Shown here one piece after another: positions 1-47,899 of a stretch of 47,899 nucleotides of DNA. The notes beneath the pieces were generated by a model. It saw only the letters and a list, made by a program, of their open reading frames with translations. It did not search any database and was not told the origin of the DNA. Location: the NCBI GenBank assembly GCA_010119095.1, contig SAAG01000004.1:1-47899 (forward strand), in the 5' to 3' direction. How positions within the stretch are numbered: the stretch's first letter is position 1; each line of letters starts with the position of its first letter. This DNA comes from Candidatus Altimarinota bacterium (lineage in GTDB: Bacteria; Patescibacteriota; Gracilibacteria; BD1-5; UBA6164). Made by a program: the position numbers and the translations under genes.

Positions 1-540
1 ATTTTCTTTCAATTCTTCAATTAATGAGTGTCTCAAATTAGAGTTTGCATTTACTTCTGCTCCAACTATTTCTATAGCTCAATCAATTATTTCTTCTCTT
101 GGATAATCCTTTAAAAGTGTTTCTGGAATAACAATCTGGTTTAGTTTCAAGCTCTCAGCAACTACTCAAAATCATTTTTCCAAAGCTATCATTGCTTTTG
201 TCTTTTTCTTTGATTTATAGGGTTTATAAAGCTCTTCCACTTCTTTCAAAGTTTTTGCATTTACTATATTGTCATAAAGTTCTGGAGTCATTTTCCCAAG
301 TTCTTCAATTCACTTAATTGCAGTTACTTTAGCATTATAAAGATTTTCTTGTTTATTTTGAAGCTCTATAATAGCTCTAATCTCATTTTCATCCAAGTTT
401 CATGTTCTTTCTTTTCTATAACGAGAGATAAACGGTACAGTTGCTCACTCTGACACAAGTTCCAGCACAGTCATAGTCTGAAATTGTTTCAAATTCAGTT
501 CTCTAGCAGTTATCTCAACATAATTTGGAGTTTCTAGCAT
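1..540 (-). CDS. tex: Tex-like RNA-binding transcription accessory protein, N-terminal part (cut by window edge)
   Basis: The 180 codons visible are the N-terminal region of Tex, a nucleic-acid-binding protein with a helical N-domain, a YqgF-like domain, helix-hairpin-helix motifs and a C-terminal S1 domain; only the first domain lies in the window. Family-typical motifs are ATVPFISRYRKERTG near residues 38-52 and ELYKPYKSKKKTKAMIA near residues 104-120, the second being the usual YKPYK..+KTKA block. TGA falls where Tex has Gly, including the last residue of the first motif. The ATG at 540 follows an A/T-only stretch with no Shine-Dalgarno. The gene is divergent from the rest of the window and its 3' end is beyond position 1. 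Confidence 0.9.
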
Positions 541-620
541 AATTTATTTTGTTATTAAAGTATTGTAAAATCTTACAGTTTTATACAAAAAAGTAAAAGG
601 ATTTTTGAAAAAATATGTTT

Positions 621-648
621 TTGATTTTTATGTAAAACTAATTATAAT
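621..648 (+). promoter_or_regulatory. Probable sigma70-type promoter
   Basis: TTGATT at 621-626 and a perfect TATAAT at 643-648 with a 16-base spacer, 30 bases before the ATG at 678. It lies in the divergent gap between tex and the small gene that follows. Confidence 0.5.
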
Positions 649-677
649 GATAAAAATATAATTTAATATTTTGATTT

Positions 678-872
678 ATGACAACAATTACATTTAAACA
701 GGATATAAAGCTTTCAAAAAACAATTTTACTGACTTTTCAGCATTTGTTCAAGATTTTGTAGATAATAACTATCCAGATTCAAATATAGATAATGATTAT
801 GAAGTAGCATCAAGTATGAAAAAAAACTGATTACCAGATACTTTTATCAAAAATTTTGTAAAGTCTTATTAA
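678..872 (+). CDS. Small protein of unknown function (64 aa)
   Basis: I do not recognise this 64-residue protein. It starts MTTITFKQDIKLSKNNF, has no signal peptide or membrane segment, is mixed acidic/basic, and contains one TGA-encoded Gly (KKNGLPDTF near residues 51-59). It is bounded by a good promoter (621-648) and a strong hairpin terminator (899-927), so it looks like a single-gene transcript. Size and N-terminal beta-strand pattern could suit an antitoxin or other small regulator, but no toxin gene is beside it and this is a guess. Confidence 0.6.
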
Positions 873-898
873 TAAACTTAAATCTATATAATTTCTCT

Positions 899-927
899 AA
901 AGTCTAAAGTTATCTTTAGACTTTTTT
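899..927 (+). terminator. Rho-independent terminator
   Basis: Perfect 11-bp stem (899-909 with 914-924), TTAT loop, and a run of six T that overlaps the end of the stem. It separates the small gene at 678 from the chaperone operon. Confidence 0.85.
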
Positions 928-977
928 GTATGTAAATTTAGAATAAAAAATAAATGCTTAAAATAATAATTGATTTT

Positions 978-1008
978 TTGAATAAATTGTGTATATTTTT
1001 GTTATAGA
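978..1008 (+). promoter_or_regulatory. Possible promoter of the chaperone operon
   Basis: TTGAAT at 978-983 and TATAGA at 1003-1008, spacer 19 bases, 20 bases before the ATG at 1028. The spacing is long; a second -10-like TATAAA at 1009-1014 is an alternative. I see no CIRCE-type inverted repeat in this gap. Confidence 0.3.
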
Positions 1009-1027
1009 TATAAATTAATTATTAATT

Positions 1028-1381
1028 ATGAGTAATTTCTTAAATATTGATACAAATAAATTAATTAATTTATCAATAGATATTTGGAGATTAAATGAAA
1101 AAATATCTAATATTGATAATTTAAATGAAAAAGATAAAGAGAAAATATCTATTAGTTTAGATAGATTAAATAATTTTATTCAAGATTTAAATATTGAAAC
1201 TAAATCATTTTCATGAGAGAAATATTCAGAAGAAATTAATTTATATGAATTAAAAGCAGTTGAAAATACTAATATAAATAGTTTAGATAGAATAATTAAG
1301 GATACAATAGAACCTGCTATAATAATTAATTGAGAACTAATTAAACAAGCAAAAGTTATAATATACAAGTTTACATCATAA
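1028..1381 (+). CDS. Short GrpE-like nucleotide exchange factor candidate (117 aa)
   Basis: The N-terminal two thirds are charged, helical and free of Pro, as in the GrpE dimerisation helix. The end, with Gly102 followed by ELIKQAKVIIYK, matches the last beta hairpin of GrpE in spacing (E. coli GrpE has GRTIRAAMVTVAK). Usual GrpE is about 170-200 residues, so this would be a reduced form with a short coiled coil. It ends 10 bases before the ATG of an Hsp70 gene, the normal client of GrpE. Gly at residues 63 and 102 are TGA-encoded. The family call rests on the C-terminal pattern plus context and is an inference; the protein could be an unrelated helical partner of the Hsp70. Confidence 0.5.
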
Positions 1382-1391
1382 TTATAATTAT

Positions 1392-3893
1392 ATGTCTACA
1401 ATTCAAATTGGTATAGATTTATGAACAACAAATTCTGCTATTGCATATAACAATTGATGAAAAATTGAGATTATAAAAAACTTTGAGATGGATGAATTTA
1501 CTCCATCTGTTTTTGGCTACGATAAAGCTAAAAATCCATTAATATGAAAAAGAGCATATGAAAAGTTATATAAATATGCAGACAATGATGATATAAATAA
1601 TTTTAAAGCAGAAGTAAAAAGATTAATGTGAACTCCAGAAATAACTTTTTTTCCAAGAGTCAATAAAAGTATGAAAGCTGAAGAAATATCAGCTGAAATC
1701 CTAAAATATCTAAAGAGTACTATATTAAAAAAATATCCTGAAGTAAATACAATTGGTGCTATAATAACAATACCTGCTCATTTTTCTACATTAGAATCAG
1801 AAGCAACAAAAAGAGCTTGAGAATTAGCATGATTTAAACAAGTTGTTTTATTACAAGAACCAATTGCAGCTGCAATTGCATATGGTTTTTGAAAAGAAAG
1901 AAATACAAATTGGCTTGTTTATGATTTATGATGAGGAACATTTGATACTGCATTAATACAGTCAAAAGATTGATTGTTAAATATATTATCAAGTAAATGA
2001 GATAATTTTTTATGAGGTAAAGACTTTGATTGGTCTATTGTTGATAATATCTTTATTCCTAAAATCACAGAAAAATTCACTTTATTAAATTTCACTAGAG
2101 GGAATGAAAAATATAAAAATATTTTCAATATATTAAAATGATTATCTGAAAATACTAAAAAAATGTTAACTTATGATAATGAAGTTAATGTTGAAATAGA
2201 TAAAATTTGAGAAGATGATAATGGTAATGATATTTATCTAAATATAACAATAAATAGAACTGAATTTGAAAAATTAATTTTACCTTTTATTAATAAATCA
2301 ATACACCTAGTAAAAGAGACAATAAATGAATCATGAATAGAAAAGTCATCTATAGAAAAAATTGTACTTGTATGATGAAGTACTCAATCACCAATAATTA
2401 AAGAAAAATTAGAAAAAGAACTTTGAATTGAGGTTGATTCAAGTGTTGATCCTTTGACTGTCGTTGCAAAAGGAGGGGCTGTTTATGCATCTACTCAAAT
2501 AATTAAGGATGAATTTAAAGAAAATAATAAAGTTTCCTTAGAATTATATAATATAAAACTAAACTATGAAGCTGTTTCGGTTGAAGATGATGAAATGGTA
2601 AGCTGAATTATTGAGTGATTAAATGAAGATGAAGAATACTATATACAAATTCAAAGTGATAATTGATTTTATTCTAGTAATAGAATACTTATAAAAAATT
2701 GAAAATTTATTGTTAATGTAAAATTAGAGAATGGAAAACCAAATAATTATTGGATTTATGTTTTTGATGGTAAATGAAATAATTTGGATATAAATAATGA
2801 TAATTTTTCAATCTCTCATTGATTATCTGTTTGAAGTATACCAATTCCATATAATGTAGGGGTTTCTATTGCTAAACAAAGTAATTCATTATCTTGGAAA
2901 GATGAAATGTTTTGGTTTTTTGAAAAAAACTCTAAATTACCATTATCAAAAACAGTTGAATTTAAAACAAGTATGAATTTAGTAAAGTGAGAAAACACAA
3001 ATGCTTTGCCAATAAAAGTATATGAATGAGACTCTAAAAACCCAAGTAGAAACCAATTTATTTGTGATTTATGAATATCGTGAGAGAAAATTCCGTATGA
3101 TTTGGATATTGGTACTCCAGTAGAAGTAAAAATAGATATTGATATTTCAAGACAATTAACAGTTAAGGCATATATACCTTCAATTGATTTATCTATTAAT
3201 GCTCGTACTACAACTTTAAATGAAGAAATAGATTTAAAAGTTTTAAAAAATGACTTAATAGCAGAGCAGGACAGATATACAAAAATAAGATGAAGTCTAA
3301 CCCCAACTCAAAAAGCAGAAATTGATGAAGAAATTTCATATTTAGAATGAGCTGTAAGTAATTCAACAAGTGATGAGGATGAAAAAAGAAAAGCTGATAA
3401 AAAATTAAGAGATTTTAAAGTTAAAATAGATGACTTAGAGAAAAATACTGAATTTGATATACAACAAAAAGTATTTAAAGGTTTAGTAGAATTATTAGAT
3501 TGAATTTTAAATGAATTAGAAAGCTCTGAGGATTATCAAATACAAGAAGTAATAGTAAGATATAAAACTATTAAAAAATGATGAGAAAAAGCTGTATCTG
3601 AAGAAGATAAAATTTTATTATCATCAATAAATGAACAATTAGAAAGTTTAAGAATATCTATTTTGATGGAAACAATAGAATGGTGGGAGAGAGTTTATAA
3701 TGATTTGAAGTTTGGATGATTTAATTTTAGTAATGATACTGATGCAGAATATTATTTTAAAAAATGAGAAAGTGCTATAAGAAATTGAAATAAAGAAGAA
3801 TTAGAGAATTCTGTAAGAGAATTATATAGAATGCTTCCTAAGGATGAATTATGAAGAATAGAAGGTGGGAATTTATCATGAATTACTCTTTAA
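1392..3893 (+). CDS. Hsp70/DnaK-family chaperone with inserted beta domain
   Basis: An 833-residue Hsp70. The nucleotide-binding domain shows IGIDLGTTNS at the N-terminus (phosphate 1), DLGGGTFDT near residues 178-186 (phosphate 2) and VLVGGSTQSP near residue 325 (adenosine motif); many of these Gly are TGA. After the ATPase domain (to about residue 375) there is roughly 110 residues of beta-rich sequence not found in DnaK, then a recognisable substrate-binding beta domain (LPIKVYEGDS, then IGTPVEVKIDID near residues 575), then a charged helical tail. There is no C-terminal EEVD. DnaK is about 610-640 residues, so this is a long, divergent paralogue. It is the second gene of a five-gene operon with a GrpE-like protein before and a J-like protein after it, spacing 9-10 bases. 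Confidence 0.93.
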
Positions 3894-3902
3894 ATAATAA
3901 AT

Positions 3903-5624
3903 ATGTTATTAGAAAATTATTTTCATATTTTATGATTAGATATATCATCGAATCAAAAACAAATTTCAAAGAGAGCTAAAGAAATACTAAAATATTTAGC
4001 CATATGAGAAATCCCTGAATTTGAAAACGATTTTTATTTTACAAAAAACTATAGAAATGAAAACTTAGTAAAATTAGCTTTGGATAATTTATCAAAACCT
4101 AAGGAAAAATTAATTAATGTTTTCTTTTGGTTTGATATTGAAAGTGAAAAAGATAAGCAAATATTCACTCTTACTAATGAAAAGAAATATGAAAAAGCTA
4201 TTGAGTTAATAAAACAACAATGAAATAAAAAAAACTTAGCTATCATGTATTTACTATTTCTACTTGAATCAAGTATGAATATTGATTACTCAAAGTATTT
4301 GGAAGAATCAATAAATATTTTTAAAGAAATTTCTGAGGATAATAAGTTTTGGATATCTTTTGAAAAAAAGTATTTATTATTTGATGATATCTCAACAAAC
4401 AAAGATCTAATTAAAGAATTTAGAAAAGATTTATGAAAGTATCTATCAAATATTTATTATGATATATCTTTAAAATTATGAGATGATAATGTACAAAAAA
4501 TATTTCATGATAATTTTAAAAATACTAAATGAAAAAAAAGCAACGAGCAAATAGAAAAAATTACTTTAGAATTAAATAAAATAGCTTTAGAACTAGAAGC
4601 CCTTAATATTAATGATGATTGAATATTAAGTAATGAAAAGAAAAATTTTATTAAAAATTCTTTAAATAAAATTCAAGATATTTTAAATAAAACCATAGAA
4701 GTTTGAGTTTATGATTCTTCAGAGATAATAATTGTAAGAGATAGATTAGCAAAAATTATTCGTTCAATATCTCTTGATTTTTTTAATTATGCCAATGACA
4801 AAAAGAAAAGTTTTTCCTTTATAGAAATAGCCTTAAATATTTGTTGAACTGATTGATTAAAACATAAAATAAATGAAGAATACAAAACTATAGCATCTAA
4901 TATTAAGTTGTTACCTGTTATTAAATTATTAGATACTGAAGATTATATTTGAGCATCCAAAAAAATTGATGAACTAAATTTAGATGAGTTAAATAAAGAA
5001 GATAAAAAACTTTTATTTAATCTAAAAAAAAGGTCTATATTCTGAAGATTATGAAAATGATTTATGAAAGGGAAAGAATTTTTTGAAAATGAAGATTATT
5101 CAAATGCATTAAAATATTTTACTTCTACTGAAGAGTTAGCAAAAGAAAATATAAAATTATTTGAATGAATAAATCAAAAAGCCTTAAATGAATTAATAAA
5201 TTCAATAAAAGATTATTTTTGAAAAATTGGAAAATGAGAATTAAATACAAAAGAGGTATTTGAATATATTGATGATTTAAGAGATAAGGTTATAAAACAA
5301 TTGTCTGAAGAAGATTGATATGTTTTTATATTTTATATTGACTCTATTTCCTACTGATATTTAAGCGATGCATATTTAAACCCTAAAAAATCTGAACAAC
5401 CATTGTTTCTTTTCACATTAAATTGATGCTGAGTTTCTATATATTGAGATACTACATATGTTACCTTTATATGGTTTCCATTTATTCCTATTTCTTGTTG
5501 GAAAGTTACAGATTTATGAAATTGAAAATATCAATTTTATTGAAAAAAAGAAATGCCTACTTGGAAAAGAGTGTGGCAAGTATTATGAATAATAGGAACA
5601 ATGATATTACTATCTAATTTCTAA
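3903..5624 (+). CDS. Divergent J-domain-like protein with helical-repeat body and C-terminal membrane anchor
   Basis: A 573-residue protein following the Hsp70 gene by 9 bases. The first 75 residues (starting MLLENYFHILGLD, then LDNLSKPKEKLINVFFWF) resemble the start and final helices of a J-domain, but no HPD tripeptide is visible, so it may be a J-like docking module and not an active J-domain. The middle is long, charged and helical, with a TPR-like stretch near residues 385-415. Near residues 505-550 is a small beta module (NGCGVSIYG, then TFIWFPFIPI) and the last 20 residues form one membrane helix. The arrangement fits a membrane-attached Hsp70 partner. Function is inferred from position and the N-terminal pattern; ATPase stimulation cannot be assumed. 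Confidence 0.6.
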
Positions 5625-5627
5625 AAA

Positions 5628-6263
5628 ATGGTAAATAAGATTAAAATAAATACTTCGTTTCTTGATGATGAAAATGAAGAAGATGAGTATAATTTAACAG
5701 CTAATAAAAATACTGAAACTTCAAGAAAAAATATTTCTAATAATAAAGAATCTTCCAAATACAAGCCTCTTATTATTATAAGTTCTATAGTTTTCTTATT
5801 TGCAGCAATAATTTCACTTGGTGGTAATCAAGAAACAGATAATGGTTATAGTAACTCATCTTATTCAAATAATACTTATTCAGATACTAGCTCTGATACT
5901 TCAACAGAAGAAAAAATTATAGATAGTCTTAGTGGTAGTGATGAAGCTATAGGAGATTCTTCAGAGACAGAATATTCGATCTGACAATATTCTTGTTACT
6001 CTAATGCATATGATAAAGCTATTTCTTTAAAGCCAATTAATCCATGATTAGATTTTTTAGAATCTGAAATTAATACTTTAGATACTGAAATTAAAAATAC
6101 CTATGTTAATGAATATTCTCAAAGCTCAGTAGATTCATATAATGCAAAAGTTAATAGTTTAAATATAAAAATAAAAGATTATGAAGAAAAACTGAAAAAC
6201 TTTAACTTGCAGGTTGATACATATAATAGCTATTTAGATAATAATTGTACTAAAAAATATTAA
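5628..6263 (+). CDS. Single-pass membrane protein with Ser-rich linker and coiled coil
   Basis: 211 residues, not recognised. A basic/acidic N-terminus of about 45 residues is followed by one membrane helix (PLIIISSIVFLFAAIISLG, residues 46-64), then about 50 residues rich in Ser, Thr, Asn and Asp, then a segment with two Cys (near residues 122 and 208) and a heptad-like helical stretch (about 140-200). The positive residues before the helix suggest a cytoplasmic N-terminus and an external C-terminus. It starts 3 bases after the preceding stop, so it is translated with the chaperone genes and is likely to work with them at the membrane. Confidence 0.75.
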
Positions 6264-6278
6264 TTAATTTTTTAAAAA

Positions 6279-7373
6279 ATGGATAAGCCACTTTTATATA
6301 ATTGATATATCTTATCAGAATGAATAGAAGTAAAAAATAGAATAGATAAATTGTTTTTTACTGAAGTATATAAATTATCAAATGATAAATTTTTATATTT
6401 ATTTTTGGATATAAAAGAAAATGATATTCTTAATACATATATTGATATTAAGAAAGTTAAAATTAATAGTAAAATATTTATTTGAGTTATAGTGGATGAA
6501 TTTAATATAAAATATTTAAATAGTATAAAAGATTTATTGATATCAGTTAAAGGATTTAGGAGTATTGCTGGTATGCAAGACTTAAAAAATAAATTAATGG
6601 AGGAAATAATTATTCCATATAAAAATAAGGAAAGATACATAAAATATAAAATCTCATTACCTAATTGATTATTATTTTATTGACCTCCATGATGTTGAAA
6701 AACATATATATCTAATAAATTAGCTGAAGAGTTAGGATGGAATTTTATGGAGATTAAACACTCTAGTATAGCATCCCCACATATACATTGAACTGTTTGA
6801 AAGATATGACAAGTCTTTGAAAAAGCAAAAATGAAGTCTCCAGTTGTATTATTTTTTGATGAAATATCTTGATTAGTACCTAAGAGAGATAATTTAACAT
6901 GAGATAGTCAGTATAAGGAAGAAGAAATTAATGAGTTTTTAATTAATTTAGATAATGCTTCAAGCGATTGAATATTAGTAATTTGAGCCACAAATTATCC
7001 AAATAAAATTGACTCAGCAATACTTAGATCTGGTAGATTTGATTTAAAATTATATATTTGATCACCAGATGAGGAAACTAGAGAAAAATTATTTAGCTTT
7101 TATTTAAATTGAAGACCTATTGAAGATGATATTAACTATAAGGAATTATCTAATTTAACAGAGAATTACATAGTTTCAGATATAGAATTTATAGTAGAAA
7201 GTGTTGCAAAAAAAGCAGCTTTATGTGATAAAATAATTTCTTTTGATATGATAGTTGATACAATAAAAACTATTAGTAAATCAATTTCAGATTCAGAATT
7301 AGAATATTTTAACAATATTTATTTTTGAGAAGAAAAAGGGAATAATAGAAAAATTTGATTTGATATTGATTAA
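6279..7373 (+). CDS. AAA+ ATPase of the Cdc48/FtsH type
   Basis: 364 residues. Walker A GPPGCGKT at about 135-142, with all three Gly written as TGA; Walker B VVLFFDE near 188-194; sensor 1 GATN near 237-240; arginine finger in LRSGRFD near 249-255; helical lid behind. The N-terminal 110 residues are a small unrecognised domain. One AAA module only and no protease domain, so an unfoldase or remodeller is more likely than a protease. It closes the operon that begins with the GrpE-like gene and lies 15 bases after the membrane protein gene, which suggests coupled unfolding or assembly work with the Hsp70. Confidence 0.9.
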
Positions 7374-7449
7374 TTTATTTATAAATTATTCCAATATAGA
7401 AAACAATATAATATTTTACATTACACTTCAAAAAACAAAACAATAAAAT

Positions 7450-7477
7450 TTGACTCTATTCCAAAAAAGAATATAAT
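7450..7477 (+). promoter_or_regulatory. Promoter of the first DUF4143-type ATPase gene
   Basis: TTGACT at 7450-7455 and TATAAT at 7472-7477, spacer 16 bases, 30 bases before the ATG at 7507. Confidence 0.6.
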
Positions 7478-7480
7478 TAT

Positions 7481-7496
7481 TTAGAATACATTCTAA
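7481..7496. promoter_or_regulatory. Palindromic operator candidate
   Basis: Perfect inverted repeat TTAGAATACATTCTAA starting 3 bases after the -10 box, where transcription should begin. Its position fits a repressor site; no dedicated repressor is visible next to it. Confidence 0.45.
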
Positions 7497-7506
7497 TAAT
7501 ATAATT

Positions 7507-8700
7507 ATGAATACATTTTTTGAAATACAAAAAAATCTGATTGCATCAAATTATAGTGAGAAAAGAGAGCTTTTTAATGAAATCAATTTTACAGAGAGAT
7601 TGATTGGGGTAATCTGACCTAGATGAGTATGAAAATCAACTCTTTTGCTTCAATACTTAAAAACAAAGGATTTAAGAGTTAGTTTATATATTTCGGCTGA
7701 TAATATTTATTTTCTTGAAAATAAATTGTTTGACTTTGCTTTGAGGTTTGTAAGAGAATATGATTGAAAATTACTTATTATAGATGAAATACATAAATAC
7801 AGAAATTGGCAACAAGAACTAAAGAATATCTATGATAGTTTTCCTACATTGCAAATTATTTTTTCTTGAAGTTCTAGTATTGATTTAGTTTTGTGAAATT
7901 ATGATCTATCAAGAAGAGCAAAGTTGTATTATCTAGAGTGATTTTCACTTAGGGAATACATAAACTTTGTATACAAACAAAAACTTAAGAAAATTACATT
8001 GCAAGATTTATTACAAAATCACATAAGTATTGCACAAAATTTTCCAAATATTCCTATAATTAAGTATTTTAAAGAATATTTAAGCATATGATATTATCCA
8101 TATTTTGTAAATGAAAAACAACAAGATTATTCAAAAATCCTTGAAACAATAAATAAAACAATTTATGATGATATCGCTAATTATTACAATGTAAAAACAG
8201 AAAATTTAATATATTTTAAAAAAATTATAAATTATCTAAGTATAATCCCACCATGAGAATTGAACTCAAATAAAATCTCAAAAACACTAGAGATAGACAA
8301 TAAAACAGTTAATACATATCTTGAAATACTAGAAAAATGATGACTTATCAGGTTTTTATTAAAAGATGTAGATGGGTATAATATAATGAAAAATACTTCA
8401 AAAATTTATCTTGATAATACAAATATACTTTATGCAGTAAATACAAATTTATTAAAAGAAACAAATTTATGAACAATTAGAGAAACTTTTTTTATAAATT
8501 GTATACAAAATTCTAAAAATAAACTTATATTTTCAAAAATAGGTGACTTTAAAATCTGAGATATATGCTTTGAAATATGATGAGAAAATAAGACTTTTAA
8601 GCAATTAAAAGATAAAATAACAGAATCTTTTCTAGTTCAAGATGATATAATAATTTGAGAAAAAAACAAAATCCCACTTTGGCTTTTTGGGATGCTTTAA
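7507..8700 (+). CDS. DUF4143-type AAA ATPase, copy 1
   Basis: 397 residues. Walker A GPRGVGKS at about 37-44 (three TGA-encoded Gly), Walker B LLIIDE near 89-94 followed by IHKYRNW, and the FSGSSS sensor segment, all typical of the ATPase-plus-DUF4143 proteins that are common in bacteria and archaea and whose role is unsettled. A winged-helix-like region (about 250-285) follows, with a beta-rich C-terminal domain in which nuclease-like residues are not clear. It shares architecture with the gene at 8876 but the two are far apart in sequence, so they are not a recent duplication of one another. Confidence 0.85.
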
Positions 8701-8703
8701 TCC

Positions 8704-8780
8704 AAATAATTTTTATGCAAACAAAAACTCTCCAAATCCTTTCATTCCTCCAAACCATCCCCAAAGGCAAAAGTCTCAAC
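8704..8780 (+). pseudogene. Remnant of the 5' end of the alkylguanine-transferase-like gene
   Basis: From 8704 the sequence closely copies the stretch beginning at 10100: the same AAATAATTTTTATG start region, then CTCCAAATCC, TTCCTCCAAACCATCCCC and AAAGGCAAA, with an extra A that shifts the frame, after which similarity fades. It can encode only a short peptide. It is a decayed partial copy of the intact gene at 10111, with the second ATPase gene lying between the two. Confidence 0.8.
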
Positions 8781-8821
8781 ATATACATACTAATAAATAA
8801 AATATCACAAAAAACTTGAAA

Positions 8822-8863
8822 TATTAAAATATTTCCCTATAATATAAGGGAAATATTTTAATA
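8822..8863. repeat. Long perfect inverted repeat
   Basis: 17-bp perfect arms (8822-8838 and 8847-8863) around an 8-base A/T loop, just before the ATG at 8876. No T run follows, so it could be a bidirectional terminator, an operator or a leader hairpin. TTTCCCTAT in the left arm recurs at 8867-8875, directly before the start codon. Confidence 0.8.
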
Positions 8864-8875
8864 ATCTTTCCCTAT

Positions 8876-10105
8876 ATGTTTAAACAAACAATAATTGAAA
8901 ATCAAGCAAAAATCAAGGAAATTAAATTAATTAAAAGAGATATCAGTTTTGATTTTGATATATTAAAATTGAATAAAATAGTTTCATTTGTATGACCAAG
9001 AAGAGCTTGAAAAACATTTTTTATGTATCAATTAGTTCAAGAAATGATAAAAGAAAGCTTTGTGAAACTTGAACAAATAGTTTTTTTAGATTTCGCAGAA
9101 TTCAATAAAAAAGACTTTGATTTTGATTTACTACTTGAGAACTTTTACGAATTATTTCCAAATCTTGAGCCAATATTTATTTTTGATGAAGTACAAGAAA
9201 TAAATAATTTTAGAGCTTGAATTTTAAAACTATTTAATAAATGATTCAAGATATTTATAACATGAAGTAATTCAAATTTATTATCAAGTGAATTATCAAC
9301 TCATTTTTCTTGAAGAAATATAGAGTATATGATATATCCATTAAGTTTTACAGATTTTTGTAAATTCAATAACTTTGAAATTGCGAAAAATATGACTATA
9401 AACCAAAAATGAGCTTTAAAAAATATTTTTTCAACTTATCTTGATTATTGAGCATTTCCAGAACTGGCTTTGACAAACAATGAAAACCTTAAAAAATCAA
9501 TTTTACAAAATTATTTTGATATAATTATATATAAAGATTTAAAAGAAAGGTATAAAATCGAAAATGAATATGTAATGAAATATCTAACAAAAAAAATGAT
9601 TTTATCAGATACAAAAGATATAAACATCAATAAAATTTTTAATGAGTTAAAAAGTCAAAATATAGAAGTATCAAAAAATACATTATATAATTATCTTGAA
9701 TATTTGATTAATATATTTTTTATAGAAAAATTATACAATTTTTACACTCCTACTTGAACAACAAAGGTATTTTTGATAGATTGGTGATTTTTAAATATTT
9801 ATAATGAAAATGATTTATGAAAAAAGTTAGAAAATCTAGTTTTCATTAACTTAAAAAATAAATATAAAAATATTCATTTTTTAAGAGGTAAAAAAGAAAT
9901 TGATTTTTTTGTAGAATCTGAAAACCAGTTTTTACAAGTTGTATATAATTTAAATTCAGAGAATTATAAAAGAGAATTATCTCCATTTGAAAGTATAAAT
10001 TGAAAAAAAATAATTATCTATTATGAAAATAATTTAACAGAGGAATATATGAAAAAATACAAAGATATAGATTATATAAATATATTTGATTTTTTATCTA
10101 AATAA
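8876..10105 (+). CDS. DUF4143-type AAA ATPase, copy 2
   Basis: 409 residues. Walker A GPRRAGKT at about 39-46, Walker B IFIFDE near 100-105 followed by VQEI, sensor ITGSNS, then HFSGRN as in the classic ATPase-DUF4143 proteins. The C-terminal part has RGKKEIDFFVE and FLQVVYNL, a pattern like the E-x-DF / QVKY core of a restriction-fold domain, so a DNA-related or toxin-like role is possible but unproven. The gene is framed by two copies of the 5' end of the alkylguanine-transferase-like gene (8704-8780 and 10100-10186), which suggests it arrived by insertion or a recombination event. Confidence 0.87.
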
Positions 10106-10110
10106 TTTTT

Positions 10111-10407
10111 ATGAATACAACACCAACTCTCCAAATCCTATCATTCCTCCAAACCATCCCCAAAGGCAAAGTCTCAACTTACAAACTTATTGCTGACAAA
10201 TTTGGGTGTCATCCTCGTGCAGTCGCAAAGGTTATGAGATACAACAAAGATCCAATAACTTACCCATGCTACAAAGTCATAGCACACTCTTGAAAAATAA
10301 GCTGATATAATACAGCGAGAGGAGTAGAAGAAAAAATAGAAAAACTTGAAAAAGATGGAATTGAGATTATAAATTGAACCATTGATAAAAAGTATTATTT
10401 TGTATAA
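10111..10407 (+). CDS. Alkylguanine-DNA alkyltransferase-like protein (MGMT/ATL family)
   Basis: 98 residues: only the DNA-binding C-terminal domain of MGMT, the size of ATL proteins. IPKGKVSTYKLIA near 16-28 is the standard helix-turn-helix entry, HPRAVAKVMRYN near 36-47 carries the intercalating Arg region, and PCYKVIAHSGKISGY near 52-66 is the active-site motif. Cys53 is present, unlike true ATLs where it is Trp, but the usual PCHRV His is Tyr. It may therefore still accept alkyl groups; activity is open. It starts 5 bases after the ATPase stop and ends 5 bases before the acyltransferase, so it may be co-transcribed with both. Confidence 0.85.
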
Positions 10408-10412
10408 AACCT

Positions 10413-11468
10413 ATGAGAATTTCCCGGATAGATAACTTAAAGTGAATCTGAATCTTGCTCATTGTACTTGGGCATTGCAAACTTCCAGATGGAAATTTGC
10501 TGACAAGCTACCTTTTCTCTTTTCATGTAGCTTTGTTTTTTATTTTGTCTTGATTTTTGTTTGATGAAAATAAATATACAAAATTTACAAAGTTTTTTAA
10601 AAACAGATTTTTGAGGCTAGTTATACCATTTTTTGCTTTCAATATAATCTATTTTGCAATCAATAAATCAATCTGAGAATATGCTTGAACTACAATAAGA
10701 GATTTTGCTATTTGAGTGCTATACGGTGATTATCTAGGGGATAATTGAGGAATTTACAACAATACTGGATGATTTAATTTGTGAAATATATCAACTTGGT
10801 TTTTGCTAGCACTTTTCACAACAAGCTTTTATTATTTTTTCTTGCACAAAAACACAAAATCAAAAAAAATAAAAATTATACTAGCTTTTATATTTTCTAT
10901 TATCATCTATATAGAAAGTAAATTAACAAGTTTTAGATTCCCTTGGTGAGCTGAAATTGCTTTTATGATGCTACTTTTTTATAGTTTTTGAAATATATAT
11001 AAAGATAACATAAAAAGTTTTGTAGAGAAAATAAATTATAAGTATTTGTTTTATATAATCCCAGTTATTTGATTTCATTTATTATTTATAAATATGACAA
11101 ATATCTCAATGAATTTTTACTGAAATTATTTTTTACTTGTACTAAATTCGTTACTTTGATTTATAACAATTCTAGTTTTATCAAAGCAAATTTGAGAAAG
11201 TAAAATATTATCTTTTTTCTGAAAAAACTCTATAATCATCCTATGATTTGAATGGATAAAAATATTTGTAGAAAAACATACAGATTTTTTAACTTTTTGA
11301 TTGATGCAATTTGAAAAATCTTATTTATTTTGATTTACACAATTTCTAATTACTATTGTAGCACTTATCCCAATTATTTACATAGTAAATAATTTATTTC
11401 CGTTTATCCTATGAATGGGGTATAAACATAGTATCTTGAAAAAATACTTGATTTTTTCAAAAAAATAG
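10413..11468 (+). CDS. Membrane acyltransferase (acyltransferase family 3)
   Basis: 351 residues with about ten membrane helices. The start GIGILLIVLGHCKLP carries the family's catalytic His (His21) with Lys10 eleven residues before it, the K/R-x10-H arrangement; FSFHVALFFILSGFLF is the next conserved helix. Members O-acylate sugars of surface glycans or peptidoglycan, taking acyl groups across the membrane. There is no SGNH domain attached. The gene ends with TAG and is followed by nested hairpins. Confidence 0.87.
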
Positions 11469-11541
11469 ATATAAATTACATATATTACAAATTTCTACAA
11501 GTTATGAAAAATTATACTAAAAATACTCATCACTATACTAA

Positions 11542-11622
11542 AAATAACAGTTTTTAGTATAATTTCATGCATTTTTATAATAAAATCTAAAAACTGTTAT
11601 TTCAAAAATAGCAGTTTTTTTG
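11542..11622 (+). terminator. Nested hairpins with terminator
   Basis: A 16-base arm (11542-11557) pairs perfectly with 11587-11602, and the second arm also pairs with a third near-copy (about 11605-11618, one G-T pair) that is followed by seven T. The last hairpin is a standard terminator for the acyltransferase gene; the first arm can compete with it for the shared middle arm. Confidence 0.8.
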
Positions 11623-11633
11623 TGGTTTTAATT

Positions 11634-11739
11634 GTCATCTCGAGCGAAGTCGAGAGATCTGTCGGAGAAATAAATTAAGAAATATGTACAAAATTTTTTA
11701 TATGCAAAGAACAGATTCCTCCGCTTCGGTCGGAATGAC
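11634..11739. repeat. REP/MITE-like palindromic repeat pair
   Basis: Two 29-base imperfect inverted copies (11634-11662 and 11711-11739) of the form GTCATNNCGANCGAAG ... ATCTGT. Each arm is itself palindromic (CTCGA/TCGAG in the left, TCCG/CGGA in the right). Arms are far more GC-rich than the surroundings. Similar GTCAT...CGAAG intergenic repeats are widespread in bacterial genomes, so this looks like an imported small mobile repeat. Confidence 0.75.
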
Positions 11740-11751
11740 ACACCCTCCTAG

Positions 11752-11771
11752 CCTCCCCCTGGCAGGGGAGG
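11752..11771. repeat. GC-rich hairpin
   Basis: CCTCCCC (11752-11758) and GGGGAGG (11765-11771) around a CTGGCA loop, 12 bases after the palindromic repeat pair and of the same foreign composition; probably part of the same element. Confidence 0.65.
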
Positions 11772-11824
11772 AATAGATACAAACATTTATTCGTTTAATT
11801 GCTTTATTACTTAATTGTTATATT

Positions 11825-11890
11825 ATGAAAAAGAAAAATATATTTCAAAATTTCTTTCATCATCCACTTGAACATCGCCGCAAAAGATAA
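11825..11890 (+). CDS. Possible 21-residue leader peptide
   Basis: ATG to TAA encoding MKKKNIFQNFFHHPLEHRRKR. Two adjacent CGC Arg codons near the end are very unusual here, where Arg is normally AGA. It is followed by two hairpins, the second with a terminator tail, before the gene at 11986. This is the arrangement of an attenuator, but there is no biosynthetic gene downstream to support it, and a chance reading frame is quite possible. Confidence 0.25.
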   Translation: MKKKNIFQNFFHHPLEHRRKR

Positions 11891-11897
11891 AATTACG

Positions 11898-11920
11898 GTT
11901 TTTTAGCTATGCTAAAAAAC
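11898..11920 (+). promoter_or_regulatory. Leader hairpin
   Basis: Perfect 10-bp stem (GTTTTTTAGC with GCTAAAAAAC) and a TAT loop, directly after the small reading frame at 11825 and before the terminator at 11935. Confidence 0.5.
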
Positions 11921-11934
11921 TAAAACCCAATTTC

Positions 11935-11971
11935 AAGCTATCTTTTGCAAAACAAAGATAGCTTTTATTTT
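11935..11971 (+). terminator. Rho-independent terminator or attenuator
   Basis: Perfect 11-bp stem (11935-11945 with 11954-11964) followed by TTATTTTTT. It lies only 15 bases before the ATG at 11986, so it either ends a short upstream transcript or attenuates that gene. Confidence 0.75.
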
Positions 11972-11985
11972 TTAATTAAATCATT

Positions 11986-12912
11986 ATGAAAAATATAAAC
12001 TTTAAAGACTTTAATATAGATGCAGATGTAGTTGCAAAAAGTATTTATGTATGACAAGATAGAAAGATATCTAAAAATTGAATAGAAATTTCAGGGGAAA
12101 TAAATCAAGAGTTAACGATTTTTTTACAAAAATATATTGAGTTTTTAAATCTTAGTTTAAAAAAAACTTTTTTTAGAATAGATGCATATTTTGATAATAA
12201 AAATTTGTACATACTTGATATGAATGCATCTTTTGTAGATTGATGGTGAAGTGCTTTAAATCTAGCAAGAGCTATATGACAACAAATAGATTCTGTTTTA
12301 ATTAGAAAATTTCCAAAAAATTTAAAGTTAGAGGATAATGTATATAAACCTGAATTTGATTTATGTTTAAAAGAATTGAATGTATTATTTTTCAATGAAC
12401 AAGTAACCTGATATGAAGTACCTGATTTTAATGAAATATATGAATTGAATTCAGAAAATGAAACTTATGTTTATTGAAATACAGATATAGTAAGAGAAAA
12501 TATTTATCCATATAATTGAAAGCAGATAGATGATAAAATAAATTTAGCTAGATTTTCTAGAGAATGGAAATGAGATTTAGTAAAAATTCCAGAAATAATT
12601 TTACCTACAGACTTGTCTTATCAACAATTACCAAGTGAAATTGTATTAAAAATTGCCTCAAAAAACAATATAAGACCAGATTGAAGAAATAAGGTTTTTA
12701 TAGGAAAACCAAAAAAATGGGGAAAAATGTGGGAAGAATGACTTATAGTAGCTCAAGAAAGAATTAATCCAACAAAAAATATAAATTGAGAAAATACTCA
12801 AGCAATAATATTGAGTGTAGATTCAAAAGCTGTTACCTGATACTTACAAAACTCTACAAGGGATATAATTAATGATGACTCGGTTCAATCTCCACTTGTT
12901 CTAAAATCATAA
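11986..12912 (+). CDS. Unidentified soluble protein, ATP-grasp-like segment
   Basis: 308 residues, no signal peptide or membrane helix. The stretch FFRIDAYFD then LYILDMNASFVDGWG near residues 64-90 recalls the R-x-D ... D-x-N core of ATP-grasp ligases. A second conserved-looking part is KPKKWGKMWEEG near 240-251. I cannot place it in a family; ligase activity would be an inference from the R/D/N pattern only. It lies alone behind a terminator-like hairpin and 57 bases ahead of hflX. Confidence 0.75.
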
Positions 12913-12969
12913 TTTGATTTTTACGATTATAAATTTATAATTGAAACTATTAGTTTTAACTATAAATAA

Positions 12970-14157
12970 ATGCCCAGAGCAAAATCCCAAAGAGAACTTG
13001 AACAATTACAAGAAAAGGTATGATACTCCAATGAAACTCTAAAAGTTTTTATCGCAGATATCATACCAACTTGTTGTGCCAGAGAAAATATGGACGATAG
13101 GATGATAGAAGTTGAAAATCTAGTAAATACCTACGGATGACTTGTTGTTATAAAACATATTCAAAAAAGATGAGCTCCTGATTACAATACTTATATATGA
13201 AGCTGAAAACTTGATGAGATAATAGATGAGATGAGGATAAGTTGAGCAAATTTACTTATTTTTTGAGATATCCTAAAACCACACCAAATCTACACAGTAA
13301 ATGAAAAACTCAGATCAATCTGAGCAAAAGCATGGGACAGAGTAGATCTGATTTTGAAGATATTTGAGAAAAATGCTAAAACCACAGAAAGCAGATTACA
13401 AATAGAACTGGCTTCAATAAAGCATATGTGACCTCGTCTATTTGGTATGGGTATGGAACTTTCAAGACAATGATGAGGTAGTAAACTTGCTAGATGAAAG
13501 TGAGAAACAAATACAGAGATAATGAAAAGACACCTAAGAAGTATGGAAGATAATATAAAAAAAGAACTTGAAAAATATGCTCATGTAAGGGAAGAACACA
13601 GGAAATGAAGAAAGAAAAAATGATTTTTTACAGTCGGAATTGTAGGGTACACAAATGCATGAAAATCAAGTCTATTAAATACTCTGACTTGAAAATGAGT
13701 TTTATCAGAAGATAAACTTTTTGCAACTCTTGGGACTTCAGTTGGGAAACTTTGGATAGAATCTAATAAAAAAGCAGAAGACCAAGAACAAGAATATACT
13801 AAATGAACAGAAATACTCCTAAATGATACTATTTGATTTATAAGAGATCTTCCACCAGAGCTGATAAAAGCATTTGCATCTACTTTAGAAGATAGTATCG
13901 AATCAGATTTACTATTACATGTAGTTGATGCAAGTGACAAGAAAATAGACGAGAAAATCAAAGTAGTAGATGATATACTTGAATCAATAAAGGCTATCCA
14001 ACCGAGACTTTATGTATTTAACAAGATTGATTTACTCACAAAAACAGAGTTAACTGCACTAAAAAAGAGTTTTAAATCTCTAAAACCTGTTTATGTAAGT
14101 AGTTATGAGAAAATAGGGCTTGAGGAGTTGAAGAAAGAGATAATGAAAAGATTATAA
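12970..14157 (+). CDS. hflX: HflX-type ribosome-associated GTPase
   Basis: 395 residues. N-terminal HflX domain with NTYIGSGKLDEI near 75-86 and DRVDLILKIF, the long coiled helices with SRLQIELA, RLFGMGMELSRQGGG and GETNTEI, then the G-domain: G1 GYTNAGKSSLL near 224-234, switch 2 DTIGFIRDLPPELIKAF near 285-301, G4 NKID near 351-354. Many of these Gly are TGA. HflX splits stalled or hibernating 70S ribosomes. The length is normal for the family. The stop is 15 bases from the next start, so it probably shares a transcript with the phosphatase gene. Confidence 0.96.
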
Positions 14158-14172
14158 TTTAATAATTATCCT

Positions 14173-14679
14173 ATGAAAACCCTAATCCTTATCCGTCATG
14201 CAAAATCCGACTGGGACAATGCAAATCTAACAGATTTCGAAAGACCACTATCAGAGAGATGAATAAAAGAAACAAAATTTGTCTCAAAAGTACTAAAAAA
14301 GCTTGAATTAAAAACAGATTTGATTTTATGTAGTAGTGCGACTAGGAATCGTGAAACACTAGAGTGAATCTGGGAAGAAATAGATTCAGATAATAAAAAG
14401 ATAGAATATGTAAAATGAATTTATGATAATCACATGGCTGAAACTCCTGATTATTACTTAGATTTAATTTGAAAACAAGATGATAATAATGAAAAAGTAG
14501 TGATTGTTTGACATAACAATTTTATAACAAGACTACTTAGATATCTAGTTTGAGATGAATTTATAGTTATGGAAACACTTTGAGTTGCTATCATAGATTT
14601 TGATATGAAAAAATGGCAAGATATAAGCAAAAATAAATGAAAACTAGTATTTTTCTTAAGTCCAAAAGATTTGATGTAA
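14173..14679 (+). CDS. SixA-like histidine phosphatase
   Basis: 168 residues of the histidine phosphatase superfamily. [11 protein letters not shown] at 6-16 holds the RHG-type catalytic motif with His9 (third residue Ala, as in SixA), ERPLSERG follows, [10 protein letters not shown] near 56-65 is the second Arg region, and IVGHNNF near 111-117 gives the second catalytic His (about 114). SixA removes phosphate from His of phosphorelay proteins; small members may also act on other phosphates. Confidence 0.9.
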
Positions 14680-14742
14680 TAAATTTTGAAAAATCATATA
14701 AATCATTATTATCTAAACAAGTATTCAATATAAAAATAAATC

Positions 14743-17700
14743 ATGTTAGATAAAATAACAAAACTTACAAAAAAACACATATCTAAACTAATCCTATTAT
14801 TTATTGGATTTTTTATTGTATCCTCAGTTTATGCGGCCTCTTCAACTTGGCATTTTACATCATCAACAGATTATACATATTCTAGCTCTACAGGTTTTAC
14901 TGTAACTGGTTCAATAGCAAGTCTCAATAAAAATACTTTAGTTCATACATGAGTAATTACAAATGCAACAAACTATAACTGAGCATATGATGTAGTAGTA
15001 GACTGAGATTATGCTTATATGACAAATTACTTATGAAATAGAGTAAGTGTCTTGAATATATCAAATCCAAGTGCTCCTACTCTAGTTTGAAGTGTAATTG
15101 ATTCTTGAACTACTTTTCTTGTGTGAGTAGCTTGAATAGTAAAAGATTGAAATTACCTTTATGTTGCTTCTAATACAGATGATGCTATACAAGTAATTGA
15201 TGTCTCTAATCCTGCAACTCCAACGGTTGTGTGATCAGTTAGAAATACAACAAATCTGAATTGAGCAAGATGAGTGGCTAAATCATGAAATTATCTATTT
15301 GTTGCAAATGATGTGAGAGACTCTGTAGCAGTTGTAAATGTAACAAATCCAACAGCCCCAACTTATGTAGCAGAAATAAGAAATGCTACTTCTCTTAACT
15401 GAGCTAGAGAAATAAAAATAGTTTGAAATTATGCTTATGTAACAGGATATACTTGAGATAGATTTACAGTTGTTAATATAACAACCCCTACAGCACCTAC
15501 AATAGCTTGAAGTATAACTGATTGAACAAACTTAAACTGAGCATGGAAATTTAAGATAGTTTGAAATTATGCTTATGTATCTGCTTATCTATGAGCTAGA
15601 GTCAGAATTATAGATATATCAACTCCTACTGCACCAGTTGCTGTTGGGACAATTTTAAATGGCTGAGATTATTAGCTTACCAATCCTATGGATATAGTTG
15701 CTAACTGAAATTATTTATATATGTCTTCATTTTGAAATGATGCAGTTAATATAGCAGATATCACAAATCCAACCGCACCAATTTTTGTTTCAAAAGTAGT
15801 TCATAATGCTGCAAACCCATTACTGGATTGAGTTTATTGACTCAATATAGTATGAGACTTGCTTTATGTGGCTGTTTATAATAGTGATGCACTAGAGATA
15901 CTAAGGCTTAGCTATCCTTCTAATAGTCCTTATCTACAACCTGCTACGGCATTTAGTTATTGAGTTGCTCAAAGTATACTAAGTTTTTCAGAAACTTTAT
16001 GATGATGAAATGAGTGAACTGTAACATACCAGATTTCCAAAAACAACTGAACAACATGGTATTATTGGAATTGAAGTGCTTGGACGGCTACAACCTGAGG
16101 AGTAGCTCAATCTAGCAGTGCAACTATAATAAATACAAATATCTCTTCATTTAATGCTGTTGCAGGTTGAACTGGCCAATTTACTTTTAGGGCATATTTT
16201 ACCTCAAATTGAGCACAAAGAGTTGAGCTTGATAGTATCGCAGTAACTTCAACTGATCCAGAAAGTCCTGGTTGAGTATCAAGTAATATGGCAGTATGGT
16301 TTAAAGCAAATGAATGAACTAGTACCACTACAGACTGAGCAGCTGTAAATACATGGAATGACCAATCTGGGAATTGATTTAATGCAACTGCATGAGTTGC
16401 TCCTACATTTACAAACAATGATACTAATGGTTTAAACTATAATCCAGTACTTACATTTAACTGAACTACACAATACTTACAAAATCTAAATAACTGAGCA
16501 AATTCTACAAGTTATTTTATGGTAGTAGTTCCAACTATTCAAGTTGATTGAACTCTTGCTGAACAAATGCCTTATTGATGGGATTGTACTTCTTGAGTTT
16601 TAAGCTCATGAGCATGTGGACTTACATATGCATGACTTACTTTTTGAGCTTTTACTGTTGCACTAAATGATGAAGTTATGACTCATGCACTTTGATCAAG
16701 TGCAAACTATAGATCTGCTCAGATATGAGCATATAGTTATGAGGCATGAAGACCTATGTTATTATCAGTAAATGAAAATAGTACAGCAAATTGAACAGAT
16801 ATATATGAAAAATGAATTCAGATAAATAATAAAAGTATAAATACATATCAGACTTTATCAACAGCAGATTTTAGAATAGGTTGAAGTATATATACTCCTG
16901 CTTCATATTTTGACTGAAAAATAGCAGAAATTATAAATTTTACAACAAGAGTTAGTGATACTGATAGACAAAAAATAGAATCATATCTGGCTATTAAGTA
17001 TGGTATAACATTGAATAATTGAACAACAAATTATATAGCATCAGATTGAACAACTTCAATTTGGAATACAGGTGCAGCATGAACTTATATATATAATATA
17101 TTTTGAATTTGAAGAGATGATGTAAGTTGACTAAGTCAGATAAAATCAAAATCTTCAAATGCTGATTGAATAATAACTATCAATGCACTTTCGGAATGAA
17201 CAAATATGACTCCAAGCTTCGTTGATATAGCAAATAACGAATTTTTGACAATATCAAACAGTAATTGAGCAAATACATGGCTTCAAACATGAAATCCAAC
17301 ATGATACGATATATTATCTCGTCAATGGAGAGTTCAAGAGTCTTGAGATGTAGGAACTTTGTCACTTGATTTTGATGTATCTAATTCCAATTTTGATGTT
17401 CCACTTTTAAGTACTTGAACTACATATTATTTTATATATGACTCAGATAATGATAATGTACTTTCTGATGAAACTCCTTTATCTATGACCAATACGGCTT
17501 GAAGTATATGGCAAATATCGTGAGTAAATTTACAAAATTGACAAGAATTTACTCTTGCTTCACTTTCATCTTCAAATAATATTCCGACAAATATAACCCT
17601 ATCAAATAGTACAATAAATGAGAATGTGGCTATTTGAAGTACAGTCTGAACACTATCAACAACAGATGCAGACTCATGAGATTCTCATACATATTCTCTA

Positions 17701-19020
17701 GTTACTTGAATTGGTGATGATGATAATATAAGTTTTACGATTGTATGAAGTAGCTTAAGAACTGCAGAAATACCTGATTATGAGATAAAAACAAGTTATA
17801 GTGTCAGGATACAAACAGATGATTGAAATGGTTGAACTTATCAAAAACAATTTACAATAAACATCAGTAATCTATGAGAAACAATCAATTCTATTCTAGA
17901 TTTTGAAACTCCTGGTAAATATACTGTGACTTCTTGAAATTGGTCTAGATTAACCACAAATCCATATGAAAATTTGTATTCAATATGAAGTGATAATTGA
18001 TGATTACCAAATACACAATCTTGTTTTGAGGTTAATAATACTTTTTCACAAACTTGAACTATAACTTTTCGTTATTATGTATCATCTGCAGCTACAGATT
18101 ATCTGAGATTTTATATAGATAATGTTGATACCCAGGCTTGGTCAGGGACAGTTCCATGGACATTATACACAAATACAACAATAGCTCCTGGATTACACAC
18201 ATATAAATGGTGTTATATAAAAGATTGAGCAACTAATGCTGGAACTGATAATGCATATGTTGATTATATTACTTTTGCAAATTCAACAGATACAGATGCC
18301 CCAGTAATATCAAATTTCAATTATGCAAGTTGATTTTTACTTCCTTGATGAAATCATACATTGGTTGTAAACTATCTAGATGGAGAATCTTGAGTAAATA
18401 CTAGTACTGATGTAGTAGCTCTGTATAAATGGAATTGAACAGTTTGGGGATCAGATATATCGGCAACTGGATTAAATCTAGCATCTAAAACAGTATCAGA
18501 AACTCAAGCAACATACCCTACAAATAATTTATCATATTGAAAATACAATTTTACATTTCAAATTTCTGATAATTATACTAATTCTTCTTCTACTTGAACA
18601 ATATTCTATATTGATGAACCAGAAATAATTATAAGTACAGGAAGTTTTGATTTAGGAGATTTATCATACAACGATGGTCTTAGTTTTTCTGATAATGAAA
18701 TTATAGCAACAATTAGGACTGTTTGAGCCCCATTTGAATTGCAGATGTCAAAAGATAGTGATTTTGATAATGCTTGATGATCAATTATCATAGATTGGGA
18801 TTGAAGTGTATGAGTTTGATATGATAAAAATCCATATACTTTAGTAAATAAAAATATTAACTCTAATCCAATAATTTGAAGTTGAGCAATTAACATAAAT
18901 ATTAACTGAGCAAAAAACGAATATACTTTTCCTATCAAAATAGGTACACTAATCCCAGAACAAACAGCTGCATGAAGTTATGATATGTCGATTTCATTTA
19001 GGGCTGTGTTTTGATATTAA
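14743..19020 (+). pseudogene. Large secreted LVIVD-propeller / LamG / cadherin protein with an in-frame TAG
   Basis: One frame of 1426 codons with a single internal stop, TAG at 15673-15675 (codon 311). A signal peptide (residues 1-36, ending SVYAAS) is followed by LVIVD-type beta-propeller repeats to about residue 400 (unit: GNYAYVT...VVNITTPTAP), a concanavalin/LamG-like domain (about 505-740, with WNDQSGNG and QKIESYLAIKYGITL), a cadherin-like repeat (about 945-1045), a jelly-roll-like region and a C-terminal part. The repeat continues in the same frame on both sides of the TAG, so this is a nonsense change, not a frameshift. Either the gene is broken, the TAG is read through, or the base is a sequencing error. 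Cell-surface adhesion or binding is the likely role of the intact form. Confidence 0.85.
15673..15675 (+). other. In-frame amber codon
   Basis: TAG following GGC TGA GAT TAT and preceding CTT ACC AAT CCT, inside a propeller repeat. AAG, GAG or CAG would each be one base away. TAG ends four other genes in this window (11466, 29954, 37670, 39840), so it is a genuine stop in this organism. Confidence 0.9.
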
Positions 19021-19134
19021 AAATAACTTGAAATAATCATAGATTCCTATACTATTGATGCAAAAAATAATATAAAATTTTACTTTCTATAATTTTGTAT
19101 ATAATAGATATATAAAAATTATTAAATATTAAAC

Positions 19135-22100
19135 ATGAAAAAAGAATTTTTATCACATCTTTGATTTACTTTAAAAGATAATTCGGTATGAGTTTATTTT
19201 AAAAAATACAGAGATAATTCAATTATTGAAGTTGATTTTGAAAAATGAGAGATTAACTATTTAAATATTGAATGTGAATCAAAAACTACTTCAAATTTTT
19301 CACAACCAGAAAATTTTGTTGTTTTAGAATGTGTAAATAGACTTTTAGAAAAATGATATTTTGCAAAAGATATTATTCTTGAAAAAACTTATAAGCTTTG
19401 ACATATAAATAAATGAAGACTTGATATTCTAGTAAAAAAAGAAAACAAGACTTTTTTAATGATAGAATGTAAAACATGGTGAAAAGAATTTGATAAAGAA
19501 TTAAAAAATATAGGGAAAGATTGATGACAAATATTTTCTTATTTCCAACAAGATAGAGATGCAGAATTTATTATACTTTATTCATCTAATGAAAAATTAG
19601 AATACAAAAATGAAATTATTAAAATAGAAGAAAGTTACAGAGAAACTTCAAATGTAAAAGATTTATATGATCGTTGGAATAAGTTTACAAAACAAAATGG
19701 TATTTTTGAAAATTGGGTGGAAGTTTATAATTTTGAATCTAGATCTCTGACTTTGAAAGACTTGAAAGATATAGAAGAGTCAGATGCATCATTTATATTT
19801 AATAGATTTTTAGAGATTTTAAGACATAACACTGTTTCTGATAAGTGAAATGCTTTTAATAAAATATTTACACTTTTCTTGTGTAAAATTCATGATGAAT
19901 GAACAAAAATGCAAGATGAAGAGCTTGATTTTCAATGGAAAGAATGAATTGATAATCATATTAAATTTCAATCAAGACTTACAGATCTTTATAAAAAATG
20001 AATGATGGAGTTTCTATCAAAAGAAATTACAGATTTTAATAATGAAGATTTTAATAAAGAATTTTGATATTTAGAAGAAACAGTAAGATCTAAAATTTTA
20101 GAAAAACTTACAAAACTTAGGCTTCAAAAAAATAATGAATTTGCTATAAAAGAAGTTTTTGATGATGAAACTTTTGAAGATAATGCTACTGTTTTGAAAG
20201 AAGTAGTTGAACTTTTACAGAACTATAGAGTAAGGTATACAAAAAAACAACCATTTTTATGAGATTTTTTTGAGCTTTTATTAACAACTTGATTAAAACA
20301 AGAAGCAGGACAGTTTTTTACTCCAGTTCCTATTGCAAGATTTATTTGTAAATCAATCCCTATAAAAGAAGTTATTGAAAATAAAATTTTGAAATGAGAT
20401 TCAAGTGACTTATTGCCTACTACTATAGATTATGCTGCCTGAAGTTGACATTTTTTGACAGAATCAATGGAAGAAATTCAAAATTTTGTTAATAATATTG
20501 ATATTTCAAAATTAAGACCAAATATTAAAAAAGAACTTGAAAAATGGAAAGCAACAGCTTTTGACTGGGCTCATGAATATATGTATGGAATAGAGAAAGA
20601 TTATAGGCTTGTAAAAACAGCAAAAGTTGGTTGTTATCTTCATGGCGATTGAATAGCTACAGTAATTCACTGAGATGGACTAGATAGTTTTAAAAATTCA
20701 AAAACGTATAAATGAAAACTACAAAAGTTTAATCCAGAAGATAAACAAGAAAATGCTCAATTTGATTTTGTACTATCAAACCCGCCTTATTCCGTTTCTG
20801 CTTTTAAATGAAATTTAAAATCTGAAAATGCTTCAAATGACTTTAGTTTATTTGAGTCTTTAACAGATAATAGTTCAGAAATTGAAAGTCTTTTTTTAGA
20901 AAGGACAAAACAGCTTTTAAAAGAGGGTTGAATAGCATCAATTATTTTACCGAGTTCAATTTTATCAAATACTTGAATCTATACTAAAGCTCGTGAAATC
21001 ATACTAAAAAACTTTGAAATTATATCAATTGTTTCTCTAGGTTCAAATACATTTATGGCAACTTGAACAAATACAGTGGTACTTTTTATGAGAAAAAGAA
21101 ATAAATTTTTTGCAAATAATATAGAAAAATCTATTAAAGATTTATATCAAAATTTGACGGATGTTTCTCTAAATAATATAGAAAGTATTTTTTCTAAATA
21201 TGTAAATTATGTTTGGGAATGACTAGGTTTTGATGATTATAAAACTATAGTTTTAAAAAATCCAAACAAAAAAGTTGTAAATCATGAAGTATTTAAAGAA
21301 TATTCTAAAAAACTAAAACTTGCAAAAAATGATGATTTATTTGATGAAATTGTAAAAATAGAAAAAGATAAAATGCTTTATTTTGTACTTTCATATAGTC
21401 AAAATATAGTTTTGGTAAAATCTTGAGAAAAACAAGTAGAAAAAGAGTTTTTAGGGTATGAGTTTAGTTTCCGCAAATGAAGTGAATGAATTCATCCAAT
21501 TCAAGGATGAAAACTTATAGATGAATGTACAAAGCTTTTTGACTCTGAAAAATTAGATAATCCTTTAAAAGTCTCAACTTTTATTTATGACTGATTTAAA
21601 GGTGATTTTACAAGAGAAATTTCACCTAATTTACAAGAGCATATTTTTAGAACAAGACTTGTTGATTTACTTACTTTTGACAGAGTAGATTTTGAAAAAA
21701 CTATTTCAACAAATATTAGAAAAAAAATTAGTATAGAGAGTAAATGGGAATTGGTAAAATTAAGTGATATTTTAGAAACTTTAGAATCTTGAAATAGACC
21801 AAAGTGATGAGTTTGAGAATATAGAGAATGAATACCAAGTTTATGATGAGAACATATATGATTAAATTGAGAAGTTAGACTTGAAAATATAAAATATGTG
21901 CCAGGAGATTTTTTTCAAAGATCAGAAAAATGAATTTTAAAAAATAAAGATATTTTAATTTGTAAAGATTGAGCTTTAACTTGAAAAGTAGCATTTTTTG
22001 AAAAAGAAAAATTTTGATTTGAAAATTTAATGATAAATGAACATGTTTTTTTATTAAGAACAAATGAAAAATGTAATCAAAAATACCTTTTTGATTTTCT

Positions 22101-22896
22101 ATTTTGAAAAAAATGACAATATTTATTAAAATCAAGTATTACATGACAAGCTCAATGATGATTAAATAGAGAAAATTTATTAAATATTAAAATTCCACTT
22201 CCACCAAAAGTTATTCAAGAAAAAATTGTTTGAGAAATTGAAGTTTTAGAAAAAGAAGAACAAGATAAAAAGCAAAAAGTTGATGTTTTAAAAAGTGAAA
22301 TTGAAAGTATTGTTTGATGAATTGATTGAGAATCTAAAAAATTAAGTGATTTAATGAATATTGTTAGAGGAGCTTCACCAAGACCAATAAGAGAATTTCA
22401 AACCAATGACAAAAATTGAGTTAATTGGGTAAAAATTTGAGATGTTAAACCTGAATCAAAATACATTACAGAAACAAAAGAAAAGATAACTTTAGAATGA
22501 GCTAAAAAATCAAGATTTGTAAATGAATGAGATTTTATACTTTCAAATTCTATGAGTTTTTGAAGACCTTATATTATGAAAACAAGTTGATGTATTCATG
22601 ATGGGTGGTTATTAATGACAGACTTTATTGAATGATTGGATAAAAACTATTTATATAGTATTTTAACAAGTGATTTAGTTCAAAAACAATTTAAATTACT
22701 GGCAAGTTGATGAACTTCTGTTGATAATTTAAATATTGATAAAGTTAATTCTGTTAAAATCCCTCTTCCATCTCTTGAAACTCAAAAACTAATAGTTTCA
22801 CAAATAGAAAAAATTGAAAAAGAAATTGAAGCTTTGGAAATTGATTTAAAACAAATTCCTGAAAGGAAAAAAGAAATTTTGAAAAAGTATTTATAA
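19135..22896 (+). CDS. Single-chain restriction-modification-specificity enzyme
   Basis: 1253 residues carrying all three functions of a restriction-modification system. N-terminal nuclease domain: RLDILVKKENKTFLMIECK near 96-114 gives the D...E-x-K pattern. Methyltransferase of the HsdM gamma type: helical bundle then QEAGQFFTPVPIARF near 390-404, motif I AAGSGHF near 434-440, motif IV NPPY near 549-552. C-terminal specificity region with two target-recognition domains (about 870-1050 and 1065-1250), each ending in a coiled-coil spacer, as in HsdS, so a bipartite target is expected. The order R-M-S resembles type IIG/IIB enzymes. No separate hsd genes are next to it, and all three activities must stay balanced in one chain. 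Confidence 0.92.
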
Positions 22897-22910
22897 AAAA
22901 ATAAATACAC

Positions 22911-22940
22911 TTGACTTTCAATATAAAATCACAATAATAT
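22911..22940 (+). promoter_or_regulatory. Possible promoter of the DUF1800/DUF1501 gene
   Basis: TTGACT at 22911-22916 and TAATAT at 22935-22940, spacer 18 bases. A 9-bp hairpin (22940-22962) starts at the end of the -10 box. Confidence 0.4.
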
Positions 22941-23001
22941 TTTTATCTACAAAAGATAAAAACAAAAACAAAAATTAATTTATCTAATAATCTATATTGT
23001 T

Positions 23002-26000
23002 ATGAATAAAAAATTTTTGTTTAAGAAGTTTTTGTCTTTTTTTGTTATTGTGTCAATTTTATCAAATCTATTGGTTCCAGTATATGCAGTTTCTACAAAT
23101 GGAAGTGCAAATCCATGGACTATGGAAAAAGCTGAACACTTAGCTAAAAGAGCATTGTTTTGAGTATCTCCTCAAACTGTACTTGATTTGTACAATGCTT
23201 GAAGTGCAACAAATGCAGTAAATCTACTTTTTCCTTCGGTAGCATGACCGGATAGAACTCAGTACAACCAGGAATTAACAGATTTTAAATGAACTAATTT
23301 CAATTCATGAGATACAAATACTATGAGAAAACTATATGCATTTAAGTATTATAGAGATCCTTATGAAGCAAAAATGAAATTGTTTTCTATGTTTGAAGAT
23401 CACTTTTCACTAGATAGAACATGAGCATGATCTGGATATATTGATTTTCCAGATGTAGAAAATCATTTTGATGTTTTACAATCTGAGACACTTTGAAATT
23501 TTAAGAGAATGGTAAAAAAAGTACTTTTTGATACAACAAAACCACAAAATAGTTATGCAATGTGAAAATACCTTGATTTACTAAACTGACCAAATAAAAA
23601 TTCTCCAAATGAAAACTATGCAAGGGAATTATTACAACTTTTCTTGATGCTAGAATATAAACCTTGGGAAGATGCAGAAACTGTTTGAGCAGAAAGAAAC
23701 TACTCTGAAGCAGATGTAGCAGCACTAGCAAAAATATTGACTTGATTTAGAGCAAATTGATGAGATAAAGTAGTATATTTTGACTACAATTATCACAATA
23801 CTTGATCAGCTATTACATTTTTGACTGGATCTCTAAAATCTGGAGACAATTTTCCTTTTTACAATACTGCTAGTTGAACTATAGATAATAACCTAATTAT
23901 AAGTTCAATAAATTGAAATAACTGACTAGCTGATAATACTATTGATTATATATTTTCAAAAAGAGAAGCAGAAATTGCAGATTTCTTAGCTTGGAAAATG
24001 CTTAGACACTATGTGCAAGAAAAACCAACTCAAAGTCAGATTGAAACTCTTGCTTCTGTAATCATATCAAACAATTTTGATATTTATCCTTCAGTAAAAT
24101 ATCTACTTGCATCTGATATGATGTATAGTGAGACTTCTATGAATTCACTTAAATATAAAAATCCCCTTGAAATAGCAATAGGGACTTTGAAATTACTTCA
24201 TTATAAAAATCCTAATGTAATTGATCCACTTGTAAATGATACAACACTTTTAACAACTTTATGATGGACCCCATACTATCCAGGAAGTATATTTTGAAGA
24301 GATTGATTTGATAATAATCTCAATTTTATGAATGCATATTTTCATAATCAGTGGTCTACTTACACTTCAAAAATAGCTTTCACATCTTGAACATGATACT
24401 ATGATTTAGCTGAATTGATTCCAGTAACAACAAAAACTAATACTTGAACTATAGCAGTAAAAACTAGTACTTGAAATACTTACTCTTGAAGTATTAATTT
24501 ATCAAATATCAGTATTACTTTAAACGAAAATGCTTTTGAATGATTGGTTGTTGCCCCAGCTTTAGCTCCTGCATTTTTTAGTGTATTAAGTAGTGATTTT
24601 GTTGAAGAAACTTGAACTGGTGATATTGATACTTGAACATGAACTATTGATACAGGGACTTGAGAAAAATCAACATGAACTACAGAAACTTGAACTTGAA
24701 CAGGTGATACATGATTAAGTGAAACTCCTCAAATTATATTTAGTGTATCTAGTAACGAATTTGTAGAGAAAACAGACCAAACTGAAGAAACATCTACTTG
24801 ATCTACGGATACTTCAACTTGAACTACAGAAGAAACACCAAAAGTACCTGAAGTACCAGAAATCCCACCTGCTCCTGAAACTCCTCAAACCACAGAAATT
24901 CCACCAGTTACAGAGTATTCAACTTGAACAACAGATTCTCCAATTTGATTAATCACTGACAAATTATTATCATTTTTGATTCCTACAGCAAATGCTTGAA
25001 TAGTGAATAATAATACTATTACTTTTGAAACAGGTACAGTAGTATTTCCAGATTTCTATATACTTACAAATTCAGGAAATATAATTAACCTAGAAGGAAC
25101 TTACGATTCACTAAATTGAAATCTAAGTATAGCATCTGGTAGCATGAGTTTTGGAACTTGATTTTATACTATAGCATCAAGTAGTTTTACTATTAATCCA
25201 GAATTTAACTTAACAAGAGATATAACTACAGATGAGATGATTATAGAGTTAGAAGACTATCTTTATCTATGAAAAAGGTTACCAACTTCAGTAAAAGATG
25301 AGATAAAAAATTATTTACTTAAAAATGAAGCCTGAGTAGATAGAAACTTTTTACCAAACAATACAGCTTACAGAAATAAATACATAAAAGCAGTAATTTC
25401 GATGATGCTTACACAACCTGAATATATAATGCTTAGCTGATATGATCAAGCTGAGACTATTGAAAACTCTTGAAGTAATCCAATAAACGATGCTAGTAAA
25501 AAGCTTATAATGATTGAACTTTATGGTTGATATGATTGGATGAACTGAGTTATTCCAAAATCTGATTTTGCATATTATCAAAATATCAGATGAGGCTTAG
25601 CAATAGACCCTTCTAATTTAGTAGATTTATGAAGTGTCTACTTAAATAAAAATCTAGAAAAACTTAAACCTTATTATGATAATTGAGAACTTAGGATCGT
25701 TAATAGAGTGTGAGCACCAAGCCATAGTAGATGACATGATACAGCTGCTATTCAAGTAGCTAGCCAAAAGGCATTACAGACAGTTTGAACACCATGACTT
25801 ATATGAGAATTGATTAAAAATGAATCAAATTATCTAAACAATATAGTTTTAGGGACTTCTAGACCTCCTATTTATACAAATGGTAGATACATAAATATCT
25901 GAGGTAGTTCAATAATGTATAAAAATAATTTAAGTACTCTAAATACAGCTGAAAAAACTCAGCAAGTTAATAGTTTGAGAAATATTCTGAAAAATAGAAA

Positions 26001-28740
26001 TTATCCACTTACTACAAAAACAGTTTTCAATAATTCTACAATTTTGGATGATGTAGCAAAAAGCTGACAAGAATCAGTTTGATATACTCTAAGTGGAAGA
26101 CTAAATTTTACAAATAATTTAATGATGAATAATCTTTGAATTACCTATTATGTACCTGGGGGTGGATGATATGATACACATTGAGATCAGTTAAAATCAG
26201 GGGTTTACAACTTAAATGATAGGACAAGAGATTTAGTAAGTGATATAACATATTTTTTTGATAAAGCAAAAGCAACTTGAAAAGATGTTACCATAGTTGT
26301 TTATAGTGAATTTGGTAGAACTCTAAAAGCAAATTGAACAATCTGAACTGATCACTGAGAAGGTGGTTGATACTTTATACTTACTTCAAACAATTCTCTT
26401 AAAACAGCATTACCAGATAAAGTTATCTGAAAATTGTCTCCAGAAAAAGAAATAGATGATTGGTTTGGTACAGGTATAGATTACAGATCTATTTATTCAA
26501 AGATTCTTACAAGTTTGTATAATATAGATGCAACAAATTACTTTTTTGCTCCATATAGACTAGATGATGATTTAAATACCACTATTCCAAATCCTGTATT
26601 TTTGAGAAGAGAAGTAAGACATTCTTCTACAAATAGTATGAATTTGGATTTTAAATTTATGTTTGAGGATAAAAATTATTTACCAAAAAATGCTTCATAT
26701 ATCAAGTTTTATTCTGGTGAAGATCCAAATAATCTGAAGCTTTATTCAAGGTGGAATATAGAAAACTATTCACTACAAAAAGATTGAAGTTATAAAGTTA
26801 ATTTTAACCTTACTAAACTAAGAAATTATTATTATAAAATCGAAATTGTTGATAATCAATACGATACTTATACTGCTACTTGAAGCTTTGTTGTGCCAAA
26901 TAAATTTGAATCAAATTCTACAAATCAAGTAATTCCTCTAGATACTGATAGTCTATTTGCAAAATACAACAATACTCAAGTTACTTGAAATACAAGTATA
27001 ACAAAACTGACTTTGTATGATAATTCAGGAACTACAGTTACAAATTCTTGAATAACTACATTTAGTTGAAGCTTTAAAACAATACCATTTAGTGGATGAA
27101 TAAATATGACTTTTGGGACAGGTGAAACATCAATTTCTACTCTGACAAATTCGTGAGTATGGAACTGAGGATTTGTGCTACCAAAATTTATAAACAAAAA
27201 TGAGTTTTTTAGCGAAGAGTCAGTATTTAACTGACAAAAATTAAAAAATCTAAATGTAGAAAAACTGCTAAAAGTATGAGCTGATACTCTATGAGTTTGA
27301 ATGCAACTAAATCAAGATGTGAAGATAGAAATACCAGTATCAAATACTACCTGAACTTATAAAATAGTAACCAGTGAAGATGGTTTAAACTGGACAGAAT
27401 TAGCAAGAAAAAATGAGACAGTTTTAAGTGGAAGTACTCTAGGGTTTTACACAAATAAATTTAGTTATTTTGCTTTAGTTGAATGAACAAATACTGTTGA
27501 CACAACACCAGATAATTTTGTATTTAATGATTTATGAAGTCAAGAATTAAATACAAGCTTAACTTCAAATGAGATAACAGTAACTGGAATAAATACAGGA
27601 GTTACACTAAGTATAAGTGTATGAGAATATAGTTTAAATAATTGAACATATTCTACAGCTAATGTAGTAGTAAATAATGGAGACAAGATAAAACTAAGAA
27701 GAACAAGTTCAACAAATTACAATACTTCTGTAAATACAATTTTAACTATTTCTGGAGTATCTGATACTTGGACTATAACTACAAAACAACAATCAGGAAC
27801 TACTACTGATTCTACTCCTTATAGTTTTGTATTCAATGATTTATCAAATCAAGAATTAAGCACAAGCTTAATCTCAAATGAGATAACAGTATCAGGGATA
27901 AATACATGAGTAACTCTAAGTATAAATGGTTGAGAATATAGTTTAAATAATTGAGCATATTCTACAGCTAATGTAGTAGTAAATAATGGAGACAAGATAA
28001 AACTAAGAAATAATAGTTCTGCAAGTTATAGTACAACAACAAATAATATTTTAACTATTTGATGAGTATCTGATACTTGGTATATTACAACAAAGCAACA
28101 ACAATCTTCATGATGAGGTGGTGGTTGATGAGGTGGATGATCATTATCAAAAGATTATTGTCCAGGATGAGATTATTCAAAAAGTTATTATGATAAAACT
28201 TGTGGTAAAAAACCAGCTACACAAACTGGAACAACTGTAGATGATAAAAAAGATGATGATAAAAAGAATGATACTGGTAACAATGGTAATAGTAACTGAA
28301 ATACAACTCAAGAGAAAAATAATGATATCGATAAATTGATTAACCATGATATAAAGCCTATTACTTATAAAGATAGATATGGTAATACTTATACTGCTAA
28401 AAAAATGCTAAATGGTAGATATGTACTATTTAATGCGAATGGAACATATGTAAATAAGATGTTTTTGAAACAATATGATATTATAAAGTATTTAAAAACA
28501 GTGAAAAAATCTACCAAAGTAGTAAAAAATGATGATTCAACAGATACAAATTATCAAGAAAAACCAGAAGATGCAAAGATTATGGATTCTTTTAAACCGA
28601 TTGTATTTTTTTCAAGATATAATGAGAGATACAAGGCAGTAAAAACTATTGATGGTAGATATATACTTATAAGAGAAGATTGAACTTATATAGATAGATT
28701 TTTTAGAAAACAATTTGAGATAATTACATATTTGAAGTAA
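23002..28740 (+). CDS. Giant secreted DUF1800-DUF1501 fusion protein with surface repeats
   Basis: 1912 residues. Signal peptide (1-31, ending PVYA). DUF1800 begins at once (EKAEHLAKRALFGVSPQT) and runs to about 480. It is interrupted by a Thr/Gly/Glu/Pro-rich stretch (about 530-655) and a beta-rich stretch, and its C-terminal part seems to resume near 735-815. DUF1501 follows (about 830-1180: YGGYDWMN, HSRGHDTAA, GGGGYDTHGD, YSEFGRTL, GTDHGEGGG), a family of the alkaline phosphatase superfamily. Then beta domains, two tandem ~105-residue repeats (about 1496-1705), a ten-Gly tract, a Cys-containing linker (CPGGDYSKSYYDKTC) and two C-terminal repeats of about 45 residues (YKDRYGNTYTAKK type). 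DUF1800 and DUF1501 are usually neighbouring genes; here they are one chain. The role is unknown; the layout suggests a large surface enzyme or scaffold. Confidence 0.9.
27490..28104 (+). repeat. Tandem ~105-residue coding repeat
   Basis: Two successive copies inside the DUF1800/DUF1501 gene, each starting with FVFNDL, passing EITVTGINTGVTLSI or near-identical, and including YSTANVVVNNGDKIKLR. The nucleotide copies are close to identical over long stretches, so the duplication is recent or kept uniform. GGA in one copy is replaced by TGA in the other (compare ATAAATACAGGAGTTACACT with ATAAATACATGAGTAACTCT). Confidence 0.9.
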
Positions 28741-28749
28741 AAGCAATTT

Positions 28750-28787
28750 AAAAAGTAGGGAAACAAATACAATCCCTACTTTTTTTT
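28750..28787 (+). terminator. Rho-independent terminator
   Basis: 11-bp stem (28750-28760 with 28774-28784), 13-base loop, T run. It ends the DUF1800/DUF1501 transcript. Confidence 0.85.
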
Positions 28788-28849
28788 GTGTATTTTTAAA
28801 AATATATATAATGTATGTAAATTTGTAATTTAATTGTAATTTAAACTAA

Positions 28850-29956
28850 GTGAAAAAGATAATAATTAGAGTGATTTTGATATTGCTTGTAGTATTTTTT
28901 GTATTTCCTGTTGTATTGATGTTTGCAGTCAATTTCTGATTAACAAAAGAAAAATCAGGGATAGGAAGGATTGTAGATTTACAAAAAAAAGATGATTTAG
29001 TGTTTGAAACTACTGAAAATGAAGTTGAATCAAAAGAACCTGTATCAGAAATCAATTTTTTTAAAAAAGATACAAAAAGAGAGATAAAATTAAAATACTG
29101 TAAAAAAGAAATTTTAACAGCTATCGATAATGCTCTAAACTTTGTTAGAGAATCAAATGTAAACGAGATATTTTCGCATACTGAATTGCTAGTGTGAAAT
29201 TTAAAACCACATTTAATATATTGTCTCAATACAAACAAAGAATGAACATACAATTTCTCAAAACTTAGAGAAAATGTAATCCAAAATATAGATATAAAAT
29301 TTGTTGATAATGTAGTAACTGACATATATAACTATGATTCTTATCATTATATAAGGACATTTTTTACTGGTTCATGAGCAAACTTGTACTTTGGAAGTGT
29401 GGTGAAAGAGCTTGATGATGTGACAAGTGATGAACTACAAAGTGTAATTATGATTGAGCAAATCAGGGGAACTATGACAAATAGATGATTTTTTAAAGAA
29501 ATGGTTAAAAACAATATATTGCAGAGTTTTACAGATTTTTCACTATGAGTTTGATGAATGAAAATCACAACAGCAATGGAAATAGAAAAACACCTAAAAG
29601 ATCCAAATTCAGAGTTTTATTTATGAAAAAAGTATGAAACTATTCTAGAAAGTAGTCCTTACAATAAAAATCTATCACTACAAAAAAAACTTACAGAAAA
29701 TAAAAATTATTATCACCAGTATCTTTACACTTGATTAGCTATCAAGATGATTAAAAAGCAATGGAAAGAAAGATGATACGATTTAGAGGATAAGCTATGA
29801 ATAGTTGCAACAATTTATAATCTCTGACTAAAAAAATCAAATCCAAATGCCTATCCAGGTATCTGATGAGCCGAAATATACATAGATTGAAAAAAATGGT
29901 ATTTCTGAGAACTATGAGAAAAAATCTGGATTAGTTTACAGAGGTATAAGGGGTAG
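28850..29956 (+). CDS. Membrane-anchored lytic-transglycosylase-like protein (GTG start)
   Basis: 368 residues with an N-terminal membrane helix (about residues 4-25). GTG at 28850 is the only start that keeps this helix, because the codon before it is TAA; no SD is visible. Features in order: IEQIRG near 203-208, where the Glu could be catalytic; SLGVGGMKITTAMEIE near 229-244, like the S-x-G-x-x-Q-x-x-x-x-T-A pattern of lysozyme-fold transglycosylases; IVATIYNLG near 322-330, then PGIGGAEIYI and WYFGELGE. This order is seen in lysozyme-like peptidoglycan enzymes, but the second motif has Gly where Gln is usual. Wall cleavage is inferred. Confidence 0.8.
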
Positions 29957-30054
29957 AAATATGAAGAATTATTAAATGGATAATATTTTTAATATGAAAT
30001 TAATATAAATCGTGTATAATTAAGTAAATGGTCAATTTAAAAGAAAATATACTT

Positions 30055-30085
30055 TTGACAAAATAATTGGGGGGGATAATATAAT
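30055..30085 (+). promoter_or_regulatory. Promoter with a G7 tract in the spacer
   Basis: TTGACA at 30055-30060 is a perfect -35. The -10 is TATAAT at 30080-30085 (spacer 19) or TAATAT at 30077-30082 (spacer 16). The spacer contains seven G in a row (30069-30075), the kind of homopolymer that slips during replication and changes spacer length. It drives the cysteine peptidase gene at 30139. Confidence 0.6.
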
Positions 30086-30120
30086 AAAGATTTGTTAAAA
30101 AAACAATTTAATAAATCTTT
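30086..30120 (+). promoter_or_regulatory. Leader hairpin of the cysteine peptidase gene
   Basis: AAAGATTT (30086-30093) pairs with AAATCTTT (30113-30120), extended by GTTA with TAAT. It starts at the end of the -10 box, so the left arm covers the likely transcription start. Confidence 0.4.
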
Positions 30121-30138
30121 ATATTTTGACTTTTTCTT

Positions 30139-31530
30139 ATGAAAAAATTAGCTTTGTTTGTAGTACTTTTAGGGTTTTCTTTTTCATGATTTACTTATGC
30201 AATAAGTAAATTTAATTATGAAAGTGCACTATGAATGGCAAATGAGTATATATCTAACTCTAGTTACGATGAAAACTGGAAAGACCATAATCCACAAATA
30301 GTGTGAAAATGAAAAGAGTTTCATACAGATGATGATAACAAAGTGTCATATATAGAATTTAAAGTAAGTTGTGATAATAACCCTGATTGTTGATTTGTTA
30401 TGGTAAACTTTGATTGAGACGATGTAACTATACCAATAGCTTCAACAAGTTGAAATACTCCAAGTGAAGTACTTTTAGCACAAAACGGATGAGAAGAAAA
30501 AGACAATAAACTATACTACTTTTCACCATTTGATATGTACTGAGAAAATACAAAAAAAGATGAAATATCAGCAATAGATCCAGTAGAGAATATAGATAAC
30601 CAATTAAACCTAGATACAAAACTGACAAAAGAAGAAAAACAAGAGAAAAGAAAAACATTAAAACTTGCTTTGAAAGAAAAAATAAGTTGAATGAAACAAG
30701 AAGTAAGAGAATATAAAAATACAAAAGATTTTAAAGAAAAGAGACAAGAACTAAGAAATAAAAAACAAGCTATTTCAAAAGAAGAAGTTAGTTACAAGAT
30801 ATTGCCTTTGGTGGAATATGCTAATGCTCAAGCTTGATCTTGAACATTTGGTTGAAGTTGATATATAGCTCCTTCAAATGCATCAAATACTTTTGTTTCT
30901 TGATTGAATTATTCTTGATGTAATTGAAAAACTCCTTGTTATGATCAAGTTCGTGATGTTAATTATAATTGACAAACATGTGCTGTATGATGTGTACCAA
31001 CAGCTTATGCAATAGTATTTTGATATTATGATAGAAAATGAACTTTTCCAAATTTAATTACTTGAACAGCCCCTAATACGAGAAATACAACTATAGATAA
31101 TTTAGAAAAACTTTTATGACAAAGTTATATGTCTACTGTATGTGATTGAGATGAATGAAAGACTTATGAAACAAATTGAATGAGTTGAGCTATAAGTTAT
31201 GCAAAAAGTAAATGATATGTAAATACAATTTGAACTAGATTTACTACAAATCTGTTTTCTAATATTAAAACTGAAATAAATGCATCAAGACCAGTAATAC
31301 TTTGAAATTGAAGCCATGCAATGGTTTGATATGGTTACTATAATACAACTGATACTTCAAAGCAAATTATTAGATTAAATTTATGATATTGACCATTATA
31401 TTATGTGGCTAATGCTTGATGAACAATATATTATTGATCAAGTATTGATTTTAATATAAATTCTTTATACTATAATAAAAGTACACAACCTTGAATAAGT
31501 TCTTTAGTAAAAATGATAATATCTAATTAA
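30139..31530 (+). CDS. Secreted papain-fold cysteine peptidase (C10/C39-like)
   Basis: 463 residues. Signal peptide (1-24, ending GFTYA). The region from 25 to about 240 includes a highly charged Lys/Glu helical stretch (about 155-225), probably a propeptide or spacer. The catalytic domain has QTCAVGCVPTAYAIVFGYYD near 278-297, in which Cys284 before VPTA takes the place of the nucleophile, GNGSHAMVGYGYYN near 388-401 with the catalytic His (about 393), and IRLNLGYG with the Asn (about 414). The order Cys, His, Asn is that of peptidases C10 and C39. The enzyme is probably exported and perhaps self-processed. Its promoter carries a G7 tract, so expression may be phase variable. Confidence 0.85.
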
Positions 31531-31537
31531 TATTTAT

Positions 31538-32800
31538 ATGAGATTATATAATCCTGAATTAATTTGAAATTCCTGTAGAGCTTTTTGAAAGCTTGAATCA
31601 ATTGAAAAACATGATGTTTTTGAAGTTTGTTATTACCTAGATTTTTTTAGAATCAGTAATAACTGAGATTATACTTTTTCTGTTTCTGAAGAGAATATAG
31701 AATTATTAAATACAATGAAGGATTGTAATTTACAATATTGATTCACATTCTCTTGAGGACAATTGCCAAAAATATGAGATACAATATATTTTACTTCAGA
31801 GTATTGATATAATAGAATTACTTGATTTTGAAAAGATGTATATGATGGGAATAGTAATTATGTTGATTGTTTAGAATATATTGATGCTCCTACATGATCT
31901 TATAATGATCCATTAACATATAAAATTATAACACCATGCAAAGTTTCTTGAAAAATAGAAGAAGTAGCAAGAACATTTACTGATATATGTTGATTAAATT
32001 TAGGTATAAAAGTAAAAAATTGAGAAGAAACATATATTGTTTGATGAAGAGAGTATTTTACTTGAAAAGGAGTTTCAATATGTTTATGAGGATGAAATGG
32101 GGAGCAACAAATTGATAGTACAGATTGAAAGATAACAACTCAGATTAATAAATGAGACGATTTCTATGCTGTACTGAATCAAAAAGACAATACTATCCTT
32201 AGATACTGAAAAAATGAATATAATGCAGATACTTCGATGTCAATTTGTAGTGGAGCAACGATAAAACAAATACAATCATTTAAATCTTGAATTACAGAAT
32301 CTGAGTTAATAAGGATAATGAAAGCTGTTGAAAAAGATGTAGAAAGATCGGATCCTTTTCATTATAATTTTGGTAAATGACATAATGTATGAATAACAAA
32401 AACATTATCATGAAATACCCAATCTTGAACTACAAATATAGATAAAAAAGAAGAAAGTACAAAAATAGTTTATGTTAAACCAAAAACAAATACTGTGAAA
32501 GTGTATTCTCCAAAACAGATGATAACACAAAATACTGAAAATAAAACAGTAGATACAAACTGAGAAACTTCAATGTGAACATCAACTTGAAAAATAAAAG
32601 AGCAAGAAACAATTAGTTGAAGTGAATTAAAAGAAGTAAATACTAAAAATGAAAAAGACGAAATTATAACAGAAACAAAATCTGTTAATAGTGTTAATCA
32701 GGAACAAAGCTGAAATATAAATTATTTTTGAGTTATTTGAATAATAATTATAATTTTAATAGTTTCAATGTATTTGATTCTAAAGAAAACAAAAAAGTAA
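31538..32800 (+). CDS. Tail-anchored Cys-containing protein of unknown function
   Basis: 420 residues, not recognised. No N-terminal signal is seen. The first 300 residues are beta-rich with at least nine Cys, then a Thr/Ser/Lys-rich stretch of about 90 residues, and a single membrane helix (about 394-413) ending in KKTKK. That end looks like a cell-surface stalk and anchor, which conflicts with the missing signal peptide; no in-frame upstream start exists in the 7-base gap, so export might rely on the C-terminal helix. It follows the cysteine peptidase gene closely and is followed by a strong terminator, so the two form one transcript and may act together. Confidence 0.7.
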
Positions 32801-32818
32801 GGGAAACCTTACTTTTTT
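32794..32818 (+). terminator. Rho-independent terminator
   Basis: AAAGTAAGG with CCTTACTTT around a GAAA loop, then T; the stem overlaps the stop codon of the preceding gene. Confidence 0.85.
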
Positions 32819-32926
32819 GTTTTAAGTAAATTAAGGGCATTTATTGTAATATAATTACTTCTTATAAAATATATAAAATAATTTGCATTTTAAACGGATT
32901 TTCATATACTTTCTTAGCACATAAAT

Positions 32927-32956
32927 TTGTGCAAATTTTTTGTATGGAGATATAAT
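32927..32956 (+). promoter_or_regulatory. Promoter of the tRNA-His region
   Basis: TATAAT at 32951-32956, only 6 bases before the tRNA-like sequence at 32963, with TTGTGC at 32927-32932 and an 18-base spacer. The -35 overlaps a small palindrome (GCACA ... TGTGC, 32917-32932). Transcription would begin at or just before the degenerate tRNA copy. Confidence 0.5.
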
Positions 32957-32962
32957 ATATAT

Positions 32963-33025
32963 GGTGCTCGTAGTTCAGTAGGGCAGAATGCTAGGGTTGT
33001 GTACTCTGGAGGTCCCTACAGAGCC
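32963..33025 (+). pseudogene. Degenerate tRNA-His-like copy
   Basis: The first 17 bases (GGTGCTCGTAGTTCAGT) equal those of the intact tRNA-His at 33061, and ACTCTGGAGGTC after the anticodon region also matches, but the anticodon stem is disrupted (CTAGG...TCTGG with extra bases) and the T arm and CCA end are missing. Instead, the 3' end CTACAGAGCC can pair with the 5' end, so it may fold into a compact RNA of its own. Confidence 0.7.
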
Positions 33026-33060
33026 AAAACAAAAACAAAAAAAAGTTAATTAAAATATAT

Positions 33061-33138
33061 GGTGCTCGTAGTTCAGTTGGTTAGAATGCCAGATTGTGAC
33101 TCTGGAGGTCGAGGGTTCGAGCCCCTTCGAGCACCCCA
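33061..33138 (+). tRNA. tRNA-His (GTG anticodon)
   Basis: Complete cloverleaf: acceptor stem GTGCTCG/CGAGCAC with the extra 5' G opposite C73 that is diagnostic for tRNA-His, D arm, anticodon stem CCAGA/TCTGG with loop TTGTGAC, T arm with TTCGAGC, and a genome-encoded CCA. Confidence 0.95.
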
Positions 33139-33196
33139 TTAAATAAAATAAAAAAAACAGAAAAAGGAAAGTACAAAAGTAAAATATAAAATAATA

Positions 33197-33352
33197 GGGC
33201 GAGAAAGGAGGGTAGTCAAGAGCACACTGTTTGAAAAACAGGAAGCGATTGACCAAAATCTACCAAAGTAGATTTTGCCGGATGGCCTACTTGAGATACT
33301 ATCCCGAGAAACGGGATTGTAGCGAAAGAGCCGAGCCCCTTCGAGCACCCCA
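33197..33352 (+). ncRNA. GC-rich structured stretch ending in a tRNA-His 3' end; possible RNA or integration scar
   Basis: This stretch is much less AT-rich than its surroundings and holds three good hairpins: 33227-33241 (CTGTTT/AAACAG), 33255-33276 (AAAATCTAC/GTAGATTTT, CAAA loop) and 33297-33321 (TAC-T-ATCCCG/CGGGAT-T-GTA, AGAAA loop). Its last 21 bases (33332-33352) repeat exactly the 3' end of tRNA-His including CCA. I do not recognise it as RNase P RNA, tmRNA, SRP RNA or a group I intron. It may be an expressed RNA processed like a tRNA, or the remains of an element that integrated at tRNA-His. Confidence 0.45.
33332..33352. repeat. Duplicated 3' end of tRNA-His (att-like direct repeat)
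   Basis: 21-base exact copy of 33118-33138, from within the T arm through CCA. Such a repeat is what integration at a tRNA gene leaves; only 193 bases lie between the copies. Confidence 0.8.
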
Positions 33353-33359
33353 TAAAAAC

Positions 33360-33475
33360 AAAACCTTTTAAAGGTTTTAAAGTGAAATTTTTCAATAAAA
33401 ATTTTACTTCCTAACTTTTAAAACGAAATTCTCGGTTTCTAAAAGAGCATACAAAAGCCTTGTAAAAAGCTCTGG
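33360..33475 (+). promoter_or_regulatory. Structured leader of rpsA
   Basis: Successive hairpins: 33360-33378 (AAAACCTTT/AAAGGTTTT), 33380-33409 (13-bp stem with one G-T pair, CAAT loop), one near 33416-33445 (CTTTTA...TAAAAG) and one near 33444-33475 (AGAGC/GCTCT with an inner TACAA/TTGTA). The first can terminate the tRNA transcript; the rest may be an autoregulatory leader for ribosomal protein S1, or simply terminators. Confidence 0.45.
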
Positions 33476-33523
33476 CGAGACTTGAAAGAATTTCACTATT
33501 TTATTTTTTTAATTTTAGCCCAT

Positions 33524-34762
33524 ATGGCAAAAGAAAAGAGCTTAACTCTGTTTGAAGAGTTACTAAAAGCATCTCCTGAGATTAAATATCCAAGAGAAGG
33601 TGAAGTTATTACTGGTAGTATTATAAAAATCGAAAAGAAAAATATACTAGTAAATATTAATAATCAATTTACATGATTGGTTATAAATAAAGAACTATGA
33701 AATACAATTGATCTAAATTCATTAAATGAATGAGATATAATAGAAGTAATGGTTTTATGAGATAGTGTTGAAAGATGATTATTGATTTTATCTCTAAAAA
33801 GAGCAAATCAAATCAAAAGTCTTTCAAACTTATGAAAATATTTCAATTCTGGAGAAGTTATCACAGTTAGACCTACTGAAGCTAATAAATGAGGTTTACT
33901 TGTTGATATCGATGGTTTAAAATGATTTATACCAGTTTCTCAATTGACTCCTATACATTATCCAAGAGTAGAAGGTGCTAACCAAGAAAAAATCTTGGCT
34001 CATCTAAATGCACTTGTATGACAAGACTTTAAAGTAAAAGTTATAAATGTAACTGATGAAGGTAAAAAAATTATCTTCTCTGAAAAAGCTGCAATCGAAG
34101 AAAAGAGAGGAAAAGCATTGGAATGATTAAAAGAATGAGATGTAGTAGAATGAGTAGTAAGTTGAATCTTGACTTATTGATTATTTGTTACTTTTGATGG
34201 ATTAGAATGATTAGTTCATGTATCTGAAATTGATCGGTGACATGTAAACAATCCTTCTAAATTTGCTAAAGTTGGACAAAAAGTTAAAGTTAAAATTATT
34301 GGTCTTGATAGTGAAAAAATCTCATTATCTATTAAAAGACTTAGAGAAAATCCTTGGGATGTACTTGCTAAAAAATATAAAGTTGGGGATGTTATCAAAT
34401 CTCAAATTTCTAGAATTTCTCAATTTGGTGCATTTATCGAACTTGATGGATGAATTCAATGACTTATACATCTTTCTGAAATCTCAAATGGTGTTGTTAA
34501 AGATATAAAAGAACACATCAAAGTATGACAAGAAGTAGATGTAAAAATCATCAATTTTGACCCTGCTCAAAAGAGAATTGGTCTTTCTATAAAAGCTTTA
34601 CATGAAGAACCAAATACTGAAGCAAAACCTAAAAAGAAAAAAGAAGAAAAAGTAGAAACTGCTGAAACTGAGGTTAAAGAAGAATCAAAAGAAGAAGTAA
34701 AAACTAAAAAAGCTCCAAAAAAAGAAGAAAAAGTTGAAGTAGCTGAAACTACTGAAGAATAA
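33524..34762 (+). CDS. rpsA: Ribosomal protein S1 (bS1), four S1 domains
   Basis: 412 residues with four S1 RNA-binding domains: about 24-85 (EGEVITGSIIKIEKKNILV), 107-180 (GEVITVRPTEANKGGLLV), 203-270 (EGDVVEGVVSGILTYGLFV) and 287-360 (GDVIKSQISRISQFGAFIE), the last two with the usual LVHVSE and LIHLSE strands. E. coli S1 has six domains; four is common outside Proteobacteria. The tail of about 50 residues is Lys/Glu/Ala-rich. Because the genes in this window lack Shine-Dalgarno sequences, S1 may matter more for start selection here. A structured leader precedes it. Confidence 0.95.
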
Positions 34763-34789
34763 TAAATAAAAATAAATAATTTTTGTGAA

Positions 34790-34808
34790 TCTAGATTTTT
34801 AATCTAGA
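34790..34808 (+). terminator. Hairpin between rpsA and rpsB
   Basis: Perfect 8-bp stem TCTAGATT/AATCTAGA with a TTT loop, without a following T run; a weak terminator or processing site. A TATAAT at 34855-34860 could be the -10 of a separate rpsB promoter. Confidence 0.4.
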
Positions 34809-34875
34809 GCAAAGTTATTTCAAAGGATAGTCTATCTTAAGACAAAAACCTGTTTATAATATAATAACTATACAA

Positions 34876-35688
34876 ATGGAAAAAGAAATATTAAGTTCTA
34901 TGTTTGATAACTTGTTACATATAGGTAATAAAATCAATTTTTGGAATCCAAAAATGAAAAGATATATATATGGTAACTCAAATTGAGTACATATTTTAAA
35001 TCTAGTAAAAACAAGTGAAAAAATTGAAGAAGTAAAAGCTAGATTAGCTGAACTTACAAAAAGTGGAAAAAAAGTACTTTTTGTTGCAACAAAAATCCAA
35101 TGAAAAGATGCTTTTCAAAAACTAGCTGCTGATACAAATAGTTACTATGTTTCTGAAAAATGGATTCCAGGACTTTTAACAAATTTTAAAACTATTAAAG
35201 CTAGAATATCTACATATTTAAGATTTTTAAAAGAACAAGAAATGTGAGAATTTGAAACTCTTACAAAAAAAGAAAAAGCTGCAAAATTACTTGAATTATC
35301 TAAATTGGATAAAGCTTACGGTTGATTAAAAGAGATGAAAAAACTTCCAGATGTTATTTTTATAGTTGATGGAGTTTATGAATCACAAGCTATCAAAGAA
35401 GCAAATACTCTAGGAATAGAATGTATAGCAATTTTAAATACAAACTGAGACGATTTAGTTGTTTCAAATTGTATTCCTGCAAATACTAACTCTCCTAAAT
35501 CTATAGCTTATATTGCAAAAGAAATTAAATCAAGTATATTTACAGTAGCAACTTCTACAGCACCAAAAACTACTGGAATTAAAAAAATTGAAGAAAAAAA
35601 AGAATTTTCAAAAGTAAAAACATTTAAAAAATCAGATGAAGAAAAAGTTGAAGAAACTGAAGCTAAAGAAGAAGTTGAAAATGCATAA
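34876..35688 (+). CDS. rpsB: Ribosomal protein S2 (uS2)
   Basis: 270 residues. LLHIGNKINFWNPKMKRYIYG at the start is the S2 signature (normally GxHxGH.TR.WNPKM..YIFG), followed by VLFVATKIQGKDAF, KWIPGLLTNF near 94-103, KLPDVIFIVDG near 156-166 and the late IPANTNS. The fold is complete, with an added acidic/basic tail of about 35 residues at the C-terminus, similar in kind to the tail on S1. Of 13 Gly codons, 5 are TGA by my count, fewer than in most neighbouring genes. Confidence 0.96.
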
Positions 35689-35698
35689 TTAACAAATT

Positions 35699-35739
35699 TA
35701 ATACTGTTTTAAAGGTATTTATCCTTTAAAACAGTATTA
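35699..35739 (+). terminator. Strong hairpin terminator after rpsB
   Basis: 17-bp perfect stem (35699-35715 with 35723-35739) and a 7-base loop, with a T-rich stretch from 35743. It separates rpsB from the next genes. Confidence 0.75.
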
Positions 35740-35763
35740 ACACTTATTCTTTTATTTTTTTTT

Positions 35764-36093
35764 ATGGAATCAAGTGATAATTCACCAAAAGATTACTTTA
35801 AAAATGCGATATGTTATATTCCATTTCTTGCTATTGTTCTGTATTTTATAGATGATATAAAGTCTGAAGAATACAAGAAAAATATAAAATATTGAGTGTA
35901 TCTTTTTGTATTATATGTTTTTATTACAGTTTTAATTTATTTCTTTCTTTATTATTGAGCAGTATTATTTATATTGTTTTTAGTATATCTGATATTTAGT
36001 TTTTATTATGGAATAAAAGCATATAGATGAGAAGATGTAAATATATTTGTTATTGATGAACTTGATAAGAAAGTAAATGGTTTAGGTAAATAA
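35764..36093 (+). CDS. Small membrane protein, possibly DUF4870-like
   Basis: 109 residues with three hydrophobic segments (about 13-28, 42-61 and 66-86). AICYIPFLAIVLYF, then KNIKYGVYLFVLYVF and a final YGIKAYRGEDV, follow the layout of DUF4870 proteins. The role of that family is unknown. It lies between rpsB and tsf, genes that are normally adjacent, after the rpsB terminator and 23 bases before tsf. Confidence 0.7.
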
Positions 36094-36116
36094 TTTAATT
36101 TTTAATTTTTATAATT

Positions 36117-36896
36117 ATGGTAGTTACAGCTGCACAAATAAAAGAACTAAGAGAAATTACATGAGTTTGAATGATGGAATGTAAAGATGCACTAGTTGCA
36201 ACTGATTGAGATATGGAAAAAGCTATGGAGGAACTAAGAAAAAAAGGTCTTTCAAAAGCTGCAAAAAAAGCAGATAGAGAGACATCAGAAGGATGTATAA
36301 AAATCGAAATAAACTGAGATAAATGTTATGTTGTATCTCTTACTTGTGAAACAGATTTCTTGGCTAAATCAGATGGTTTTCAAGGTCTTTTAAGTGAACT
36401 TATGGGTATGCTTAAAGCTGGAAAAACTACTGAAGAAATGGAACAAACAAAAAAAGAATCAGTTTTAAAACTTGGAGAAAATATGGTTTTAAAAGTTGCA
36501 AAAGTTATTTCTGGAGCAAAAATAGAATCATATGTTCATTCAAATGGTAAACTTGCTTCTGTTGTAGTATCTAAAAAAGCTGATACTGATGGGGAAAAAC
36601 TTAAACAAGTTGCTATGCATGTAACAGCTACTAACCCAGATTATCTAGCTACTTCAGACATTAGTGCTGAGGCAGTAGAAAAAGAAAAATCTATCCAAAT
36701 GGAGATTATGAAAAATGATCCAAAAATGGCTGGAAAACCAGAACAAGTACTTGAAAATATCTTAGCTTGAAAACTTAACAAGTTTAAAGAAGATATCACA
36801 TTACTTGAACAAGCATTTGTAGTTAATCCAGATTTAAAAGTTAAACAATTTATCTGAGAAGATACTTTAGAAGCTTTTTATAGATTTTCTATATAA
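36117..36896 (+). CDS. tsf: Elongation factor Ts
   Basis: 259 residues. UBA-like N-terminus with IKELREITGVGMMECKDAL, then LRKKGLSKAAKKADRETSEG near 40-59, the dimerisation part VSLTCETDFLAKSDGF near 73-88 and VAMHVTATNPDYL near 165-177. EF-Ts recycles EF-Tu by exchanging GDP. Length and motif order are normal although the C-terminal coiled coil is short. By my count 6 of 17 Gly codons are TGA. Confidence 0.96.
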
Positions 36897-36915
36897 TGAA
36901 TAATTAACAATTAAC

Positions 36916-36968
36916 AATTAATAATTAAGGATTTTGATTTTTATAATTATCTTCCTTAATTATTAATT
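36916..36968 (+). terminator. Inverted repeat after tsf
   Basis: 16-bp perfect arms (36916-36931 and 36953-36968). The surrounding TTAACAATTAACAATTAA and its reverse at 36978-36990 extend the symmetry. It is all A/T-rich and probably ends the tsf transcript before tRNA-Trp. Confidence 0.5.
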
Positions 36969-36997
36969 ATTCATTATTCATTGTTAATTAATAACTT

Positions 36998-37072
36998 ACC
37001 TCCATAGTTAATCGGCTATAACGCAGGACTCCAAATCCTGTATGCTAGGTTCGACTCCTAGTGGGGGTGCCA
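36998..37072 (+). tRNA. tRNA-Trp (CCA anticodon)
   Basis: Cloverleaf with acceptor ACCTCCA/TGGGGGT (one G-T pair), discriminator G, encoded CCA, anticodon stem CAGGA/TCCTG with loop CTCCAAA, and T arm CTAGG/CCTAG. The CCA anticodon reads UGG only, consistent with UGA being taken by Gly. No tRNA-Gly(UCA) is in this window. Confidence 0.93.
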
Positions 37073-37085
37073 TTCTACATTTTTT

Positions 37086-37113
37086 AAAAATTCGTCGAAA
37101 GACGGATTTTTTT
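37086..37113 (+). terminator. Terminator after tRNA-Trp
   Basis: AAATTCGTC/GACGGATTT around a GAAA tetraloop, followed by T. Confidence 0.85.
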
Positions 37114-37178
37114 CTTATAATCTGGTATTTTTATTTACTTAAAAATATTTTAAAAATAGTTTGATTTATTTATTTTTT

Positions 37179-37208
37179 CGTATAATATATATACGATTTT
37201 GCAAAATC
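37179..37208. promoter_or_regulatory. Two adjoining palindromes at a promoter
   Basis: CGTATAATATATATACG (37179-37195, containing TATAAT at 37181) and the perfect palindrome GATTTTGCAAAATC (37195-37208) just downstream. The position over the likely -10 and start suggests a regulator-binding site for the secreted protein at 37277. Confidence 0.45.
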
Positions 37209-37276
37209 ATTTAAGGTAATGTATATATAAAGGAGGAATCTTTTTATATTAATATTTTATTTCTTTTTTTTACAAT

Positions 37277-37672
37277 ATGAAAGAAAAATTTAAAAAAATA
37301 GCATCATATATGTCTATATTAACAGTTTTTTTATCTATAGTTGTTAATGTTTATGCAAGTAGTTATACAACATCATACCAATTTTCTGTTTCTGTAACAG
37401 GACAAACCCGTTATTTTGATGGGACAAATATTAGTTTTACCTCTAGAGCAACTTCTACTCCTTTTATACATTCTACAAATAAAACATATAGTGTTGCTTT
37501 ATATAGAGATAAACTTATAGATGATTACATTGGCAGTGTTACTTTATACAGAGATATTTTAGGAACTGCAAAATGGAGTAATGTCTGAGTATGAAATTAT
37601 TATGTATTTTTGTCTAAGGCAAATGATTGAGTTACATTAGTTGATAATAATGTAGTAATAAAAAATTATTAG
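37277..37672 (+). CDS. Small secreted protein
   Basis: 131 residues. Signal peptide (1-30, ending VNVYA) followed by a beta-rich domain with many Thr, Ser and aromatic residues (SYQFSVSVTGQTRYFDG); no Cys. It has the size and look of a small Ig-like or jelly-roll secreted domain but I cannot name it. An AAGGAGG at 37230-37236 lies about 40 bases before the ATG, too far to serve as its ribosome site. The stop is TAG, 13 bases before the next gene. Confidence 0.75.
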
Positions 37673-37685
37673 TTAATATATAAAT

Positions 37686-38219
37686 ATGATAGACTATGAA
37701 TTTTTATATGTAATTTCTTGACCTATATACATAATTTTTCTTATATATTTAATTGTTAAAAAAGTTAGTATTGGTAGAATTATAGTATTCTCTCTCTTTT
37801 TTTTGTATATTATATCTCTCTTATCTATAACAATCCTTCCATTACCTATAGAATGATTAAATGAAATAAAAAATACATTTTGAGAAAATTATAATAATTA
37901 TATTCCTTTTGCATCTATATTTGATATATTATCAAATCAAAATCTAGGGACTTTTATAAAGGTAAAACAAGTACTTTGAAATATAATTTTATTTCTTCCT
38001 ATGGGATTTTTAGTTCCTATTATTTGGAAAAGCAAAAATGTTATAAAGAAAGCTCTAATTATATGATTATTAAGTTCTTTTTTTATTGAAATATTACAAT
38101 TTATTATATCCAGTTTTTTATGATTTAATTATAAAATTACAGATATTGACGATATTATGTTAAATACATTTGGCTTTATAATTTGATTTTATTTATATAA
38201 AATTTCTATAAAAAAATAA
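37686..38219 (+). CDS. VanZ-like membrane protein
   Basis: 177 residues with four or five membrane helices. GNIILFLPMGFLVPIIW near 97-113, the Glu in FFIEILQFI near 136-144 and DIDDIMLNTFGFIIG near 156-170 are the family's conserved pattern. VanZ of the vancomycin cluster confers low-level teicoplanin resistance; most homologues have no known role. Confidence 0.9.
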
Positions 38220-38254
38220 TAATAATTAATTATTATGATCAGCTATCAAAAAAT

Positions 38255-38283
38255 GCAAGAACAAAAAATCTCTTGCTTTTTTT
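38255..38283 (+). terminator. Rho-independent terminator
   Basis: GCAAGA/TCTTGC with a 10-base A-rich loop and seven T, after the VanZ-like gene. Confidence 0.7.
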
Positions 38284-38323
38284 GATTTTATCATAAAATA
38301 TACAAGTCAATAAATATGAATTT

Positions 38324-38731
38324 ATGATTGATATAAATGATTCATGGTATAGAGTGAGTGTAAAAGCTCTTATTTTAAATGAAAAATGAGAGTTTTTGCT
38401 ATGTAAAGAAAGTAAATGAGTTTGGGATTTTCCAGGTTGATGATTAGATTACAATGAAAATCCAATAGATTGTTTGAAAAGAGAATTATTTGAAGAAATG
38501 TGACTAGAAACTGAAGAAATTATCGAAAAACCAGAATTTTTTATAACAGCATATAAAGAAAACAGTAAAACTAGGCCATATATTGCTAATATTTTTTATA
38601 AAGTTAAATTAAAAAACCTAAATTTCAAAGAATCTGATGAATGTATAGAAATATGATTTTTTGATAAGAAAAAAGTGTTAGAAATAAACTCTATCGAAAA
38701 TGTAAAACAATTTTTTAAAAAATATAATTAA
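38324..38731 (+). CDS. NUDIX hydrolase
   Basis: 135 residues. The Nudix box is complete: G-x5-E-x7-RE-L-x-EE-x-G-L, read as GGLDYNENPIDCLKRELFEE then MGLE near 44-67. VWDFPGGG precedes it. These enzymes hydrolyse nucleoside diphosphates linked to another group; the substrate cannot be read from sequence. The ATG at 38324 was chosen because the earlier ATG at 38316 is out of frame and quickly stops. It ends 7 bases before dnaJ and probably shares its transcript. Confidence 0.92.
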
Positions 38732-38738
38732 ATTTACT

Positions 38739-39842
38739 ATGTCCAATAAAGATTACTACAACACCCTTTGAGTTGATAAAAATGCAACTGACGATGAGCT
38801 GAAAAAAGCATACAGAAAGCTAGCTATGCAATATCATCCTGATAGAAATGGATGAGATAAAGAAGCAGAACATAAGTTTAAAGAGATCAATGAAGCTTAT
38901 GGAGTACTTTCTGATGCAGGAAAAAGAAGACAATATGATACATATTGAACTGTATGAAATTGAGGATTTTCTGGTGGTTGATTTTGAGTAGATTTTGACA
39001 TCTCAGATATATTTAACTCATTTTTCAATGGGGGAGAATGATTTTCAAGTGGATGAAGAAGAAAAAGACAAACATCATTTAGATGAGAAGATTTAGAATA
39101 CACTATTAAATTGGACCTAGAAACAAGTATCTACTGAGGAAAACAAAAGATAAAGTTTGATAGGATGGAAGAGTGTACAGACTGTAAATGAGAAGGATGA
39201 ACTTGAAAGAAAACTTGTGGTGATTGTCATGGAACAGGGTATGTAAAATACAGACAACAAAGTGTTTTCTGAGTAATAGAACATACAGGAGTTTGTGAAA
39301 AGTGTGAATGATCTGGAGAGACACTAGACCACCTATGTGGTACTTGTAAATGAAAAAAGAGAGTAAAAAAGACTATAGAACTAGAGATAAAAATCCCAGC
39401 TTGAATAGACAATGGTATGATTATCAAGATGACTTCAGAGTGAAATGACTGAATAAATACAAAAGCAAAATGAGATTTATATGTAAAATTTAAAGTTTCA
39501 CTAGAAGAAAAGTGACTAAAAAGAGATGGAGAAGATTTGTATTATGACCTAGAAGTGGATGTACTTGAAGCTATCTTGTGATGTGATAAAGAAATAGTAA
39601 TCCCAATCATCTGAAAAAGAACTATCAAAATTGCAGCCTGAACTCAAGTAGGAACAGTTATAAAGATTGGATGAGACGGAGTAAAACATGTAGAAAAAGA
39701 CAGCAAATGAGATTTATTTGTAAATCTAGACATAAAAATCCCAAAGAAACTAGCAAAAGACGAAAGAGAACTTTACGAACAAATAGCAACAGCAAAGAAT
39801 CTCAAAGTCTGAGGAAAAGGGATTTTTGATAAGTTGTTTTAG
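38739..39842 (+). CDS. dnaJ: Chaperone DnaJ
   Basis: 367 residues, canonical type I. J-domain with KDYYNTLGV at 4-12 and an intact HPD in QYHPDRN near 33-39, a Gly/Phe-rich region (about 75-110), and a zinc region with [24 protein letters not shown] and CGTCKGKK (about 147-210), although the fourth lacks the last Gly. The C-terminal substrate-binding domains follow ([19 protein letters not shown]). This is the standard Hsp40 for DnaK, in contrast to the divergent J-like protein at 3903. No dnaK or grpE lies beside it. Confidence 0.97.
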
Positions 39843-39884
39843 TTTTTTGTCGTTGGTATTCACAGTTACAAAATTATATATATT

Positions 39885-39914
39885 TTCTCTAGTTTAAAGC
39901 TAGAGAATTTTTTT
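39885..39914 (+). terminator. Terminator after dnaJ
   Basis: TTCTCTAG/CTAGAGAA, 7-base loop, seven T. Confidence 0.9.
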
Positions 39915-39924
39915 AATAAAAAAT

Positions 39925-39951
39925 TTGATTTAATAAAAATGAGTATATAAT
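39925..39951 (+). promoter_or_regulatory. Promoter of the exported-protein cluster
   Basis: TTGATT (39925-39930) and TATAAT (39946-39951), spacer 15 bases, 35 bases before the ATG at 39987. Confidence 0.45.
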
Positions 39952-39986
39952 ATAACCATTTTAGTTTATCATTAATGTATATTATT

Positions 39987-41204
39987 ATGAAAAAATTATT
40001 ATTTTTAAGTTTATTAATAGGTTTTATTTTTAATTTTCAAGTTTATGCAGATAATGTAGATTATCAAACTGATTATACACTCATAGATTGTCAAAATTGA
40101 GATGATTTAGGATGAGTTCCATTTGATTCATCAAAACCATATAAAACATTAAATGAATGAATTGAAAAAACTGTGGATTATATAAATAACAATGTTAATA
40201 CGGGGTCTTTATTATCACAAAGTTGAATAATTTTTAATATAAAAGTAAATTGTAGTCTACAAAAGCTATGATCAAATACTATAACAATAAATTTTGATTG
40301 AAATAATTATAAAAACTATTTGAAAATACAATGAATATGAGATAATTGATTGATTATAAGTGATTTAATTATTGATATTCCAAATCAAAAATGAAATATA
40401 ATATTTAATAATGCAAAATTTTTAAGTAATTCAGCAGGATATTACTTTGCATCAACTTATTGATCAATGAATTATTGAGTTAAAATAGAAGATTCATATA
40501 TTAAATTACTGCCATGAACACAATTATGACAAACTGCTGTTAGCTGTTATTGGAATTATGGAACTTATTGTAATTCATCAAATAATCCATATCAATATAT
40601 AAAAAATTCAACAATCGATTTAGAGATTAATTCAGGATACAATTTTTATGTTCCATTGATAATAAAAGATAGTAAAATAAACTTTAAAAATTTATATTCA
40701 TCTTGAGTATATGATATTAAATTTTCTGAAATTTGAGGTTTTGTATTATGATATGATTTTGATTTTTTTACTTTGATGTCTAATGAAGTAGATTTATGAT
40801 GAAATAATTTTAGAACAGAAAATACAAAAAATGCTTCGTTTATAAATAATAAATTCTCAAATTTTAATAATTTTTATTTAGGAGAATCTGATACAAACTT
40901 AAAATATGGTATTTTTATTAATAATTTATTTGAAAATGCAAATTCAATAGATATTTCTTATAATAGAAATATAATCAATAATGTATTTTCATGAGACTAT
41001 ATAGACACCTATGATATAAGAAATTTGAGAAAAAACTATAAATTAGATAATCTTTGAACTAAATGAATTTGATGGATTTTTCAAAAATTGAATGCTTTTG
41101 ATATGTTTAAATTAGATTATACTAGTGCTTCGTTGTATAAGGAAATTACATGACAAGATATCCCAACAAATTATAGTTCAGTTTATGCTATTTTTTCTCG
41201 GTAA
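39987..41204 (+). CDS. Secreted protein, probably parallel beta-helix
   Basis: 405 residues. Signal peptide (1-22, ending QVYA). After it DDLGGVPFDSSKPYKTLNEG and then many short strands with N, D, G and I ladders (LIISDLIIDIPN, IIFNNAKFLSNS) suggest the right-handed beta-helix of pectin-lyase-like proteins. I see no catalytic motif, so binding or surface display is as likely as an enzyme. First gene of a run of five, 5 bases before the next start. Confidence 0.75.
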
Positions 41205-41209
41205 AATAT

Positions 41210-43096
41210 ATGCTAAAAAAAATATTTTCATTAACAGTTTTTATTTTATGAACATTATTTTATAGTATTTCATATACTTATTTTTGTGATGGAAAAATTG
41301 ATTGAGAAAATTGTGAAACATGAAGTATAATTGAGGATATTGATCAAATTGATAGTTTTTCATCTGATTATTCTGATACTATAATAGGTTATCAATGAAA
41401 TAATTTCTTAAGTATCTTTAATGATGAATTAGAAACATCATTATGATATTTTTGAAATAAATATGATTATAATGAGTGAATAGAACTGTGGAGTACATTA
41501 GGTTTTTTATGAAACCAAAGAAAAGTTTTATCACCAGATTACCAAACTCCAGTATGATTATTTTGATTATATAAATGACAAACTTTAACTTTCAATAATA
41601 TTCAAGAAGAGAATAACTTTTTTGGCTATCCGCTAGTTAAGTTTGAACAAGATGATTCTGTTATAATAAATTGATGATCAAATAATAATATATATTGTTC
41701 ATCTCCAATACATGCAAAAAATACAAAAATTGAAATTAAAAGTAATTGATTGCATGATTATATTCGTTTATCATGGGATAATCCTTGAAAAGAGAAAATA
41801 AAGATTATAAGGATTTCCCCTGAATATAAGGAGTATTATATTGAAGAAAAATTTAATTACTTCGATGATTATGATATATTATCATGAAAAAAATATTCAT
41901 ATTTTGTAATTGTATATAATAATTGTAATAATAGCTGATTATATAGCGATTTAATAGATATAGACTATATATGAAGAGATATGTCAGCAAAACTCTATTT
42001 AAGTCGTATAAAGAATGACTTAGTTTTAAATATACCAAGTACAATGATATATGATAGTAAAACAAAAATAAGGATTGAGTGTAAAGATTATTTAGATACA
42101 TTTATTGATTCTTATTTAATAAATTACAAATATACTTTTGATATTAATGCATTTAAAAATTATTTTACTTGTGAAGCATCATTTTTTGATAATAATTGAA
42201 TCCTACAAAAGTCAGAAATATACATAAATAATCAGATAAAAGATTATTATATTAAAGAAAAACAAGCCTTAGATTTGATTTACAAGTGAGATAGTACTAA
42301 TCAAATATATAATTTATTGTATTTAAATGCTCCTAAATTTGATAGTTGAGCCTATCTAACTTATGGAAAGAGTTCACTTTATCTAATAAATATATTAGCA
42401 AAAACATATATTTCAGATGAAAAGTTAAGTTTTGATGCATTAAAAAGTAATTGATATTTACCACCAAATGTATCATTAGGAGATAGAATACCACAAGAAG
42501 ATTTAATAAAAATACTATTGTTTATAGAGAAAGATTTATCAAAATTTCATATAGAGATTTATGATTTTGTTAATGCTAATTTTTGAAATAAAAATTATAA
42601 TTTAGTAGTAAATGAAATCAATACTAATATTTATTATATAGACAAATTAAATGAATATTTAAAATCAAATGAAAATAAATTTGAAGGTTTATTAAATTGT
42701 ATTTCAAAAGAGTGATGTATGGATTTTGCTATAATTAAAACAAATACTGACATTGAGTTGGAAGAAAATGATATAAATACATATAAGGATTATATGAAAA
42801 TTCTTTATTTTAAATATTGAGAAAAATCATATAAAAAGTATAATTACACAAATGAAGATTATAATAATTTTATTGATATATTGGTTGAGAGTATAAGTAA
42901 TTGAGATGAATTTTATGACACTAAAATTAGTTATAATTCATTTAGAAATTTACAATATGAGATATTATTACATAAGAATTTACAAAAAAATATATCTTAT
43001 CTAACAGAAAAACATTTACAAAAAATTTTACAGATTTACTGAACTTCAAAAAAAGAAGAAATGATCTGGATTTTAAGGGATTTTTTGAGTAAATAA
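41210..43096 (+). CDS. Large exported protein of unknown function
   Basis: 628 residues. An N-terminal hydrophobic segment (about 5-22) followed by FCDGKIDGENCE looks like an export signal. Cys pairs occur at intervals. The central part (about 160-260) is beta-rich and may contain a fibronectin-like domain (IRLSWDNPGKEKIKIIRIS); the C-terminal half is helical and charged (YLTEKHLQKILQIYG). Not recognised. It is translated with the neighbouring exported proteins, spacing 5 bases upstream and 24 downstream. Confidence 0.75.
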
Positions 43097-43120
43097 TAAT
43101 TTAGTATTTAATTAATAAGC

Positions 43121-44749
43121 ATGATAAGAAAAATATTATTAATAATTATATTTATATTTCTGAATTTACTTTGAATTTTTTGTACATTTGCTTCTTCATT
43201 AGAGGATTACTATTATATTTATAAATCTAAATCTTATGATGAAAATATACAAAATATAGACTTTTCTCCTGATTTTAAAAGTTATAAGTTTACAATTTTT
43301 TCATGATGAAAAGAAATACTAAATATAAATTGAAATGAAATCAATAAATATGATAATATAAATAAATTTTTATTTTCCCCAAGTTGAAGTTGATATTCAT
43401 ATATAGCAATGATTAATTATAATTATGTTTTAGTAAAAGATTGAATAGAACATAATGATTATCAGCAAGTGTATGATATTAATTACTCAATTGATTGAAA
43501 AAGTTTTTCATATATAGCAGAAAAAAATGGAAAGAGCATTTTAGTAAAAGATTGAGTAGAAATTGATAAATACGATGGAATATCTGCTTTTCATTATCCA
43601 AAGGAAATAAAAGAAAGTTTTATATATATTACAATGAGAAATTGAAAATATATATTAATAAAAGATTGAATTGAAAGTAAAGAGTATAATAATATTTGAG
43701 AATATATATACTCTAATGATTTCAAAAATTTTGCATTTATAGCAAATAAAAAATGAAAACTAATATTAGTAAACAATTTAAAAAATGAATATTGAGATTA
43801 TGATAATATATATTATCCATTTTATTTATGAAAAGATATTTATTTTTTCTGAGAACAAAAAGGTAAGACTTATCTAGTTAAAAATTGAGTAAAAAGTATA
43901 GATTATGATTATTTAAAAAAAATTAGATGAGCAATTAATTGAAAATCTTTCATGTTTATAGCTGTCAAGGATTGAAAATATGTTGTAAATAAAAACTGAA
44001 AAGATATTTTAATTGTTCCATTCGAAGTAAAAAATTTAGAACTTTCATCAGATTGAAAAAGTTATGTTTTTTCTATAATTATAAAATGAAAACAAATTGT
44101 TATTAAGGATTGAAAAATATTATGAATATACAATGATAGGACTTTATTTAACTTCAACTATTGATTAACAAATAAAGAATATTCATTTATTGTATTAAAA
44201 GGTAACAAATATATTTTAGTAAAAGATTGATTAGAAATTGATAAATATGATAATGTAAATAGTTTTAGATATTCACCAGATAAGAAAAGTTATTCTTATG
44301 TGGCAGAAAGGAATTGAAAATTTTTTGTAGTAAAAGATTGAGTTGAAGGTAAGGAATATGATTCTATCAATACCTTTGATTTATGAATTTTATATTCAAA
44401 AAATTGAAATAGTTATTCTTATTTAGCAGAAAAAAATTGAAAGAGCATTTTAGTAAAAGATTGAGTTGAAATTGATAAATACGATGGAATTTGAAATTTT
44501 TTCTATCTATGAGATAGTTTTATATATTTTATTGGTATTTATTACAATTGATCTTTTGTAGTTGATGGTATTGAAAGTGAATCATATAAATGTATTGATA
44601 TTACTCCATTTCATACAATGTATTATAATTATGAAATGTATTCAGATTATTATATAAATTATTCAGAGGAATTAGATAAATGAAATTTTATAGGATTTAT
44701 AAGTTGCTATGAATGAAAAAATCAATTAATTAGATATATAAAAAAATAA
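43121..44749 (+). CDS. Exported repeat protein, WG/propeller-like
   Basis: 542 residues with an N-terminal signal or anchor (about 4-24). The rest is about nine irregular repeats of 45-55 residues with the core SYIAEKNGKSILVKDGVEID then KYDGI. Each unit is two or three beta strands with a K-[DN]-G turn, as in WG or TolB-like propeller repeats. Two copies (43517-43581 and 44426-44490) are almost identical at nucleotide level, and one Gly is GGA in the first and TGA in the second. A protein- or ligand-binding surface propeller is likely. Confidence 0.8.
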
Positions 44750-44773
44750 TTTAACTTTTTAATAATAAAATGT

Positions 44774-45664
44774 ATGAAAATATTAAAAGAAACAACTTGA
44801 GAAAGAATAAGTAAAAATATAGGACTATTTTTGTTTATGATGTTGTGAGTAATAGGGATATTCATTTTAATATGAAAATTTTATCATTGGGATAGGATAA
44901 GTGAATATATATATATACCATTTGCATTTACAACTGATTGAATATTTAGTAATGATTGGATGTTTGTTTCAAGTATGCTATATAGTATTGTATGAATATG
45001 ATCGATAATATATTTTTTTCAAGATAAATATATAAAGTGAAACAAAAAAAGAACAAATAAATGGTATTATAAAATGGTAACATTAACAGTAGTATGAGTA
45101 TATTGATTGTTTTACATAACAAATCCATGGTATACATTACAAACTCATCCAAGATTATTTTTATATCAAGACTGAAAAAATATAACAAATAAAGAGATAT
45201 ATTTTTTCTTAACAGAGAGATATGGTTTTAAATCTGATTTATATAAACCATTTAAAACATTGGAGGATAGTATAGAAGGATTGGAGTTTGCGATGAAAAT
45301 AAAAGAACCTTCACTATATAGATTAGTTTTTGAAGATATTGAAAAATTTTGATATAATAATTTGTTAAAAAGGTATAATGATGATTCTTTTCAATTATAT
45401 TTTTTGAATTATATACTTTTTACAAGCACATTTTATGATTGAAAAATAAATAATTTAGATGACAGTTTAACATATTTAAAAAATATACTTTCAATTGCAA
45501 AAAATAATGAAATTATAAATTTATCCAATGAGTTATTAAATAAATTGAATTATGCTTCAAAATTAAATGAGAAAGAAATAAAACTATTAATGGATACTTA
45601 TTTGAAAGAGTATTTAGATAAAATTTTTAATACAAAAACAATAGATAAATCAATATTTCTATAA
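44774..45664 (+). CDS. Membrane protein of unknown function
   Basis: 296 residues with three membrane helices in the first 125 residues (about 18-37, 60-82 and 99-117) and a helical, charged C-terminal domain of about 170 residues. The ATG at 44774 was chosen because the ATG at 44770 is out of frame and stops after 14 codons. I do not recognise it. It sits between the propeller-repeat gene (24 bases) and the hydrolase gene (12 bases) and may be the membrane part of a cell-surface complex made by this cluster. Confidence 0.75.
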
Positions 45665-45676
45665 TTAATTTAATCA

Positions 45677-47899
45677 ATGAAAAAAGTATTATCAATATTT
45701 TTAATAATATTAGTTCTATCGTGAAAAAATTTTGCAGATTTTGAAACTAATGAAAGAGATATATTGTCAATAGAATGAAATCTATGTCAAAAAATACAAG
45801 AAAAAGATATCCCGACTATACTTGTACCTGGGATATTAGCTTCATGGTATAGTGAGGAATGATATAAAGAAACAGGAAAACAAGTAAAAAGATGGATTCC
45901 AGATCCTATAAATCATACTTATGATACTTTGATATATACATTTAAACAAAATTGATATAAGATTAAAGATGTATTTTATCAGGATGAATTTACTTTAAGT
46001 ACAAGTTCATCTTGATCTAAATACATATGAAGAAATCCTAAAAATGGATTGTATGTATTTGGTTATGATTGGAAAAAGGATAATAAGATAACAGCAACAC
46101 TTTTAACTCAGCTAATTTGACTTATACTTAGAGATTACGAATATCATAATAAATGTAATATATGAAAAGTGAATATAGTATCCCATTCTATGTGATGACT
46201 CGTTGCTAGAGCTATGCTTGAGGATATGTGTGTGGAAAAATGATATCAAAATTGATTAATGAAAATAATATTAAGAGATGATAATAATAAAATTACATAC
46301 TTTGATTCAAAAAAAGAAATGAATTGAAAAATACAAAATTTTGATTCATACCCCTGTCAAAACCCTTATTCATCATCAAATATTTCAAAGGACATCAAAG
46401 TAAACAAATTAATTACTATTGCTACACCTCATAGATGATCTCCAAAAGCTTTTGCGATATGGGAAAAGTGAGATATAGAGATGACAGATTGATTTATGGT
46501 ATGATACTTTTGAATAAAAAATCAACTCAATGTTAGTTCTGATTTGGGATTATATAAACTGATTCATTGATATGATAATAAAGTTCCTAATGGGGTAGTA
46601 ACATTAGGTCAACTACTTCCAGATATAAATAATGATAATGACTATAATAATAAAAAACTTAAATACTTGTATAAAGAAAAAAAAGAAGTTACACTAGATA
46701 AAACTAATAAATTAAATCAGTTTTATGATACAGAAGATAATAAATATTCAGATTTAATAGATTCTACAAATAATTTTTATTCTATTAAAATAGAAAATTA
46801 TCCACAAAATAGTTTTTTGGAAGAATTAAATAAAAAAGAAAATATAGATAAAATGATGAAAAAAATAGAAAAAAAATATATTTCTTATTATTCTAAAATT
46901 ACATGAAATAATGGATTAAATAATATATTTAATATAGAATTATGAGATAAAACAGAGAAATATATAACGATAGCATGATCAAGAGAGTTAATAACTTATG
47001 ATGAGACATATAAACACAAATGACAAGATATATATAGTTATTATATAGAAGATAGCTGAAAAAATTATTATTTAATAAGTAAAGTATTAAGAAATCAATC
47101 ATGATTGTGATGAGATTGAACTGTTCCAACAAATAATTTAAAACTTGTTCCAAATGATAGTACAGATTGAAAAGAATTTAGTAATTCTAATTTTGAATCT
47201 AGGGAAATAAAATGCAATAAAAGTAATCCAACAAACAACAATTATAAAACAATATATTCTACTGATAATGAATATAATGAACCAAAATTATGAATTTGAT
47301 CATTCTCAAAGTGAAATATAATTACAAATGATATTTCACTAAATAATGAACTATATCCATATATTTGATTCTGAGAAATAGACAAATATGAAGTTTGTAG
47401 TCATACAAATATGCCATTTGCAACAAGTTGAAAAATAATTGAAGATTTGTTAGATTTGAAAGATACTGAATTTAATAAGAGATACTGATTATTAAGTAAT
47501 TTTTGATATGCAGATTATACATATGAAGAAAAAGGGATTATAATTGATGAAAATAGATGAATAAAAAACAATAATATATTATCTTGGTTTTATGATAAAA
47601 ATAGATTTAATACAAAAATTTCTGACAATATTTTAAAAAAAGATAACCCAATTAATCGTATTAGATTTTCTTTAGATTTACAAACAACTGATGCTTTATT
47701 TGAATACGACATCCTCTCTCCAATCGACATAATGATTACAGACGAACAGTGAAGAAGAATCTGAATAGATAGAGATACAGGTATGATTGTAAATGAAATT
47801 CCTGGAGCTTGGACTAGTGGTAGAGCTGGAGAAAGTGGAGAAAGAGAGTTTTTCTTGATTCCTTGAAAAACTGGAGAACCAATTAATCATAAAATTGAA
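45677..47899 (+). CDS. Secreted lipase-like alpha/beta hydrolase (3' end outside window)
   Basis: 741 codons are visible and the gene continues past the edge. Signal peptide (1-21, ending KNFA). IPTILVPGILASWY near 44-57 is the oxyanion strand of LCAT/PGAP1-type lipases, VNIVSHSMGGLVARAML near 168-184 holds the nucleophile Ser174, and ITIATPHRGSP near 250-260 is the usual TPH-GS motif. A GDGTVP motif near 480-485 is typical just before the catalytic His. The later part includes SPIDIMITDEQGRRIGID then VNEIPGAW, a domain often attached to such lipases. Esterase or lipase activity outside the cytoplasm is likely. Confidence 0.88.

Follow-up and report, generated by a model that had tools for sequence, protein, structure and literature searches.

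A structured RNA element, probably mobile and of the rtT type, inserted in the T loop of a tRNA-His gene in Gracilibacteria

Behind an intact tRNA-His(GUG) gene in the window, by which we mean the whole stretch of 47,899 nucleotides analysed here, the 3′ end of the tRNA is found a second time, which raises the question of what lies between the two copies and how it came to be there. The tRNA itself occupies positions 33062-33138 on the forward strand, as do all of the window features given below, and is preceded by G−1 at 33061 (together 33061-33138); it scored 66.5 bits against the Rfam tRNA model and the ARAGORN call agrees. The window contains CGAGCCCCTTCGAGCACCCCA, the 21 nt of the tRNA-His end with CCA, in exactly two places, 33118 and 33332, and the second occurrence (33332-33352) is found 193 nt after the tRNA end. 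Repeat comparison delimits the left copy, D1, at 33118-33139, from C56 to CCA and one further base, and the right copy, D2, at 33332-33353, an exact tRNA-His C56 to CCA plus a T that runs into the ancestral flank. On these points the sequence-only reading of the locus, which had described an intact tRNA-His and an exact 21-base copy of its end with CCA, was correct. The gene that follows, rpsA (33524-34762), is a neighbour only; it encodes a ribosomal protein S1-like product of 412 amino acids, and its frame opens at 33524 under table 25, with TGA read as glycine.

The interval begins with an A+T-rich spacer of 57 nt (33139-33195); typical spacers of the family have 47-63 or 4-22 nt. This trailer leads from the tRNA to a short arm, AGGGCGAG (33196-33203). 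The arm, recognized by direct reading and by the family-wide arm test described below, pairs with the right copy and had been missed in the earlier reading. It is followed by a conserved junction, AAAGGAGGGT (33204-33213), by a helix P2 with an inner hairpin (33215-33253), by a helix P3 with the strands CAAAATCTAC and GTAGATTTTG (33254-33277) and by a helix P4 (33284-33332), in which GGC at 33284-33286 pairs with GCC at 33330-33332 around a further inner hairpin; the final base of P4 (33332) is also C56 of the right tRNA-His copy. The outer helix, P1, joins arm and copy, GGGCGAG facing CGAGCCC (33332-33338) with five Watson-Crick pairs and two adjacent G·A oppositions. A GC-rich and structured interior had been claimed from the letters alone and was borne out: arm and core together have 46% G+C, against 12% in the spacer and 25% in the whole window, and the interior folds better than shuffled versions of itself (z = −5.4, with 0 of 200 shuffles as good). 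The helices, however, are the four named P1-P4 and not three separate hairpins, as had been proposed. The conserved AAAGGAGG of the elements is Shine-Dalgarno-like.

The arrangement is not confined to tRNA-His. In the same genome, an element behind tRNA-Tyr has a core 88% identical to that behind tRNA-His and finishes with 27 nt that exactly repeat the tRNA-Tyr 3′ end and the bases after it, a third element, of another subtype, lies behind tRNA-Leu(UAG) and a degenerate one behind tRNA-Arg(CCG); these further elements had also escaped the earlier reading. Within the genus, the same plan recurs behind Met, Gln, Val, Asn, Lys and His tRNAs. A covariance search of related genomes, which had been put forward as a check, was made with one model built from short type-2 cores (R1) and another from long type-1 cores (R2); together they matched 25 of the 48 genomes of the family, with up to eight matches per genome, and the survey of these Gracilibacteria comprises at least 72 distinct elements behind 23 kinds of tRNA, some of the surveyed loci being cut by contig ends. 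Downstream 3′ copies were found behind 0 of 45 tRNA genes in three control genomes (G041, G021 and G237), and the tRNA-His arrangement is therefore more than chance. Across the phylum, R1 gave one further weak match among 380 genomes, in a genome (G222) whose Leu and Gly tRNAs are followed by related elements and whose Lys tRNA is followed by a weaker copy. The 17 named contigs on which the type-2 core signature occurs all belong to Candidatus Gracilibacteria MAGs, viral contigs gave no exact match to this signature, and the TTCGAAAGGAGG pattern occurs outside the family at chance level only among the matches listed. Rfam searches of the element loci at gathering and relaxed thresholds returned only tRNAs and chance matches, and nothing on such elements in Gracilibacteria was found in the literature. 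Since the survey rests on models built from one family, other lineages may hold unseen forms.

How the element reached its place can be read from empty sites. At His, Leu, Asn and Met sites of sister species that lack the element, the flank behind the tRNA is the one that stands behind the second copy in the filled genome. The element is a true insertion between T55 and C56 of the T loop, and the sequence duplicated with it runs from C56 of the tRNA through CCA and up to about 59 nt into the trailer; as the tRNA 3′ end is duplicated on insertion, the host tRNA stays complete. The youngest insertion, in a tRNA-Val gene (L173), duplicated 80 nt (21 + 59 nt), the two copies differing at one position, and brought in 87 nt, made up of the 7-nt arm GGATTCG and a core of 80 nt, and across the family the inserted unit of arm plus core measures about 80-140 nt. 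The right joint is fixed at C56 and the left one is variable, with 4-22 or mostly 47-72 nt between CCA and the arm, and in the longer class this stretch often includes a terminator-like hairpin that has a T run. Some orthologous sites have kept arm and spacer but have had their core exchanged (the Gln pair L104/L213 and the Met pair L153/L189), and part of the spread may thus be due to exchange of cores at fixed sites.

A precise right joint next to a variable left one would suit target-primed reverse transcription of a chimeric RNA of tRNA and element, in which the nick would separate position 55 from position 56 and the left end would vary with the 3′ end of the pre-tRNA; the clustering of the CCA-to-arm distances and the terminator-like hairpins of the longer class point the same way. 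Reverse transcriptase genes (Pfam RVT_1), however, go their own way: among the 48 genomes, 12 have both gene and element against 12 expected (odds ratio 1.0, p = 1), and the association that a retroelement RNA should display is not seen. A reverse transcriptase outside the reach of Pfam RVT_1 is possible. On balance, we regard this route as very unlikely.

Elements that integrate into tRNA genes usually have att sites shaped as direct repeats that reach from the T loop to the 3′ terminus of the tRNA, and the repeats of the present element have this shape. The sequence-only reading had raised an att-like integration scar, such as a tyrosine integrase might leave at a tRNA 3′ end; arrival by insertion is upheld by the empty sites, but a decayed integration site is unsupported. 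One type of element with one attachment sequence would be expected of such a scar, whereas the same insert of 80-140 nt lies behind 23 kinds of tRNA with a different, tailor-made repeat in each; moreover, covariation is seen in its stems, even the youngest insertion comprises no more than arm and core, and the element ends were never seen flanking a gene-carrying element. We give very little credence to an integrase remnant.

The elements share one order of parts, namely tRNA, trailer, arm, AA, a purine-rich junction (e.g. AGGAGG), P2, P3, GGAUGGCC with P4, and the tRNA copy from C56. The arm is complementary to positions 54-63 of its own host tRNA, across the insertion point. Over positions 56-63, the arms of 72 elements form 504 of 576 possible pairs with their own tRNAs, against a mean of 432.5 pairs (sd 5.2) with permuted tRNAs, and 0 of 2000 permutations reach the observed fit. 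In 70 of the 72 elements the arm is followed by AA, complementary to T54T55, two bases that are not included in the downstream copy. The tRNA-Arg(CCG) of the window's own genus has G55, and its element has CA, not AA, in two species; as the CA matches G55, the arm mirrors the uninterrupted T loop. This clue to a match with the intact loop is strong but single, because it represents one evolutionary event.

At the other end, the 3′ copy is identical to its own tRNA across all 21 nt in 51 of the 72 elements. Deviations concentrate at positions 69-70, the T part and the CCA end being kept, and three copies have C-to-T changes in their paired part that still allow pairing with the arm as G-U. The identity of copy and tRNA reflects both youth and constraint. 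In several Leu elements from different genera (at L167, L172, L184, L185, L192 and L205), the copy has the deviant end CTCTNGCACCA where the tRNA has CTGGGCACCA; being common to different genera, this tail looks inherited, not decayed.

In having a scaffold and, after it, some 21 nt that equal a genomic target with a constant T54T55 upstream, the element also recalls the guide RNA of a TnpB/Cas12-like nuclease, whose 3′ guide would match tRNA genes beside a TT motif. Yet the supposed guide is sequestered by the arm, and TnpB-like genes are nearly absent from the family, with only sub-cut-off matches in a few element-bearing genomes and the sole clear one in an element-free genome. This reading is mostly refuted, and it is the least credible of those weighed here.

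The helices form a four-helix junction closed by P1, the pairing of arm and 3′ copy, and this fold is kept by compensatory change. The earlier reading had allowed that the stems might prove not to be conserved, but many compensatory changes were seen. In an alignment of 73 distinct sequences, which was fitted to the model and so leans towards it, 91.6% of cells are paired, a share that drops to 40-51% once the 3′ partners are slid; double changes occur in 25 of the 27 pairs, and the observed values are not attained by any shuffle. Covariation was seen in three alignments, two of them smaller than the 73-sequence set; structure predictions on MAFFT alignments agree with the model for type 1, and free prediction on the small type-2 alignment is weak. 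A new small RNA with a tRNA end had also been envisaged at this locus: a conserved, covarying RNA that ends in a tRNA 3′ end is indeed present, but it is one copy of a large RtT-like family and not a lone small RNA.

Conservation of this kind might mean that the RNA serves its host, in which case it would have spread by ordinary duplication and gene conversion, and arm and tail would be under selection for pairing with the RNA's own tRNA or for processing in the manner of that tRNA. Old copies keep the fold and the T-part pairing, the C-to-T changes in three copies remain pairable with the arm as G-U, orthologous sites retain arm and spacer despite a changed core, and RtT RNAs are expressed (PMC4986893). 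On the other hand, occupancy is patchy among sister species and among tRNAs, the empty sites are clean, near-identical cores stand behind unrelated tRNAs, and G041, G021 and G237 have none in 45 tRNAs; a host-serving RNA that spread in this way appears rather unlikely.

The explanation that we favour, and consider probable, is that the structured RNA is a small mobile element of the rtT type, non-autonomous and targeted to tRNA genes. From the fit between arm and tRNA we infer that the insertion is placed by base pairing between the arm and the target's uninterrupted T loop, or else that the arm is copied from this loop during insertion. By analogy with what has been reported for RtT in E. coli, the element would be transcribed with its tRNA, and tRNA-processing enzymes would release an RNA ending in CCA. 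The chemistry of insertion may be supplied by an enzyme acting in trans; Y1 transposase genes have no association with the elements in the genomes of the family. More tentatively, and as a possibility that we hold to be less than even, the element may be a programmable mobile RNA, whose arm of 7-10 nt reads the T loop of the tRNA gene, or of the tRNA, and directs insertion at 55/56; with arms re-made or exchanged, nearly any tRNA gene could be occupied unbroken, and the RtT of E. coli would then be what is left of such an element.

Two kinds of locus were considered as sources of the element and rejected. An 817-bp case behind tRNA-Phe, a candidate autonomous version, has no long open frame and only a decayed type-1 end, and four tRNA-less loci (L196, L199, L201 and L211), candidate parents, have their cores inside another repeat. 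In these four, the stem of the repeat is interrupted by the tRNA-element core, and the arm pairs with sequence just upstream. This family-wide repeat (TTACTTTTGAATCCAAAAGTAA ... TTTAGGGGGAGCAA ... TTGCTCCCCCTAAGACCCC) has many copies in G003 and related ones in G004, and empty copies were seen at L245-L259. A second hairpin-rich repeat, AAGTTTCTCTTG(C/A)GATGA ... GGAAGGAAAGTTA or similar, occurs in L205, L206 and L192 and behind the His copy in L145 and L147; in L205 and L206 it is inserted in the P3 loop of the tRNA element.

Upstream of the tRNA, and outside the inserted element, lies a degenerate copy of the 5′ part of tRNA-His (32963-33025), which had been noted from the outset and is real, with 88% identity over 42 nt. 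The sister species G003 (L092, with at least two tandem units) and G004 (L125) share it, and it is absent from G001 and G002. Its first 17 nt track the acceptor strand of the local tRNA-His (GTGCTCG or GTGCCTG), and the copy is therefore not simply decaying. Mirror-image cases, in which tRNA positions 1-18 are copied 5′ of the tRNA and followed by other hairpin-rich sequence, were observed at L192 (tRNA-Arg UCG), L270 (tRNA-Thr) and L292 (tRNA-Met and tRNA-Asp), and look as if they had arisen by insertion in the D loop.

The att elements of tyrosine integrases likewise insert at the T loop and repeat the tRNA 3′ end at the far side, but the present element has no integrase or other genes, an insert of 80-140 nt and one core for many tRNAs, with a tailored repeat. 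REP/BIME sequences are also small, non-coding, hairpin-rich and multi-copy; the element differs from them by its strict tRNA target, the target duplication, the fitted arm and the lack of association with a Y1 transposase, and RtT-like sequences have been noted in BIMEs (PMC2965389). Group I and II introns resemble it in that a short element sequence (guide or exon-binding sequences) is complementary to the target across the insertion point, but the element is too short for either core and has no Rfam intron match, and the tRNA, with its 3′ end restored, can do without splicing.

The closest known family is the RtT RNA of E. coli (RF00391); the element is built like it and, by analogy, probably works alike. 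Bosl and Kersten reportedly placed E. coli rttR behind tyrT/tyrV in 1991, and a role in the stringent response has been proposed for RtT; to our knowledge, no explanation has hitherto been given for rtT RNA or for the 178-bp repeats that follow tRNA-Tyr in E. coli. E. coli was examined by region, at tyrV and the lysT operon, and not genome-wide. The E. coli units score 133-138 bits against Rfam RtT (RF00391), and the three behind tyrV 134-138 bits. In each of these three, roughly 59 nt of spacer lead to the arm GGGGAAGGAT, which fits the copy; GAGAA and the hairpin CCCGAAGGG come next, and the unit ends with the copied tRNA-Tyr 3′ end, CCA included. RtT-like units with tRNA-Lys 3′ copies stand behind all five tRNA-Lys genes of the lysT operon (E. 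coli K-12 NC_000913 780554-781800, L264), and for these units no feature is annotated in the RefSeq record over that interval; their arm, CGTG(T/A)AGGAT in four of the five, fits tRNA-Lys at 9-10 of 10 positions. Like the elements, RtT sits downstream of a tRNA, has as its 3′ end a copy of the host tRNA 3′ end including CCA, and has an outer helix formed by the 5′ arm and this copy; GAGAA follows the arm as in the window, tandem units occur, and the GAG arm variant of the window element is also present in rttR. The arms of the Tyr and Lys units differ as their tRNAs do, although crossed pairs still match at 7 and 8 of 11, a discrimination that is weak by count alone. Unlike the copy in Gracilibacteria, which starts at position 56 and is found with 23 kinds of tRNA, that of RtT starts at about position 59 and is found with few tRNAs. 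RF00391 had no match at gathering score in the window, nor at relaxed cut-offs in 32900-33530 (E up to 5) and in the 11 element loci searched (E up to 10), and R1 had none in E. coli; as the covariance models fail to match in either direction, the element was not filed as RF00391. Expression of RtT RNAs near tRNA-Asn and tRNA-Lys is known from A. pleuropneumoniae, and release of RtT as a discrete RNA during tRNA processing has been reported in other species (PMC4986893); the literature consulted contains no description of RtT mobility. The lineage of the window shows that RtT-like RNAs arise when an element inserts into the T loop of a tRNA, and that the arm suits the tRNA in each case, a fit also visible in E. 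coli, the Lys operon included, and it offers dozens of copies in many states, from young and old to exchanged, alongside empty sites. Provided that the arm does direct insertion, we would be dealing with a very small mobile element that is guided by RNA and leaves its target gene intact.

What the first reader, a model, noticed from the sequence alone, without database searches (positions are those of the whole stretch)
39987..47899. Five-gene run of exported and membrane proteins with a lipase at its end
Spacing of 5-24 bases links a beta-helix-like protein, a large exported protein, a propeller-repeat protein, a three-helix membrane protein and a secreted lipase-like hydrolase. CPR of this type live attached to other cells; a surface complex with a binding helix, a propeller and a lipase could act on a partner cell's envelope. 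The host-contact role is speculation; the clustering is not.
Basis: inference. Interest (0 to 1): 0.55.

Follow-up and report, generated by a model that had tools for sequence, protein, structure and literature searches.

The report
Secreted lipase paired with membrane partner
A tiny, probably host-dependent bacterium carries a row of genes ending in a secreted fat-cutting enzyme that regularly comes with a membrane protein varying in step with it, which could be how the cell protects its own membrane from the enzyme.

Summary
The five-gene run is real in genetic code 25 (TGA=Gly): gaps of 5, 24, 24 and 12 bases, one terminator-like site in front, none between. The fifth gene is cut by the contig end. 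Relatives split the run into two units plus one addition. Unit A (genes 1-2) is adjacent in 6 genomes including this one. Unit B is gene 4, a membrane protein, directly upstream of the lipase: 8 of 8 lipase genes with more than 250 bases in front have it. Same-genus G043 has genes 1, 2, 4, 5 in this order without gene 3. Units A and B co-occur (7 of 8 lipase genomes hold gene 1; 2 of 40 others), and in four of those seven they clearly lie apart. The new point: in a genome with two lipase copies the lipase ends are homogenised, while partner and lipase core share another, older history (AU tests). Cognate pairs look like this. Most likely the partner is membrane-anchored self-protection against a secreted LCAT-like lipase aimed at other cells' lipids; a lipase-specific foldase is the main rival. 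Function is inferred. New variant of a known kind.

The parts
39885..39907 (+). terminator-like hairpin in front of the run
   Evidence: only terminator-like site of the scan of 38600-47899
39987..41204 (+). gene 1, exported protein of an unnamed family (alternative ATG at 39975)
   Evidence: no Pfam match in 7 members above cut-off
41210..43096 (+). gene 2, exported protein with N-terminal GYxGN repeats 19 residues apart (residues 60, 79, 98)
   Evidence: relative next to gene 1 in 6 genomes
43121..44749 (+). gene 3, exported protein with a 37-residue repeat; an addition not found in the G043 run
44745..44831 (+). 5' edge of the lipase unit, shared at 90% with contig C20 of the same genome, beyond which the two diverge
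44774..45664 (+). gene 4, membrane partner of the lipase; C-terminal domain inferred to lie outside
45677..47899 (+). gene 5, secreted LCAT/PGAP1-type lipase, cut by the contig end
46187..46189 (+). codon of the putative nucleophile Ser171 (HSMGG)
   Evidence: present in 10 of 10 aligned members
47114..47116 (+). codon of the putative acid Asp480 (GGDGTVP)
   Evidence: present in 10 of 10 aligned members
47402..47404 (+). codon of the putative His576
   Evidence: present in 10 of 10 aligned members
47654..47899 (+). start of the conserved C-terminal domain of the lipase
   Evidence: window residues 660-740 conserved in 10 members; homogenised within G174

Best explanation
Gene 5 is an exported serine lipase of the LCAT/PGAP1 type that cuts ester lipids outside the cell, most likely membrane phospholipids of neighbouring or host cells. 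Gene 4 is its dedicated partner: anchored in the producer's membrane with its C-terminal domain outside, it recognises the core of the matching lipase and keeps it from attacking the producer; it works like an immunity protein. Copies of the pair recombine through conserved ends while partner and lipase core stay matched. Genes 1-2 are exported surface proteins inferred to help attachment or display; gene 3 is a later addition. Shown: the pair, its linkage, the mosaic history, the motifs. Inferred: export route, substrate, binding, protection, target cell.
For: Partner directly upstream of 8 of 8 lipase genes with more than 250 bases in front, in 3 genera and behind different upstream genes. 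A convincing partner occurs in 7 of 8 lipase genomes and in 0 of the 40 others of the family, one weak hit with stops apart. Two copies in G174: partner body and lipase core join G174a with G072b (99/99 each) and reject the same-genome pair (p 3e-50 and 0.003), while the lipase C-terminal part joins the same-genome pair (100/100) and rejects the other (p 9e-5) (site counts). Charged loops place the C-terminal domain outside, where the lipase goes. Ser, Asp and His are kept in 10 of 10. Partner copies without their own lipase next to them, L020_0 and L138_0, are usual for immunity genes (recalled) and odd for a foldase. A published neighbour-lineage predator is thought to use a secreted phospholipase (PMC8080830, passages).
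Against: No activity, binding or structure shown; both models were too poor. Adjacent genes share history by linkage; what counters this is only the differing history of the lipase start between them, which is weakly supported (p 0.045 and 0.068). The contrast rests on one genome, G174, with weaker parallels in G072 and the own genome. Over all 28 locus pairs, partner identity correlates with core 1 best (0.85) but with core 2 (0.63) no better than with the two ends (0.76, 0.65). G174b with G175 is supported in the partner but unresolved in the core. The lipase of G072 C26 shows no partner end in its 247 upstream bases. Both unpaired partners lie at or near contig ends, so a lipase could be missed.
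Confidence: 0.4

Rival explanations
1. The partner is a lipase-specific foldase or export chaperone: membrane-anchored with an outside domain, needed to fold the matching lipase core, working like the Lif/LipB foldases of Pseudomonas and Burkholderia (recalled).
For: Near-strict pairing, membrane anchor, outside domain and co-inheritance with the lipase core fit equally well.
Against: Partner precedes the lipase and usually has three helices, unlike the recalled foldases; unpaired and tandem partner copies exist; no foldase model among Pfam matches of 8 members at E up to 1; distant CPR lipases do without it in the 6 opened loci that have upstream sequence.
Confidence: 0.27
2. The pair is a lipid-scavenging device: the lipase releases lysolipids or fatty acids from host debris and the partner tethers it or helps uptake, with no protective role.
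For: CPR bacteria are held to take lipids from others and are enriched in lysolipids (PMC7242380, passages); the membrane partner could be an anchor.
Against: Does not by itself explain allele matching between partner and lipase core.
Confidence: 0.18
3. Linkage and relatedness alone: an ordinary secreted lipase with an unrelated membrane gene next to it, inherited together in a few related genomes.
For: Adjacent genes share history by linkage; only 8 of 48 family genomes carry the lipase, in 3 of 20 genera; co-occurrence was not corrected for the tree.
Against: 8 of 8 adjacency in 3 genera with different upstream neighbours; presence and absence of lipase and gene 1 go together within two genera: G125, G135 and G172 lack both; partner and core keep together across a homogenised lipase start.
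Confidence: 0.12

Closest known systems
Secreted phospholipase proposed for Vampirococcus lugosii (Absconditabacteria; PMC8080830, passages)
   Same: a lipid-cutting enzyme predicted to be secreted by a related predatory CPR bacterium
   Different: whether the two enzymes are homologous was not tested; the passages I saw mention no membrane partner of the phospholipase
T6SS Tle lipase effectors with Tli immunity proteins
   Same: lipase next to a gene that is thought to neutralise it; weak Tle3 similarity in 4 of 10 members (best E 0.0018) and a weak PDB match, 4r1d, E 0.04 (that this is Tle4 is recalled)
   Different: signal-like start instead of T6SS loading; partner is a multi-helix membrane protein; similarity is to the general hydrolase fold
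Bdellovibrio self-protection protein Bd3460 against its own predatory endopeptidases (mentioned in PMC8080830, passage)
   Same: a predator's guard against its own secreted hydrolase
   Different: ankyrin protein against a peptidoglycan enzyme, not a membrane protein against a lipase
Lipase-specific foldases (Lif/LipB; recalled)
   Same: secreted lipase with an adjacent membrane-anchored partner whose main domain is outside
   Different: foldase follows the lipase and has one helix (recalled); here the partner precedes it, usually has three, and occurs in unpaired copies
Polymorphic toxin systems (recalled)
   Same: several copies per genome with conserved ends, variable active part and variable neighbour gene
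   Different: the variable part is the middle of the lipase, not the C-terminal tip, and the partner gene comes first

Membership tests
LCAT/PGAP1-type lipases (PF02450, PF07819) | profile score above the curated cut-off | tested here: met
   P0005: LCAT 31 bits (cut-off 21), PGAP1 31.4 (cut-off 24.3); among 10 members at E up to 0.01 PGAP1 matches 10, LCAT 8
LCAT/PGAP1-type lipases (PF02450, PF07819) | Ser nucleophile, Asp and His | tested here: met
   Ser171, Asp480, His576 in 10 of 10; their geometry not tested (model too poor)
LCAT/PGAP1-type lipases (PF02450, PF07819) | lipase or acyltransferase activity | not testable with these tools
   needs an assay
T6SS Tle effectors | Tle model above cut-off | tested here: not met
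   Tle3 15.7 and 17.1 bits against 27 in two members
T6SS Tle effectors | T6SS genes in the genome | not tested
   no search was made
Lipase-specific foldases | sequence membership in a foldase family | tested here: not met
   no such model among Pfam matches at E up to 1 for 8 partner members
Lipase-specific foldases | needed for lipase folding | not testable with these tools
   needs co-expression
Effector with immunity protein / polymorphic toxin | adjacent dedicated partner gene | tested here: met
   8 of 8 with enough upstream sequence; 2 further lipase genes not decidable
Effector with immunity protein / polymorphic toxin | partner and toxic part co-vary while the rest is conserved | tested here: met
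   G174 copies, trees and site counts; weaker over all 28 locus pairs
Effector with immunity protein / polymorphic toxin | variable toxin at the C-terminal tip | tested here: not met
   the variable part is the centre; the C-terminal domain is conserved
Effector with immunity protein / polymorphic toxin | toxicity neutralised by the partner | not testable with these tools
   needs an experiment

The most novel reading that the evidence does not exclude
Some Gracilibacteria carry a multi-copy, polymorphic lipase weapon with matched membrane immunity: partner and lipase core are exchanged as a unit between conserved ends, so that sibling epibionts compete for the same host cell with allele-specific lipases, and the surface proteins of genes 1-2, replaced in two genomes by an RHS giant, serve as its contact arm.
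Probability: 0.22. Interest if true: 0.8.

Novelty: new variant of a known kind. Interest (0 to 1): 0.52.

Why it matters
How CPR bacteria take lipids from other cells, and how a single-membrane cell survives a lipase that it secretes, are open questions. A lipase with a co-inherited membrane partner gives a two-gene system that can be expressed and tested in ordinary laboratory strains. The families of genes 1, 2 and 4 match no Pfam family above its cut-off in the members' tables that I saw.

Tried and rejected
Considered and rejected: one five-part complex (gene 3 is not linked to the lipase elsewhere). Standard code and TAG=Q. 'Electron-transfer subunit TmcD' for gene 3: 41.4 bits against a cut-off of 440. 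Holin for gene 4: 16.4 bits against 25.4. Beta-helix for gene 1: no support, but a poor single-sequence model does not exclude it.

Led nowhere: both structure models were too poor to use (P0001 mean pLDDT 36.6; lipase 30.2), so no fold search was made. PDB sequence searches gave nothing firm. The single genome-contig scan gave one named relative, Candidatus Gracilibacteria isolate C10_metabat.bin.32_sub; its contig has the length of G072 C26 (9059). Papers: search for 'candidate phyla radiation' with 'lipase' and 'immunity protein' gave 0; 'polymorphic toxin' with 'Patescibacteria' gave 4 and 'Gracilibacteria' with 'Rhs' gave 4, seen as listings; some searches were also seen as listings; PMC11452946, PMC8080830, PMC9530719 and PMC7242380 were seen as passages. 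I found no description of this pair; the library holds only open papers.

Rows dropped before counts: the lipases of G173 (contig begins inside the gene) and G072 C26 (247 bases upstream, no partner end in them) are left out of the 8-of-8 count. The weak partner hits in G176 (stops inside) and G110 are not counted as partners. The trees used 8 loci; G072a and G173 were left out because no partner is known. The single-protein gene 1 search gave 10 of 48 including a weak G161 hit; I use the profile's 9 of 48. Co-occurrence is not corrected for relatedness. Distant lipase relatives: 36 of 379 Patescibacteria, this genome among them; I opened 8 loci from 7 genomes, 2 of which begin inside the lipase. 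Sites in lipase residues 101-200 are uninformative (2:1:4).
Full report
What is there. The window is a complete contig (47899 bases) of a 1.53 Mb draft genome in 220 contigs, so nothing beyond 47899 is held. It reads in code 25, TGA as glycine. Five head-to-tail frames follow a terminator-like hairpin, with gaps of 5, 24, 24 and 12 bases. Promoter-like matches are at chance level, so the operon rests on spacing and on the lack of terminator-like sites inside.

What the proteins are. Gene 5 is a lipase of the LCAT/PGAP1 type with a hydrophobic signal-like start (no signal predictor was run) and Ser, Asp and His present in 10 of 10 aligned members. Seven complete relatives run from 801 to 1178 residues. 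Gene 4 is a membrane protein; 4 of 8 aligned members show three helices at the threshold used, with a charged inner loop and an outer C-terminal domain. Gene 3 has a 37-residue period, score 0.077 against a shuffle maximum of -0.415. Gene 2 begins with GYxGN-type repeats 19 residues apart. Genes 1, 2 and 4 match no Pfam family above its cut-off.

Synteny. In same-genus G043 genes 1, 2, 4 and 5 follow each other with no gene 3. Genes 1 and 2 are adjacent in the window, G043, G175, G174, G072 and G167, and decayed in G165. In G168 and G145 a giant protein follows gene 1 instead: RHS repeats by Pfam in G168 (E 1e-93), and G145 is 48% identical to it. Both carry GYxGN repeats before the RHS part. 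The gene 1 frame of G145 holds one TAA and that of G165 three stops. The lipase is found in 8 of 48 genomes of the family, as 10 genes, in 3 of 20 genera. Gene 4 relatives stand directly upstream in 8 of 8 that have more than 250 bases in front. Upstream neighbours differ: gene 3 in the window, gene 2 in G043, three other genes in G167, G175 and G174. Lipase and gene 1 occur together in 7 genomes, lipase alone in 1, gene 1 alone in 2, neither in 38 (Fisher p 3.7e-6, not corrected for the tree). In G167, G174, G072 and G175 the two clearly lie apart; in G145 both contigs are cut where they could meet. In a wider class sample 7 of 242 genomes had a lipase hit, 5 in this family and 2 weak ones elsewhere. 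Distant lipases exist in 36 of 379 Patescibacteria, this genome included; none of the 8 loci opened has a gene 4 relative, but 2 of them begin inside the lipase.

The mosaic. G174 has two copies of the pair. They are identical over the 87 bases held before the partner's start and its first 40 bases; further on the partner is 52-65% identical per 100 bases of DNA. The first 100 lipase residues are 96% identical, the core 64% and 51% in two parts, the C-terminal domain 90%. With G072b and G175 for comparison, sites supporting the allele pairing, the same-genome pairing and the third pairing are 46:3:1 in the partner body, 1:8:0 in lipase 1-100, 2:1:4 in 101-200, 17:4:3 in 201-600 and 4:26:1 in 601-835. 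Trees agree: partner and lipase core join G174a with G072b (99/99 each) and reject the same-genome pair (p 3e-50 and 0.003). The C-terminal part joins the same-genome pair (100/100) and rejects G174a with G072b (p 9e-5). The lipase start joins the same-genome pair (95/91) and rejects G174a with G072b only weakly (p 0.045). G174b with G175 is supported in the partner (95/96) and unresolved in the core (p 0.47). In G072, contigs C28 and C10 share 276 bases at 97% up to the first partner codons and then diverge; the window and contig C20 of its own genome share 87 bases at 90% in the same place. C20 has different genes upstream, pilin-like by their N-terminal look only; strain mixing in a draft genome cannot be excluded.

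Reading. Lipase ends homogenised within a genome, with partner and core kept together, is expected if the partner must fit the lipase core. Self-protection and a dedicated foldase both predict it. Partner copies without a lipase directly after them (L020_0 in G072; L138_0 in the own genome, with 249 bases to the contig end) tilt me to self-protection. Against: over all 28 locus pairs the rank correlation with the partner is 0.85 for core 1, 0.76 for the lipase start, 0.65 for the C-terminal domain and 0.63 for core 2, so it does not single out the whole core; and the C26 lipase of G072 shows no partner end in 247 bases. The published setting is favourable: a secreted phospholipase is proposed for predatory Vampirococcus (PMC8080830, passages), Gracilibacteria are held to be host-dependent (PMC11452946, passages), and lysolipids are enriched in CPR-rich fractions (PMC7242380, passages). 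Attachment and target are inference.

Verdict. What remains is a two-unit system whose core is a lipase regularly paired with a membrane partner. It is a new variant of a known kind, of moderate interest and readily testable.

Noticed in passing
L061 1-4935 (G168) and L062 1-4485 (G145): A giant RHS-repeat protein follows the gene 1 relative where gene 2 stands elsewhere; it carries the same GYxGN repeats as gene 2 before its RHS part.
   Followed up: partly
L022 6230-6379 (contig C20 of the window's genome): Start of a second gene 4-like gene at a contig end, behind genes with pilin-like N-termini; its first 87 aligned bases match the window at 90%, then it diverges.
   Followed up: partly
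L138 250-1221 (contig C119 of the window's genome): A complete, distant gene 4 relative with no lipase start in the 249 bases to the contig end.
   Followed up: partly
window 47899; L022 6379; L139 and L140 start; L085 12546; L087 4116: Contigs of four draft genomes (own, G072, G174, G173) end inside or just beside lipase or partner genes, as expected if near-identical copies break the assembly.
   Followed up: no
L019 7823-11137 and L084 6112-9648: The long C-terminal extension of the lipase in G043 and G167 looks like YD repeats by eye; Pfam gave no RHS match for the G043 protein and the blast match of the G167 protein was weak, E 0.67.
   Followed up: partly
window 27489-28101: Tandem duplication of about 304 bases at 83% identity inside the large frame 23002-28740.
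   Followed up: no
window 36894-36990: A 97-base self-complementary stretch (76%) directly before the tRNA-Trp gene at 36998.
   Followed up: no
L020 357-566, L021 2692-2905 and 8027-8109, L140 near its start: Short intergenic repeats shared between contigs of G072 around the lipase cassettes; they may help recombination or merely break assembly.
   Followed up: no
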